A stretch of 54,707 bases of DNA from Clostridiaceae bacterium (GTDB lineage: Bacteria; Bacillota; Clostridia; DUPQ01), in assembly GCA_012729955.1 (NCBI GenBank), contig JAAYBX010000151.1, positions 1-54,707 of the forward strand, written 5' to 3'. Position numbers and translations under genes: made by a program. Below are positions 1 through 54,707 of this stretch, piece after piece (the first letter of the stretch is position 1; the number at the start of each line of letters is the position of its first letter). A model generated the notes under the pieces. The model saw nothing but the letters and a program-made list of their open reading frames with translations. It ran no database searches and had not been told where the DNA came from.

Positions 1-106
1 AAGCAGCAGGAAGAGAAAGCAGTAATGCTCCTATAATTATAATCAACACGAAACCAACCGCTATAATCTGCATCGTGCTTATTCTTATTTTCTTCTTTTG
101 TTCCAT
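1..106 (-). CDS. TrkH/KtrB-family potassium uptake protein, N-terminal fragment
   Basis: Only the first 35 codons are inside the window; the gene runs off the left edge. The ATG at 106 opens a short basic stretch (MEQKKKIRIST), then MQIIAVGFVLIIIIGALLL and SLPAA. This matches the start of TrkH/KtrB K+ channels, which have a cytosolic basic leader, a first helix with a GF..II.IGALLL pattern, and LP at its end. An AAGGAGC ribosome binding site lies in the last codons of the SGNH hydrolase gene just upstream, so the two are probably co-transcribed. The family forms the membrane pore of Ktr/Trk potassium importers together with a TrkA/KtrA subunit, which is not visible here. The call rests on one helix only. 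Confidence 0.7.
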   Translation of the reverse strand, partial: MEQKKKIRISTMQIIAVGFVLIIIIGALLLSLPAA

Positions 107-110
107 TTGG

Positions 111-1175
111 CTATATAAGCTCCTTAACCATCTGTCCTATCTTCTTGGCCATCCTTAAAAATCCTAAATCATTCGGATGGCACCCGTCTACAGTGCAGCA
201 GTCTGTGTAATCATCTCCGAAAAGGCTTCTTCCGTCTATGAAATAAACGTTCTTATCTCCCTTTTCGACTGCACTCATGTAGGTCTTATAAATTATATCC
301 CTTCTTTTTATCTTGTCAAAAGAATAATCGGAAAAGTCCGGTTTTGATATAAATATGACTGGCAGATCTGGCTTTTTATTTCGTATTATATTAAAGAACT
401 TTTCGTGAGTATTTATCAAGTGCTCTATAGATGGTGCATTATGGTCATAATCAAGAACAAATACGCTCATATCCATATCTGATATGTATTCAGCCATTGC
501 TTGCTCACCTAATGCTGAACCGGAAAATCCCAGATTTATATAATCTGTATCACACATTCTGGATATAATACCTTGATATGAATTTCCAGGTCTTGAGGCG
601 CATCCTCCCTGTGTTATTGAAGAACCATAATATACGACCGGTATCTTATGCTTATACTGCATTCCTTTACCTAATATCGCACCTTCCTGCAAACCGATAT
701 ACACTTTATCAACACTGTTATATAAAGGGAAATTTAGTGTGAGATATCTCATTTTATGCTCATCAAACCTTATTCTCATCTCATACCAGTCTTTTGAATC
801 AACTTCAGGTGTGAATCTGCTTAAGAATACGCTTCTTCCTGTAAAATCCTCATAAATATCGAATCCGCTCGAACCCAGAAGCGTCATATGGTTCATCCTG
901 TATATCTCAGGGGTGTATACCTGTATGCAAAGATACAAAGAATCCGTACAAAACCTTATTCTGCCTCCTGATGTGTGAAGATAATGTTTTTTCACGCCAA
1001 AATTACATTGATTAGCTACTTCATCAGGAAGCCTTTTAAACACCGGCTGGTTTATTGGATCATACAGCCCGTAAAGATCAAATGGTTCTTTTCTTATATC
1101 AAGATAAATTAGATCTTTGTCATCAAGATTAGTTTTAGGTCTAAGCTCTTCGAAGTATTCATTAGCTTTTTTCAT
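111..1175 (-). CDS. SGNH/GDSL hydrolase family protein with N-terminal beta domain
   Basis: 354 aa with no signal peptide or membrane segment, so probably cytosolic. Residues 1-175 fit the beta-sandwich SGNH_hydro_N type domain. Residues 180-354 form the SGNH hydrolase domain: block I YYGSSITQGG (catalytic Ser about 185/186), block II LGFSGSALGE (about 215-224), a block III Asn in DYDHNAP (about 246), and block V DGCHPND with Asp330 and His333. The family deacetylates or de-esterifies sugars and lipids; the substrate here is unknown. It starts 24 bp after purF with an AAGGAA site and is followed 4 bp later by the trkH-like gene, so it sits in a mixed operon that gives no clue to its substrate. 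Confidence 0.85.
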   Translation of the reverse strand: MKKANEYFEELRPKTNLDDKDLIYLDIRKEPFDLYGLYDPINQPVFKRLPDEVANQCNFGVKKHYLHTSGGRIRFCTDSLYLCIQVYTPEIYRMNHMTLLGSSGFDIYEDFTGRSVFLSRFTPEVDSKDWYEMRIRFDEHKMRYLTLNFPLYNSVDKVYIGLQEGAILGKGMQYKHKIPVVYYGSSITQGGCASRPGNSYQGIISRMCDTDYINLGFSGSALGEQAMAEYISDMDMSVFVLDYDHNAPSIEHLINTHEKFFNIIRNKKPDLPVIFISKPDFSDYSFDKIKRRDIIYKTYMSAVEKGDKNVYFIDGRSLFGDDYTDCCTVDGCHPNDLGFLRMAKKIGQMVKELI

Positions 1176-1199
1176 AATATTCCTTCTTCTTTAATAAAG

Positions 1200-2606
1200 T
1201 TATTCTTCCAATTGGAATTTGGACATCTCCACACAGTCTGTTCCGTAATCATTATTAAAGCATCCTGTACAAAACGGTAAAGAACATTTGTTACACGCTT
1301 CTTTCAATCCTTCTACGCTAATGAAACCCAAGGAGTCTGCACCGATCCTTTTGCAAATTTCCTCAATAGATATCTGATTTGCTATAAGGTTCTGTTCGTT
1401 GTCGATATCTGTACCGAAATGGCATGTATGTCGAAATGGAGGGGATGATATCCTCATATGAACCTGTTTCGCATTAATGCTTCTGAGAGAGGATATGATT
1501 TTAGCACTTGTTGTTCCGCGCACTATGGAATCATCAACAAGAACAATGCTCTTTCCTTCAATATTTGCTCTTAGCGGGTTCAGCTTAATTTTTACAGCAT
1601 GCTCTCTTTGAAGCTGGGACGGATAAATAAATGACCTTCCTATGTATCTGTTCTTAACAAATCCTGATACCAGAGGAAGCCCGCTTTCATATGCATATCC
1701 CATAGCCGCTTCCAGACCGCTGTCAGGAACACCACACACCACATCAGCATCAATTGGGTGTTCTTTTGCCAGCATGCGTCCCATATTGAATCTGGCTTCA
1801 TATACGCTTAAATTGTCTATTACTGAATCAGGTCTTGCAAAATACACATACTCAAAAATACATAACCCTTGTTTCTTTGCAACAAGTTCTACACTGCTGT
1901 GTATAATTTCACCATTTTCAATAATTATGACTTCTCCAGGAATTACATCTCTTACAAAGTCAAATCCGCAGCTGTCCAAGGCACAGGACTCTGATGCAAC
2001 AGCTATTCCATATTCATTCTTCCCTATACATAAGGGACGGAATCCATGAGGATCGCGAACAGCGACCAGTTTCTTGTCTCCTGTCATCAGCACAAGGGAA
2101 AATGCACCACATAAAATCTTAGAAGCCTCAATTACGCCTTTTAGAAGATTCTTACAGCTTATTATGTTAAATGCGATTAAAGAGGAAATTACCTCAGAAT
2201 CTGATGTCGCTGAAAAATCCAGACCTTCTTTTTCCAGCATAGAACGTACCTGTTTTGCATTCGTAATATTTCCATTATGTGCGGTAGCAATCCTGCCGGT
2301 AAGATATTCTGTCAGAAAAGGCTGTACATTCTTAATGGTATTGGAACCTGTAGTAGAATATCTCGCGTGACCTATAGCTGTCTTTGCTTTAGGCAGCTTA
2401 GCTAAAACTTTTTCTGTCAGTACTTCATTAACCAGTCCTACATCTTTTTCTAAAACTATAGACTGGTTATATGATAATGCTATTCCAGCACCTTCCTGTC
2501 CTCTATGCTGTAAAGCTAAAAGTCCGTTATATACGACTCCTGCTGCTTCCTCGCATTTCAAACTAGTCCCAATTATCGCGCATTCTTCTCTTAACTTATC
2601 CAGCAT
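1200..2606 (-). CDS. purF: amidophosphoribosyltransferase
   Basis: 468 aa. Catalyses the first committed step of purine synthesis: PRPP plus glutamine gives phosphoribosylamine. The N-terminal Ntn-type glutaminase starts at MLDKLREEC; Cys9 becomes the N-terminal nucleophile after removal of a short propeptide. HRGQEGAGI follows at about residues 35-43. The C-terminal phosphoribosyltransferase half has the PRPP loop VLVDDSIVRGTTS. Cysteines in GLCIFEYVYF, RHTCHFG and the C-terminal CNKC..CTGC region fit the Bacillus-type enzyme that carries a 4Fe-4S cluster. The start is chosen at the second Met, where AGGTGGG sits 5 nt upstream; a longer reading adds six residues. No other purine genes are adjacent; it lies between hyuA-like and the SGNH hydrolase gene. 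Confidence 0.97.
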   Translation of the reverse strand: MLDKLREECAIIGTSLKCEEAAGVVYNGLLALQHRGQEGAGIALSYNQSIVLEKDVGLVNEVLTEKVLAKLPKAKTAIGHARYSTTGSNTIKNVQPFLTEYLTGRIATAHNGNITNAKQVRSMLEKEGLDFSATSDSEVISSLIAFNIISCKNLLKGVIEASKILCGAFSLVLMTGDKKLVAVRDPHGFRPLCIGKNEYGIAVASESCALDSCGFDFVRDVIPGEVIIIENGEIIHSSVELVAKKQGLCIFEYVYFARPDSVIDNLSVYEARFNMGRMLAKEHPIDADVVCGVPDSGLEAAMGYAYESGLPLVSGFVKNRYIGRSFIYPSQLQREHAVKIKLNPLRANIEGKSIVLVDDSIVRGTTSAKIISSLRSINAKQVHMRISSPPFRHTCHFGTDIDNEQNLIANQISIEEICKRIGADSLGFISVEGLKEACNKCSLPFCTGCFNNDYGTDCVEMSKFQLEE

Positions 2607-2631
2607 TATATTCCCACCTAACATTATATTG

Positions 2632-4638
2632 TTAATTATACTCTATATTTCCGCTTACTGTTGCAATAACTACAGTTCCAAGTTCAATCTGTCTTCCTTT
2701 TTTTGCTGTTGCAGTCTTTGTAATCACCTTAGTTTCAACATTAAAGCTTTCAGCAATACCCTTTAGCTTTGCATCATTCAAAGCTGCATCAGATGCAGCC
2801 TTTTTTGCATATTCCACTGCTTCATCAAAATTGTCTGAAACATGCTTGCCAGCAGGTGCGAATACTATATACGAGCTGTCATATTCATTACGAATCTCCA
2901 CCTGATATACTGATCGGACATTACTTACTACAGCACCTATCGCATTTGCAACTTTTGCATTCTGGGGTATTATGCATATGGTACCTAAAGCTTTCGCTAC
3001 ATCAGGAAGGAATATGTGTGTCGGAGCACCGATACCGACAAGAGACATATCCGTCTTGAAATTGACTGGAAGGTCTTTATGCGAATTATCCTTATATGAA
3101 TTACATATAAGTTCAGCAACCTGTTCATTAACACCATATTTAAAACTATCAGGATATTTATCGCTTAACAGAATTCTTACAATGTTTTCGTACAATTTAA
3201 GCTTAATAGTATCATATACCATATCACAAAATTCTTCTTCAGTATATTCATTACCGGTCTCCTCAAGTATATTTGCAAGAATATATCTGACAGCAGTCTG
3301 AGGAGCTTTATCATCAAAAGAGTTGAAGTCTTTCTTTATATGCATAATGTCAGTTGGCGTAAGGCCTACTCTGATTATAACGCCTTCTGATTCCAGTCTT
3401 TTTGTATTGATAGTATATATATCCCTGTTCAATGCTTTTGCAGCTTTTTCCAAAAGCACAGGTTCGTTTTCCACAAGCTTGATTAGTTCGAGTTCATCTT
3501 TAGAATAAGAAGACCTGCTAGTAATTTTTTTCTGCAGAAAAAGAAATTCATACAAAGGATAGCTGTGGTATTTTTTTGAATCAGCAAGTTCTTCCAGCTC
3601 TTTATTAATATTAGGCCATCTGCTTGCAGCAACACATAATGGTATCATCCTCTGAGGCAGTTGTATAACTTTTCCATGCTCTACTCTTATTGCACTGTCA
3701 CCGCCTAATCCAAAGGTATCTATGTATACGCCATGTACAAATGTCTTCCATGAACCTATCTTGACACCGCTGTCTGCATTCAATGGTATTCCGTTTTTAA
3801 CTATTGATATATCTGTAGTAGTGCCTCCCATATCGATTATCAAGCAGTTCTGCTCATTTGTTATGCTTATTCCTCCAGTGACAGAAGAAGCAGGTCCAGA
3901 CAAAATTGTTTCAACCGGCTTCATCTTTGAATACTGTTCAGACATCTTGGTACTGTCGCTTCTGACAACAGCTATAGGCGCATTTATATTCCTATCTGCA
4001 AGCGCATTCTTTATACTTTCCAGAAACTGTTGAATAATGGGTATGAGTTTCGCATTAAGCAATGTACTTGAACCTCTTTGTATAGAGTTTAGCTCATAAA
4101 ACAGCTCGTGACCGCATACAACAGGTATATCATATCTATCCAGAACCTGCTTTTTTGCCGCCTTTTCCAGCATTGCACCGTTATTCATGGCAAAAACTTC
4201 GACTATACCCAATCCTTCTGCATCATTCATCCAGCTTTCAAGTTCCATAAAAAGCTTGTCCCAGTTAGGTTCCTGTGCCTTGCTGCCGTTAAAATCGCTG
4301 CTATTTTCACATAAATATACATCATTCTTGTTTGTAAGTCCGTAATTCATACCTACCATATCAAAGACTTTCTTGTCTACTCCGAAAAATATAAGCTTAG
4401 CTCTTCCGCCTTTGTTCTCAACACATGCATTGGTAGCTAAAGTTGTCGAAAGTGCAACTATTTCTACTTTCGGGAAATATACGTTATCAAGAAGGGATAA
4501 TGCATTAATTATGCCTTTTTCCAGTTTTTCGTGAGTTGTAAGGGCTTTTGAGGAACATAATACCCTGTTAGTAATAAAATCATATATCACGGCATCTGTA
4601 TATGTACCGCCTGTATCTATTCCGATTCCAAGTGTCAT
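2632..4638 (-). CDS. hydantoinase/oxoprolinase family protein (HyuA type)
   Basis: 668 aa. It opens with the ASKHA-type phosphate loop IGIDTGGTYTDAV (residues 5-17) and has a second one, IDMGGTTTDISIV, at 268-280, as in the A subunit of ATP-dependent hydantoinases, 5-oxoprolinases and acetone carboxylases. GGAGGT lies 5 nt before ATG. HyuA proteins normally pair with a HyuB subunit, but no HyuB is next to it: purF follows after 25 bp and a Gfo/Idh oxidoreductase precedes. It may act alone or with a subunit encoded elsewhere. The substrate cannot be read from the sequence. ATP-dependent opening of a cyclic amide is the family's usual chemistry. Confidence 0.85.
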   Translation of the reverse strand: MTLGIGIDTGGTYTDAVIYDFITNRVLCSSKALTTHEKLEKGIINALSLLDNVYFPKVEIVALSTTLATNACVENKGGRAKLIFFGVDKKVFDMVGMNYGLTNKNDVYLCENSSDFNGSKAQEPNWDKLFMELESWMNDAEGLGIVEVFAMNNGAMLEKAAKKQVLDRYDIPVVCGHELFYELNSIQRGSSTLLNAKLIPIIQQFLESIKNALADRNINAPIAVVRSDSTKMSEQYSKMKPVETILSGPASSVTGGISITNEQNCLIIDMGGTTTDISIVKNGIPLNADSGVKIGSWKTFVHGVYIDTFGLGGDSAIRVEHGKVIQLPQRMIPLCVAASRWPNINKELEELADSKKYHSYPLYEFLFLQKKITSRSSYSKDELELIKLVENEPVLLEKAAKALNRDIYTINTKRLESEGVIIRVGLTPTDIMHIKKDFNSFDDKAPQTAVRYILANILEETGNEYTEEEFCDMVYDTIKLKLYENIVRILLSDKYPDSFKYGVNEQVAELICNSYKDNSHKDLPVNFKTDMSLVGIGAPTHIFLPDVAKALGTICIIPQNAKVANAIGAVVSNVRSVYQVEIRNEYDSSYIVFAPAGKHVSDNFDEAVEYAKKAASDAALNDAKLKGIAESFNVETKVITKTATAKKGRQIELGTVVIATVSGNIEYN

Positions 4639-4704
4639 AAAATACCTCCAAACGGTAATATTCTATATAACCGGAGAAAGATTTACCACATATATTTTCA
4701 TAAA

Positions 4705-5961
4705 TCACAGATATATCAGTTTCCCGCCTTCTTTTCTTGACTGCTCAGCCAGCATGACATTACGATGACTTACAATAGTTGTATCTATAAAGGTGAGATC
4801 ATCCGTTTTAATAGGTTTGCCAGACAACAGCTTAATGAAGTTCTTTACTATAGCAATGTCACCTGATATATGCACAAAGTGTATGACTCCTGCATAGACT
4901 GTTTTCTTACATTTCCCAAATCTGTTTATGATAAATCTTCCTTTTGATTCATCGCATAAGATATCAGCTTTTTCCATATGTATGCTGGTTCTTCTGTAAT
5001 TAAGCCTGGAAAATGCCGTGACATTTAAATTGACATATCTGTCATCACCATAATCCATTGTTACCACCTGATGGTCACATGCATTATTGTCACATTTATA
5101 TACACATCTGCCAAACAAGCCGTTCCGCAATGAATCATATTTATCCTGCCTGTTGTATATTGGTTTTCCTGTTATAACATTCCCTAAAAACTTTAAGAAT
5201 GTGAATCTCCATATAGGTGCTGTGATATACAGCTTTTCCGCATCATACGGGCATTTTTCTCTAACCTGTTTTGGACAGTCAAGGCATATTTTGCCACTGT
5301 CCTTTGGTGCATTTTCATTTTTAAAGTAAGAAAGGCTTCCGTATGACGATACCGATCTGCAACCATCTCCCATTAACCAGTGTATTAAATCGAAGTCATG
5401 GCAGCATTTAGCCATCAGCATAGGTGTTGTTTTTTCCGAATCCCTCCAGTTCCCTCTGACATAACTATGTGCGAAATGGAAGTAGCCTATGTTTTCAGTA
5501 TGCTCTATTGATACGATTTTCCCATATTTTCCGCTCTTTACAAGCTGATTCATTTTTTTAAAAAACGGTGAGTATCTCATGACATGGCATACTACCACAT
5601 GCAGGCCTTTTTCTTTTGCTCTGTCGCGTATTTCCTCACATTCAGATATATCCGTTGAAACTGGTTTCTCCAGCATAATATGATATCCGCACTCTATAGC
5701 AGCGATGGCATGGCGGTAATGGTCATTATCCATTGTACATATGTATATTGCATCTGCTAATCTGCCAGCTTTAAAAAAATCCTCTTCATTCAGGTATCTG
5801 TTGTTTTTATCAACTCTATATTTATCACCATATGTGTTCAACCTGTATTCATCAGAATCGCATAAAGCAGTTATTTTTGCATTTCTGTTGTTTAGGAGCC
5901 TTGTCCATCTCATATATCCGCTGCCTCTGTTGCCTAAGCCAATGACTGCTATTGTAATCAT
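4705..5961 (-). CDS. Gfo/Idh/MocA family NAD(P)-dependent oxidoreductase
   Basis: 418 aa. The N-terminal Rossmann fold has IAVIGLGNRGSGY (residues 4-16), and EKP at 98-100 is the conserved nucleotide- and substrate-binding motif. The C-terminal half is the alpha/beta Gfo_Idh_MocA_C domain. A cysteine set, CLDCPKQ..EKCPY near residues 225-240, recurs in one subgroup of this family. Members oxidise or reduce sugars, inositols or related alcohols; the substrate is not evident. The start is taken at MITIAVIG because its ATG overlaps the stop of the arsC-like gene (ATGA), indicating translational coupling; an upstream in-frame start would add eight residues unlike the family. Confidence 0.88.
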   Translation of the reverse strand: MITIAVIGLGNRGSGYMRWTRLLNNRNAKITALCDSDEYRLNTYGDKYRVDKNNRYLNEEDFFKAGRLADAIYICTMDNDHYRHAIAAIECGYHIMLEKPVSTDISECEEIRDRAKEKGLHVVVCHVMRYSPFFKKMNQLVKSGKYGKIVSIEHTENIGYFHFAHSYVRGNWRDSEKTTPMLMAKCCHDFDLIHWLMGDGCRSVSSYGSLSYFKNENAPKDSGKICLDCPKQVREKCPYDAEKLYITAPIWRFTFLKFLGNVITGKPIYNRQDKYDSLRNGLFGRCVYKCDNNACDHQVVTMDYGDDRYVNLNVTAFSRLNYRRTSIHMEKADILCDESKGRFIINRFGKCKKTVYAGVIHFVHISGDIAIVKNFIKLLSGKPIKTDDLTFIDTTIVSHRNVMLAEQSRKEGGKLIYL

Positions 5962-6308
5962 TTCCCACTCTCCCAGTCTTTCCATATGCCGATTTCATAC
6001 CCTACTGTCGCTTGATTTCCATTTCTTACTACTGGTGTTGTTATAAGGTGCTGGTTCTCCAGGAGCAGGCTCGCCTTATCCTGCTCTTTTGCATATTTTA
6101 TCTGCATAAGCCTGTCCTGGTCTTTTGCTTTCCAATCCAGAAGCTTGTCTATTCCGCCTGCAGATTTTATGACTTTTTCAAGTTCACCTTTGCTCATTCC
6201 CTTATCAAGCATATCAATATACTGGAAAGGTATCTTTCTTTCTTTGAAGAATCTTTCTGCCTTCTTAGTATCAAAGCATTTGCTTTTCCCGAAAATCTGA
6301 ATATTCAT
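5958..6308 (-). CDS. ArsC/Spx-type thioredoxin-fold protein
   Basis: 116 aa. It has the ArsC/Spx fold signature: IFGKSKCFDTKKAERFF with a single Cys at 11 and no second Cys three residues later, and a cis-Pro segment TTPVVRNG near residues 91-98. Full length is typical of the family (110-120 aa). Proteins of this type are often labelled arsenate reductase, but the Arg triad and the resolving cysteine of true ArsC enzymes cannot be confirmed, and there is no ars operon context. A redox or regulatory role is equally possible. It is the first gene of the leftward operon and overlaps the oxidoreductase by 4 nt. Confidence 0.82.
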   Translation of the reverse strand: MNIQIFGKSKCFDTKKAERFFKERKIPFQYIDMLDKGMSKGELEKVIKSAGGIDKLLDWKAKDQDRLMQIKYAKEQDKASLLLENQHLITTPVVRNGNQATVGYEIGIWKDWESGK

Positions 6309-6380
6309 TGCTTTTGCCTCTATATCTTTAATAAATATATTTTAGCATAAAAACCGGGTATTATATGCAAACATGCCTTC

Positions 6381-6409
6381 TTGTAAGTTAGTATGTGCAA
6401 TACTATAAT
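6381..6409 (+). promoter_or_regulatory. sigma-A-type promoter for the URO-D-like gene
   Basis: A -35 TTGTAA at 6381-6386 and a -10 TATAAT at 6404-6409 are separated by 17 bp, in the divergent gap between the arsC-like gene and the URO-D-like gene. The start codon at 6427 follows 17 nt after the -10 box, so the leader would be very short (about 10 nt), with only AGAGG as ribosome binding site. Confidence 0.7.
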
Positions 6410-6426
6410 TAACATAAGAGGTTTTT

Positions 6427-7440
6427 ATGAGGGGAAAAGAAAGAATACAGGCAATATTTGACAAAAAGTTACCCGATCGTGTTCCTACTTTCGAATGGGA
6501 TATATACAAAGGTGTAATGAGGAATATAAGTGATACAGATGATGCATGTGAATTTGTGTTAAGAAACGATATAGATGGGATTGCAATATGGCAGGACAGA
6601 AGGATAAGCAGGATTAATGACAGAAGCTTTATAGATGAATTTAAAGTAGTCCGAGCATATTCTGATGAATACCCTTCAGCTTTAGATTATCCGATTAACA
6701 ATATATCCGACCTAAGAGCTTATAAGATGCCTGATGCGGATGACGAAACGATATATACAACTTTACTGCATGCGATTGATAGGCTTGGAAAAGAAAAAGC
6801 TGTAATCGGACGTGTCAGAGATGTATTTTCCCTTCCGAGAGATCTTTTAGGTTTCGAAAACTGTCTTATGGATTTCATAATCGAACCGGAGCTTGTAAGC
6901 ATGATTATGGAGATGTCAATTGAATACAGCTTAAAGGTTGCAAAGAACATGAAGAGCATGGGCATAACGATAATTGGATGCCTGGATGACATAGCGGACG
7001 CGAAAGGGCCATTTATGGGACCTGAACTTTACAGGCTGCAGGTGCTTCCACATTTTAAGAAATTCATTAAAGGCTGTCATGCTTTGGGTTTGAAAGTCAT
7101 AAAGCATTCAGATGGTAACCTGAACCCTATTCTGGATGACTTAATAGACAGCGGTATAGACGGGCTGGACCCTATCGACCCTATGGGCATGATGGATATT
7201 AAAAGCATTAAACAAAAGTATGGTGACAAAATAGTGCTTAAAGGAAATATCGACTGCGTTTGGACTCTTGTTTCAGGAACAAAGGAGCAGGTGGAGAGAG
7301 ATGTCATAAAATGTTTAGAGGAAGGTATGCCAAATGGCTGCTTCATCATATCCTCTAGTAACAGTATCCACAAAAGCGTAAATCCAGAAAATTATGCACA
7401 TATGCTTTATTGTATTAGAAAGTATGGAGTATATAGATAA
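6427..7440 (+). CDS. uroporphyrinogen decarboxylase (URO-D) family protein
   Basis: 337 aa in the URO-D TIM-barrel fold: an N-terminal RIQAIFDKKLPDRVP segment, a central region with IDGIAIWQD, and a C-terminal part with KHSDGNLNPILDDLIDSGIDGLDPID and LKGNIDC, where URO-D/MtaA-like proteins place ligand and metal-binding residues. It lacks the N-terminal PVWxMRQAGR signature of true HemE, and there are no haem genes nearby, so haem synthesis is unlikely. Family members of this kind are often corrinoid or methyl-transfer related, but no corrinoid protein is encoded here. It has its own promoter and is followed 15 bp later by a membrane protein on the same strand. Confidence 0.8.
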   Translation: MRGKERIQAIFDKKLPDRVPTFEWDIYKGVMRNISDTDDACEFVLRNDIDGIAIWQDRRISRINDRSFIDEFKVVRAYSDEYPSALDYPINNISDLRAYKMPDADDETIYTTLLHAIDRLGKEKAVIGRVRDVFSLPRDLLGFENCLMDFIIEPELVSMIMEMSIEYSLKVAKNMKSMGITIIGCLDDIADAKGPFMGPELYRLQVLPHFKKFIKGCHALGLKVIKHSDGNLNPILDDLIDSGIDGLDPIDPMGMMDIKSIKQKYGDKIVLKGNIDCVWTLVSGTKEQVERDVIKCLEEGMPNGCFIISSSNSIHKSVNPENYAHMLYCIRKYGVYR

Positions 7441-7455
7441 TCAGAAAGGAAAGAT

Positions 7456-8079
7456 ATGAAAGCTTTTTTTGTTAAATACCGGAGGCTTGTATTACTGGCT
7501 GTACCTCTAATTCTGTATATGCTCCATTCAATAACACTGAAATATTTACTGGAAAACAACAGATTCTCTTCGACGAAAACACTTCTTGACCAATATATTC
7601 CTTTTCTTGATTTTGCAATTTACGGTTATTTATTATGGGTTATTCTTGCAGCAGTATCGCTTTTTTTTCTTTTTTCCTGCTTAGGTGACGGATATTACCG
7701 TCTCATTATCGCAATGGTATTATCAGTTTCAATATGTATTGCAGTATATATTTATTTTCCTGTTAAAATGGATATCCCAGATTTTGGGAACTCTGCATTT
7801 CTTGATGCTGTTTTGAAGAACAGAGACATCGCTTCCTTTCCAAATCTTCCTTCTGGTATATTGTTCAACAGTTTTTTCTTTTCAGTTTTTCATAAGAAAA
7901 AGCATGATCACTCAAAATGCTCCCTAATCACCTTGTTATTCGGATTGATACTTGCAGTATGGATTGTTTGTGCCTTGCTTTCCAAAATGGCATATGTGCT
8001 TGATGTGTCTTCCGGAATATTTACAGGTATGGTTTCTTCTTTAATTATCTCATTAATCCCTTTTAAACAAACACATTAA
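7456..8079 (+). CDS. membrane protein resembling PAP2/AUR1 phosphatases but lacking the catalytic His residues
   Basis: 207 aa with about five or six hydrophobic segments (near 12-30, 52-75, 80-100, 155-176, 185-203). The pattern FPNLPSGILFNSFFF (about 130-144) aligns in position with the PAP2 motif FPSxH, and SKMAYVLDVSSGIF (about 175-188) with the final PAP2 motif (S..HYVLDVxxG). In both, the catalytic histidine is replaced (by Pro and Ala), and the Ser of PSxH is Asn. A PAP2-fold pseudoenzyme is therefore inferred from pattern only; the alternative is an unrelated membrane protein. It is downstream of the URO-D-like gene (AGAAAGGAAAG before ATG) and its end overlaps the convergent PHP gene by 4 nt. 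Confidence 0.6.
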   Translation: MKAFFVKYRRLVLLAVPLILYMLHSITLKYLLENNRFSSTKTLLDQYIPFLDFAIYGYLLWVILAAVSLFFLFSCLGDGYYRLIIAMVLSVSICIAVYIYFPVKMDIPDFGNSAFLDAVLKNRDIASFPNLPSGILFNSFFFSVFHKKKHDHSKCSLITLLFGLILAVWIVCALLSKMAYVLDVSSGIFTGMVSSLIISLIPFKQTH

Positions 8080-8909
8080 ATTCTGATAGGTTTCATAATA
8101 CCATCATAAGCATAAACATACTCATAACCGGTTTTCTTCAGCAGACTTACTGCTTTATCGTAAGCAAACAGCAGTCCTGATATAAAATGACAGTCGGAAT
8201 TAACTGATAAAGGTATGTTCTTTTTAAGACATCTTTTCAGAATATACTCTGAGGGGTATAAGACATCAATATTTTTTGCCATAGCGCCTGTATTGACTTC
8301 AACACACGATGTTTTTATAACACTCAAAGTTTTCTCGATTTGATCCTTGTATGATTCTGATTCAGGATTAAATAATACTTTATTAATATTTCTTTTTTCT
8401 AATACATCAAAATGAGCAATCATTACAGGGGTATATGCTTGAATCATTTCTCTTAAGGTCTGGTAGTATCTTGTGTAAAAAGCTGTGCTGTCACCATTGA
8501 ATCCTTCATTAAGCAGTTTCTCCACATTTTCCTGCGTATTATCTGCAGTACCATACCCATTAAGTAAATCAGAATAGATATAATGAACTGAACCAATGAA
8601 ATAGTCCAGGTTCAGCTCATCAAAATCAATATATTTCTTAATATCCAGACCTTGTATATAGTCAAGTTCCATACCAGTGTATACATTAATATTTTTTCCA
8701 TAGGTCTTTTTAAGATAATTCAGTTCGTTTATGTATTTAGGAAGATCATTTTTTTTCATAGCCCATGAACTATCAAGCGGCACAGGAGAATGGTCTGATA
8801 TTCCTATACTGATTAATCCCAGCCTGATTGCTTCTTCTATATATTCATAAGCATCATTATTCCCATCTGAATAACGGGTATGCAGATGTATGGTGTTAAA
8901 CTTGTTCAT
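8076..8909 (-). CDS. PHP-domain phosphoesterase, histidinol-phosphatase (HisJ/HisK-like) family
   Basis: 277 aa, the usual length of the HisK-type PHP family. The metal-binding motifs are in order: HLHTRYSDG (8-16), a GISDHSPV segment (about 38-45), GSVHYI (about 106-111), AHFDV (about 167-171) and SDCHF near residue 238. These coordinate a trinuclear metal site that hydrolyses phosphate esters. No histidine biosynthesis genes are near, so the substrate may be histidinol phosphate or another phosphomonoester. It overlaps the upstream GT2 gene by 14 nt and converges with the PAP2-like gene, ending 4 nt inside it. Confidence 0.85.
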   Translation of the reverse strand: MNKFNTIHLHTRYSDGNNDAYEYIEEAIRLGLISIGISDHSPVPLDSSWAMKKNDLPKYINELNYLKKTYGKNINVYTGMELDYIQGLDIKKYIDFDELNLDYFIGSVHYIYSDLLNGYGTADNTQENVEKLLNEGFNGDSTAFYTRYYQTLREMIQAYTPVMIAHFDVLEKRNINKVLFNPESESYKDQIEKTLSVIKTSCVEVNTGAMAKNIDVLYPSEYILKRCLKKNIPLSVNSDCHFISGLLFAYDKAVSLLKKTGYEYVYAYDGIMKPIRI

Positions 8910-9837
8910 CCATATTCACTTTCTCTTTTATAATATACAAAGGCCTGTTCTTGCTTTCATCAAAAATTCTAGCAATATACTCACCGGTAATGCCCAGCAT
9001 GATAAGCTGTATTCCGCCTATAAAGAGTATAACGATTATTGTTGATGCCCATCCAGTCTGCATTTGAATTCCCGCAAGTTTCTGTATGATTATGACAAGC
9101 GCATATATGAAGCCTAAGGCTGCCATTATAAGGCCTATCCATTTTGTCAGTTTTAAAGGTTTTGTGGAAAATGATGTGATACCATCCATGGATAGTTTAA
9201 GCATTTTTTTCAGAGGGTATTTAGTCTCTCCTGCAAATCTTTCTTCTCTTTCATAGTATATGCCGGTCTGCTTGAAGCCTACCCATGATACAAGACCTCT
9301 TACATATCTGTTCCTCTCAGTAAGACCTTTCAGCACATCACAAACCTGTCTGCTTATAAGGCGGAAATCTCCGGTGTCGATGGGGATATCTACTTCACAC
9401 ATGCTCCTTAAAAATCTGTAAAATATTTTCGCGGTAATTTTCTTGAAGAAAGTCTCGCCTTTTCTCTTTGACCGTATTGCATATACGACATCATACCCTT
9501 CTTCATGCTTTTCAATCATCTGAAGCACCACTTCAGGGGGATCCTGAAGATCTGCATCCATAACGATAACAGCATCCCCAGCTGCATTATCCATCCCTGC
9601 AGTTATAGCGGTCTGATGCCCAAAGTTGCGAGAGAAGGATATAAGCTTAAGATGAATGTCATTTCTGCAGTATTCCTTGACAATAGATTCTGTCGAATCT
9701 CTACTTCCATCATTGACGAAAATAACTTCATAATCAAATTTTTTATCTTTCATTACATGAGTTACCCTTTTTATGCACTCATGTATTACCTGTTCTTCGT
9801 TATACAGCGGTATTACAAGTGAATATAGTTTTTTCAT
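8896..9837 (-). CDS. family 2 glycosyltransferase, polyprenyl-phosphate glycosyltransferase (GtrB/DPM-like)
   Basis: 313 aa. The GT-A domain begins at YSLVIPLYNEE; VNDGSRDST (42-49) binds the nucleotide, and VMDADLQDPPE (93-102) holds the metal-binding DxD. The C-terminal third has two membrane helices (about 232-257 and 266-290) followed by GEYIARIFDESKNRPLYII, the layout of GtrB, ArnC and YkoT enzymes that load a sugar onto undecaprenyl phosphate for wall polymer decoration. The start is set at MKKLYS because GAGGTG is 4 nt upstream; longer readings lack a site. It sits upstream of, and overlaps, the PHP phosphatase gene. The sugar is unknown. Confidence 0.9.
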   Translation of the reverse strand: MKKLYSLVIPLYNEEQVIHECIKRVTHVMKDKKFDYEVIFVNDGSRDSTESIVKEYCRNDIHLKLISFSRNFGHQTAITAGMDNAAGDAVIVMDADLQDPPEVVLQMIEKHEEGYDVVYAIRSKRKGETFFKKITAKIFYRFLRSMCEVDIPIDTGDFRLISRQVCDVLKGLTERNRYVRGLVSWVGFKQTGIYYEREERFAGETKYPLKKMLKLSMDGITSFSTKPLKLTKWIGLIMAALGFIYALVIIIQKLAGIQMQTGWASTIIVILFIGGIQLIMLGITGEYIARIFDESKNRPLYIIKEKVNMDEQV

Positions 9838-9994
9838 TAAACACCTCATATTCTTGATATCCATATTATACATTTTTCAAACTGATATTAACAGATTTAT
9901 AGCTTTAATATTGTATATAGTAATATATTAAATAAATTGCAAGTATTATTGTATTATTTTATTATATTTTGTACATATTTTTAGTATATTATTA

Positions 9995-10022
9995 TTGACT
10001 ATTAATTTAATTATGCTATAAT
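9995..10022 (+). promoter_or_regulatory. promoter of the XRE regulator gene
   Basis: TTGACT at 9995-10000 and TATAAT at 10017-10022 are 16 bp apart, with a TGC extended -10 triplet. It lies in a 223-bp, very AT-rich divergent region (9838-10060) between the GT2 gene and the regulator; no other structure was seen there. Confidence 0.75.
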
Positions 10023-10060
10023 TTGACACATAAATACAAATTAGAAAGGGGATATATAGT

Positions 10061-10441
10061 ATGAACTTACTGTATAAGAGATTCGGCAACAGAGTCCGGG
10101 AAAAAAGAGTCATGATTGATATGTCTCAGGAAACACTGGCAGAGAAATGCGATGTATCTACATCATACATCGGCCTTGTAGAAAGAGGAGAACGCAAACC
10201 CTCTTTGGAAATTGTCTTAAGAATCGCGAATGCTCTAAGCGTTACTCCGAATTCGCTGACTATGGATTCGATAAAGCATAAAGCAACGAACAACAAAGAC
10301 AAACTCGTATTAATGATTAATGATTTCGATGATACACAGATAAACACAACTTTCGAAATTGTTAATCAGATTCATTCCTATATAAAAAAAGATACAAAAA
10401 AAGCAGCTTGTGACGATATAGATGAGCTGCTTTCTGATTAA
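10061..10441 (+). CDS. XRE-family helix-turn-helix transcriptional regulator
   Basis: 126 aa. Residues 5-65 form a Cro/C1-type HTH: RFGNRVREKRVMIDMSQETLAEKCDVSTSYIGLVERGERKPSLEIV is the textbook order of helices 1-4, with the recognition helix around STSYIGLVERG. Residues 70-126 are a polar, helical tail of unknown role. AGAAAGGGG precedes the ATG. It stands alone, with a good promoter, opposite to the GT2 gene. Its last codons overlap the DUF951 stop by 4 nt and contain the terminator of the converging operon. Targets cannot be read from the sequence; autoregulation is common in such single genes. Confidence 0.88.
   Translation: MNLLYKRFGNRVREKRVMIDMSQETLAEKCDVSTSYIGLVERGERKPSLEIVLRIANALSVTPNSLTMDSIKHKATNNKDKLVLMINDFDDTQINTTFEIVNQIHSYIKKDTKKAACDDIDELLSD
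10396..10433 (-). terminator. intrinsic terminator of the yjbQ-lipoprotein-DUF951 operon
   Basis: On the minus strand a 9-bp stem (AAAGCAGCT pairing with AGCTGCTTT, positions 10425-10433 and 10400-10408) is followed directly by a T run (10396-10402). The hairpin lies wholly inside the 3' coding end of the convergent XRE gene, just past the DUF951 stop. On the plus strand only a weak T tract follows. Confidence 0.7.
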
Positions 10442-10632
10442 TTCTGATTTTCCTTTAGAACATTTTTTATTTTCTTAAAAAGAACATTTCTGTCCAACAT
10501 GATTTTATGGCCGCAACCCAGGCATTCAAGCCTGAAGTCTGCACCTGTTCTTAGGACACGCCATTTATCAGATCCACAGGGGTGTTCTTTCTTAAGTTCC
10601 ACTATGTCATTAAGCTGTATGTCAAACTTCAT
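10438..10632 (-). CDS. DUF951 family protein
   Basis: 64 aa, the usual size for DUF951, a small conserved Firmicute family of unknown function often encoded near ychF, mscS or parB. The sequence follows the family: MKFDIQLNDIVELKKEHPCGSD, then RTGADFRLECLGCGHKIML, with CLGC suggesting half of a zinc site together with Cys20. The ATG at 10632 is chosen; AGGA lies 8 nt upstream and the family starts here. An in-frame TTG at 10650 would add six residues. It is the last gene of a three-gene unit with the lipoprotein and YjbQ. Confidence 0.85.
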   Translation of the reverse strand: MKFDIQLNDIVELKKEHPCGSDKWRVLRTGADFRLECLGCGHKIMLDRNVLFKKIKNVLKENQN

Positions 10633-10642
10633 ATGCTTTATC

Positions 10643-11281
10643 CTATTCAAAAACGAATGTATCCAGATATCCTCTTAAATATTCTAAATCTGCATCGCTG
10701 TATGCACCAATCATGATTGACAGGAAGTAACCGTTCTTTATCACAGCATACATATCGAAAATGACATACAACCCTTCCATATCCAGAGTAACTGTCCTGT
10801 TTGCGAATCTTCGGTCACCAAGCCACACATTGGTCTGATTAGACAATGTAACTTTTGCTCCTTCAATAGCCTTATATGTAGTAGATTTATCATATGCCAT
10901 ATATTCGATATATGTATCTTTATCAGTGTATCCGTATTTGCCAGCATCTTCAATGGAAATCATTATATGCGAATTATCTTCTGTTTCTTCTGTGGACTTT
11001 TTTGAGAAAAAGGCCAGATAAGTTATGTAGCTTTCAACTTCTTCATCATCTACATACTGCGTGATATTAAATTTAGTATCCAGTTCTTCATCAGTAGCGA
11101 CATGATAGTCTGAAGGGACCTGAATCTTAAATCCCATGTCTTTATTTATATAGTAACCTTCTGAAATCTCCCCTCTGGATACATCTTCAGGTTTTATTAT
11201 TTCTGAAGGTTTGTTCTCACATCCAGCGAAGATGGATATTGATAAAGCTATGATCAAAATAAATATAATGGTTTTCCTCAT
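10643..11281 (-). CDS. predicted lipoprotein of unknown function
   Basis: 212 aa. A basic start (MRKT), a hydrophobic stretch to residue 19 and Cys21 in IFAGC form a lipoprotein signal; Phe at -3 is slightly atypical. The mature part is soluble: GYYINKDMGFKIQVPSDYHVATDEELD followed by an alternating strand pattern like secreted alpha/beta proteins (PsbP/DUF-type folds) seen in clostridial lipoproteins. No known domain is recognised with confidence. It should be anchored on the outer face of the cell membrane. The gene is 1 nt from the yjbQ stop and 10 nt before DUF951, so it is co-transcribed with both, though no functional link is evident. Confidence 0.75.
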   Translation of the reverse strand: MRKTIIFILIIALSISIFAGCENKPSEIIKPEDVSRGEISEGYYINKDMGFKIQVPSDYHVATDEELDTKFNITQYVDDEEVESYITYLAFFSKKSTEETEDNSHIMISIEDAGKYGYTDKDTYIEYMAYDKSTTYKAIEGAKVTLSNQTNVWLGDRRFANRTVTLDMEGLYVIFDMYAVIKNGYFLSIMIGAYSDADLEYLRGYLDTFVFE

Positions 11282-11282
11282 T

Positions 11283-11705
11283 TTACTCTCCTATTATCTT
11301 AACAAGAACTCTTTTTGGCCTTCTTCCATCAAATTCACCATAAAAAATCTGCTCCCATGGTCCAAAGTCCAGCTTACCGTCTGTTACTGCTATTACAGCT
11401 TCTCTGCCCATGATTGTTCTTTTAAGATGAGCATCTGCATTATCTTCGTAACCATTATGCGCATATTGTGAATAAGGCTTTTCAGGAGCTAGTTTCTCCA
11501 GCCATTTTTCCATATCCTCATGCAAACCCGACTCATCATCATTAACAAATACAGAAGCGGTTATGTGCATTGCGTTACATAGGAGCATGCCTTCCTTAAT
11601 GCCGCTTTCTCTTAAACATTGTTCTATCTGAGGAGTAATGTTGACAAATCCTCTTCTTGCATTGATGTTAAAATATATTTCTTTTCTGTAACTTTTCATA
11701 ACCAT
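11283..11705 (-). CDS. YjbQ/UPF0047 family protein (secondary thiamine-phosphate synthase type)
   Basis: 140 aa, the standard length. Family motifs are [47 protein letters not shown], then [48 protein letters not shown]. The conserved His (AMHITA) and Glu/Asp pairs line the putative active site. YjbQ of E. coli has weak thiamine phosphate synthase activity, but the physiological role is open. The start has no clear ribosome binding site; MKSYRK, two codons later, is equally possible. It is the first gene of the three-gene unit ending with DUF951. Confidence 0.9.
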
Positions 11706-11874
11706 TAATATATTTTACTGAAATGCATATGAAAAAACAACTGTTTTGATTCACAGACTCACCATTTCCACATTAGCTGTATATTTATAATATTTCATTA
11801 TTTGATCTAGTATTATATCTTCAACAGAAATATCTTAATTTACATTATATATTTCATCATCTTTATATTTATTA

Positions 11875-11903
11875 TTTACTATAATTGGATGATATTATAT
11901 AAT
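11875..11903 (+). promoter_or_regulatory. promoter of the HU gene
   Basis: TTTACT at 11875-11880 and TATAAT at 11898-11903 with a 17-bp spacer, 24 nt before the HU start codon. It lies in the 222-bp AT-rich divergent region 11706-11927, which shows no other feature. Confidence 0.65.
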
Positions 11904-11927
11904 ACTCATATACTCAAGGAGGGAAAA

Positions 11928-12197
11928 ATGAATAAGCGTGAATTTATTAAGGCTATGTCAGTCGGATCAGGCTTGACAGTGAAAGAAACCAATAAAGCAT
12001 ATGATGCTTTCTTGGATGTTGTTGCAAAGACATTGAAAAAAGGCGACAAGATACAACTTGCCAGATTTGGAACTTTTGAGGTAAAGAAAAGAGCTGCAAG
12101 AACAGGTGTGAATCCTAAGACTGGAGCAAAAATACAGATTAAATCAAGCAAAGCTCCTGCCTTCAGATTCGGAAAAACATTCAAAGAATTATTCTAA
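11928..12197 (+). CDS. hup: HU-family DNA-binding protein
   Basis: 89 aa, typical for HU. It begins MNKREFIKAMS and ends with the HU arm and tail: RFGTFEVKKRAARTGVNPKTGAKIQIKSSKAPAFRFGKTFKELF, including the GTF and RxGxNPxTGxxIxI signatures and the DNA-intercalating proline in NPKTG. HU is the abundant nucleoid protein that bends DNA without strong sequence preference. The start is set by AGGAGGG 5 nt upstream; the longer in-frame reading from 11889 has no support. It is a single-gene unit with its own promoter and terminator. Confidence 0.96.
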   Translation: MNKREFIKAMSVGSGLTVKETNKAYDAFLDVVAKTLKKGDKIQLARFGTFEVKKRAARTGVNPKTGAKIQIKSSKAPAFRFGKTFKELF

Positions 12198-12212
12198 GAA
12201 TGATATGATAAA

Positions 12213-12239
12213 GGCCTGGATAAATAAACCAGGCTTTTT
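12213..12239 (+). terminator. intrinsic terminator of the HU gene
   Basis: GCCTGG and CCAGGC stem around an AT-rich loop, followed by TTTTTG, 16 nt after the HU stop codon. Confidence 0.8.
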
Positions 12240-12248
12240 GCTTAATAT

Positions 12249-12275
12249 AAAAAACGGTTTAATATAAACCGTTTG
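12249..12275 (-). terminator. intrinsic terminator of tRNA-Thr
   Basis: Immediately after the tRNA CCA end on the minus strand: AAACGGTTT and AAACCGTTT form a 9-bp stem with an ATATT loop, followed by a T run. The HU terminator faces it from the other side. Confidence 0.75.
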
Positions 12276-12351
12276 TGGAGCTGACAAGCAGAATCGAACT
12301 GCCGACCTCCTCATTACCAATGAGGTGCTCTACCGACTGAGCTATGTCAGC
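12276..12351 (-). tRNA. tRNA-Thr (anticodon GGU)
   Basis: 76 nt on the minus strand. The acceptor stem GCTGACA pairs with TGTCAGC, followed by the discriminator T and an encoded CCA. The D-arm is TAGCTCAGTCGGTAGAGCA. The anticodon stem CCTCA/TGAGG holds the loop TTGGTAA, giving GGU for threonine. The T-arm contains GTTCGATTC. It is a lone tRNA between sigH and the convergent HU gene, with its own promoter and terminator. Confidence 0.96.
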
Positions 12352-12360
12352 GACTAGGCT

Positions 12361-12388
12361 ATTATAACATATATAACTAATACTTCAA
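12361..12388 (-). promoter_or_regulatory. promoter of tRNA-Thr
   Basis: On the minus strand TTGAAG (12383-12388) and TATAAT (12361-12366) are 16 bp apart; the mature tRNA begins 9 nt after the -10 box. The -35 element overlaps the stop codon of sigH. Confidence 0.75.
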
Positions 12389-12987
12389 TGCTCTTCTTTT
12401 AAAATGTTACGTACTTTACTTTTAATGCGTTGTATAGCATTATCGATGGATTTTGCATCTTTTTCCAATGATTTGCTCATAAAAGCAATGGTATGTCCTT
12501 CAATAAGCATATCTAAAACCTTATTTTCCATACTGCTTAATCTTTCATGCATGATACTTTCAAGATTCTCCAATGATTCTGTTTCGGTTACCATTATTTC
12601 AGGATTAAATTTTTCATCAGGTATAGCTATATCCATATGCTCTTTTTCGTCTGCCTGGTCTTCATCTCTATAGATAGAAATGTATTCGTTAAGCAGTTTG
12701 TGCTTATTTCTGTTCGCTCCCTTTATTGCAGAAAACATCTGTCTATTAATACATAATGCTGCGAAAGTATCAAACGAAGATTCCCTTTTCTCATCATAAC
12801 TGAGTATTGCTTTAAAAAGTCCTATCATTCCTTCCTGCAGGAGATCGTCTTTATCTGCTCCAATCAGAAAAAGACCTAATGCTTTTTTTCTTACAAGAGA
12901 TGAATATTCTTTTAAAAGATAATCCATGGAGGAATTATCTCCTTTTTTAGCCTTTTCTATTATGTTATTTAACGAATCCGTCTTCAT
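12385..12987 (-). CDS. sigH: RNA polymerase sigma factor SigH (sigma-30)
   Basis: 200 aa, sigma-70 family. Region 2 reads YLLKEYSSLVRKKALGLFLIGADKDDLLQEGMIGLFKAILSYD, very close to Bacillus SigH including the FLIGAD.DD..QEGMIGL core. ALCINRQMFSAIKGANRNKHKLLN follows, and region 4 near the C-terminus is KVLDMLIEG..IAFMSKSLEKDAKSIDNAIQRIKSKV. SigH starts the transition to stationary phase and sporulation or competence. The mrnC-rlmB-yacP-sigH order matches Bacillus and clostridia. The gene starts 23 nt inside yacP without a clear ribosome binding site, so it is probably translationally coupled. Confidence 0.93.
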   Translation of the reverse strand: MKTDSLNNIIEKAKKGDNSSMDYLLKEYSSLVRKKALGLFLIGADKDDLLQEGMIGLFKAILSYDEKRESSFDTFAALCINRQMFSAIKGANRNKHKLLNEYISIYRDEDQADEKEHMDIAIPDEKFNPEIMVTETESLENLESIMHERLSSMENKVLDMLIEGHTIAFMSKSLEKDAKSIDNAIQRIKSKVRNILKEEH

Positions 12988-13468
12988 GCTTAATTCTTAA
13001 TAGCTTCCTTTTCTGTTCATTATCCAGATTATCTATTATATAGTTCGATTCTTTGGTATTTACAGAAGCGCTCTTTCTTCTAGTGAATATTTCATGCTGA
13101 AGTTCTGATGCAGTCATTCTAAGCGCACCTTTTAGCAACACTGTCTTCTGCTCCATATAGTCATTAGTGACAACTGTTATTTTCTCACCATAATGCGCAT
13201 CTACTACAAATCTTTCAATAAAATTATCTGCTGTCTGGTTACTCTTTGTAAATATAACTTTAATCTTATCATGATTTATAAGGGAACCTTTTCCTTCAGG
13301 AACAAGATGCGCATCAAATATAACTACAATCTTCAAATCCGTATATCCCTGATAATCTGACAGAAGGTCACATAATGCTTTTCTGTTGTCCTCAAGGGAA
13401 CTGTTTTTGTCAAATATGCTTCGCCATGCATTTATAATATTGTAACCATCAACCAGCAGGTATTCCAT
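12965..13468 (-). CDS. yacP: NYN-domain endoribonuclease YacP/Rae1
   Basis: 167 aa. The PIN-like NYN fold is seen in MEYLLVDGYNIINAW (residues 1-15, with an acidic metal ligand in VDGYN), VVIFDAHLVPEGKG, VIFTKSNQTADNFIERF and ITVVTNDYMEQ, which supply the other acidic residues. In Bacillus, Rae1 is a ribosome-associated endonuclease that cuts mRNA in the A site. The start is placed at MEYLL; a GTG two codons upstream is the alternative. It lies between rlmB (6 nt gap) and sigH (overlap), the conserved order. Confidence 0.92.
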   Translation of the reverse strand: MEYLLVDGYNIINAWRSIFDKNSSLEDNRKALCDLLSDYQGYTDLKIVVIFDAHLVPEGKGSLINHDKIKVIFTKSNQTADNFIERFVVDAHYGEKITVVTNDYMEQKTVLLKGALRMTASELQHEIFTRRKSASVNTKESNYIIDNLDNEQKRKLLRIKHEDGFVK

Positions 13469-13474
13469 CTGCAC

Positions 13475-14218
13475 TTATTTTACCATTTTTCTCTGTTTTA
13501 CCGCTTCAAAAATAACTATTGCCGCTGCACAGGACGCATTCAGGCTTGTTATATTGCCTGATAAAGGAATATTTACATTAAAATCACAGTTTTGGGCGAC
13601 TAACCTTGACATACCTGCACCCTCAGAACCTATGACTATGGCAAGCGGTCCTTTTAAGTCTGCGTTATAATATTCCCTGTCAGCATCCTGATGTGTTCCA
13701 CAAATCCATAAACCTTCCTTCTTCAGTTGTTCCATAGCTGCATTTAGATTTGTCACTCTTGCTACCTTAATATGCAGCAAAGCGCCAGCGCTTGCTTTCA
13801 TTGCAGCCGCATTCACCGGAGCAGACCGATGAAGCGGTATTATTATTCCATGGCATCCTGCAGCTTCAGCGCTTCTGGCTATTGCACCGAGATTATGAAC
13901 ATCCTCTATCTGATCAAGTATAACAATGAACGGTTGTTCCTTTCGTTCTTTTGCGATATCCAGTATGTCAGATACTTCGAAAAATTCTATCGGGGATATA
14001 TATGCGATAATACCCTGATGCGATGTAATAATAGAATCAAGCTTGGTAATGGATACCTGTTTTACAGGAATATTTTTCTTTTTTGCTTCGGAGAGTATTT
14101 TTAATATTGACCCCTCTTTTTCACCGATACTGACCAGTATCCTGCTTATGAGATAATCTTTCTTTATAGCTTCCATTACGGGATTTCTTCCCGCTATAAC
14201 AGTTGTATTCTCTTCCAT
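13475..14218 (-). CDS. rlmB: 23S rRNA (guanosine-2'-O)-methyltransferase, RlmB/TrmH family
   Basis: 247 aa. An N-terminal substrate-binding domain (VIAGRNPVMEAIKKDYLISRILVS) is followed by the SPOUT knot domain: motif 1 VILDQIEDVHNLGAIARSAEAAGCHGIIIP, motif 2 LAIVIGSEGAGMSRL, and motif 3 NIPLSGNITSLNASCAAAIVIFE, which bind SAM in the trefoil knot. It methylates the 2'-OH of G2251 in the peptidyl transferase centre. The ATG overlaps the mrnC stop (TGATG), so the start at 14218 is preferred over an upstream TTG. It is followed by yacP. Confidence 0.95.
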   Translation of the reverse strand: MEENTTVIAGRNPVMEAIKKDYLISRILVSIGEKEGSILKILSEAKKKNIPVKQVSITKLDSIITSHQGIIAYISPIEFFEVSDILDIAKERKEQPFIVILDQIEDVHNLGAIARSAEAAGCHGIIIPLHRSAPVNAAAMKASAGALLHIKVARVTNLNAAMEQLKKEGLWICGTHQDADREYYNADLKGPLAIVIGSEGAGMSRLVAQNCDFNVNIPLSGNITSLNASCAAAIVIFEAVKQRKMVK

Positions 14219-14610
14219 CAAATATCCAACATGATACCTAACAGGTAATCAAGCCTTTCATATTCCTTATTTATATAAAGATACCCGACCAAAACCTCAA
14301 GAGCAGTAGCGTATGAATAATCCGCGGCATCCGCATTCTTCGGCTTGCTTTTGGATTTCGCATTTCTTCCTCTTTGTACGCAGTTCAATTCTTTTTCACT
14401 TAATATATCGATTATCTTCATCAAGCTCTGTTTCTGGCTTTTTGCGTTTACATAAGTTACCGCCATCTTATGAAGATCCAAAGGTTTGAAGCATCCTTTT
14501 ACAATAAGATGCTCCCGGACATAAAGATCATAGACAGCATCTCCAATATAGGCTATACTCAGAACCGGCATATCTGCAATATCCTTGATACTTAAATCCT
14601 TAAAAAACAT
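14218..14610 (-). CDS. mrnC: Mini-ribonuclease III
   Basis: 130 aa: an RNase III catalytic domain without a dsRNA-binding domain, as in MrnC. Motifs: LSIAYIGDAVYDLYVREHLI (catalytic Asp and Glu), KMAVTYVNAKSQ, RRGRNAKSKSKPKNADAADYSYATALEVLVGYLYI (here QRGRNAK), with the family ATALEVLVGYLYL signature. It matures 23S rRNA ends. AAGGAG is 5 nt before ATG, and the ATG overlaps the lplA stop (TAATG). In Bacillus cysS precedes mrnC; here lplA takes that position. Confidence 0.95.
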   Translation of the reverse strand: MFFKDLSIKDIADMPVLSIAYIGDAVYDLYVREHLIVKGCFKPLDLHKMAVTYVNAKSQKQSLMKIIDILSEKELNCVQRGRNAKSKSKPKNADAADYSYATALEVLVGYLYINKEYERLDYLLGIMLDI

Positions 14611-15629
14611 TACATCTCCTTACTTAAGATATACTCTGCAATATCTTTTGCCATTGGTGAGTCCGGATTTACTGGGCAATTCTTGTTCCCCTTAAGGACA
14701 GCATTTGCCATTTCTTCTTTCTTGAAAAGCACATTATTGAAGCATTGCTGTATACTGGATATGAACATCTCATCCAGAGCATCGGAATATATCATGCTTT
14801 TTACTATGACACCATTCTTTAAAGTAAGATGTATCACAACTTCACCCCATGAGAATCTGTTTGTCCACTCAATGTCAAATTTTGGAGCTTCCGCATATCT
14901 GAACTCCCATGACGAATATATTTCATATAATCTGTTCACTTCAGATATATCAAAATTCTGGTCGAGTATGTTCTCATTCTCAAATTGGTTTAATACAGCA
15001 CATTCTCCGAATTCCTTTATAAATGCTTCTATTATTCTCTTACGCACTTCATCTATTGTTATTGTGTTATTGTATTCTTTGAGATTGACTATCCTGCTCT
15101 GTACGCTCTTAATGCCTTTAGCTTCCATTTTCTCTTTGCTTACCTGAAGATATCTGCCTAATTTCTCTCTGTTCACATCCACAAGTATCGTGCCATGGTG
15201 CAAAGCCCTGTTTTTTCTGTATGTAAAAGCATTACCGGAAAATTTGCCTTCATCTGTGACTATATCATTTCTTCCATTCACATACGCTTCTATACCGAAT
15301 TTTTTTACTGCCTGAGTTATTATCCTTGCCTGCAGATTGAAATCCTGATTGCTACGTGCAAGTATAAAAGAAAAATTAAGATTGCCAAGATCATGATACA
15401 CCGCTCCTCCTCCTGTTGACCGCCTTGCAAGCTTTCCTCCTTCGGCTTCCAGCAGTTCGGACCGGCATTCTCTCCAGGGATTCTGGTTTTTGCCAATAAC
15501 CACAGTATTGGCATTCTGCCAGAGAAACAATATATTCCCATAATCAGTTACTTTATCCAACAGATATTCTTCCAAAGCAAGGTTGAACCACGGATCTAAT
15601 GAAGTGTTAATTACGATAAGATTATTCAT
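14610..15629 (-). CDS. lplA: lipoate--protein ligase
   Basis: 339 aa. The BPL/LplA catalytic domain has LDPWFNLALEEYLL, VVIGKNQNPWRE, ARRSTGGGAVYHDLGNLNFSF (substrate loop), KFSGNAFTYRKNRALHHGTILVDVN (conserved Lys of lipoyl-AMP binding) and the GIKSVQSRIVNL segment. The C-terminal accessory domain (about 250-339) is present, so the enzyme can both adenylate lipoate and transfer it. It scavenges lipoate for pyruvate or glycine cleavage complexes, none of which lie in the window. The ATGA overlap with plsY and the TAATG overlap with mrnC place it in one tight operon. Confidence 0.94.
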   Translation of the reverse strand: MNNLIVINTSLDPWFNLALEEYLLDKVTDYGNILFLWQNANTVVIGKNQNPWRECRSELLEAEGGKLARRSTGGGAVYHDLGNLNFSFILARSNQDFNLQARIITQAVKKFGIEAYVNGRNDIVTDEGKFSGNAFTYRKNRALHHGTILVDVNREKLGRYLQVSKEKMEAKGIKSVQSRIVNLKEYNNTITIDEVRKRIIEAFIKEFGECAVLNQFENENILDQNFDISEVNRLYEIYSSWEFRYAEAPKFDIEWTNRFSWGEVVIHLTLKNGVIVKSMIYSDALDEMFISSIQQCFNNVLFKKEEMANAVLKGNKNCPVNPDSPMAKDIAEYILSKEM

Positions 15630-16246
15630 TTTAATTCTCCGTTTCCAGTCTTTTTAAAGGACAGTTTATTCTCGGTGTTATTTAATAGCCTTTTTATATT
15701 GCCTCTGTGCATGAATATCGTAAGCGCAGCCAAAAAACCCATGGAGATAATGAAAAAAGCATTGTGGTTAAACAGCCATGCTAATAAAGGTGCACAAAAT
15801 ATAGCTACCATGGAGCCTAAAGATACATATCTCGTCAGTACTACGATTATTATGAATATCCCCAGTCCTATAAGTGCAATTTTCCAATCTGTCATCAGCA
15901 GTACAGCAAGAGAGAGAAGTATGCCTTTTCCGCCTTTAAAATTAAAAAATACAGGAAATATATGCCCTATAATAGTAAATATACCTGCAATCAGTGCTCC
16001 TGACAATCCATCCTTTATTAATATATAACCTAAACCTGTGGTTATAACTCCTTTTAACATATCAAGCGCAAGTACAGCTAATGCCGCCTTTTTGCCAAGC
16101 ACTCTTAATATATTTGTCAAACCTGCATTCTTACTGCCTTCTTTTCTTATATCTTTCCTGTAAATGCCTGAAACCAATATAGCAGAATTTAAAGAACCGA
16201 TTAGGTAACCGAAAACAGCAAGTACTATATGCAGAAAAACTGTCAA
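15626..16246 (-). CDS. plsY: acyl-phosphate:glycerol-3-phosphate acyltransferase
   Basis: 206 aa integral membrane enzyme with about five helices that acylates glycerol 3-phosphate using acyl phosphate, the first step of phospholipid synthesis. PlsY motifs: FGYLIGSLNSAILVSGIYRKDIRKEGSKNAGLTNILRVLGKK (motif 1), ALIAGIFTIIGHIFPVFFNFKGGKGI (motif 2, with HIFPVFFNFKGGKG), and FMHRGNIKRLLNNTENKL (motif 3, HRxNIxRLLxGxE). The start is a TTG overlapping the der stop (TTGA). plsX is not in the window. The der-plsY pair is common in Firmicutes. Confidence 0.95.
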   Translation of the reverse strand: MTVFLHIVLAVFGYLIGSLNSAILVSGIYRKDIRKEGSKNAGLTNILRVLGKKAALAVLALDMLKGVITTGLGYILIKDGLSGALIAGIFTIIGHIFPVFFNFKGGKGILLSLAVLLMTDWKIALIGLGIFIIIVVLTRYVSLGSMVAIFCAPLLAWLFNHNAFFIISMGFLAALTIFMHRGNIKRLLNNTENKLSFKKTGNGELK

Positions 16247-17568
16247 CTCTCTTTACCTCTTTCCCGGATGATGAATCTTATGGGAGTACCTTCAAAATCA
16301 AATGTATCCCTTAACATATTGGTTATATATCTTTCATATGAAAAGTGCATAAGATCCTTATCATTTACAAACATAACAAAGGTAGGCGGTTGTGTTGATG
16401 CCTGAGTCATGTAGTAAATCCTCAAAAGCCTTCCCTTATCTGATGGAGGCTGAACCATTGCCACAGCTTCATTGAGCACATCATTTAAAACTCCTGTCGG
16501 TATTCTTTTGTTTGTATTTTCATATACTCTGTCTATAAGGGGGAAAAGGTTATCCACTCTTTTTCCTGTAAGTGAAGAAATGGCCACAATCGGTGCATAT
16601 TGCATGAATGGAAGTTCTGATCTTACAGAATTTACGAATGCTGGATAAGTCTTGTTGTCTTTTTCAACAAGATCCCATTTATTTAAAGCAACTATTACAG
16701 CTTTACCCTGTTCATGGGCAAATCCTGCGATCTTGGAATCCTGCTCTGTAATTCCTTCTGTTGAATCAACCATAAGTATGCACACATCAGCTCTTTCAAC
16801 AGCAGACCACGCTCTGATAATGCTGTACTTTTCTATATCAGAAAAAATCTTACTGCTTTTTCTTATACCGGCAGTATCAATAAAAGTATACTTCTTTTCT
16901 TCTCTGATAACCAATGAATCCAATGCATCACGTGTAGTTCCGGCAACAGGGCTGACAATAGCTCGTTCTTCTCCGGTTATTCTATTTAAAAGAGATGACT
17001 TGCCAGAGTTTGGTTTGCCGATTATGGCTACATGTATACTGTCATGATCTTCCTTCTCTTCTTCTTCTTTAGGAAGATGATCAAAAACATAATCCAGAAG
17101 CTCACCTATTCCCAAACCATGCAGAGAGGAAATCGGGAATATTTCTGCAAGTCCCAGATTATAGAATTCATATATTTCTGCAGGAGGATCTCCTGGCGTA
17201 TCTACTTTGTTTACAGCAATTACAACTGGTTTCCCGGATTTATGCAGTAATGATGCAACTTCGTTGTCTCCTGCAGTTAGTCCAGACTTCATATCGGTCA
17301 TGAAAATTATAACATCGGCAGTATCTATTGCTACCTCTGCTTGTCTTTGCATATGTTTGTATATTTCGTCTGATGCGCTGGTTTCTATGCCGCCTGTATC
17401 AATTAGCATAAATTCCCTGCCACGCCAGTCACATTTTGCATATATCCTGTCGCGTGTCACACCAGGGGTATCCTCTACTATTGATATCCTCCTGCCTGCA
17501 AGATAGTTAAAAAATGCTGATTTTCCTACATTAGGCCTGCCAACTATGGCTACTATCGGCTGTGTCAA
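16243..17568 (-). CDS. der: ribosome biogenesis GTPase Der (EngA)
   Basis: 441 aa with two G domains: GRPNVGKS (10-17) with DTGG and NKVD, then GKPNSGKSSLLN (about 183-194) with DTAGI and NKWD, followed by the KH-like C-terminal domain (about 350-441) with THVMFVND-like TFVMFVNDKDLMHFSYERY. Der is needed for 50S subunit assembly. The start is a TTG with AAAGG about 11 nt upstream. The gene overlaps plsY. The 89-bp gap to DUF512 (17569-17657) shows no clear terminator. Confidence 0.97.
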   Translation of the reverse strand: MTQPIVAIVGRPNVGKSAFFNYLAGRRISIVEDTPGVTRDRIYAKCDWRGREFMLIDTGGIETSASDEIYKHMQRQAEVAIDTADVIIFMTDMKSGLTAGDNEVASLLHKSGKPVVIAVNKVDTPGDPPAEIYEFYNLGLAEIFPISSLHGLGIGELLDYVFDHLPKEEEEKEDHDSIHVAIIGKPNSGKSSLLNRITGEERAIVSPVAGTTRDALDSLVIREEKKYTFIDTAGIRKSSKIFSDIEKYSIIRAWSAVERADVCILMVDSTEGITEQDSKIAGFAHEQGKAVIVALNKWDLVEKDNKTYPAFVNSVRSELPFMQYAPIVAISSLTGKRVDNLFPLIDRVYENTNKRIPTGVLNDVLNEAVAMVQPPSDKGRLLRIYYMTQASTQPPTFVMFVNDKDLMHFSYERYITNMLRDTFDFEGTPIRFIIRERGKES

Positions 17569-17657
17569 TTTCTTTTCTGCCTTTCAAATAAGTTGGATAA
17601 ATAATACCATACGCTCACGATTTTAACAAGAATAGCGCTTTAGTCATGATTGGATAT

Positions 17658-18995
17658 TTATTTAATAAGCGCTTTTATGAATTCCATACCGTTATTATCC
17701 ACAACGGTAATTGCCGTCTTAAGTTTTTTGCCTAGCTGCTTGTATGAAGTGTCATCAAGGAATACTTCCTCATTCGCTTTTAGCATTGTCCGGGATATAA
17801 GCAGTTCCTCGCCTAATTCCTTCATGGCCAATCCGTTTTCCAGATCCTGTCCTGTCAGAAGCCCTGTTACGGTAACATTTTCACCGAAGAAACCATTCTT
17901 TATTTCATATACATCGATTCTCATATTTTTTGCTAACATACAGACTTTACCTGCCAGCTCCTTTATATATGGATATGCTAACACGCCGGTAGCTATGCTT
18001 TTATGCTTTTTATTCTTTTCCGCTTTTATCCTTAGTTTCTTATCATCTGATATTTCCAGCAGATAGTTTTGTGCATCATATATAAATTCAGCCATTAATC
18101 CTACCCCATTCTCTATCTGATAAAATCCGTCATATTCATCAACTGCCGGCAACGCAAGGCCGGCTTTTATATAAAACTCATCTGCTATATATACTATATT
18201 GTATCCGTAATTTCTTTTGAACTCCTGCTGATATGCAGTAATTTGATTTACCACCTGCAGACACTCTTCTGAGGTGAACGGCTCTAAAGGATAAAGCCCT
18301 TCTCTGTATTTTGTAATCCCGACAGGTACGACTGAAATGCTTTTTACGGCAGGATGCATGGACACCAAATCCTTTATTGTTTTTTCCAGATGCTCCTTGT
18401 CATTGATACCTTTGCACAGGACTATCTGGCAGTTCAGCTGTATGCCAGCATCTGCAAACACCTTCATTTTATCCAAAACATCCCCTGCATGCCTGTTATT
18501 AAGCATAGAACATCTTAATACAGGGTCTGTTGCATGTACCGAAACATTTACAGGAGAAAAATGCATTGATGCTATCCTGTTAATGTCCTCATATGACATA
18601 TTAGTTAAAGTGACATAGTTGCCGGTTAAAAAGGAAAGCCTTGCATCATCATCTTTAAAGTATAATGTTTCTCTCATGCCTTTAGGAAGCTGGTCTATAA
18701 AACAGAATATGCATTTATTGTGGCATGATTTCTCATCATCTATCAGCTCCTTTTCAAAAACAATTCCTATATCATCATCAATGTCTTTTTCAATTTCCAT
18801 TCTGGTAAGTTTTCCGGTTTTGTGATTTATTACTTCCAATGTTATATTCTCATTGGAAATATGATATTGGTAATCAAAAATATCCTTTATATAGTAACCA
18901 TTTACCGAAAGCAAAAAATCACCGGGTTTTATTCCGGCTCTTTTCGCTAAACTCCTATTCAATACCTGCTTAATAGCAATTGCCTTATTTTCCAT
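17658..18995 (-). CDS. DUF512 family protein (PDZ plus radical-SAM-like)
   Basis: 445 aa. An N-terminal PDZ-like domain (LAKRAGIKPGDFLLSVNGYYIKDIFDY) is followed by the cysteine motif SCHNKCIFCFIDQLPKGMR (about 88-106, CX3CX2C) and the LSFLTGNYVTLTN segment, then a long DUF512 C-terminal domain. The family is conserved in clostridia, usually next to der, and is thought to bind an Fe-S cluster; the reaction is unknown. Start uncertain: MENKAIA at 18995 fits the family but lacks a ribosome binding site; ATG at 19019 (eight residues longer) sits inside the rpmF terminator hairpin; a TTG at codon 12 is a third option. Confidence 0.88.
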   Translation of the reverse strand: MENKAIAIKQVLNRSLAKRAGIKPGDFLLSVNGYYIKDIFDYQYHISNENITLEVINHKTGKLTRMEIEKDIDDDIGIVFEKELIDDEKSCHNKCIFCFIDQLPKGMRETLYFKDDDARLSFLTGNYVTLTNMSYEDINRIASMHFSPVNVSVHATDPVLRCSMLNNRHAGDVLDKMKVFADAGIQLNCQIVLCKGINDKEHLEKTIKDLVSMHPAVKSISVVPVGITKYREGLYPLEPFTSEECLQVVNQITAYQQEFKRNYGYNIVYIADEFYIKAGLALPAVDEYDGFYQIENGVGLMAEFIYDAQNYLLEISDDKKLRIKAEKNKKHKSIATGVLAYPYIKELAGKVCMLAKNMRIDVYEIKNGFFGENVTVTGLLTGQDLENGLAMKELGEELLISRTMLKANEEVFLDDTSYKQLGKKLKTAITVVDNNGMEFIKALIK

Positions 18996-19000
18996 ATAGC

Positions 19001-19025
19001 AAAAAGGCGATATGTCCATCGCCTT
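19001..19025 (-). terminator. intrinsic terminator after rpmF
   Basis: On the minus strand AAGGCGAT and ATCGCCTT form an 8-bp stem around GGACAT, followed by TTTTT GC. It starts 7 nt after the rpmF stop. The hairpin contains one of the candidate start codons of the downstream DUF512 gene, so it may act as a partial terminator that sets expression of DUF512-der-plsY. Confidence 0.75.
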
Positions 19026-19031
19026 ATAACA

Positions 19032-19217
19032 TTACTTTTCCTCTTCTATTTTTATAACTTCTTTTCCGTCATAATATCCGCATTCCTCACATACTCTGTG
19101 TTGACGCTTGAGAGTATGACATTGAGAACATCTTACAAGATTAGGCGTTTCCAGTTTATAGAAAGTCCTTCTTTTGCGCTGTCTTTGTTTTGATACTTTA
19201 CGCTTTGGTACAGCCAT
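19032..19217 (-). CDS. rpmF: 50S ribosomal protein L32
   Basis: 61 aa. MAVPKRKVSKQRQRKRRTFYKL is the standard L32 start, and CSQCHTLKRQHRVCEECGYYDGKEV keeps both cysteine pairs (CxxC and CxxC) of the zinc-binding form. GGAGGT precedes the ATG. The yceD-rpmF pair, here following pta-ackA, is conserved in many bacteria. This zinc-bound form suggests no zinc-starvation paralogue in this locus. Confidence 0.97.
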   Translation of the reverse strand: MAVPKRKVSKQRQRKRRTFYKLETPNLVRCSQCHTLKRQHRVCEECGYYDGKEVIKIEEEK

Positions 19218-19241
19218 TTTACACCTCCTGTATTATTAGCA

Positions 19242-19751
19242 TTATTCTTTAAATAAATCCCTTAAAGCAGAAAATCCTTTATTTTCATCGCTTTGTTTTC
19301 TGCATCCGCATCTTTTTTCGTTAAGATTGCTTCCACATTCAGGGCACAATCCCTTACATTCAGGTTCGCATAATATCCTGTCGGGGATGTTTAAATATAT
19401 GGAGTCGATTACTGCCTGGGTAATATCCAGTATACGACCTGAATACTTATAACTGTCCAGGCTTTCTGAACTGTTCGCATGTTCAAAAGTCTCATCCATA
19501 TCTACAGAGAAAGGCTCAACAATCTTTTTAAGGCATCTGTAGCATTTTGCTTCCAGTTGGCCGAAGATTCGTGCTGTAACGTTAAGGATACCCTCATTGC
19601 TATATATTTCGCCTTCAATGTGAATATCACCCAGTAAGTTCACAATAGACATGCCACCGCCAGTTTTGTGGTTGTCCAGCTTGTCAACATTCATCTTGAA
19701 TCGCTTTACAGCGCCATCTCTTTCTATAATATCGGTTATGTCAATCTTCAT
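19242..19751 (-). CDS. yceD: YceD/DUF177 family protein
   Basis: 169 aa. The DUF177 region holds VDKLDNHKTGGGMSIVNLLGDIHIEGEIYSNEGILNVTARIFGQLEAKCYRCLKKIVEPFSVDMDETF, and the family C-terminus has CEPECKGLCPECGSNLNEKRCGCRK, with Cys pairs likely to bind zinc. The protein is linked to 23S rRNA/50S accumulation in other bacteria. Start at MKIDITDII: AAAGG lies upstream, and the extra 20 residues of the longer reading are unlike the family. It lies between ackA and rpmF. Confidence 0.9.
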   Translation of the reverse strand: MKIDITDIIERDGAVKRFKMNVDKLDNHKTGGGMSIVNLLGDIHIEGEIYSNEGILNVTARIFGQLEAKCYRCLKKIVEPFSVDMDETFEHANSSESLDSYKYSGRILDITQAVIDSIYLNIPDRILCEPECKGLCPECGSNLNEKRCGCRKQSDENKGFSALRDLFKE

Positions 19752-19823
19752 TTTATACCTTTCAAAAAAACCGACAAGTGCTATTATATGGTGACAGTTA
19801 TGCCTTGTCAATACAATTTTCGA

Positions 19824-21026
19824 TTACTTGCTGCCTTCTAGTAAACTTTTACACTGTCTGGCTATCTCTAGCTCCTCGTTTGCCGGAATTATCAGTATCC
19901 TAACATTTGACCTGTCTCGGCTTATATCCGCTTCGCCTTTTGCACTGTTGTTTTTCCGTTTATCCATTTTTATGCCGAATATATCAAGATTATTAGTGAT
20001 GTGTTCCCTTATATACGCATTATTTTCACCAACACCGGCAGTGAATATCAATGCATCTATTCCACCCATTACACCCACATATTCACAAATGTATTTTTTA
20101 ACCCTGTATGCGAAAATACTTAATGCTAGTGAGGCTCTTTTATTACCTTCATTTTTTGCTTTAATCAGATCCCTGAAATCACTGCTTATACCAGATACGC
20201 CTAACAGTCCGGAGTGCTTGTTCAGATAGTCATTAACTTCTTCAACTGTCATATTTTTCTTTTCCATTATGTATGAGATGATTGATGGATCAATGGTACC
20301 GCTTCTTGTTCCCATAGCTAATCCTGCAAGCGGTGTGAATCCCATAGAAGTATCAATGGACTTTCCCTTATCAATCGCACATATGGAAGCTCCGCTTCCT
20401 AAGTGACAGGACACGATTTTAATCTTCTCAAGCGGTTTATCTATCATTTCAGAAGCTCTTTGAGCAACATATTTGTGGTTTGTGCCATGAAATCCATATT
20501 TGCGTACTCTGTATTTTTCATACATTTCATAGGGAATAGCATACATGTATGCATAATCAGGTATTGTCTGATGAAATGCTGTATCAAATACAGCTATCAT
20601 TGGTATATCTTTTAAAACTTCCAAACAGACTCTAATGCCCAATATACATGCAGGATTGTGTAAAGGAGCAAGATCCACACATTCCTCTATTGTCTTTATT
20701 ACGCTCTCATCAATAAGAGCAGGTTTGCTGAATCTTTCACCACCATGCACTATCCTGTGTCCGACCGCATTTATTTCTGATATGCTCTTTAATACACCGT
20801 TTTCTGAAGATGTCAGAGCATCCAGCATTATTTTAAACGCATAAGAATGGTCTCTCATTACACATTCATTAGAAAATGATGAGCCATCTGCATTTGTATA
20901 TGTGTGAATACCGTTCACAAGCCCAATTCTTTCACACAATCCTTTTGCCAGCATTTTTTCATTTTCGCTATCAATCAGCTGATATTTCAATGAAGAGCTG
21001 CCTGTATTAATTACTAGTACTTTCAT
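19824..21026 (-). CDS. ackA: acetate kinase
   Basis: 400 aa, full length. Motifs: KVLVINTGSSSLKYQLID (2-19), HRIVHGGERF, VFDTAFHQTIP, RKYGFHGTNHKYV, VSCHLGSGASICAIDKGKSIDTSMGFTPLAGLAMGTRSG, and LIFTAGVGENN. It converts acetyl phosphate and ADP to acetate and ATP, the main ATP-yielding end step of acetogenic fermentation. It follows pta after 26 bp (AGGGGGG before ATG), so the two work as a pair under the promoter ahead of pta. Confidence 0.98.
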   Translation of the reverse strand: MKVLVINTGSSSLKYQLIDSENEKMLAKGLCERIGLVNGIHTYTNADGSSFSNECVMRDHSYAFKIMLDALTSSENGVLKSISEINAVGHRIVHGGERFSKPALIDESVIKTIEECVDLAPLHNPACILGIRVCLEVLKDIPMIAVFDTAFHQTIPDYAYMYAIPYEMYEKYRVRKYGFHGTNHKYVAQRASEMIDKPLEKIKIVSCHLGSGASICAIDKGKSIDTSMGFTPLAGLAMGTRSGTIDPSIISYIMEKKNMTVEEVNDYLNKHSGLLGVSGISSDFRDLIKAKNEGNKRASLALSIFAYRVKKYICEYVGVMGGIDALIFTAGVGENNAYIREHITNNLDIFGIKMDKRKNNSAKGEADISRDRSNVRILIIPANEELEIARQCKSLLEGSK

Positions 21027-21052
21027 ATCCCCCCTAGCCTTAACATCGTAAA

Positions 21053-22054
<1,002 letters not shown>

Positions 22055-22078
22055 TCAAATTCAGTATTTAACTAATAC

Positions 22079-22107
22079 ATTATAGTACCATTGCAATATA
22101 TATTCAA
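22079..22107 (-). promoter_or_regulatory. promoter of pta-ackA
   Basis: On the minus strand TTGAAT (22102-22107), 17-bp spacer and TATAAT (22079-22084), 34 nt before the pta start codon. It sits just after the terminator of the foldase gene. Confidence 0.8.
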
Positions 22108-22120
22108 GTAAAAAGAGGGC

Positions 22121-22165
22121 AAAAAATAACCCCTGAAGGTTATATCAGGGGTTATTGGTTTTTTT
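22121..22165 (-). terminator. intrinsic terminator of the foldase gene
   Basis: A 12-bp stem (22125-22136 with 22145-22156, core AACCCCTGA) with an 8-nt loop. The minus-strand side ends in a T run (22121-22126); the plus side also has seven Ts, so it could act in both directions, but no plus-strand gene ends here. Confidence 0.9.
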
Positions 22166-22171
22166 ATAAGA

Positions 22172-23386
22172 TTACTGTGCTATTGAATAAGTAAGATACA
22201 GATCCTGATATGGTCTGTATAGCCCGACTTTGTACTGATCCATCTGCTGATATTCATTCATTTTAAGTTCATAATCGCTTCCTGCAATCAGCCTGTATAC
22301 CTCATCTTTGATATCATCATACTCCGTCCTTCCGACAAGCTTTATTACTATGTATCCTATATCAGTCTTTATAAGGTCAATATCTCCGATAGAAGCTTTG
22401 AATGCCCACTGCGAGAGATCGGTTACACTGACTTCATTCTTGGAAAAGGTAAACTCGCCTGGTTTTGCAGTTGTGCTGGTTTCTTCTGTTTCATCTTCCG
22501 TGTTTTCAGTGTCTTCATCATTTAATTCATCGCTGTAAAGCTTTGCAAGCTCATACATATCCTGGCCGTCCTTTGCCATTTCAAATACCTCTTCAGCCTT
22601 CGCTTCTGCTGCAGCTATGACATCATCAGCAAGAGGTTTGAGCTGTTCATCAACAGTACGTTTTAAAACAGTAACAACTGTAACTCTGTCTATATCATCC
22701 TTAATCAGATTTCCGTCAGCATCAACTGAATCATAATATGAGCGTGCTCTTTCATCGGTTACTGCACTAAGATTCTGTTCTTCCAGATAACTTATATACT
22801 GCTGTGCCCGAAGAGTCTGTTTGATGACCTTCTCCATTGCTTTATATGTGGTGCCATAGTAAATTCCAGCATAATCGTCAAGATCATAACCTGCCTCGTC
22901 AGCTGCTTTCTGAAGGCTTTGAAGCTGTATTGCATAGCTTTCCTCCAGTTCCTCTTCGTCAATTTGGAAGTTTGTCTTTTCAATCTGGTCAAGTATTATA
23001 TACTGTTCCTGTATGGAATTGACCACCCCTTCAAGAAGCATCTGTCCGAATGAACGCTGGTTATCATATGCTGTCTTCATAAAAGAGGAAATCCCTTCCT
23101 GTGTCGAGAGATCAAATCCGAGATTTGCAATGTAGTCCTGATAATAATTTACAAAGACATTGTACTGCATATTCGTCTGGTACATGAATTCTTCTTCGGC
23201 AATTTTATTATTACCGACTTTAATATAGTTATTTGGAATTAAGCTGGCTATAACGAAATAAATTATACAAAGGCCAACGATAACAGCAAGTGTCAGGAAT
23301 CCATACCTAATTATTGTTTCTTCTTTTGATATTTCTTTGCTGTTTTTCTTTTTGACATTTTCTTTTATGCCTTTAGTGACTGCCAT
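22172..23386 (-). CDS. membrane-anchored SurA/PrsA-like foldase (peptidylprolyl isomerase family)
   Basis: 404 aa. A charged N-terminus (to about 24), one membrane helix (about 27-50, YGFLTLAVIVGLCIIYFVIASL), then an extracellular part: a SurA_N-like helical domain (NNYIKVGNNKIAEEEFMYQ through EEQNLSAVTDERARSYYDSV) and a parvulin-like end (GEFTFSKNEVSVTDLSQWAFK..DIDLIKTDIGYIVIKLVGR). An acidic low-complexity stretch of Asp/Glu/Thr lies near residue 300. Such proteins help secreted proteins fold. AAGGAGAT precedes the ATG. Mfd-foldase adjacency is common in clostridia. Isomerase activity is not certain because the parvulin domain is reduced. Confidence 0.85.
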   Translation of the reverse strand: MAVTKGIKENVKKKNSKEISKEETIIRYGFLTLAVIVGLCIIYFVIASLIPNNYIKVGNNKIAEEEFMYQTNMQYNVFVNYYQDYIANLGFDLSTQEGISSFMKTAYDNQRSFGQMLLEGVVNSIQEQYIILDQIEKTNFQIDEEELEESYAIQLQSLQKAADEAGYDLDDYAGIYYGTTYKAMEKVIKQTLRAQQYISYLEEQNLSAVTDERARSYYDSVDADGNLIKDDIDRVTVVTVLKRTVDEQLKPLADDVIAAAEAKAEEVFEMAKDGQDMYELAKLYSDELNDEDTENTEDETEETSTTAKPGEFTFSKNEVSVTDLSQWAFKASIGDIDLIKTDIGYIVIKLVGRTEYDDIKDEVYRLIAGSDYELKMNEYQQMDQYKVGLYRPYQDLYLTYSIAQ

Positions 23387-23467
23387 TTCATATCTCCTTT
23401 TTCTTAGATAAATAAACTGGTTTACCGAATACTAATTCTACAATAAACGGCTGCTTTTTATCAAGTC

Positions 23468-26400
23468 CTATTTTAATTCCAGAGCTCTTTCCAGTATTTT
23501 TGTTATATAAGCGAGCATTTCTTCACCTTTTTTGTGTGTGTCTACCCTGATTCTTAAATCCTGCTGCATTTTAACCATATATTTCTGTCGTTCTTTATCC
23601 AGAATATCAGTCAGTTCTCGGAAACGAACCGCTGAATCCTGCTCATATGTTATTACTAAACCTTTCTTTATCTGGGTAATATCTGATATTCCTAATTTTG
23701 ATGCTAAATTCTTCGCATATGCTACATCAATTATATTAACAACATGTACCGGAGGTTCATTGTACCGGTCTATCAGCTCATCTATTATATCTTCTTTTTC
23801 TTTAGCTGATCCGACAAGTGCTATCCTCTTGTACATTTTAAGCCTGGAAAGATCATCATTTATATATGATTTGTCAATGTATGCGCTTATATTAAGATCA
23901 ACGCTACTCTCAACAACTGCACCTCTGACTTTCTCTCCTCTTAAATTTGCAATCTCTTCAGACAATATCCTGACATACATGTCATAACCTACTCCCTGCA
24001 TATGTCCGGATTGGTTTGCTCCCAACAGGTCCCCTCCCCCTCTTATCTCAAGATCCTTCATTGCAATCTTTATTCCTGAACCAAACTCTGTATATTCCTT
24101 TATTGTCTGCAGCCTTTTTGAAGCTTCTTCTGTCAGTTCTTTTCCCCTTTTATATGTGATATATGCATACGCTACCTTATCCGATCTTCCGACACGTCCT
24201 TTTATCTGATATAACTGGGCAAGCCCTAATTTATCTGCATCCTCAATTATTAAGGTGTTCGCATTGGATATGTCTATTCCAGCTTCAATTATAGTAGTAC
24301 ACAGCAGAACATCATATTCATGGTTTATAAACTTTATTATCGTATTCTCGAATTCTTTTTCCTGCATCTGTCCGTGTGCCATACATATCCTGACCTCATC
24401 TTTTAATAGTGTTTTAAGATGATGAAACTTGTTTTCCATATCCATTACACGATTATACAGGTAGAAAATCTGTCCGTTACGATCCTTTTCGCGAAGAATC
24501 GCTTCTTTAATAAATTCCGGATCATATTCCATAACATAAGTCTGTATAGGAAACCGTTTTTCCGGAGGATCATATATAGTGCTGACATCTCTTATACCGG
24601 AAAGAGCCATATGCATAGTTCTCGGTATAGGGGTTGCAGTCAAAGACAGCACATCCACTGTCGGTTTCAGCATTTTAATCTTTTCCTTCTGAGCGACTCC
24701 GAAACGCTGCTCCTCATCAACTACTAAAAGACCTAAATCTTTGTAGAATACATCCTTTTCCAGTATCCTATGCGTTCCGACAACAATATCGACTTTTCCA
24801 TTCTTGATGTCTTCTACTGTTTTCTTCTGCTTTTTTTTATCTCTCAGCCTGCACATCAAATCAATGCTGATGGGATAATTACGCATTCTTTCTTTGAAAT
24901 TGTTGTAGTGCTGCAATGCAAGCATGGTAGTAGGAGCAAGAAAAGCAACCTGTTTCCCATCCATGACCGCTTTAAATACTGCGCGTAAAGCGACTTCTGT
25001 TTTACCATAACCTACATCACCGCATAAAAGGCGGTCCATGACTTTTGTTGATTCCATATCGTTCTTTATTTCTTCAACACACTTAATCTGATCTTCAGTT
25101 TCTTCATATGAAAATTCATTCTCAAAGGAAATCTGCCATGGGGTATCTTCATGGAACGCATGCCCTTTAACCGAATTTCTTTTACTGTACAGCTCTATAA
25201 GCTCTTTTGCAATATCCTGAACAGCTTTTCTGACTTTACTCTTCTGTTTTTCCCAGTCATGCCCGCCTAAACCGGTTACTCGGGGAATTCGGTCTGATGT
25301 TCCCACATATTTCTGGACAAGGTCCATTTTACTGACAGGCACATACAACATATCACTATTTTTATATGCTATTTTTATATAGTCTTTTATTATGCCATCT
25401 ATATCAATCTTTTCAACACCAAGATATATACCTATTCCGTGATGGTCATGTACTACATAGTCATTAAGCTGAATCTGTGCAAAGAAATCCGTGTCCCTTA
25501 TCTGCTTGGTTTTCCCTTTTGCATTTTTACGGAATATGCGGCTTACTGAAATACATGCTATTTTTGCTTCTTTGGACACAAAACTTTCATTATATCCGTC
25601 TTCCACTATATATATATGTCTTGGCAGTATTGAATGATTCTCATTCGATTGAATAATATGTACTGCATACCCGTTATCTTCAAAAAATCCTTTTAGGTAC
25701 TCAGTATGCTTCTTTCTGTCTGATGAAATGAATATACGCATATTAGCAGCTCTGTACTCGGCGACATCATTTAAAAACTGCTCCATATCTCCTTTATAGG
25801 AAGAGGCTTCTTCGAATTTTATATCAAAATCCCTGTATAATGGTATGCTGTAATCAGACTTCTCATAAATAAGCACCAATTCCGGTTTAAGATACGAGTA
25901 CAAGGAATATATATCCTTCTGCATTTCACATGCATCCTTAAATGTTTTCTTTTTCTGCAAAAGATTTACACAGGCGTTTGCATATTCATTGTACACTGTG
26001 TCTGACACTACATGGCATCTCAAGTCATTATGTACAACTGTAAGTATATCTTTATTAAAATACTGGCCTGTCATTTGGCACTTATCAGTCAGAGCATAAT
26101 ACCTGTCCATAATTTTTCCAAAGTCATTATTGGACAGCTGCTGCAAATCCCAAGAGTCAGTTATTTTTTCTTTAAGCATGTTCTCTTCGTCTTTGTTTAA
26201 AATAAACTCACTGTAGGGTATGATAACAATATCATCGGCTTCTATTACAGATCTTTGAGAATCCGCATCGAAAAACCTTATACTGTCTATCTCATCTCCA
26301 AAGAACTCGAACCTTACAGGATTATCATAATTACATGTGAATATATCCAGTATACCGCCTCTTATACTATACTGGCCATACTCCTCAACAAGAGCTTTTC

Positions 26401-26887
26401 TTACATATCCAAGGCGTGAAAGCATATCACCGAGCGATTCCATGTCATGCTGATCACCTTTTTTCAGATTTATAATGCTTTCAAGAAATACTTCCCTAGA
26501 TACTGTGCCTACAGTAAGCGCTTCAGTGCATGCTACAGCCGCTTTGAACTTGCCAGTTGCCACTCTGTATAATGATCTGAGCCTTGACTGTTTATCATTC
26601 CCGCTGTACGCATCGATATCATAAAGCATTAATTCCCTGATAGGTATGTATACTGCATCATCACCATAAAGAGAAATCAGATTCTGGTATATGGACAGAG
26701 CGGAAGTCCTGGAATGAGTTATGATTAACAGTTTTCTTGATACCATTGAGGCTGTCACGTAACTTATGAGCGGGCACAAAGAATTCCCCGGTCCGGACAA
26801 TCCTACGGGGGTCTGTTTTAACGCTATACAGTCCGCTATCCCTATCTGCTGGGGAATGTCGGAAAAAACCTGTATGAAAGGATTCAT
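23468..26887 (-). CDS. mfd: transcription-repair coupling factor
   Basis: 1139 aa, full length. N-terminal UvrB-like modules (with EEYGQYSIRGGILDIF), a CarD-like RNA-polymerase interaction domain (about 470-540, DYVVHDHHGIGIYLGVEKI), then the RecG-like translocase: Walker A GDVGYGKTEVALRA, VVDEEQRFGV (DEEQ box), LTATPIPRTMHMAL, TTIIEAGIDI, QIKGRVGRS and the TRG motif, and a C-terminal autoinhibitory domain. It removes stalled RNA polymerase and recruits UvrA to lesions. It begins 4 nt after pth, with AAGGTGA upstream, and belongs to the glmU-prs-pth-mfd string. Confidence 0.98.
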   Translation of the reverse strand: MNPFIQVFSDIPQQIGIADCIALKQTPVGLSGPGNSLCPLISYVTASMVSRKLLIITHSRTSALSIYQNLISLYGDDAVYIPIRELMLYDIDAYSGNDKQSRLRSLYRVATGKFKAAVACTEALTVGTVSREVFLESIINLKKGDQHDMESLGDMLSRLGYVRKALVEEYGQYSIRGGILDIFTCNYDNPVRFEFFGDEIDSIRFFDADSQRSVIEADDIVIIPYSEFILNKDEENMLKEKITDSWDLQQLSNNDFGKIMDRYYALTDKCQMTGQYFNKDILTVVHNDLRCHVVSDTVYNEYANACVNLLQKKKTFKDACEMQKDIYSLYSYLKPELVLIYEKSDYSIPLYRDFDIKFEEASSYKGDMEQFLNDVAEYRAANMRIFISSDRKKHTEYLKGFFEDNGYAVHIIQSNENHSILPRHIYIVEDGYNESFVSKEAKIACISVSRIFRKNAKGKTKQIRDTDFFAQIQLNDYVVHDHHGIGIYLGVEKIDIDGIIKDYIKIAYKNSDMLYVPVSKMDLVQKYVGTSDRIPRVTGLGGHDWEKQKSKVRKAVQDIAKELIELYSKRNSVKGHAFHEDTPWQISFENEFSYEETEDQIKCVEEIKNDMESTKVMDRLLCGDVGYGKTEVALRAVFKAVMDGKQVAFLAPTTMLALQHYNNFKERMRNYPISIDLMCRLRDKKKQKKTVEDIKNGKVDIVVGTHRILEKDVFYKDLGLLVVDEEQRFGVAQKEKIKMLKPTVDVLSLTATPIPRTMHMALSGIRDVSTIYDPPEKRFPIQTYVMEYDPEFIKEAILREKDRNGQIFYLYNRVMDMENKFHHLKTLLKDEVRICMAHGQMQEKEFENTIIKFINHEYDVLLCTTIIEAGIDISNANTLIIEDADKLGLAQLYQIKGRVGRSDKVAYAYITYKRGKELTEEASKRLQTIKEYTEFGSGIKIAMKDLEIRGGGDLLGANQSGHMQGVGYDMYVRILSEEIANLRGEKVRGAVVESSVDLNISAYIDKSYINDDLSRLKMYKRIALVGSAKEKEDIIDELIDRYNEPPVHVVNIIDVAYAKNLASKLGISDITQIKKGLVITYEQDSAVRFRELTDILDKERQKYMVKMQQDLRIRVDTHKKGEEMLAYITKILERALELK

Positions 26888-26891
26888 CTAT

Positions 26892-27476
26892 CTACATATC
26901 ACCTTTGTCTTTCTTAATGTTGTATCTGTTCATAGCTATGTCTATGCCTTCTGTCATGATACATACTATAGCCTTGATTACATCCTGTAAAGTGTTTTCT
27001 ACAATCTGTTTCTCAGTTTTTGGAAATCTGCCAAGCACATAATCCACCGCATCTGTCTCAATACTTCTTCCTATACCTACTCTTATGCGTATAAACTGAT
27101 CTGTACCAAGATGATTCAGTATGGACTTCATGCCATTATGCGAGCCACCGCTTCCCTTATACCGTATGCGAAGTTCTCCTACGGGGATATCCATATCATC
27201 ATATACGACAATAAGCCTGGTAAAATCTGTTTTATACCAGTCCATAAGAGCGCGAATGCTTTGACCGCTCAGATTCATATAAGTTCTTGGTTTGGCAAGA
27301 ACAACAGGAATATTATTAATAAAACCTTCCCCGACATGAGCCTGTCCAAGGTTTTTTTTAACTCTGATCGCATAAGTTTCAGACAGTTCGTCTATAGTCA
27401 TAAAACCTATGTTATGTCTTGTATTTCTGTATTTAAGCCCTATGTTGCCAAGTCCTGCTATTAAATATCTTTCCAT
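26892..27476 (-). CDS. pth: peptidyl-tRNA hydrolase
   Basis: 194 aa. Motifs: LIAGLGNIGLKYRNTRHNIGFMTID (catalytic His near residue 20), VLAKPRTYMNLSGQS, VVYDDMDIPVGELRIRYKGSGGSHNGMKSI (Asp and Asn of the active site), and RIRVGIGR. It frees tRNA from peptidyl-tRNA that drops off the ribosome. The ATG at 27476 overlaps the prs stop (TGATG), favouring it over the upstream GTG. mfd follows. Confidence 0.96.
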   Translation of the reverse strand: MERYLIAGLGNIGLKYRNTRHNIGFMTIDELSETYAIRVKKNLGQAHVGEGFINNIPVVLAKPRTYMNLSGQSIRALMDWYKTDFTRLIVVYDDMDIPVGELRIRYKGSGGSHNGMKSILNHLGTDQFIRIRVGIGRSIETDAVDYVLGRFPKTEKQIVENTLQDVIKAIVCIMTEGIDIAMNRYNIKKDKGDM

Positions 27477-28456
27477 CACTTCTCATTTCTGCTATTAGCC
27501 GGAATTTTAAAAAGAGCAGACATGGATGTGTTAGTATATATTTTATAAATAGCTTCTGAAAACAGTTTTGCGACGCTTACTATCTCTATCTTGTTTATCA
27601 TCTTTTCAGCAGGAACCGGTACAGTATCTAGAAGAAACATCTTCTCAATTTTGGAATTATTTATCTTAGTCACAGCGTCTGCAGACAATATTCCATGTGT
27701 AGCATATACCAGAACTCTTTTTGCTCCCATATCCACAACTGTGTTTGCTGCTTTGGTTATTGTACCTGCAGTATCTATCATGTCATCTATTATAATAGCT
27801 GTCTTATCTTTAATATCTCCGATTACGTTCATTATTTCACATTCATTAGCTTTAGTCCTTCTCTTGTCAATAATTGCGATAGAGAGATCTGTTAAGTCAG
27901 CCATCTTCCTTATTCTGTTTACAGAACCCATATCTGGTGCTACCAATATGAAATCTGATTTATCCTTTCCTTTCATTATGTCCAAAACCATATCCGAAAA
28001 GATTATTGAACCTTCAAGATGATCAACTGGTATATCAAAAAAACCTTGAATCTGAGGTGCATGCAGATCCATGGTCAGTATCCTGTCAACGCCTGCGGTA
28101 GTAAGAAGATTTGCTACAAGCTTCGCTGAGATAGGGTCTCTTGCACGTGCTTTCCTGTCCTGTCTTGCATAGCCGAAATATGGCATAACAGCTGTGACTC
28201 TGGCACTTGATGAACGTTTTAATGCATCGGTCATTATCAGAAGCTCCATAAGGTTTTCATTTACAGGCGGGCATGTGGACTGTATTATAAAAACATCAGA
28301 CCCTCTGACAAGTTCATTTATCATCATCTGAATCTCACCATCTGCAAATCTGCCTACCTTCGAATCCAGAAGCGGTACGCCCAGATAGTTTGCTATTTCC
28401 GCAGCAAGTTTAAGATTAGCGTTGCCGCCCATAATCTTGATATCATTTCTGGCCAA
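27476..28456 (-). CDS. prs: ribose-phosphate pyrophosphokinase
   Basis: 326 aa. Makes PRPP from ribose 5-phosphate and ATP. Motifs: RFADGEIQMMINELVRGSDVFIIQS, PYFGYARQDRKARARDPISAKLVANLL (catalytic flexible loop region), LTMDLHAPQIQGFFDIPVDHL, and the PRPP-binding AIIIDDMIDTAGTITKA. The start codon is TTG (at 28456) with AAGGGGG 8 nt upstream. Follows the glmU-like gene after 32 bp. Its product feeds PurF, encoded 25 kb away. Confidence 0.97.
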   Translation of the reverse strand: MARNDIKIMGGNANLKLAAEIANYLGVPLLDSKVGRFADGEIQMMINELVRGSDVFIIQSTCPPVNENLMELLIMTDALKRSSSARVTAVMPYFGYARQDRKARARDPISAKLVANLLTTAGVDRILTMDLHAPQIQGFFDIPVDHLEGSIIFSDMVLDIMKGKDKSDFILVAPDMGSVNRIRKMADLTDLSIAIIDKRRTKANECEIMNVIGDIKDKTAIIIDDMIDTAGTITKAANTVVDMGAKRVLVYATHGILSADAVTKINNSKIEKMFLLDTVPVPAEKMINKIEIVSVAKLFSEAIYKIYTNTSMSALFKIPANSRNEK

Positions 28457-28488
28457 AATTAATTCCCCCTTACAATGTATTAGTCTTT

Positions 28489-29409
28489 CTACTTCATCCT
28501 GCCGGTCTTTTCAACCCAGCCTTCCTTGTTAACCTGATGAGACCTTGCAATTGCTAAAGATCCAGTCTTAACATCTTCAACGATAGTAGAGCCTGCTGCT
28601 ATGAAAGTGTTATCCTCCAATTCAACAGGCGCGACTAAAGTGCTGTTGCATCCCACAAATACATGACTGCCTATCTTTGTTTTGTATTTTGCTTTACCAT
28701 CATAATTTGCAGTAATTACACCGCATGAAATATTACATGCCTTGCCTATTTCAGAATCACCTGCATAAACGAAATGGGGTATTTTTGTGCCATCATCTAC
28801 AATTGTATTTTTCAGTTCGACAAAATCACCGACTTTTACCTTATCCCTGAGCTGCGTATGCGGCCGTATGTAAGCAAAAGGACCTATAGTGCAGTTTGCA
28901 CCGATTGAGCTTTCCAGCACGACAGATTTCATAACTGAAGTATCCTGTCCTATTCTGGAAGATTCAATTTTCGTATCAGGCCCTATTACACAGCCAGAAC
29001 AAATAAATGAATCACCTTCAATGAAGCAGTTTGGATATATTACGGCTTTAGGTTCTATCTTCACTGAATAATCAATATATGTTTCGGTTACTGACATAAG
29101 CCTAACTCCGTTTTCTATATGGGAAATGTTTATTTCTGTCTTGATATGCTCGCATGCATCGTAATATGCTATTGCGCAATCTACTGCAGCATATTCCATC
29201 TTTCCCTTTTTACGCACAAACTGATCAATCAATTCATCAGGACAATAGAATAAGTCTTCGGGTACTTCAAAACCTGCCTGGTCATAATAGTAGCCTAAGG
29301 AGAAAAGCTTGTGCTCCAGAATCTCTTTAGGTGACATTCCAAATACATTACTATCCCGGTAATCTGAGAAATATTCCATCTGTTTTATTACAAATCTTTT
29401 ATCTTCCAT
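28489..29409 (-). CDS. GlmU-like glucosamine-1-phosphate N-acetyltransferase, uridyltransferase domain missing
   Basis: 306 aa. Residues about 92-306 match the left-handed beta-helix acetyltransferase half of GlmU: GPFAYIRPHTQLRDKVKVGDFVELKN, PHFVYAGDSEIG, NYDGK, FVGCNSTLVAPV, ARSHQVNKEGWV. The expected catalytic residues Arg182, Lys200, His212 and Tyr215 are present. Full GlmU is about 455 aa; the N-terminal pyrophosphorylase with LAAGxGTRM is absent, replaced by about 75 residues without a recognised motif. It should acetylate GlcN-1-P but not make UDP-GlcNAc. It keeps GlmU's usual place before prs. Start at MEDKRF, with GGAG 9 nt upstream; other starts exist at 29424 and 29418. Confidence 0.85.
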   Translation of the reverse strand: MEDKRFVIKQMEYFSDYRDSNVFGMSPKEILEHKLFSLGYYYDQAGFEVPEDLFYCPDELIDQFVRKKGKMEYAAVDCAIAYYDACEHIKTEINISHIENGVRLMSVTETYIDYSVKIEPKAVIYPNCFIEGDSFICSGCVIGPDTKIESSRIGQDTSVMKSVVLESSIGANCTIGPFAYIRPHTQLRDKVKVGDFVELKNTIVDDGTKIPHFVYAGDSEIGKACNISCGVITANYDGKAKYKTKIGSHVFVGCNSTLVAPVELEDNTFIAAGSTIVEDVKTGSLAIARSHQVNKEGWVEKTGRMK

Positions 29410-29428
29410 TTTCTTCATCTCCAAATAA

Positions 29429-29457
29429 ATTATACATCAACAGGAAGGAATTTTCAC
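29429..29457 (-). promoter_or_regulatory. promoter of the glmU-like-prs-pth-mfd operon
   Basis: Minus strand: GTGAAA (29452-29457), 17 bp, TATAAT (29429-29434), only 20-25 nt before the start codon. It lies in the short gap to the preceding GH95 gene, which suggests that the GH95 genes and the glmU operon are separately transcribed. Confidence 0.6.
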
Positions 29458-29462
29458 CCTTC

Positions 29463-31766
29463 TCATATATAAATATTTATAACACTTTGCTTTCCTTTGT
29501 CCAAAATTACTGTTATATATCTATTTTCCCTATGTGATACTAAAACACACCCGCTGCATTCAGCAGTACAAAAACCCATTGGTATTTCAATCTCAATGCT
29601 TGCATCTTTTAAAGGAACAAGTTTTATAGTTATATGTTTCTCCGTCAGATTCCAGTCAATGTCTGCTGTGCATGCGCACCTTGTGCAAAGCCCTTTAACC
29701 GTTCCTTTATTCCAGTCAGGAACTATTGCAGGAAGAATCCGTATAAATCCAGGTTTTGAGAAAATGAGCATTTCAAGAACTGCTGCTGTGAATCCGAAAT
29801 TCGCGTCTATTTGAAAAGGAGGATTACCTGCAAACCAATCTGTGGTTACACCTTGTCCGCGCCAGTCATTATGGTAAGTGAAAAGATTGGATTTCACACA
29901 GGACCTTACTAGATTGCTTAAACACTCATATGCCCTGCTGCCATTTTCCAGCCTTGCATATATATTAGCCATATGAGCATATGACCAGCCTGTCTGGTCT
30001 GAAAATCCTACGAAGAGTCTTTTCTCCACAGCTTTGCAGATAGCTGCATAGTTAACTGAATCATTCTCTTTTGTAATTTCAAATCCGGGAAATACAGGAT
30101 ATATATGCGACTGATGCCTGTGATTATAGTTATCCTTTAAATCTTCATGAAGCCATTCCTTGAAAGCACCGTCTTCATTAATCATATATTCAGGCATCTT
30201 TCCTTGCATTTTCTTCCATTTTACAACTTCTTCTTTTTTTATACCCAGATACTCGCAGGCATAAATCATATTGCAAATTACTTCTTTAGCAATAGCTACA
30301 TCCATTGTTGCATTCAAACACATTGATGATGCATTTGGGACTGATGGGGTATTTTCCGGTGAATACGAAGGCACGAAAACATATTTCCCGTCTTTTTCGA
30401 TAGTCAGATAGTCTTCATAAAAGTCTATAATATTCGACATGTATGGTATTACCCTGTTTTCAAGAAAATTGTCGTCTCCTGTAAAAAGCCAATAATCAAA
30501 ATAGTGTGCGGCCATCCAGCCTGCTGCAGATATCCAGTAGGAATCCGTTTTCCCATGAGTTGTCTGTGCAAGAGGCATGAGTATCCCTCTTGCGTTATAT
30601 ATCCTTTTTGCGTTTTCTTTATAGTCTTCAGTATAGCTGTCAAAATAGTCATAAAAAGGCATCATACAGTCATTAAGGCCAGAAACCAGAGCTGGCCAGT
30701 AATTCATCTGTATATTTTCATCAAGATGATAATCAGAAGACCATGCCGGATTATATTCACCATTCCATAATCCTTGCAGGTTTGCTGGCAGGCCTCCTTT
30801 TTTTGATGAGGATATCAATAAATATCTGCCGTAATTAAACATGGTATGCACAATCTGTTTTGACGCTATACTGTTATATGACTTTGATAAAAGCATTTCG
30901 TTTGTGACCGGTCTGTTACTCTGGCCGATATCCAGTGTAAGCTTTCCATATAGTTCTTTCCATTTCTTTTTATGAGACCTGAATAATACATTGTAATCGC
31001 ATTTTACTATATCCTTCTTAATGCGTTTTACTGCTTTACCATCATCTTCCCACATATACAGTTTTACAAATACATATACCTTATCTGCATCCTTCACCCT
31101 TATATTATCTTTATCATGATACCTGCTTCCGCCTATATTCCTCATATATGCAACTGCACCATGATTCAGACCGTTTGGATACTTAGCTTTATAGATTAAA
31201 AAATCATCATCAGTTTCCAAGGATGTTTCCAGCAATCCTTTAGCTCCACTACCGCCTTCTATGTTTACGCGAGCATTAATATATCCTTTTCGGTCTGCTT
31301 CCAGGCATATACAAATCACATCCTTGTCGTATGATATGAATGTGCTTCTTTTTAAAGAGACCTCCCCTTCCTTCCAGGAAATTTCTGTGAAAGCCTTATT
31401 AAAGTCCAGTTTAAATGAATAATCCGTAAATACCTTCTTTATACTCTGACCAATAAACATAAAGGCAAAAGGCTGATACGAGTCAATCTTAAGATGATCA
31501 GTACCAGCTTCTTTAATGCTTCTTGTATATATTTCCTCAGCTTCTTTATATGAACCTTCTAGTATAAGATTACGGATTCTGTCCATATTCATATAAACAG
31601 GTCCTGGTGTCTCAGCTTTTGAACAGTTAAACAGTTTTTCATGGTTGAGCACCATTTTTTCACGAAAAATACCGCCGAAAATCAAAGCTCCGATTTTCCC
31701 ATTACCTAAAGGCACTGCTTCATTCCAGCATGATGCAGGCATTTCTTTTAACATAAAGTCAGGCAT
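29463..31766 (-). CDS. glycoside hydrolase family 95 protein (alpha-L-fucosidase/galactosidase type), copy 2
   Basis: 767 aa. An N-terminal beta-sandwich (PLGNGKIGALIFGGIFREKMVLNHEKLF, 19-46), then a helical (alpha/alpha)6 barrel and C-terminal beta domain. Motifs: GLPANLQGLWN (325-335), YHLDENIQMNYWP (346-358), SYSPENTPS (general-acid Glu about 471) and PPFQIDANFGFTAA (general-base Asp about 654). The family's paired Asn site (N-x-N) reads Asp349-Glu-Asn351. No signal peptide, so a cytosolic glycosidase acting on imported oligosaccharide or glycoside is inferred; no transporter is adjacent. AGGAGG precedes ATG, 9 nt after the stop of the paralogue. Confidence 0.9.
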   Translation of the reverse strand: MPDFMLKEMPASCWNEAVPLGNGKIGALIFGGIFREKMVLNHEKLFNCSKAETPGPVYMNMDRIRNLILEGSYKEAEEIYTRSIKEAGTDHLKIDSYQPFAFMFIGQSIKKVFTDYSFKLDFNKAFTEISWKEGEVSLKRSTFISYDKDVICICLEADRKGYINARVNIEGGSGAKGLLETSLETDDDFLIYKAKYPNGLNHGAVAYMRNIGGSRYHDKDNIRVKDADKVYVFVKLYMWEDDGKAVKRIKKDIVKCDYNVLFRSHKKKWKELYGKLTLDIGQSNRPVTNEMLLSKSYNSIASKQIVHTMFNYGRYLLISSSKKGGLPANLQGLWNGEYNPAWSSDYHLDENIQMNYWPALVSGLNDCMMPFYDYFDSYTEDYKENAKRIYNARGILMPLAQTTHGKTDSYWISAAGWMAAHYFDYWLFTGDDNFLENRVIPYMSNIIDFYEDYLTIEKDGKYVFVPSYSPENTPSVPNASSMCLNATMDVAIAKEVICNMIYACEYLGIKKEEVVKWKKMQGKMPEYMINEDGAFKEWLHEDLKDNYNHRHQSHIYPVFPGFEITKENDSVNYAAICKAVEKRLFVGFSDQTGWSYAHMANIYARLENGSRAYECLSNLVRSCVKSNLFTYHNDWRGQGVTTDWFAGNPPFQIDANFGFTAAVLEMLIFSKPGFIRILPAIVPDWNKGTVKGLCTRCACTADIDWNLTEKHITIKLVPLKDASIEIEIPMGFCTAECSGCVLVSHRENRYITVILDKGKQSVINIYI

Positions 31767-31775
31767 ACCGTCCTC

Positions 31776-34097
31776 CTATCCTATTTTCAAACTGCCTTTT
31801 TTATCTTTTTTAAGAGTGATTGAGTAGTATGCATGTCCGTTATCTTCCTTCTGCATTATAACTTCACAGTTTTCTGGTTCTAGTTTTTTTGGAACATATG
31901 GCAGCTCCAATATTACAGTCTGATTCTCGTATGAGCATAATACGACATCAATCTTATTATCCTCCCAGATGATATCGCATTTTACTCCGCATCTGGTCGA
32001 TACATTAAGCAGTTTTCCTTTTTTCCATGCTTTCGGCAACGCAGGTAGCACTCTTAAAAAACCATCTTTTGAGAAGACAAGCATCTCAATTATAGCTGCA
32101 GTAAATCCCAAATTAGCATCAATCTGGAAAGGAGGCATTTTACCGAACCAATAGAGTGTCAGTCCCTGGTCTCTCCAGTCATTATGGTATGTGAAAAGAT
32201 TCGCTCCTGTACATGACCTTAAGATATAGTTCAGGCACTCAAGAGCATTCTGCCCATCTTCCAGTCTCGCGTAGATATTTGCCATATGCGCATATGACCA
32301 GCCTGTCTGTTGCACAAAGCCTATCATCAGCCTCTTATCAACAGCTGTTTTTAAAGCATCATATATAACATGGTCACTTTCCTTTGTTATCTCATTTCCT
32401 GGAAACAGAGGATATATATGTGACTGATGCCTGTGGTAATAGTTATCCTTAAGCCCGTCATACAACCACTCTTTCATAGCTTTGTCTTCGTTTATCTCAT
32501 ACTCTGGCATTTTTGAAAGCATTGTCTCCCATTTGGAGATATTTACATCTTCAATATCAAGGTAGCGGCATGCATTTATGAGGTTTGTTATGCATTCCTT
32601 TGCGATTGCTACATCCATTGTCGCATTTACACACATCATGGAAGCATGTTCATGCTGAGGTACGTTTTCTGGTGAAAGGGAAGGCACAAAAACATATTTT
32701 CCCTTTTCATCAGTAATAAGAAAATCCTCATAGAACAAAACTACCTCCTTCATGAACCTGACAGCTCTGTGTTTTAAGAACTCATCATCTTTTGTAAAAA
32801 GCCAGTAATCATAATAATGGGAGCTGATCCAACCTCCTGCAGATATCCATGACTGCCATCTGCCTGTAATACCGCTTATCTTGCCATGAGTACTCATGCA
32901 TATTGGTACAAGAATGCCTCTGCAATTGTATATTTTCTTTGCGTTTTCCCTAAAATGGGGAATCATGGAGTCGAAATAGTCATACAGCGCTAATGATGAT
33001 TCGAACTGTCCTAAAGGTAAAGAAGCCCAGTAACACATCTGAACATTCTCATCATTATGTATATCTGAATCCCATTTTGGTTCATAAGAGCCGTTCCATA
33101 TACCCTGCAGGTTTATGGGAAGCCCGTTTTTCCTTGATGATGATATGAATAGGTATTTGCCATAATTAAACATTGTATGAAACAGGTTTATCGGCTTCTT
33201 ATTTTGATATGCTTCAAGAAGAATTTCCTCATTGGATACCAGCTCTGGTTCATCTCCCAAAGTCAGGCTGACAGTATTATACAATTTGTTCCAAATAGAA
33301 ATATGATTCTTTTTAAGCTGTTCATAATCATATTCCTTAAGAGTTTTAATTAAACGGTCTGCTGCTTTCTTTTCGTCTTCATATATGTACAGTCTGATAA
33401 ATACATATATTTTCTTCGCCTGTTTGACTGATATAAATTCATTATCATATTCAATAATGCCTTCATCTGTCTTAACAAAGGCTACCGCTCCGTGTTTTCT
33501 GCCGTCTTTATACGAGGAATTGAATATGAAGCAGTTTTCACGAACGCAGCTGCTGCTGTCAAGATACTTTTCGCCTCCAGGAACTGAACCTATATAAACT
33601 TTCAGGTCTAGAGGCTTGTCATTTGAAGAAGTCATGCTTGTACATATACATCCAGTATCATATGACACGAAGCTTTCACGGGTTATCCTGGTGTTTTTCT
33701 CATTCCACTGAACTTTTGCGATAGCAGATGAAAAATCAAGTGTTGAACTATATTCAGTAAAAGCATCATCAGGCTTTCTCACCATATATGCTTCAGCAAA
33801 AGGCTGATAAGGATCTACGTTATACACCTCTTTACAGCATGCCTTGAATTTTTCATTAAAATATTCCTCTCCCTCATCATATCTTCCTTCCAGCATCAGT
33901 TTCCTGACTTCTTGCAGATACTCGTAAAAAGGATCGTAGACTGGTTCTTTCTGATATCTGAAAAGCCTTTCATGGTTAAGTAAGATTCTTTCCTTCTGTA
34001 TGTTGCCATAAATCATTGCACCGATTTCGCCATTTCCCAAAGGCAATGCATCCTGCCACTCGGTCGCAGGCATTTTTTTCATCATCAGATCTGCCAT
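31776..34097 (-). CDS. glycoside hydrolase family 95 protein, copy 1
   Basis: 773 aa, a paralogue of the next gene over its whole length, sharing PLGNGEIGAMIYGNIQKERILLNHERLF, GLPINLQGIWNGSYEP, the Asp-Glu-Asn site (349-351) in HNDENVQMCYW, PSLSPENVPQ (Glu477) and PPFQIDANLGFTAA. It differs by a six-residue insertion after residue 407 (GITGRW region), and by MCYW in place of MNYW. No signal peptide. AAGGGGG precedes ATG. Tandem GH95 copies with different active-site neighbourhoods suggest division of labour on fucose- or galactose-type linkages. Nothing nearby names the substrate. Confidence 0.9.
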   Translation of the reverse strand: MADLMMKKMPATEWQDALPLGNGEIGAMIYGNIQKERILLNHERLFRYQKEPVYDPFYEYLQEVRKLMLEGRYDEGEEYFNEKFKACCKEVYNVDPYQPFAEAYMVRKPDDAFTEYSSTLDFSSAIAKVQWNEKNTRITRESFVSYDTGCICTSMTSSNDKPLDLKVYIGSVPGGEKYLDSSSCVRENCFIFNSSYKDGRKHGAVAFVKTDEGIIEYDNEFISVKQAKKIYVFIRLYIYEDEKKAADRLIKTLKEYDYEQLKKNHISIWNKLYNTVSLTLGDEPELVSNEEILLEAYQNKKPINLFHTMFNYGKYLFISSSRKNGLPINLQGIWNGSYEPKWDSDIHNDENVQMCYWASLPLGQFESSLALYDYFDSMIPHFRENAKKIYNCRGILVPICMSTHGKISGITGRWQSWISAGGWISSHYYDYWLFTKDDEFLKHRAVRFMKEVVLFYEDFLITDEKGKYVFVPSLSPENVPQHEHASMMCVNATMDVAIAKECITNLINACRYLDIEDVNISKWETMLSKMPEYEINEDKAMKEWLYDGLKDNYYHRHQSHIYPLFPGNEITKESDHVIYDALKTAVDKRLMIGFVQQTGWSYAHMANIYARLEDGQNALECLNYILRSCTGANLFTYHNDWRDQGLTLYWFGKMPPFQIDANLGFTAAIIEMLVFSKDGFLRVLPALPKAWKKGKLLNVSTRCGVKCDIIWEDNKIDVVLCSYENQTVILELPYVPKKLEPENCEVIMQKEDNGHAYYSITLKKDKKGSLKIG

Positions 34098-34174
34098 AAC
34101 GCACCCCCTTAGGATATGATAACACAGTTGTTATATTACTTCAGCATGCTACTGTAAAATATTTAGAATTATGT

Positions 34175-34789
34175 TTAATACTGATGATTCCACCTGTCTT
34201 CTTTCCCCTTCCATATGCAAAGCTGCATATCTGTTGTGAACCCGAAATCCGGCATGCCATAGCTATATGCCTTAATCCTCTCTTTAATAAAAGATTCAAA
34301 CCCTCTTTCATCAATCCTGTTCTCCATAAGCGCTATGAAAGCATCTGCTCTGGCGGCATTTTCGTTAATATTGAAAATTTTATCCGCTGCAATAAGAATT
34401 TCCTTCTCCTGTACGCTCATAGGTTTATCCTGTTTGGAAAGAATATCCCGGCATATGGCATCTGGATAAATCATATTTAGTGTTTTTAGTTCCTCTTCTG
34501 ACACTTCATGATATAGCTCTTTTTCATACGCCAGTTCAGAATCAGTATAAGCTATGCAGAATACATAAACTGTTTCCGGATTTTCTACTTTTGTCACATA
34601 GGTTATATCCTCAAGGTCTGCACCATTAAAAGAAGGATAATTGGCATTTATGAAATCACATATGTTTGATATGTCAATTTCCTTCATTTCACATAATTCA
34701 AAAAAACCATAGAAATAGTCATTACTGAAATAGTCTTTTCTTACGATAAAATTATTTCTTTTTTTTAAAACCAGAGATATCTTGTACAT
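34175..34789 (-). CDS. unknown protein, possible degenerate Nudix fold
   Basis: 204 aa, not recognised. It opens with a short strand pattern (MYKISLVLKKRNNFIVRKDYF), a helix (about 30-48), a DLEDITYVTKVENPETVYVFCIAY strand pair, and YHEVSEEELKTLNMIYPDAICRDIL, which resembles the closing WxxxEEL segment of Nudix proteins. The C-terminal 80 residues are helical and end with GMPDFGFTTDMQLCIWKGKEDRW. No Nudix box (GX5EX7REUXEEXGU) is present. The start follows AAGGAAG by 6 nt and overlaps the upstream gene by 38 nt. It is probably translationally coupled to that gene and lies ahead of the GH95 pair (77-bp gap). Confidence 0.6.
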   Translation of the reverse strand: MYKISLVLKKRNNFIVRKDYFSNDYFYGFFELCEMKEIDISNICDFINANYPSFNGADLEDITYVTKVENPETVYVFCIAYTDSELAYEKELYHEVSEEELKTLNMIYPDAICRDILSKQDKPMSVQEKEILIAADKIFNINENAARADAFIALMENRIDERGFESFIKERIKAYSYGMPDFGFTTDMQLCIWKGKEDRWNHQY

Positions 34790-35174
34790 TAGATGCTTCC
34801 TTTCCATCCGCATTAAGGATCAAATCCTTAATTATGTCATCACCAATTATAAAATCTACTTTTATGAGATCTTCTTTATCTAGCCACAACAATTCCAAAG
34901 GCGGATCAGCACTTAAAAGAGATGCAGAAAAATATGCATAACTTATAACATCAGAGCTTTCTTTGAAATCCTCCTGATAAATGCAGCTATTAATTTTTAT
35001 AGAAATCCCATACTTCATTTTCAGACCGTATTTCAGAATTTCTTCTTTTTTTGCGATAGCATTAACAGTTTCCACTCTTGGAAACATTACATGCATTTTC
35101 TTATCCTTTTCTACAGGTTCGATTAGGTATTGTCCGTTCCGGATTATTACGGCTCCTATGAATTCAACTAACAT
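34752..35174 (-). CDS. small Nudix-like protein without Nudix box
   Basis: 140 aa. Layout of a Nudix fold: LVEFIGAVIIRNGQYLIEPVEKDKKMHVMFPRVE, a helix in place of the Nudix helix (TVNAIAKKEEILKYGLKMKYGI), a strand pair, and LELLWLDKEDLIKVDFIIGDDIIKDLI like the final W-x-x-x-x-E-L segment. The acidic Nudix-box residues are missing, so metal-dependent hydrolysis is unlikely and a binding or regulatory role is inferred. AAGGAG is 6 nt before the ATG at 35174. First gene of a two-gene unit with the overlapping unknown; TTGACA of a probable promoter lies about 57 nt upstream. Confidence 0.62.
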   Translation of the reverse strand: MLVEFIGAVIIRNGQYLIEPVEKDKKMHVMFPRVETVNAIAKKEEILKYGLKMKYGISIKINSCIYQEDFKESSDVISYAYFSASLLSADPPLELLWLDKEDLIKVDFIIGDDIIKDLILNADGKEASNVQDISGFKKKK

Positions 35175-35206
35175 AAATACTCCTTTTATGACATTTATTA
35201 GTATTT

Positions 35207-35236
35207 TTATGTTAGCATGAAGATATAGTATGTCAA
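35207..35236 (-). promoter_or_regulatory. probable promoter of the Nudix-like gene pair
   Basis: A perfect TTGACA lies at 35231-35236 (minus strand). The -10 is uncertain: TAACAT after 15 bp with a TG extension, or CATAAA after 18 bp. The start codon is at 35174. Confidence 0.4.
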
Positions 35237-35253
35237 CAGACAAAATTGATATA

Positions 35254-36918
35254 TCAGAACAATCCTGTTATCCTGCCATCATCGTCAATATCAATGGATT
35301 GAGCTGCAGGTATCTTGGGCAATCCCGGCATTGTCATTATTTCACCTGTAAGAGCTACAATAAATCCCGCTCCGGCTGATATCCTCAAATCACGTACAGT
35401 TACCAAGAAACCCGTCGGCCTGTTAATAAGCTTAATATTGTCTGAAAAGGAAAATTGGGTTTTTGCCACACATACAGGAAGGCTGTTGTAACCTTTATCA
35501 TTTATTACCTTAAGTACTGCCTTTGCCTCGGCTGCAAATTCCACTCCGTCTGCTCCGTATATTTTAGTGGCAATCGTTTTAATTTTCTCTGTAATCGAAA
35601 GTCTGCTGTCATAACAGTATTCAAAATTGTTCTGTAAATCACATAGTCTTACAACTTCTTCTGCAAGCTCTGTACCGCCTTCTCCACCTTTTTCCCATAC
35701 AAGACATTCCACTGCAGTTACTCCTGCAGCAATGCATCCTTTCTTTATGATATCAATTTCTTCTTCTGTATCTTTGGAGAACTTGTTTATGGATACCACA
35801 GCAGGAACATTGAATACTTTAGTTATATTCTCAATATGTTTATACAGATTGGGCATACCCTTCTCAACTGCCTGAACATTGGCAGTCCCAAGATCCTTCT
35901 TGTTTACTCCTCCATGATACTTCAATGCTTTCACAGTAGCTACAATTACGACTGCATCAGGCTTTAAACCTGCAATCCTGCATTTAATGTCAAAGAACTT
36001 TTCCGCACCCAGATCTGCACCGAATCCTGCTTCAGTGACCACATAGTCACTTAATTTTAATGCATATTTTGTTGCCATGACGCTGTTGCAGCCATGAGCT
36101 ATATTGGCAAAAGGCCCGCCATGAATAAATGCCGGTGTTCCTTCAAGTGTCTGCACAAGATTAGGTTTGATAGCATCTTTAAGAAGGACTGCAAGGGAAC
36201 CCTGTGCTTTTAGCATTGATGCTGTTACAGGTTCTCCATCAAAATCATATCCGATTATAATCCTGCCTAATCTTTCTTTGAGATCGTTTATACTCTGACA
36301 CAGGCAAAGTATCGCCATAATTTCACTTGCTACAGATATATCGAAACCATCTTCTCTGGGCATTCCATTGGATTTTCCTCCAAGACCGTCAATAGCATAT
36401 CTTAACTGCCTGTCGTTCATATCCATACATCTTTTCCAGGTTATTCGTCTAGGATCAATCTTAAGTTCATTTCCCTGATATATGTGATTATCTACAAGAG
36501 CTGCCAAAAGATTATTTGCAGCTGTAACGGCATGAATATCGCCTGTAAAATGAAGGTTTATATCCTCCATTGGGATCACCTGGGCATACCCTCCTCCTGC
36601 AGCTCCTCCTTTTACTCCGAATACAGGACCTAAGGAAGGCTCTCTGAGAGCAAGCATGGATTTTTTCCCTATTTTCCTCAATCCGTCCGCAAGCCCGATA
36701 CTTGTTGTAGTTTTGCCCTCGCCTGCGGGTGTGGGTGTAATGGCTGTGACAAGAATAAGTTTTCCGTCTTTATCCTTTCCGGCCAGAGCATTGCTTTTTA
36801 CTTTTGCCTTAAACTGGCCATATAGCTCTAAACTTTCTTCTTTTATTCCTATGGAATCCGCAATTTGAGTAATTGGTTTTATTATTGCATTTTGAGCAAT
36901 TTCGATATCAGTCAGCAT
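35254..36918 (-). CDS. fhs: formate--tetrahydrofolate ligase
   Basis: 554 aa, full length. The P-loop region reads [23 protein letters not shown] (about 60-82), followed by [56 protein letters not shown], and [21 protein letters not shown], all family signatures. It makes 10-formyl-THF from formate, THF and ATP for purine synthesis or acetogenic one-carbon flow. No other one-carbon genes are adjacent, so acetogenesis cannot be concluded. AAGGAAGG precedes ATG. A TATAAT lies 40 nt upstream without a convincing -35. Confidence 0.97.
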
Positions 36919-36983
36919 ATGACACCTTCCTTTTCTTTGATAATGAACATGAATTTATTATACACCAAATAGTGTTTTGTATA

Positions 36984-39365
36984 TTATAAAGTGTCGAATT
37001 CATCTTTAAAAACATCAATGCTCATAGTTACTTTCTTAGGTAGTTTTTTTATTATAAACAGATATGCTTTGGTTATATTATCCATAAATTCTTTTGTATC
37101 CTTATGTTTTACTATAATCCTTGTTCTGAATCTGTCATTGAGTTTTCCGATCTGCGGTTTTGAAGGCGCATATATGGTCATTGCTGTTTTATTTAGAAGC
37201 CTATAAGCCATATCAGCATATTCTTCGCTTAAATGCTGTTGCACTGAAGAGAAAATTAAAAAAGCCATATTCGTAAAGGGAGGAAGCTCCAGTGTTTTAC
37301 GTATTTTAAGTTCAGATAAGTAAAATGACTGGTAGTCCTGTTTAATCGCGTTTTCCATTAAAGGCGAATCCACATTATATGCCTGGATAATAGCTCTCCC
37401 CTTAAGGTCTGATCTGCCCGCCCTGCCTGCTGACTGAGTTATCAGCTGATAAGCATTCTCATTGGATTCATAAAAAGCTCCAGCTCCTAAAGCATCTGCA
37501 TTGAGGATTCCGACCAATGTCACCAGAGGATAGTCATGGCCTTTTGCTATCATCTGCGTACCTATCAGGATATCAATTTTTTCATTTTCAAAACGTTCCA
37601 GTATATCCTTATGGGAATTCTTCATACCGGTCGTATCCAGATCCATCCTTATAATTGATGCTTCAGGAAACATCTCTTGAAGTTGTGTTTCACATTTTTC
37701 AGTACCTGAACCGCATTCCATCATAGCTGTCTCATGACAGCAGGTGCATATATCGGATTTTCTCTGCATATGCCCGCAGTAGTGGCAGATAAGATAATTT
37801 CTTCCTTTATGATATGTTAAGGGAACATCACAGTGTTCGCATTTTACAACTGCCTTACATGCTGTGCATAGCTGTATAGATGAATATCCGCGTTTATTAA
37901 GGAAAAGGACAGTCTGCTCTTTATTATTCAGATTTCTGCTTATCTCATTTAGTAATGTTGTGCTGAATACTGACATTTTTCCATTTATGGCATCCTCACG
38001 CATATCTACCAAAGATACCGACGGAAGCTTTCCCAAAGCTCTGTTTGACATGGAAAGCACATGGCCTTTTTTCTCAAATGCGTTATATGTCGTGATTTTC
38101 GGAGTTGCAGATCCAAGTACAAGAACAGCGTTTTCCATTTGCGCTCTCTTGTTTGCAACGAAATTAGTATGATACTTCGGAGTGCTTTCAGATATGTATG
38201 AACTGTCATGTTCCTCATCAATAATAATAAGGCCAAGCTTGTCAAAAGGTGCAAATATACAGCTTCTAGTCCCTAAAGCTATTTTAACCTCGCCTCTTTT
38301 TATCTTCATCCATGCGTTATACCGTTCCTTCATGGACAGACGGCTGTGCATTACTTCAAGATTATTCCCGAATCTTAGCGTGAAACGTTTCACCATCATA
38401 GGAGTAAGAGCGATTTCAGGAACCAGAACAATTACATTCCTATCTTTATTTATGACTTTCTCAGCCAGATTCAAATATACCTCTGTTTTTCCACTGCCTG
38501 TTACCCCGTGTATCAGATATTTGTCATATATACCTTTATCTACTGACAAAGAGATAGTATTTGTTACTGCTACCTGTTCAGGTGTAGGTATTTTATCGCT
38601 TGGGACTGCCTCATCCGGTTCTTCATTAACAATATCCTGTATTTTTGGTTTTTCAAAAATCTCTATATATCCTTTTTTTGCTAATGTTGACAGGATATTT
38701 TTGGAAATATTCTCATAACAGGAAAAATCATTAACAGTGATTTCATCATAACTTGACAAAAGATCCAACACTCTTATGTGTCTTTCATTCTTAATACTGT
38801 CTTTATATACAAGATCCATTACCTCCTCAGATGTTATCTTAAGTCTTGCTGCTTTCTCAACTTTCTTTTTTATGTTACGCACACCTTGCTCAACAATCTT
38901 AATACTGTTTGTTTTCAATTGTTGGTTAAGCTCGGTTATACCGCCTGCTAAAGACTTTAAATAAGTTTGAAAAAGAGTAAGCGTCCCATCTTCCTGAAGA
39001 ATAAGCTTTTCAATAGATATCTTTAATCCCAATGGGACCATAGAATTTAATACCTGCCCATATGTGCAGAAATATTCATCTCTTATCTCTTTTGCGAGAA
39101 TGAACATATTTTTTGAAAGTACTGCTTCATCATCAAGTATTTCAGCTATGTACTTCATCTTTATATTTTTCAGTTTTTCAGTATATGGTACAAAGTCCAG
39201 AAAATAAGCAACTTTCTGGTTATCTGCTTTCCCAAAAGGCACTAGAATACGCATACCCGTCTCAAGATATAAAGACATATCCAGAGGTACAAGATAATTA
39301 TATATCTTGTCAAATGTTCTTGATGTATTATCCAGTATTACGGCAGCTACCGTCTTACATTCCAT
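36984..39365 (-). CDS. priA: primosomal protein N' (replication restart helicase)
   Basis: 793 aa. An N-terminal 3'-DNA-binding domain (residues 1-100, AVILDNTSRTFDKIYNYLVP), then helicase motifs: HGVTGSGKTEVYLNLAEK (about 288-305), IIDEEHDSSY (DEEH), LGSATP, and a zinc-binding insertion with eight cysteines (CTACKAVVKCEHCDVPLTYH through DICTCCHETAMMECG, about 500-540). GTQMIAKGHDYPLVTLVGIL and QSAGRAGRSDLKGRAIIQ are helicase motifs V and VI. It reloads the replicative helicase at repaired forks. It begins 7 nt after proS in the nrdR-proS-priA unit; no clear ribosome binding site. Confidence 0.97.
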   Translation of the reverse strand: MECKTVAAVILDNTSRTFDKIYNYLVPLDMSLYLETGMRILVPFGKADNQKVAYFLDFVPYTEKLKNIKMKYIAEILDDEAVLSKNMFILAKEIRDEYFCTYGQVLNSMVPLGLKISIEKLILQEDGTLTLFQTYLKSLAGGITELNQQLKTNSIKIVEQGVRNIKKKVEKAARLKITSEEVMDLVYKDSIKNERHIRVLDLLSSYDEITVNDFSCYENISKNILSTLAKKGYIEIFEKPKIQDIVNEEPDEAVPSDKIPTPEQVAVTNTISLSVDKGIYDKYLIHGVTGSGKTEVYLNLAEKVINKDRNVIVLVPEIALTPMMVKRFTLRFGNNLEVMHSRLSMKERYNAWMKIKRGEVKIALGTRSCIFAPFDKLGLIIIDEEHDSSYISESTPKYHTNFVANKRAQMENAVLVLGSATPKITTYNAFEKKGHVLSMSNRALGKLPSVSLVDMREDAINGKMSVFSTTLLNEISRNLNNKEQTVLFLNKRGYSSIQLCTACKAVVKCEHCDVPLTYHKGRNYLICHYCGHMQRKSDICTCCHETAMMECGSGTEKCETQLQEMFPEASIIRMDLDTTGMKNSHKDILERFENEKIDILIGTQMIAKGHDYPLVTLVGILNADALGAGAFYESNENAYQLITQSAGRAGRSDLKGRAIIQAYNVDSPLMENAIKQDYQSFYLSELKIRKTLELPPFTNMAFLIFSSVQQHLSEEYADMAYRLLNKTAMTIYAPSKPQIGKLNDRFRTRIIVKHKDTKEFMDNITKAYLFIIKKLPKKVTMSIDVFKDEFDTL

Positions 39366-39372
39366 CAGTTTT

Positions 39373-40812
39373 CTAGTATGCTACAGCCCAGACAACCATG
39401 TGCTTTGCAGGTTTCCCACAACATACGCAATGCTCAGAAAGAGTTTCCTGCGCAAAAGGTATGCATCTTGAAGAAACTTGAGCTTCTTCTTTAAGTTTTA
39501 TCTCACATGATTCATCTCCACACCACATAGCTTTTACGAACCCGCCTTTGGTCTGTATTATATCTTTCAGCTCTTCTGTCGTATAAGCAGTGAAGGTGTT
39601 GTTCTCCAGATTCTCTTTTGCTTCTTCAAACATATTTTTTTGTATTTTTTCAAGAAGATCCTTTACAGAATTTTCTATATCAGCAAGGTTTAAGGATATC
39701 TTTTCTTTTGTATCTCTGCGAACTGCAAGACACTGCCCGTTCTGTATGTCTCTTGGACCTATTTCCAGCCTTAGAGGTATACCTTTCATCTCATATTCAG
39801 CGAACTTCCAGCCTGGAGACTGTTCTGAAACATCAATATTTGCTCTTATTCCGGAAAGTCTCAGTGTTTCCAATAAAGCATCTGCTGCATCAATAACACC
39901 TTCTTTGTGTTGTGCGACTGGTATTACCATAACTTGGACAGGTGCTACCATTGGTGGAAGCTTTAGTCCTGAATCATCTCCATGTGTCATAATTATTCCA
40001 CCAATTATTCTTGTGGACATTCCCCATGATGTCTGATAAGGATTCTTTAAAGTATTGTCTTTATCAGTAAACTTGATATCAAATGCTTTTGCAAATCCAT
40101 CACCGAAATAATGGCTGGTACCGCTTTGTAATGCTTTCTTGTCATGCATCATGCATTCTATGGTATATGTCTCTTCAGCACCTGCAAACTTTTCCTTTTC
40201 GGTTTTTTGTCCTCTTACCACAGGCATTGCAAGATAATTTTCTGCAAAATCTGCATATATCCGGAGCATCTGCTGAGTTTCCTGTCTTGCTTCATCAACT
40301 GTTGCATGTATCGTATGTCCTTCCTGCCATAAGAATTCACGGTGTCTTAAGAATGGTCTTGTCGCTTTTTCCCAGCGTACCACTGAGCACCACTGGTTAT
40401 ATTTCTTAGGCAGATCCCTCCATGATTTAATTATGTTTTTGTAGTGGTCGCAAAAAAGTGTTTCTGATGTTGGTCTGACACATATCCTTTCAGTGAGTTC
40501 TTCAGAACCTCCCATTGTAACCCAAGCCACTTCGGGAGCAAATCCCTCTACATGATCTTTTTCCTTCTGTAAAAGCGACTCCGGTATGAACATTGGCATA
40601 TATACATTTTCATGACCTGTTTCCTTAAACATACCATCTAGTATTCTTTGTATATTTTCCCACAATGAATAAGCATAAGGCCTTAGAATCACACATCCTT
40701 TAACCTGTGAGTAATCAATGAGTTCTGCTTTCTTTACCACATCAGTGTACCATTTGGCAAAATCCTCTTCCCTTTTGGTAATTTGCTCTACATCCTTTTT
40801 TTCCTGTGCCAT
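39373..40812 (-). CDS. proS: proline--tRNA ligase, short archaeal/eukaryote-like type
   Basis: 479 aa, class II synthetase without the INS editing domain of the long bacterial ProRS. Motifs: [44 protein letters not shown] (motif 2 region), [20 protein letters not shown], and [17 protein letters not shown] in the anticodon-binding domain. The C-terminal extension has [35 protein letters not shown], a zinc-site-like Cys set ending in Tyr. This form is common in clostridia and some other bacteria. AGGAGAT precedes ATG; the gene begins 4 nt after nrdR. Confidence 0.97.
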
Positions 40813-40815
40813 ATA

Positions 40816-41286
40816 CTATATCTCCTGTTTTTTTTGTTTTTCCTTAACCATGTTTATTTCTTTTGTGAAGGTATCCATATCATTAAAATCTTTATATACC
40901 GATGCAAACCTTACGTATGCCACGTAATCAATGTCTATAAGGTGTTCAAGTACCTTATCGCCAATTTCTCTTGATGTTACTTCTCTTAAGTGGCGTTTAT
41001 GAAAATCCAGCTCAATAGCATTTACAACATTCTCCAGCATTGTAATGGAAACCGGACGCTTGGCACATGCTATCATTAACCTGTTAAGCAGTTTTGCTTT
41101 ATCGAAATTTTGTCTTGACTGGTCCTTTTTCACTACGATTATAGGTTTTCTTTCAATATTTTCATAAGTAGTGAAACGTTCTTTGCATTTTAAGCATTCA
41201 CGCCTTCTTCTTATGGCATATCCTTCTTCTGAAGGTCTTGAATCAATAACTTTGTCTTCCTCATGTCCGCAATTTGGGCATTTCAT
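40816..41286 (-). CDS. nrdR: transcriptional repressor NrdR
   Basis: 156 aa. A zinc ribbon at the N-terminus (MKCPNCGHEEDKVIDSRPSEEGYAIRRRRECLKCKERFTTYE) and an ATP-cone domain (PIIVVKKDQSRQNFDKAKLLNRLMIACAKRP...) are the family layout. NrdR binds dATP/ATP and represses ribonucleotide reductase genes; none are in the window and no NrdR box was noticed. The start is set at the second Met (MKCPNC), 9 nt after AAGGAG and matching the family; the first ATG, three codons earlier, overlaps the ribosome binding site. First gene of nrdR-proS-priA. Confidence 0.96.
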   Translation of the reverse strand: MKCPNCGHEEDKVIDSRPSEEGYAIRRRRECLKCKERFTTYENIERKPIIVVKKDQSRQNFDKAKLLNRLMIACAKRPVSITMLENVVNAIELDFHKRHLREVTSREIGDKVLEHLIDIDYVAYVRFASVYKDFNDMDTFTKEINMVKEKQKKQEI

Positions 41287-41342
41287 TTCATACATCTCCT
41301 TTCATATAAATATCTTAAGATCTGTAAATCCTGCTTTGCTTA

Positions 41343-41371
41343 ATTATATTCCATAATAATATCTATCGCAA
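41343..41371 (-). promoter_or_regulatory. promoter of nrdR-proS-priA
   Basis: Minus strand TTGCGA (41366-41371), 17 bp, TATAAT (41343-41348), 57 nt before the nrdR start. It lies in the 130-bp gap after pcrA (41287-41416), where no strong terminator is seen. Confidence 0.65.
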
Positions 41372-41416
41372 TGTACAAGGTCTTATGCCATAAAATAGCA
41401 CAGCATAATATGGTTT

Positions 41417-43678
41417 TTACTTAACTTTTTGCAGCTTTGCAAATTCCATAACAAGTCTCTTGACTCCTGCCATATCAAAATTAACTTCAACAATATCCAT
41501 TCCGTTATCATCATACAGGTCTTTTATATAGCCTTCCCCATATTTCTTATGCATAACCCTGTCGCCTATGTTATATTCTTCCTTCTTCATAGGTGCTTCA
41601 GATGATACTTTAAGTCCTGGTATATCAACTGGTTTACCGCCTTTTGTTACAAATAAAGGTTTGTCCTGTGAAAACATCCGCTCAAAGGAGAATCCACTCT
41701 GTTCGCTGCCTTTATATGCTTTTTTACCCGCATCTATAAGTTCTCTTGGTATTTCTTTTAGGAAACGTGACTGGTCGCATGGCTGGGTTTTGCCGAATTT
41801 TGTTCTCTCCTCAGCATATACGCAATATAGTATATCCATCGCTCTTGTTATACCGACATAACATAACCGTCTTTCCTCTTCCAGACCTTCAAAACTCTCG
41901 CTCATGGACATAAATGAAGGAAACAGCCCTTCTTCCATTCCAACAAGAAATACGACTTTGAACTCCAGACCTTTTGCTGAATGCAAAGTCATGATTGAGA
42001 TATAGTCATCAGATGCTTCTTCTTTGTCCGCATCTGTTGCAAGAGTTACATTTTCCAGAAAAGCTGCTAAAGACAGCAATTCTCCGTAATCCTCTTCTTG
42101 TGCCTGGTTCATTGTAACAATAGCGCTTTTTAACTCCTTAATATTTTCTACTCTTTCTTTGCCAAGATTCGCATCCTCTAATATATAATATTCATCTATT
42201 CCGGTAAGTTTAAGGATGTTGTCATATAGTTCCTCCAGCCTGCCAGGCATATCATATTCTTTCAGCTTTTCAATAATATCGCTAAACGCTTTCAGTTTTG
42301 TACATGAAGAGGAAAGCTGATCATATTTATCAGAGTTTCTAATGACTTCATACGACGAACAGGATTCATAGGATGCTATTGCCTGAATCTTTTTAATAGT
42401 GGTATCTCCGATACCTCTTTTAGGCTGATTAATTATGCGGAAAAGTGAAGCATCATCATCTGTACTGAAAACAACCCTCATGTATGCAAGCACATCCTTG
42501 ACTTCCTGTCTGGAAAAGAAACTTAATCCTCCGAATATCCTGTAATTCAGGTCTCTTTCGCGAAATACTCTTTCAAAAACTCTCGACTGGGCGTTTGTCC
42601 GATAAAGTACTGCAAAATCTTTGTATGAATAGCCCTGGTTTATAAGTTTTTTAATTTCGCTTGCGACATATATAGCTTCATTCAGCTCATTATATGCTTT
42701 ATACAGGTTTATTCTGCTGCCTTCGGGTTTATTTGTCTTCAGTGTCTTATTTTTCCTTGCGACATTGTTCCTTATAACGAAATTTGCAGCTTTCAATATG
42801 TTTTCACAAGAACGGTAATTAGTTTCCAGCTTTATAACAGCACTGTCAGGAAAATCCTTCTCAAAATTTAGTATGTTCTTTATATTCGCTCCTCTGAAAC
42901 TGTATATTGACTGGTCATCATCACCTACAACAAAAAGATTCTTATACTTCATCGAAAGCATTGCGAAAATTCTATATTGAGCTATATTTGTATCCTGAAA
43001 CTCATCTATTAGAATGTATTTAAAGATATTCTGGAAGTATTCCAGTACATGCCTGTTGTTTTTAAGAAGAAAATATGTATTGAATATTATGTCATCGAAG
43101 TCCATGGCATTATACTCTTTCATCTTAACCTGATAAAGCTCATATATCCTCGCAACTGCTTTTTTCTGAAAATCATTAGCGTTTGAAGCTGCATATTCGG
43201 TATATCCCATAAGATCATCCTTAGCCCTGCTTATCTGGGATGCGATATAACCTGGAGTGAATGCTTTGTCAGAGATGTTCAGCTGTTTCATGCAGTTTTT
43301 AATGACGCTCTTCTTATCATCTGTATCATATATTAGGAAATTACTTCTGAAACCGGCTTCTTCAGGATATTGCCTTAACATCTTCAGACAGCATGAATGC
43401 ATCGTGCCAAGCCATGGGAAATACCCTTTAAAATCCTCATCGCATAACTCATATACTCTTTCCTTGATTTGGGCTGCTGCCTTATTTGTGAAGGTAATGG
43501 CAAGTATCTGGTTTGCGCGGGCAAGGCCTTCTTGAAGGATGTATGCAATCCTTCGCGTCAGTACTCTTGTCTTGCCGGAACCAGCTCCTGCAAGTACCAG
43601 CACTGCTCCCTGTGTATGGGTCACTGCTTTAAGCTGCTCTTCATTCAGATTATCAAGTATATTGTTTTTTAATGACAT
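41417..43678 (-). CDS. pcrA: ATP-dependent DNA helicase PcrA/UvrD
   Basis: 753 aa, SF1A helicase. Motifs: LNEEQLKAVTHTQGAVLVLAGAGSGKTRVLTRRIAYIL (Q motif and Walker A, 10-48), AITFTNKAA, ILIDEFQDTN (DExQ), VVGDDDQSIYSFRGA, KLETNYRS, LTLHSAKGLEF-type IMTLHSAKGLEFKVVFLVGMEEGLFP, and RRLCYVGITRA. The C-terminal tail YNIGDRVMHKKYGEGYIKDLYDDNG is the Tudor-like RNA polymerase-binding domain of PcrA. Acts in nucleotide excision repair and removal of RecA or stalled polymerase. GAGGTT precedes ATG. Divergent from the second URO-D-like gene. Confidence 0.97.
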   Translation of the reverse strand: MSLKNNILDNLNEEQLKAVTHTQGAVLVLAGAGSGKTRVLTRRIAYILQEGLARANQILAITFTNKAAAQIKERVYELCDEDFKGYFPWLGTMHSCCLKMLRQYPEEAGFRSNFLIYDTDDKKSVIKNCMKQLNISDKAFTPGYIASQISRAKDDLMGYTEYAASNANDFQKKAVARIYELYQVKMKEYNAMDFDDIIFNTYFLLKNNRHVLEYFQNIFKYILIDEFQDTNIAQYRIFAMLSMKYKNLFVVGDDDQSIYSFRGANIKNILNFEKDFPDSAVIKLETNYRSCENILKAANFVIRNNVARKNKTLKTNKPEGSRINLYKAYNELNEAIYVASEIKKLINQGYSYKDFAVLYRTNAQSRVFERVFRERDLNYRIFGGLSFFSRQEVKDVLAYMRVVFSTDDDASLFRIINQPKRGIGDTTIKKIQAIASYESCSSYEVIRNSDKYDQLSSSCTKLKAFSDIIEKLKEYDMPGRLEELYDNILKLTGIDEYYILEDANLGKERVENIKELKSAIVTMNQAQEEDYGELLSLAAFLENVTLATDADKEEASDDYISIMTLHSAKGLEFKVVFLVGMEEGLFPSFMSMSESFEGLEEERRLCYVGITRAMDILYCVYAEERTKFGKTQPCDQSRFLKEIPRELIDAGKKAYKGSEQSGFSFERMFSQDKPLFVTKGGKPVDIPGLKVSSEAPMKKEEYNIGDRVMHKKYGEGYIKDLYDDNGMDIVEVNFDMAGVKRLVMEFAKLQKVK

Positions 43679-43754
43679 ACAAACCTCTTATTTTTATCGC
43701 TTAGGTTATTTTACCATTAATATGCTTCTATTAAAAGGAACAATGACATATATG

Positions 43755-43783
43755 TTGAAGTGTAATTTTCATTATGGTACTAT
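43755..43783 (+). promoter_or_regulatory. promoter of the second URO-D-like gene
   Basis: TTGAAG (43755-43760), 17 bp, TACTAT (43778-43783) with a TGG extended -10 triplet, 28 nt before the start codon at 43812. Confidence 0.65.
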
Positions 43784-43811
43784 TCATTTATCATTTTACA
43801 TGAGGTGGCAT

Positions 43812-44912
43812 ATGACAACAGAATTAAATACCCGTGAGCGTTTTGTAAAGACGCTTACAGGCCAGGAAGTCGACCGTGTTCCGTTTATGAGGATTTTCGG
43901 TTCTGCAAATTACGCTCTTCCTTCATGGCTGGAAAAACGGCCGAACCTGTCTGTTTATATGGACAAACTTTTAGGTTTTGAAGGTGCTTACAGAGGCTGG
44001 GCAATAGTGCCTGTTAACTATGGGCTTTACGGACTTCCCCCAGATATATGTTTGGATGACAAAGGTCCGATTCATATATACAAAAACGGAATAGGTGAAA
44101 TACGGACATGGACCAAAAATAATGATTACCATAGCGGAATTCTTGAATATGCTTTAAAAACTGCTGATGACTGGGACAGGATAAGGCCATATGTCTTATG
44201 TGATACAGATAAAAGGATACCTTCAGATATTGATGAGCTGGCCCAGTTCTATGCTAACAGGGATTATCCTCTCCAGCTCACTTGCGGAGGTGTCTATGGG
44301 TTTATACGAAGGCTTGCAGGTGACGAGAATCTTGGATATATGTTCTATGACAGCCCCGAAGCAGTGAAGGAAATTATCTCAGAATATATTGATATGCTGC
44401 TTAATCTATGGGAAAGGCTGTGCAGCAGAATACAGTTCGATCTGATTGAAAGCTGGGAAGACATGGCATATAAATGCGGTTCCATTATATCTCCTGAGCA
44501 CTTTAGTAAGTTTCTCGCTCCTCAGTACAGAAAGATAAGGGCATTTGCAGATGCACATAATATTCCTGTTCTGCTAGTCGACAGCGACGGTAATATTGAT
44601 GATCTTGCTGAATGGATGTATAAAGCCGGTGTCAATGCTATGTATCCATTTGAATCTCTGGCTGGATGCAATCCTGCAAATGTCCGCAGAAAACTGCCCG
44701 GTATGGCTGGAATTGGCGGACTAAATAAGGACTGTATGGCTCATGGAAAAAAGGAAATGGATGAGGAACTGGAAAAAGCAATCGGACTTATAAAGCTTGG
44801 AAGATTCATACCAGGCCCGGACCATATGGTATTAAGCAATGTAAGTTTTGAAAACTACAGGTATTTCATGACTAGACTTAAAGATATCATACTGCATACA
44901 AAGCCTTATTAA
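43812..44912 (+). CDS. uroporphyrinogen decarboxylase (URO-D) family protein, second copy
   Basis: 366 aa, a URO-D TIM barrel distinct from the gene at 6427. It starts MTTELNTRERFVKTLTGQEVDRVPFMRIFG and has DLIESWEDMAYKCGSIISPEHFSKFLAPQYRKI, VLLVDSDGNIDDLAEWMYKAGVNAMYPFE and GIGGLNKDCM, where family members keep ligand-contacting residues, ending with GRFIPGPDHMV. It lacks the N-terminal arginine-rich HemE motif. No corrinoid or haem genes are adjacent, so the substrate is unknown; a methyl-transfer or dehydration-type role has been proposed for relatives. The start follows GAGGTG by 4 nt; the longer in-frame reading to 43539 overlaps pcrA and is rejected. It converges with the Rsm22-like gene, overlapping by 4 nt. 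Confidence 0.8.
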   Translation: MTTELNTRERFVKTLTGQEVDRVPFMRIFGSANYALPSWLEKRPNLSVYMDKLLGFEGAYRGWAIVPVNYGLYGLPPDICLDDKGPIHIYKNGIGEIRTWTKNNDYHSGILEYALKTADDWDRIRPYVLCDTDKRIPSDIDELAQFYANRDYPLQLTCGGVYGFIRRLAGDENLGYMFYDSPEAVKEIISEYIDMLLNLWERLCSRIQFDLIESWEDMAYKCGSIISPEHFSKFLAPQYRKIRAFADAHNIPVLLVDSDGNIDDLAEWMYKAGVNAMYPFESLAGCNPANVRRKLPGMAGIGGLNKDCMAHGKKEMDEELEKAIGLIKLGRFIPGPDHMVLSNVSFENYRYFMTRLKDIILHTKPY

Positions 44913-45865
44913 TAAAAAGTATCCCCTGCTTTAAGTTTCTTGACATCCCTGTATCTTTCTTTTTCTTTTTTGGTAACTGTCATATCCTGTATTCCCTGTT
45001 TTGAGCATACAGTCAACATTACATGCCCTTTATAGATTTTAGGATGTCTTAATATTCTGTATAAAGGTAAATTTTTCTCTTCTTTAGAAAAAGCCATAAA
45101 TGAGTATTTCTCATCCTCAAAAGGAGCTTCTCCCCCTTTTAGAAACTTATGAAGCCTGGTCCGTTCAACCCTGCAGTAAAAATGACACCAGTCATCCTTC
45201 TCCATAGGGCATTTATCAGCATGAGGACATGGAGCTGTAATATGTGCTCCTTTATTTAGAAGCATATCCCTTATAACTATAATATTACCATATCCCTTTG
45301 GAGTACCAGGTTCCACTATCAGCAGTGTCTTTTTTGTAATATCCCATAATTTTGCAGTTGTTTTTTTCATATCCTCTGTACACAGCTCATTCATGATATA
45401 TGATGCTGTTACAAGATCATACTTATGGTTCGTATTTATCTCCTGAACAGATGCTTTTATCCACTGGGCTTTTGAAAGAAAAGGGTCATATGAAAAAAGC
45501 TGTTTCCCTATGCTTATCATGCTCTCTTCTCTTTCAATTAATGTGATATCCCTCACCTGCAGAAGATCAGTACATGCATATATGCTAGCTCCTGTTCCTG
45601 CTCCGACATCTATTACAGAGTCTGCTGAAATATCTGTTACTTCAATAACATACTTTAAGCTGTCATAAACTGACTGATATGTTGCAGGCATCCTTGACAC
45701 TGCATATGCTTTAGCTTTATCCGAATCATCCACAATCCGCTTTTCAGGTCCGATACCATTCCTGTAATCTTCGCTTATTTGTCTAGCATGGTTTTTTAGA
45801 AGATTTGTATCTTCATAAGTGGTAAGCATATTCAATGCATGTTTCAGCCTGTCTGATTGCGCCAA
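44909..45865 (-). CDS. Rsm22-family (METTL17-like) methyltransferase-like protein
   Basis: 318 aa. A Rossmann SAM-binding start, SVIDVGAGTGASIYACTDLL (83-102), and SYIMNELC belong to the Rsm22 family, linked to small-subunit assembly in mitochondria. Cysteines 213, 219, 227 and 231 (CPHADKCP...WCHFYCRVERTRLHK) fit the family's four-Cys site, which binds a 4Fe-4S cluster in the mitochondrial homologue. The start is TTG with AAAGGA 7 nt upstream. It is a single gene, with hpf and its terminator upstream, and converges with the URO-D-like gene. Whether it methylates anything is unknown. Confidence 0.9.
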   Translation of the reverse strand: MAQSDRLKHALNMLTTYEDTNLLKNHARQISEDYRNGIGPEKRIVDDSDKAKAYAVSRMPATYQSVYDSLKYVIEVTDISADSVIDVGAGTGASIYACTDLLQVRDITLIEREESMISIGKQLFSYDPFLSKAQWIKASVQEINTNHKYDLVTASYIMNELCTEDMKKTTAKLWDITKKTLLIVEPGTPKGYGNIIVIRDMLLNKGAHITAPCPHADKCPMEKDDWCHFYCRVERTRLHKFLKGGEAPFEDEKYSFMAFSKEEKNLPLYRILRHPKIYKGHVMLTVCSKQGIQDMTVTKKEKERYRDVKKLKAGDTFY

Positions 45866-45922
45866 GAGATAGTCCTTTCCTGCTTAGTATATTATACTGC
45901 TTATATGACATATTTCTATATA

Positions 45923-45955
45923 CAAAAAAACCGGCTTTTCAGCCGGTTGTTTTTT
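45923..45955 (-). terminator. intrinsic terminator of hpf
   Basis: Perfect stem AACCGGCT/AGCCGGTT with a short loop; A and T runs on both sides, so it can work in either direction. On the minus strand it follows the hpf stop by about 5 nt. Confidence 0.9.
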
Positions 45956-45960
45956 GCGGT

Positions 45961-46497
45961 TTATTCGTAAGGTACCAATAGTCCGTAATCTCCATCCTTC
46001 CTTTTATATACCACATTCATTACATTAGTTTCTTCATTTACAAACATGAAGAATTCATGATTAAGCATTTCCATCTGCATTACTGCTTCATCGACAGACA
46101 TAGGCTTTACAGGGAATTTTTTTGTTTTTACCACATTATATGCGGCTTCCGGATAATCCGATCCCTGAGTTATGCCTTTCCAGTTATTGGGCACATCACC
46201 ATGAAATCTCTTTTCCAGCCTCGTCTTGTTCTTTCTTACCTGCCTTTCGATAATGTCCACGGACTTATCAATCTGCCCTAATAGATCATTACCTGATAGC
46301 TCTGCTCTGAAAATTACTCCCTTCCATACTATGGTGGATTCCACTTTTGTATGCTTGTTCTGCTTTAAAGCTTCAATAACTACCGTTGCTTCAGTGCTTC
46401 CATCAAAAAACTTGTCCAGTTTTGCAAATTTCTTTTCAGTCCAGTCTTTGATTTCCTCGGTGATATCGATTCTTCTTCCGACAATTGAAATTTTCAT
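45961..46497 (-). CDS. hpf: ribosome hibernation-promoting factor, long form
   Basis: 178 aa. N-terminal HPF/YfiA domain (MKISIVGRRIDITEEIKDWTEKKFAKLDKFFDGSTEATVVIEAL, then KTRLEKRFHG) and the long-form C-terminal dimerisation domain (about 120-178, VVKTKKFPVKPMSVDEAVMQMEMLNHEFFMFVNEETNVMNVVYKRKDGDYGLL). It dimerises 70S ribosomes to 100S in stationary phase. The start follows AAGGAGA by 7 nt; an ATG six codons upstream is rejected. Single-gene unit with a strong promoter and terminator. Confidence 0.96.
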   Translation of the reverse strand: MKISIVGRRIDITEEIKDWTEKKFAKLDKFFDGSTEATVVIEALKQNKHTKVESTIVWKGVIFRAELSGNDLLGQIDKSVDIIERQVRKNKTRLEKRFHGDVPNNWKGITQGSDYPEAAYNVVKTKKFPVKPMSVDEAVMQMEMLNHEFFMFVNEETNVMNVVYKRKDGDYGLLVPYE

Positions 46498-46536
46498 AGA
46501 ACTGTCTCCTTTCATTATATGTCTTCTGATACTTAT

Positions 46537-46565
46537 ATTATAACCTATGGAAAATGAAGCTACAA
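46537..46565 (-). promoter_or_regulatory. promoter of hpf
   Basis: Minus strand TTGTAG (46560-46565), 17-bp spacer, TATAAT (46537-46542), 40 nt before the hpf start. Confidence 0.8.
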
Positions 46566-46596
46566 TGAACCATTTGTGAATATTTCATGAACAATG

Positions 46597-47337
46597 TTAA
46601 TCGTAGTAAACTTCCATAAGGCATAATCCGCTTGCTTTCAGTGTAGGCCCGCATCTTGAACGGTCACAACTGAGTAATATGGCTCCTACTTCATCGACAG
46701 GTATACTGCCTTTACCGACTTCAGCGAGCGTTCCGGCAATTATCCTGACCATGTTGTACAGAAATCCATTTCCTTTTATGTCAATATATATGAGGCTTCC
46801 ATCTTGAGTTATATCCAGGCTGTATATTGTTCTGACAGTTTTCTTTATATTGCTGCCTGCAGACATAAAACCACAAAAATCATGTTCCCCAATGAAATAT
46901 GAGCTTGCTCTTATCATCTTGTCCACATCCAGTGGCTGTTTGATATGACATGTCGTATGTTTATATATTGCTGATGGCATTCTTCTGTTTAAAATCGTAT
47001 ATCTGTAGTATTTCCCAGTAGCGCTGTAACGTGCATGAAAGTCCATATCCGCTTCCAAAGATTCAATCACCCTTATATCCTCAGGCAATATGCTGTTAAG
47101 CGCCATACCGAAATTCGAAGGCGGAATCGAACAGTCGATCTTGAAATTGGCACACTGGCCAAGAGCATTCACTTTCGCATCTGTACGTCCGCTGCCATTT
47201 ATATTTATTTTCTGACCTGTAAGCTCCTGTATAGCATTTTCAATTTTCTCCTGGACAGAAATCCCATTAAGCTGTCTTTGCCATCCTGCATAATTTTTCC
47301 CGCAGTATTCTATTATCAATAATATATTCTTTAGCAT
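46597..47337 (-). CDS. truA: tRNA pseudouridine(38-40) synthase
   Basis: 246 aa. Motifs: LLIIEYCGKNYAGWQRQ (6-22), QEKIENAIQELTGQKININGSGRTDAKVNALGQCANF with the catalytic Asp in GRTDAKV (about residue 53), FHARYSATGKYYRYTILN, and NGFLYNMVRIIAGTLAEVGKG. Converts U38-40 in tRNA anticodon stem-loops to pseudouridine. It follows the htrA terminator by 36 nt and has a weak ribosome binding site. The gap to hpf shows no clear terminator. Confidence 0.97.
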   Translation of the reverse strand: MLKNILLIIEYCGKNYAGWQRQLNGISVQEKIENAIQELTGQKININGSGRTDAKVNALGQCANFKIDCSIPPSNFGMALNSILPEDIRVIESLEADMDFHARYSATGKYYRYTILNRRMPSAIYKHTTCHIKQPLDVDKMIRASSYFIGEHDFCGFMSAGSNIKKTVRTIYSLDITQDGSLIYIDIKGNGFLYNMVRIIAGTLAEVGKGSIPVDEVGAILLSCDRSRCGPTLKASGLCLMEVYYD

Positions 47338-47372
47338 ATTTCTATTTTATTGTATACTGCCATCAAAGTAAA

Positions 47373-47411
47373 TAAAAAAGGGCTTTCCCTCACACTGGAT
47401 TTTCAGCCCTA
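47373..47411 (-). terminator. intrinsic terminator of htrA
   Basis: Minus strand AGGGCT and AGCCCT stem around a 20-nt loop, which can itself pair partly (AATCCAG region), followed by TTTTTTATTT. It lies 34 nt after the htrA stop. Confidence 0.75.
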
Positions 47412-47444
47412 GTAAATTTATATCCTTATTATTAAATTCTTACA

Positions 47445-48719
47445 TTACTTAGATGTCGCAGGTACTTCCTCTCCTATTACTACATTTAAAGTTAAGGTCT
47501 CGCTGCCTCTTACAACAATTACTTCAACAGCCTGGCCTACTGTACAGCCATCTATGAGTTCCTTCAGATGAGTCATGCTTAACACTTCCACTCCGTTAAA
47601 TGTGGTTATGCAGTCAAACTCTTTTATACCAGCCTTCTCAGCTGCTGAACCCTCTTCAATATTTGCAACATATACGCCAAGTTTAGTGAGATTCATCCCG
47701 TACATCATATTGTACCAGTTAAGAGTGCTTTGTGATGTTATCTCCCCCAACCCTACTCCAAGGTATGGTCTGCCTTTTACATAACCGAAACTCACTATGT
47801 CATCTAAAACTTCCTTAATATCATTAATCGGTATCGCAAAACCTATTCCGTCAATCTCGCTTCCATATGATTTTGCATTGATTATTCCGATAAGCTCGCC
47901 TCTGGTGTTAATGAGTGCTCCGCCTGAATTTCCAGGATTAACTGCAGCATCAGTCTGAAGAAGAACCATTTTCTCATTATCTAAGGTAATCTCTCTTTCC
48001 AAACCGCTTATATACCCAACTGTCAAGCTCTGATTTAAATATCCTAAAGGATTCCCTATTACCAGTACCATTTCACCTACCACAATCTCATCACTGTTGC
48101 CAAGCACCATATATTTAAGATTTTCTGAATCAATCTTTAAAAGAGCAAGATCCAGCTGCACATCCAATCCGACAAGCTGGGCAGTATAGCTTTCCTTATC
48201 ATTGAGATACACAGTTATTTTCTTTGCATTCGCTATAACATGATTGTTGGTGACTATATATCCGTCTTCACTTATTATGACTCCTGAACCTGAACTTGTT
48301 GATGTAAAAGTTGACCATCCTGAACCTGATTCCACTTCAACGACAATACCTACTATTGCATCAACAGTATCTGCATATATATCAGCTACCGAACCGTATT
48401 CCTTCTCAATGCTCGATGCAGTATAGATTGAAGTATTCCCGTCTCTTCTTGACTGCGACTGGTCTGTCACTGTCGAAGATTCTGAAGGTAAAGGCTCACT
48501 GTTCAGTTCAAGTGTTTTGTAATAAAACCTGCCAGCAAGAAATCCTCCTCCGAGCCCTGCCATCAAAGAAAATATTGAACAAACTGCAACAGCAATCACA
48601 AGAGTTTTCTTTAATGATGACATCTTCTTCTTTTCCTGCATCTGGCTGTATGCCATGCTGTTATATTGATAATATAGGTTTGTTGGATTGTTTTCGTTCC
48701 TGTTAGATCCGTTATCCAT
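47445..48719 (-). CDS. htrA: S1C-family serine protease HtrA/DegP-like with PDZ domain
   Basis: 424 aa. A cytosolic N-terminus, one membrane anchor (about 38-62, KTLVIAVAVCSIFSLMAGLGGGFLAG), then a trypsin-like protease with the triad His160 (TNNHVI), Asp190 (QLDLALLKI) and Ser265 (NPGNSGGALI), and a C-terminal PDZ domain (about 320-415). It degrades or refolds misfolded proteins at the outer face of the membrane. AAGGAGGT precedes the ATG. Its promoter carries the same operator as the response regulator gene 3.5 kb upstream, so it is probably under that two-component system, as htrA is under CssRS or CiaRH in other Firmicutes. Confidence 0.96.
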   Translation of the reverse strand: MDNGSNRNENNPTNLYYQYNSMAYSQMQEKKKMSSLKKTLVIAVAVCSIFSLMAGLGGGFLAGRFYYKTLELNSEPLPSESSTVTDQSQSRRDGNTSIYTASSIEKEYGSVADIYADTVDAIVGIVVEVESGSGWSTFTSTSSGSGVIISEDGYIVTNNHVIANAKKITVYLNDKESYTAQLVGLDVQLDLALLKIDSENLKYMVLGNSDEIVVGEMVLVIGNPLGYLNQSLTVGYISGLEREITLDNEKMVLLQTDAAVNPGNSGGALINTRGELIGIINAKSYGSEIDGIGFAIPINDIKEVLDDIVSFGYVKGRPYLGVGLGEITSQSTLNWYNMMYGMNLTKLGVYVANIEEGSAAEKAGIKEFDCITTFNGVEVLSMTHLKELIDGCTVGQAVEVIVVRGSETLTLNVVIGEEVPATSK

Positions 48720-48750
48720 ATCATTACCTCCTTGTTTTACTTACAAGCCT

Positions 48751-48780
48751 ATTTTATCTATTACTTGTGATAAAATTGTG
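48751..48780 (-). promoter_or_regulatory. htrA promoter with response-regulator operator
   Basis: Minus strand: CACAATTTTATCACAA (48765-48780), then 8 nt, then -10 TAAAAT (48751-48756), then 31 nt to the ATG. The site is a direct repeat CACAA-N6-CACAA with 11-bp spacing and occupies the -35 position, where no TTGACA is seen. A further CACAA lies 20 bp upstream of it. The arrangement is the same as at the response regulator gene. Confidence 0.7.
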
Positions 48781-48871
48781 AAAATATCTCATATATTGTG
48801 TGAGAACTATATTATTGCTGACATATCTTTTACCTTAACATCACACATCAATCACATTCTTGGAATAGCAT

Positions 48872-49047
48872 AGAGATGACATTAGTTTTTACAGGCATTA
48901 AACGTAGCAGAAATATTACGCAAATCTATATGTGTGTTATCTCTGCACGAATCTATGAAAGGAGGGTAATATACAGAGGGCACATAGAGAAAATATCAGC
49001 CAAGTCAAATAATGTGCCATAAGCCGCTATATGCGGCTCTGTTTTTA
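48872..49047 (+). ncRNA. candidate structured RNA ending in an intrinsic terminator
   Basis: The gap 48720-49108 has no gene. On the plus strand AGAGATGACA (48872-48881) pairs with TGTTATCTCT (48935-48944) over 10 bp (one G-U), enclosing a possible CGTA/TACG hairpin (48903-48906, 48917-48920). GGCACAT (48979-48985) pairs perfectly with ATGTGCC (49012-49018), and the terminator follows 4 nt later. CTCTG (48941-48945) can alternatively pair with CAGAG (48974-48978), competing with the first helix. No open reading frame follows the GGAGGG inside it, no plus-strand gene lies downstream, and no convincing promoter was found. Class unknown; boundaries are those of the helices. Confidence 0.5.
49022..49045 (+). 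terminator. intrinsic terminator of the candidate RNA
   Basis: AGCCGC and GCGGCT stem with a TATAT loop, then CTGTTTTTAC on the plus strand. The minus strand lacks a T run after the stem, so it does not serve the leftward radical SAM operon. Confidence 0.75.
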
Positions 49048-49108
49048 CATACTAAAATATGATTAATTACAATTATATTAACAATACAGATTGATTTCAT
49101 TGCTTTTA

Positions 49109-49972
49109 TTAAAAGAAACTTAATTGCTCGACATTGGTTGGAAACTCATTCATGTATGAGAATATCTTGTTTACATCATGCATTACACTGTGTTTTTCAC
49201 ATTCCTCATGGAATATACTCATTAACTTGTCATTATTATCGCTTCTGCATTCATATGAATAACCATATCTTCTGATATATTTCTGCTTTATGCCAGGAAA
49301 GTATTTATCCAGAGCAGCATAAAAGTACTCTCTGTCCCCTTCCCGCATTGTGGTACCCATACCAAATGATATGATACCCTTCACGCCTGCATCAAAACAG
49401 TATTCCATTACTCCTCTTATATTTTCCTCAGTATCGTTTATAAATGGCAGTATAGGAGACATCCATACGACTGTGGGTATCTTATTCTGCTGGAACACTT
49501 TTAAAGCTTCATATCTTTGTTTTGTCGTACAGACTTCCGGTTCCAGTATTGCACATAACTGTTCATCATATGTAGTAAGTGTCATCTGTATAACGCTTTT
49601 TGCTTTTACATTGATGGACTTATACAGATCAATATCCCTTAATATCCTGTCGGATTTTGTCTGTATCGCTATGCCGAAACCATATCTGTCTATCAGTTCC
49701 AGACACTTTCTTGTGAGCATTAGTTCTTGTTCAATATGCAGATAGGGATCACACATTGCTCCTGTACCTATCATACATTTGCTTCTTTTGGAAATAAGTG
49801 CTTTTTCCAGAAGTTCAGGAGCATTTTCCTTGACCTCGATATCTTCAAAATCATGCGTAAACTGATAACACTTGCTGCGGCTGTCACAGTATATGCATCC
49901 ATGAGAACATCCGCGGTATATGTTCATACCATTGCGAGCGGACAATATACCTTTTACCTGGGTGAAGTGCAT
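49109..49972 (-). CDS. SPL-family radical SAM protein
   Basis: 287 aa. The Fe-S motif NIYRGCSHGCIYCDSRSKCYQF (CX3CX2C, about 18-39) and the following layout (IGTGAMCDPYLHIEQELMLTRKCLELI, GFGIAIQTKSDRILRDIDLY, VVWMSPILPFINDTEENIRGVMEYCFDAGVKGIISFGMGTTMREGDREYFYAALD) match radical SAM proteins annotated as SPL/splB-like or Rv2578c family. The photoproduct-lyase Cys and Tyr set of true SplB cannot be confirmed, so repair activity is not claimed. AAAGGGA precedes ATG. It starts 17 bp after the histidine kinase stop, so it is probably the third gene of the regulator operon. Confidence 0.87.
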   Translation of the reverse strand: MHFTQVKGILSARNGMNIYRGCSHGCIYCDSRSKCYQFTHDFEDIEVKENAPELLEKALISKRSKCMIGTGAMCDPYLHIEQELMLTRKCLELIDRYGFGIAIQTKSDRILRDIDLYKSINVKAKSVIQMTLTTYDEQLCAILEPEVCTTKQRYEALKVFQQNKIPTVVWMSPILPFINDTEENIRGVMEYCFDAGVKGIISFGMGTTMREGDREYFYAALDKYFPGIKQKYIRRYGYSYECRSDNNDKLMSIFHEECEKHSVMHDVNKIFSYMNEFPTNVEQLSFF

Positions 49973-49989
49973 GATTTTCCCTTTATACT

Positions 49990-51519
49990 TTAATCAATAT
50001 GTTTATTAAGCTCGAACCAGAATACTACGCCTGCATTACTGTTGTATGCGCCATAACTGCAATTGTGCATTTCCATAATCGCTTTTACTATGGACAGGCC
50101 TAATCCATATGACTTGCTGTTGCCACCTCTGGATTTATCTTCTTTATAGAAGCTGTTAAAAAGATTCGGAATCGATTGGTCTGATATTCCTTGATGCGTG
50201 TTATATATGCTTGTCCTGATTTTACCATCTATTTCATTTATATTAATATTTATTATCTTTTTATCATCAGTATATTTTATAGCATTTTCCAGAAGGTTGG
50301 TTATGACATGTGTTATCAGGTTATAGTCACCTTCTACTATATAGTCGTCCTGATAATTGAAAGTCAGATGGATATTACCCTGTTCTATCATTATACTCAG
50401 GTCATTCATAACTGACTCTACTGCCTCATTCAGACAGAATATCGTATTTTCAATCCTGGCTGTTCCGCTTTCCAGCTGTGAAAGCGTAAGAAGCTGGTTT
50501 ACCATAAGGTTCATTTTAATCGCCTGGTCAGTAATTATTAAAAGCTGGCTCTTTGCTTCCTCGTCTTCTTTATACTTATCCATTAATAGCTCGCTGTATG
50601 CCATTATTAATGAAAGAGGAGTCTTAAAGTCATGTGAAACAGAGGCTATAAATTCCTTCTCTGTCTTATTTGAAGTCTCCTGTTTTTTCAAATCCATCGT
50701 TAAAAGCTGCGCACGCTGTTCAAGATAATCGATGCTGTCCTGCAGTTTTATACTCATTTCATTAATGCTTTTGCCTAGATCGCTTATCTCATCCTTTCCG
50801 GAAACCTTGCAGCTTTCGGTAAAATCCAGATTAGATATCTTATTTGCGACCTTGTTAATATTAACTATCGGCTTGGTTATCTTTTCGGATATTATAACGA
50901 CAGCTATTACAGCTATAAGAAGAGTTACAAGTGAGACATACAGAACGAATCTCTTTGCAGTATTTGCAGTTGTCTCAATGAATTCTTTTGGCGAACTTAA
51001 TATGATATATGACCTGAATACATTACCGCTCAGTTCATCATTGCTTTCATAGACATATGTAATAAGATTAATGCTCGGTATATCCACGCTTACGTCACTG
51101 GTCTTGTAATCATATATATTTGTTAATGAATTCAATTCTCCAGTGTTTATTAATGTCTCTATGTATTCCTCCACCTGTTGTGTGTCAGAAGGATCAGAAA
51201 GCATGTCTCTGCCTGTTATCTTCGTTGCATACCCGATAACCGCATGGTTAGCAGTCTGATCATAAGCAAACCAGATTATATCAATGTTATTTCTTTCCAT
51301 CTCATCAAAAGTGTTTATTAGGTCGTATTCGTTATATGTTAAGGAAATATCATTATCTTCAAAATGACTATTCAGCTGCTCGGCATATTTCTTAAGTTCG
51401 TTGTGTTTGACATTTATATAGAAACGTTCAAAGACTATATTGCTGAACAATACTGTAGCAAGAACATTAACAATAAGTATGCATAAGATTATGAGTATAA
51501 GCTTATTGCGAAGTTTAAT
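49990..51519 (-). CDS. sensor histidine kinase, proposed AUU start codon
   Basis: 509 aa with the proposed start. TM1 about residues 7-29, an extracytoplasmic sensor domain (about 30-188), TM2 about 191-211, HAMP (about 212-265), HisKA with FIASVSHDFKTPL (His296), and HATPase with NLLENAIKYTDD, then SKSYGLGLSIVKAIM. It phosphorylates the regulator encoded just upstream. No ATG, GTG, TTG or CTG would keep TM1: the frame opens after a TAA, and the first usual start is TTG at 51450, inside the end of TM1. ATT at 51519 lies 7 nt after a GGAGG. The htrA and regulator operators suggest that envelope stress is sensed. Confidence 0.9.
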   Translation of the reverse strand: MKLRNKLILIILCILIVNVLATVLFSNIVFERFYINVKHNELKKYAEQLNSHFEDNDISLTYNEYDLINTFDEMERNNIDIIWFAYDQTANHAVIGYATKITGRDMLSDPSDTQQVEEYIETLINTGELNSLTNIYDYKTSDVSVDIPSINLITYVYESNDELSGNVFRSYIILSSPKEFIETTANTAKRFVLYVSLVTLLIAVIAVVIISEKITKPIVNINKVANKISNLDFTESCKVSGKDEISDLGKSINEMSIKLQDSIDYLEQRAQLLTMDLKKQETSNKTEKEFIASVSHDFKTPLSLIMAYSELLMDKYKEDEEAKSQLLIITDQAIKMNLMVNQLLTLSQLESGTARIENTIFCLNEAVESVMNDLSIMIEQGNIHLTFNYQDDYIVEGDYNLITHVITNLLENAIKYTDDKKIINININEIDGKIRTSIYNTHQGISDQSIPNLFNSFYKEDKSRGGNSKSYGLGLSIVKAIMEMHNCSYGAYNSNAGVVFWFELNKHID

Positions 51520-51531
51520 GGCTATACCTCC
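51517..51531 (-). promoter_or_regulatory. ribosome binding site and AUU start codon of the histidine kinase
   Basis: GGAGG (minus strand, 51527-51531) lies inside the last codons of the response regulator gene (stop TAG at 51522-51524). ATT at 51517-51519 follows after exactly 7 nt and is in the kinase frame. An in-frame ATA lies 1 nt after the site, too close to be used. Confidence 0.7.
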
Positions 51532-52187
51532 AGCTTATATCCGTATTTACGTACTGTTTTGATAATATCCCCTGAGTCATTAAGCTTTGTACGCAAACAC
51601 TTCATATGAGTATCCACTGTTCTTGCATCTCCGAAAAAATCATATCCCCATACTGCTGACAGGAGTTTTTCTCGGGAATGTACGACATTTTTGTTTTGTA
51701 TAAGGTACTGCAGAAGATCAAATTCCTTAGGAGTAAGATTGACCTTTTCCCCTTTAACATAAACTTCATGCTCTTTTACTTTTAATAGTATATCATTTGC
51801 CGTAATATCGTTGTCTGCAAACATTCCGGCTCTTTTTAAGATTGCTTTCACTCTTGATACAAGCACTGCCGGGGAAAAAGGTTTTGTTATATAATCATCT
51901 GCTCCAAGTTTCAATCCCTGCAGTTCATCATATTCCGTATTTCTTGCCGTAAGTATCAGAACAGGAACAGCTGATTCCAGTCTCAAGGTCTTTAAGACCT
52001 CAAATCCGTCCAGTTTTGGCATCATTATGTCAAGAATAATTAAAGATACATTTTCACTATAGAATATGTCTAAAGCTTCCTGTCCGTCTTTTGATTCAAG
52101 TACTTGGTAACCTTCCTTGACCAGACAAGTCTTCAGAAGATTCCTTAAAGCAGGTTCATCTTCAGCAATTAGTATCTTGTTCAGCAT
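51522..52187 (-). CDS. OmpR/PhoB-family response regulator
   Basis: 221 aa. Receiver domain: acidic pair Glu9-Asp10 (IAEDEP), phospho-acceptor Asp53 (LIILDIMMPKLDGF), Thr80 (LILTAR), and Lys102 (DYITKPFSP). The C-terminal winged helix (about 125-221) is KVNLTPKEFDLLQYLIQNKNVVHSREKLLSAVWGYDFFGDARTVDTHMKCLRTKL...IIKTVRKYGYKLEV. The start is at MLNKIL, 5 nt after GGAGG. Its promoter contains the same direct repeat as htrA, so it probably activates itself and htrA. The kinase starts within its last codons and the SPL protein follows. It resembles the role of CssR or CiaR, but orthology is not shown. Confidence 0.96.
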   Translation of the reverse strand: MLNKILIAEDEPALRNLLKTCLVKEGYQVLESKDGQEALDIFYSENVSLIILDIMMPKLDGFEVLKTLRLESAVPVLILTARNTEYDELQGLKLGADDYITKPFSPAVLVSRVKAILKRAGMFADNDITANDILLKVKEHEVYVKGEKVNLTPKEFDLLQYLIQNKNVVHSREKLLSAVWGYDFFGDARTVDTHMKCLRTKLNDSGDIIKTVRKYGYKLEV

Positions 52188-52218
52188 CGCAACCTCCAAT
52201 AATGTGCTCTTTTTATTA

Positions 52219-52257
52219 ATTATATCACCAATTTGTGATAAAACTGTGTTTTATCAC
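52219..52257 (-). promoter_or_regulatory. response-regulator promoter with autoregulatory operator
   Basis: Minus strand: CACAGTTTTATCACAA (52233-52248), 8 nt, -10 TATAAT (52219-52224), 31 nt to the ATG. It is a direct repeat CACAG-N6-CACAA and also the core of a perfect 9-bp inverted repeat (52235-52243 with 52249-52257, GTGATAAAA/TTTTATCAC). The -35 region is occupied by the repeat and lacks TTGACA, as expected for an activator-dependent promoter. Confidence 0.7.
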
Positions 52258-52285
52258 TGGTATATTGTCATATGTATTATTGCTT

Positions 52286-54085
52286 CTACTTTATGAGTTT
52301 AACCGAATCATCCATATACATATCATCATCCGGTATGTTAGTCACATCATATTTATCATGGTACTTCTGATAATGCTCCATATAATGCTGCTGGTCTGAC
52401 TGTTTTACATCATGCAGATATTCATGTGTGTCAAATAATCCTTCAGCAATCTGAATTGTGAGAACCGCGAGGTTAGAGCAGTGGTCAGATACCCTTTCAT
52501 AATTACTTATGAGGTCAGAAAGTATGAAACCTAATTCTATTGTGCAGTTGCCACCCTGCAGTCTTTCAATGTGGTGAGCCTTAAGAATGATTTTCAATTC
52601 GTCAATAACCTGTTCTAAAGGTTCAACCTTATATGCCATTTCAAAATCATTGTTTAAGAATGCTCCTATTGACAGTTCCAGAATTTCTTCAACAGCAGCA
52701 GCCATAACATCAAGCTCTTTGTATGCCTGTGTTGAAAATGTAATATTTTTATCATATAGTTCTTTAGCTACATCAAGTATATTACATGCATGGTCGCTGA
52801 TTCTTTCGAAGTCACTTATGCTGTGAAGAATTTTTGATATTTCCTTACTGTCCTTATCATTTAACTCTCGGCCGCTCAATTTAACAAGATAAGATCCGAG
52901 CTTATCTTCGTATGTATCAATAAGGTCCTCATTGTCTGTAATTATCTGAGCCTTTTTCGCATCATAATGATTTACTAAAGGCAAAGCCATAAGTATGGTT
53001 TCTTTTGTGATGTTCGCCATTGTGACAATATGCTTTTTGCACTGTTCCACAGCTATGGAAGGAGTATTTAAAAAACGTTCATCCAGTACTATTTTTTCTA
53101 CAGTTACACCTTTATCCTTAATGGTTTTTTCAGATAATTTAACCAGCATTTTTGAGAAAGGCAATAATACTAGCGTGGATAATAGGTTAAATAAAGTATG
53201 GACAATTGCAATCCCTACAGGGCTTAGTGAAGAATCCATGAATGTGAATTTTAAAACTGCATTTAACCCATAGAATAAGGCTATAAAAAGCATAGTTCCA
53301 ATAAGATTGAAATAAAGATGTATCATTGCTGCTCTTTTTGCATTTTTATTGGTTCCTATACAGGATATTAAAGCTGTAGCACATGTCCCTATATTCTGAC
53401 CTAATATTATAGGAATAGCACTTCCATATGTTATTGCACCAGTAGTGGATAATGCCTGCAGGACACCTACAGATGCAGATGAGCTTTGTATTATTGCAGT
53501 AAATATTGCGCCAGTCAGAATACCAAGGATAGGGTTTGAAAACAGTGTAAGTATATTTGTGAAGCCCTCAACTTGTGCAAGAGGCTTGACTGCTCCTGAC
53601 ATAGTTGACATACCAAACATCAGAATAAAGAATCCTAATAAGATTCTGCCTACATCTTTGTTCTTATTTCTTTTTCCTGCCATTAAGAGAGCAATTCCGA
53701 TAATACCGAGTATAGGTGCGAATGTATCAGGTTTGAAAAGCTTAACAATAAATGCGTCGCTGTCCAGACTGACCAAACTTAGTATCCATGAGGTTACTGT
53801 TGTTCCGATATTTGCTCCCATTATAACCCCGACAACCTGGGACAATTTCATTAGTCCTGAGTTAACAAAACCCACCAGCATTACAGTAGTAGCTGAGGAA
53901 GATTGTATAAGAGCAGTTACAGCAATACCGATTAATACGCCTTTAATGGGTTTACTTGTAGCTTTCTCGATAACAGATTCAAGTCTGCGCCCTGCTACTC
54001 TTTCTAGTCCTGATCCCATTATACTCATACCGTATAGGAACAGTGTCAGTCCTGCGAATATTGTTATTATAGAAAAAAAGTCCAT
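52286..54085 (-). CDS. Na+/phosphate cotransporter family protein with C-terminal PhoU-like domain
   Basis: 599 aa. Two inverted Na_Pi_cotrans repeats carry the QSSS motifs: IQSSSATTVMLVGFVNSGL (about 59-77) and IQSSSASVGVLQALSTTG (about 200-217), with about 9 membrane helices up to residue 325. Residues about 360-580 form a cytosolic PhoU-like helical domain (EDLIDTYEDKLGSYLVKL, SDFERISDHACNILD, SNYERVSDHCSNLAV, with the E/DxxxD metal motifs). It imports phosphate, or a related substrate, with sodium. The start at 54085 follows GAGGTGG; a GTG at 54091 overlaps that site. A weak promoter lies upstream. It is downstream of the 5S rRNA and its terminator. Confidence 0.93.
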   Translation of the reverse strand: MDFFSIITIFAGLTLFLYGMSIMGSGLERVAGRRLESVIEKATSKPIKGVLIGIAVTALIQSSSATTVMLVGFVNSGLMKLSQVVGVIMGANIGTTVTSWILSLVSLDSDAFIVKLFKPDTFAPILGIIGIALLMAGKRNKNKDVGRILLGFFILMFGMSTMSGAVKPLAQVEGFTNILTLFSNPILGILTGAIFTAIIQSSSASVGVLQALSTTGAITYGSAIPIILGQNIGTCATALISCIGTNKNAKRAAMIHLYFNLIGTMLFIALFYGLNAVLKFTFMDSSLSPVGIAIVHTLFNLLSTLVLLPFSKMLVKLSEKTIKDKGVTVEKIVLDERFLNTPSIAVEQCKKHIVTMANITKETILMALPLVNHYDAKKAQIITDNEDLIDTYEDKLGSYLVKLSGRELNDKDSKEISKILHSISDFERISDHACNILDVAKELYDKNITFSTQAYKELDVMAAAVEEILELSIGAFLNNDFEMAYKVEPLEQVIDELKIILKAHHIERLQGGNCTIELGFILSDLISNYERVSDHCSNLAVLTIQIAEGLFDTHEYLHDVKQSDQQHYMEHYQKYHDKYDVTNIPDDDMYMDDSVKLIK

Positions 54086-54111
54086 TCCCACCTCAAAATC
54101 AAATTATCAAT

Positions 54112-54140
54112 ATTATACATTATTTCACTTTTATGTTAAA
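54112..54140 (-). promoter_or_regulatory. possible promoter of the Na/Pi cotransporter gene
   Basis: Minus strand -10 TATAAT (54112-54117), 17 bp, and a weak -35 TTTAAC (54135-54140), 27 nt before the ATG. The rRNA terminator lies upstream. Confidence 0.5.
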
Positions 54141-54224
54141 CACCCAATGTAATATTATTTGATTTCCGCAAAGTGAAAACTTAAATTCCAGTCTTATACA
54201 AGTTGGAAAAGTAATTTCAGGTAT

Positions 54225-54248
54225 TAAAAAAACACCGCTAAGGTGTTT
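54225..54248 (-). terminator. intrinsic terminator of the rRNA operon
   Basis: Minus strand AAACACC and GGTGTTT stem with a TTAGC loop followed by TTTT AA, about 13 nt after the 5S 3' end. Confidence 0.75.
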
Positions 54249-54260
54249 ATTTAAAAGAAA

Positions 54261-54380
54261 TGTCCGGCAGCGCCCTATTTTCCCGGGCCGTCGCCAGCCA
54301 AGTATCTTCGGCGCACGCGAGCTTAACTTCCGTGTTCGGGATGGGTACGGGTGTATCCTCGCCGCCAAAGCCGCCGGACA
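54261..54380 (-). rRNA. rrf: 5S ribosomal RNA
   Basis: 120 nt on the minus strand. The ends TGTCCGGCGG and CGCTGCCGGACA pair as helix I; the interior has the 5S signatures CACCCGTACCCATCCCGAACACGG and GAAGTTAAGC. Ends are set from the helix I pairing. It follows the 23S gene after an approximately 93-nt spacer. Confidence 0.93.
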
Positions 54381-54473
54381 TGCTCTCAAAACCGCATAAT
54401 GGAAAGCCTACTCGACTAACGTTTCGTTACAACAATCAATGCAGCGCCTCACCCGCCAGAAACTTCCGCTTCT

Positions 54474-54707
54474 TTAGGTCAAGCCCTCGGCCTATTAGTA
54501 CCGGTCAGCTCAGCGCGTCGCCGCGCTTGCACTCCCGGCCTATCAACCATGTGGTCTACATGGGGCCTTACTCCATTAACTGGATGGGATATCTAATCTT
54601 GAGGATGGCTTCGCGCTTAGATGCCTTCAGCGCTTATCCAGAAGGCTCTTGGCTACCCAGCTATGCCACTGGCGTGACAACTGGTGCACCATTGGAGCCC
54701 CCATCCC
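54474..54707 (-). rRNA. rrl: 23S ribosomal RNA, 3' end (partial)
   Basis: The minus strand reads leftward into the 3' end of 23S rRNA: GGTACTAATAGGCCGAGGGC TTGACC near 54480-54500, and before it the conserved terminal helices (CATCTAAGCGCGAAGCCATC and neighbours). The 5' part lies beyond the right edge. GC content is higher than in the rest of the window, as usual for rRNA in an AT-rich genome. The exact 3' end is estimated within about 5 nt. Confidence 0.93.

Follow-up and report, generated by a model that had tools for sequence, protein, structure and literature searches.

A TCACA direct-repeat operator common to the promoters of an OmpR-type response regulator, htrA and predicted small RNAs in a genus of Clostridia

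The promoters of an OmpR-type response regulator (RR) gene and of a nearby htrA gene in a genus of Clostridia share an operator, a TCACA direct repeat with an 11-bp period that lies 9 nt upstream of the -10 box and takes the place of the -35 box. Judging from sequence comparison, this operator probably serves an OmpR-family envelope- or secretion-stress system that switches on its own genes along with htrA and several small RNAs, following the logic of CiaRH with a different operator. The locus (Table 1) lies in the window, that is, the whole 54,707-nt stretch of DNA analyzed here (contig JAAYBX010000151.1).

Table 1. Features of the RR-htrA locus in window coordinates.
Feature	Coordinates	Strand	Remarks
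HtrA/DegP-type membrane-anchored serine protease	47445..48719	-	PDZ domain
htrA promoter operator	48751..48803	-	TCACA half-sites in 11-bp register; kept in 4/4 genomes
Third operator, like form	48841..48871	+	TCACACATCAATCACA-N9-TAGCAT; divergent from htrA
sR1, predicted small RNA	48878..49046	+	Divergent from htrA; start inferred from -10; 3 genomes
Radical SAM protein	49109..49972	-	Between kinase and htrA; not at the G002 locus
Sensor histidine kinase	49990..51519	-	Extracellular region of ~165 aa, HAMP, HisKA, HATPase_c
RR, OmpR/PhoB-type	51522..52187	-	221 aa; recognition helix TVDTHMKCLRTKL; Pfam
RR promoter operator	52219..52249	-	ACACA-N6-TCACA direct repeat 52234-52249; 16/16 site columns invariant
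Na/Pi cotransporter-PhoU gene	52286..54091	-	Upstream neighbor of RR

The original prediction rested on two 16-mers, CACAATTTTATCACAA before htrA (48765-48780, minus strand) and CACAGTTTTATCACAA before the RR gene (52233-52248, minus strand), and placed them correctly: they differ at one base, and in the window both are separated by 8 nt from the -10 box (TAAAAT at htrA, TATAAT at RR), which in turn stands 31 nt before the ATG. CACAR-N6-CACAA occurs in the window at these two sites only (0.14 expected; at least two in 1 of 100 shuffles), and a search of the 2.28-Mb genome for CACARTTTTATCACAA returned exactly the same two, the next-best matches having 2 mismatches. At the RR promoter, the second TCACA is followed by a 9-nt spacer and a -10 box (52219-52224) with a TG at the extended -10 position. 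At the htrA promoter, the half-site pair occupies 48766-48781 and the -10 box 48751-48756, and a third TCACA half-site (48799-48803), in phase and 22 bp further upstream, is kept in 4/4 genomes. An additional operator of like form, absent from the original prediction, faces away from htrA; it was found in G000, G001 and G003, and G002 is without this intergenic region. No operator of the TCACA-repeat type was seen at the Na/Pi cotransporter-PhoU gene.

The RR combines a receiver domain (PF00072, Response_reg) with a C-terminal winged helix (PF00486, Trans_reg_C), both above the cut-off, and scores 212.3 bits against the PhoB equivalog TIGR02154, below its cut-off of 296.2. The predicted structure of the kinase sensor region, of low confidence (pLDDT 66), best matches PAS-like/WalK extracellular domains (E 0.01-0.02). 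At the N-terminus of the kinase frame (51510-51528, minus strand), there is no ATG, GTG or TTG in any of the 4 genomes (L022, L023, L024); the codon that follows the SD GGAGG and precedes the first membrane helix is AUU in 3 genomes and AUC in the other one. Translation thus probably begins at a non-canonical codon that has been conserved and would hold the kinase low relative to the regulator. G002 (contig C43, L039) lacks both the radical SAM gene and sR1, so that htrA comes right after the kinase.

We compared the 4 genomes of the genus, G000 (the source genome) and G001-G003 (public records Firmicutes bacterium ADurb.Bin146, Clostridiaceae bacterium AS08sgBPME_331 and Clostridia bacterium STD2_39); the genomes used are mostly metagenome assemblies with 78-98% completeness. 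G001-G003 carry both genes, with 72-82% identity for the kinase and 72-87% for HtrA. The original prediction staked itself on conservation upstream of the orthologues, and the sites are kept before both RR and htrA in 4/4 genomes: 16/16 columns of the RR site are invariant, versus 6/60 in the upstream flank (p 7e-12), as are 15/16 columns of the htrA site, versus 15/60 in the flank (p 7e-7). The 8-nt spacer to the -10 box is likewise kept in the orthologues of both genes. The identical 31-nt distance from the -10 box to the ATG, by contrast, is not kept and varies between 30 and 33 among orthologues (31, 30, 31, 31 for RR; 31, 30, 32, 33 for htrA). RR orthologues, 90-93% identical, are confined to the genus, and identity elsewhere in the family does not exceed 48%; in the two sister genera, no RR or kinase orthologues were found, and the operator motif occurred in 0/7 genomes. 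A second RR-kinase-HtrA cluster is found family-wide and is retained in this genome with a second HtrA (G000:C11, L140); in the sister genera, htrA of that different cluster is preceded by TTWACA-N5-TTWACA (L134-L138).

The spacing of the operator stands out from the background of alternative spacings. Across the 4 genus genomes, CACA-N7-CACA-N9-TANNAT has 25 matches, compared with 1 for a reversed-pattern control. When the gap within the repeat was varied from 2 to 14, 25 of the 41 matches fell at the 11-bp period, and when the spacer was varied from 3 to 17, 25 of 52 fell at 9 nt; the alternative periods and spacers have about 1-2 matches each. A refined pattern with one mismatch allowed gave 9, 11, 6 and 9 matches (35 in total), the control giving 0 in 4/4 genomes. 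Alignment of 31 sites on the -10 box revealed extra half-sites that had not been selected for, at -22 (8/31) and -33 (11/31), with few at other offsets: half-sites stand at -33, -11 and 0 in 4/4 genomes at htrA and likewise at the small RNA sR2, at -33, -22 and 0 at sR4, and at -22, -11 and 0 at sR3. This is the picture that regulator dimers bound head-to-tail along one helix face would be expected to leave. The originally proposed form of both promoters, a direct repeat of the OmpR type with an 11-bp period where a -35 box would stand, is supported and holds in the relatives. Several individual sites were set aside: one shared by G000:C22 and G001:C22 is in the wrong orientation to serve as a promoter for the neighboring HlyD-like gene, another (G001:C22:162703) lies within an ORF and is chance-like, and those at G003:C250:8392 and in G003:C55 also look like chance matches rather than operators.

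A binder of another family, either a palindrome-binding dimer of the CRP/FNR kind or a repressor of heat-shock genes like CtsR, was considered since the window's RR site can also be read as an inverted repeat of 10 bp (52235-52257, GTGATAAAAC-ACA-GTTTTATCAC) and chaperone and protease genes (Clp, hrcA, htrA) are among the targets. The inverted repeat is lost in G001, G002 and G003, and the htrA site has no palindrome, so that the direct repeat is likely to be the functional form. Given also the period of 11, the activator position relative to the -10 box and the direct orientation of the extra half-sites at -22 and -33, we consider a regulator of this kind very improbable and reject the palindromic reading of the RR site.

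Within the genus, the operator precedes the RR-kinase operon and htrA in 4/4 genomes each, a Clp/HSP100-type ATPase gene located after uvrA in 4/4 (one with a mismatch), and a LacZ-type beta-galactosidase gene, divergent from a gene for a beta-lactamase-fold membrane protein, also in 4/4; hrcA (G001 only) and smpB (G000 and G003) are weaker targets. Either member of the pair formed by beta-galactosidase and the membrane-anchored beta-lactamase-fold protein may be the real target (L061, L055, L056, L065), and beta-galactosidase has no obvious fit with envelope stress. The small regulon of the regulator itself and htrA, as originally proposed, is right about the shared site but too narrow, considering the Clp ATPase, beta-galactosidase and 4 predicted small RNA genes. 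Similarly, specificity of the site to this system holds for the exact 16-mer only, as the same promoter form recurs across the genome and the class.

The 4 predicted small RNAs (sR1-sR4) lie downstream of operator promoters in the genus, and one of them, sR1, is inside the window; their transcription starts and expression are inferred. sR1 contains a hairpin, GGCACAT..ATGTGCC, with a conserved loop (48979-49018) and a terminator (49022-49046), and its 3' part (48955-49048) has a fold z of -2.1. We rejected sR1 as a coding gene, there being no ATG, GTG or TTG after the SD-like AAAGGAGG; a weak frame similarity was judged by eye. sR2, ~60 nt long and located after rsmG in 4 genomes, exposes an unpaired CAUAAUUCAUUCCUC antisense to SD and AUG; its CAUA...UUCCUC (antisense to SD...AUG) is kept in 4/4 genomes, while the intervening bases vary. 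sR3 and sR4 are arranged in tandem opposite murA in 3 genomes and have exposed CCCCC/CUACCCC stretches and terminators. The fold z values are -4.8 for sR2, -7.5 for sR3 and -4.8 for sR4.

The favored mechanism would begin with the RR, whose gene lies together with that of its membrane-bound histidine kinase shortly upstream of htrA, being phosphorylated upon what is probably an envelope or secretion-stress signal. The phosphorylated RR would bind TCACA half-sites head-to-tail in an 11-bp register, the proximal half-site lying 9 nt upstream of the -10 box in place of the -35 box, and would recruit RNA polymerase, acting as an activator rather than a repressor. The RR would thereby raise its own operon, htrA, the Clp-type ATPase and the small RNAs, namely, sR1 opposite htrA, sR2 with its exposed anti-SD/anti-AUG, and sR3 and sR4 with exposed CUACCCC, and these RNAs would in turn keep target mRNAs from being translated by masking the regions around their start codons.

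A class-wide search provided an independent test. Applied to 291 class genomes, 4 from the genus and 287 outside it, the strict pattern matched 16 times within the genus and 47 times outside it; the reversed control had 0 matches in all 291. Individual examination of all 47 outside-genus matches showed that these sites mostly lie 18-90 nt ahead of an SD-led start codon. Five precede HtrA genes, in 3 families (f57, with three genomes, f19 and f44), and 6 are in the own promoters of OmpR-type RR genes; other targets are HlyD-type (4), DUF2680-type secreted proteins (6, family f23 included), an extracellular-type PPIase and HSP90. Using assumed base rates of 5 HtrA and 25 RR genes per 2500 and covering 39 of the 47 matches, the enrichment is p 2e-8 for HtrA and p 4e-6 for RR genes; the remaining 8 matches include no HtrA and no RR. 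The original prediction passed this test: an operator taken from the window leads to the promoters of htrA and of regulator genes in unrelated families. In family f27 (L154, L182, L183; G036, G185, G225), what follows the site is not a gene but a conserved RNA, ~85 nt long in 3 genomes, with a hairpin, an exposed C-rich UCUCCCCCUCAU and a strong terminator. These genomes also have another site (L155, L184, L185), followed by a conserved stretch that ends in a terminator and contains no evident gene. Rfam, at the gathering score and at a relaxed threshold, has no family for sR1-sR4 or the f27 RNA.

That such AT-rich promoters merely resemble each other by chance, or were conserved through closeness of the species, is scarcely credible: two 16-mers are a small sample and the 31-nt coincidence is unconserved, but the controls gave 0-1 matches against 25-35, a single period and a single spacer are enriched, and sites occur before htrA in unrelated families.

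Which regulator binds the sites is a separate matter. We infer that it is the RR encoded next to them. G000 encodes 9 OmpR-type winged-helix proteins above the Pfam cut-off, and the main binder might instead be another of these, or several overlapping paralogues, with the RR near htrA merely a target. The obvious candidate is the C133 RR (G000:C133:28717-29394, L118), whose own gene is preceded by TCACA-N6-TCACA, 12 nt before TATAAT. In G003, the counterpart of this RR (G003:C7, L044) is divergent from a gene for a DUF2680-like secreted protein, and genes of the DUF2680 type carry the site in f23; given the own-promoter repeat and this neighbor, the C133 RR may recognize this operator or one like it. 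We nonetheless find this alternative unlikely. The C133 spacer is 12, and no match with a 12-nt spacer is present in G001-G003; only the operon of the RR near htrA carries the exact combination of repeat and spacer, invariant in 4/4 genomes. The recognition helix of this RR also resembles those of most site-bearing RRs elsewhere: in 5 of the 6 (TVDTHIKMLRNSL type), the helix is closer to TVDTHMKCLRTKL than are those of the 7 other G000 RRs compared, and these 5 helices and TVDTHMKCLRTKL have a non-basic residue where most of the other compared G000 RRs have R, H or T. At 40-47% identity to this RR, the site-bearing RRs of the class are not clear orthologues.

Taken at its broadest, TCACA-N6-TCACA-N9-(-10) could be the operator of an undescribed Clostridia-wide envelope/secretion-stress response under a class of OmpR-type regulators, a counterpart of CiaRH and CssRS whose recurrent targets would be htrA, chaperones for secretion, efflux of the HlyD type, DUF2680 proteins and C-rich/anti-SD small RNAs, a proposal that we hold with about even confidence. 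In the open-licence papers searched, we found no description of a TCACA-repeat operator and, for this Clostridia group, no regulon for envelope or secretion stress whose operator is defined. A short, testable operator that precedes htrA in several families and would drive predicted small RNAs could provide such a regulon, along with a ready target list.

Among known systems, those of the PhoB/PhoP/WalR type share tandem half-sites with an 11-bp period, a form to which the TTWACA-N5-TTWACA before htrA in the sister genera also belongs, whereas here the half-site is TCACA and the position is adjacent to the -10 box. CssRS of Bacillus and CutRS of Streptomyces are secretion-stress two-component systems controlling htrA-type proteases (PMC12802291, PMC4812647); CutR recognizes TAWATAAA, unlike the TCACA repeat here, and has no site at its own operon, and the consulted parts of these sources describe no small RNAs for either system, whereas small RNAs are predicted here. 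With LisRK and LhrC of Listeria, the present system would share an envelope-stress two-component system (here a probable one) driving C-rich small RNAs (here predicted). The C-rich motifs of LhrC pair with Shine-Dalgarno regions (PMC4132741), but sR3 and sR4 have CUACCCC rather than repeated UCCC and no Rfam family in common with LhrC, and the LisR-responsive element lies upstream of -53, with no such repeat described (PMC4132741).

The closest parallel is CiaRH of streptococci, where the CiaR box, NTTAAG-N5-TTTAAG, lies 10 nt from the -10 box, the regulon includes htrA, and the strongest promoters yield csRNAs with anti-SD/anti-AUG stretches (PMC3091779, PMC8186281). Shared features are an OmpR-type RR, two half-sites with an 11-bp period close to the -10 box without a -35 box, htrA in the regulon, and several small RNAs, here predicted, from the same promoter form. 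Anti-SD and anti-AUG are both exposed, as in csRNAs, in sR2 (4/4 genomes), while sR3 and sR4 have C-rich stretches only; the likeness of sR2 to the csRNAs, as far as predicted structures go, is one of anatomy, not homology. The half-site, however, is TCACA rather than TTTAAG, with 9 rather than 10 nt to the -10 box, the recognition helix is TVDTHMKCLRTKL in place of the conserved VVEVYVSKVRKKL of CiaR (PMC3091779), and Clp and beta-galactosidase promoters and half-sites at -22/-33 are found here in addition. Differing from CiaR in both operator and recognition helix, the system does not belong to CiaRH; it would mean that the combination of htrA with small RNAs known from CiaRH has also arisen on a different operator.
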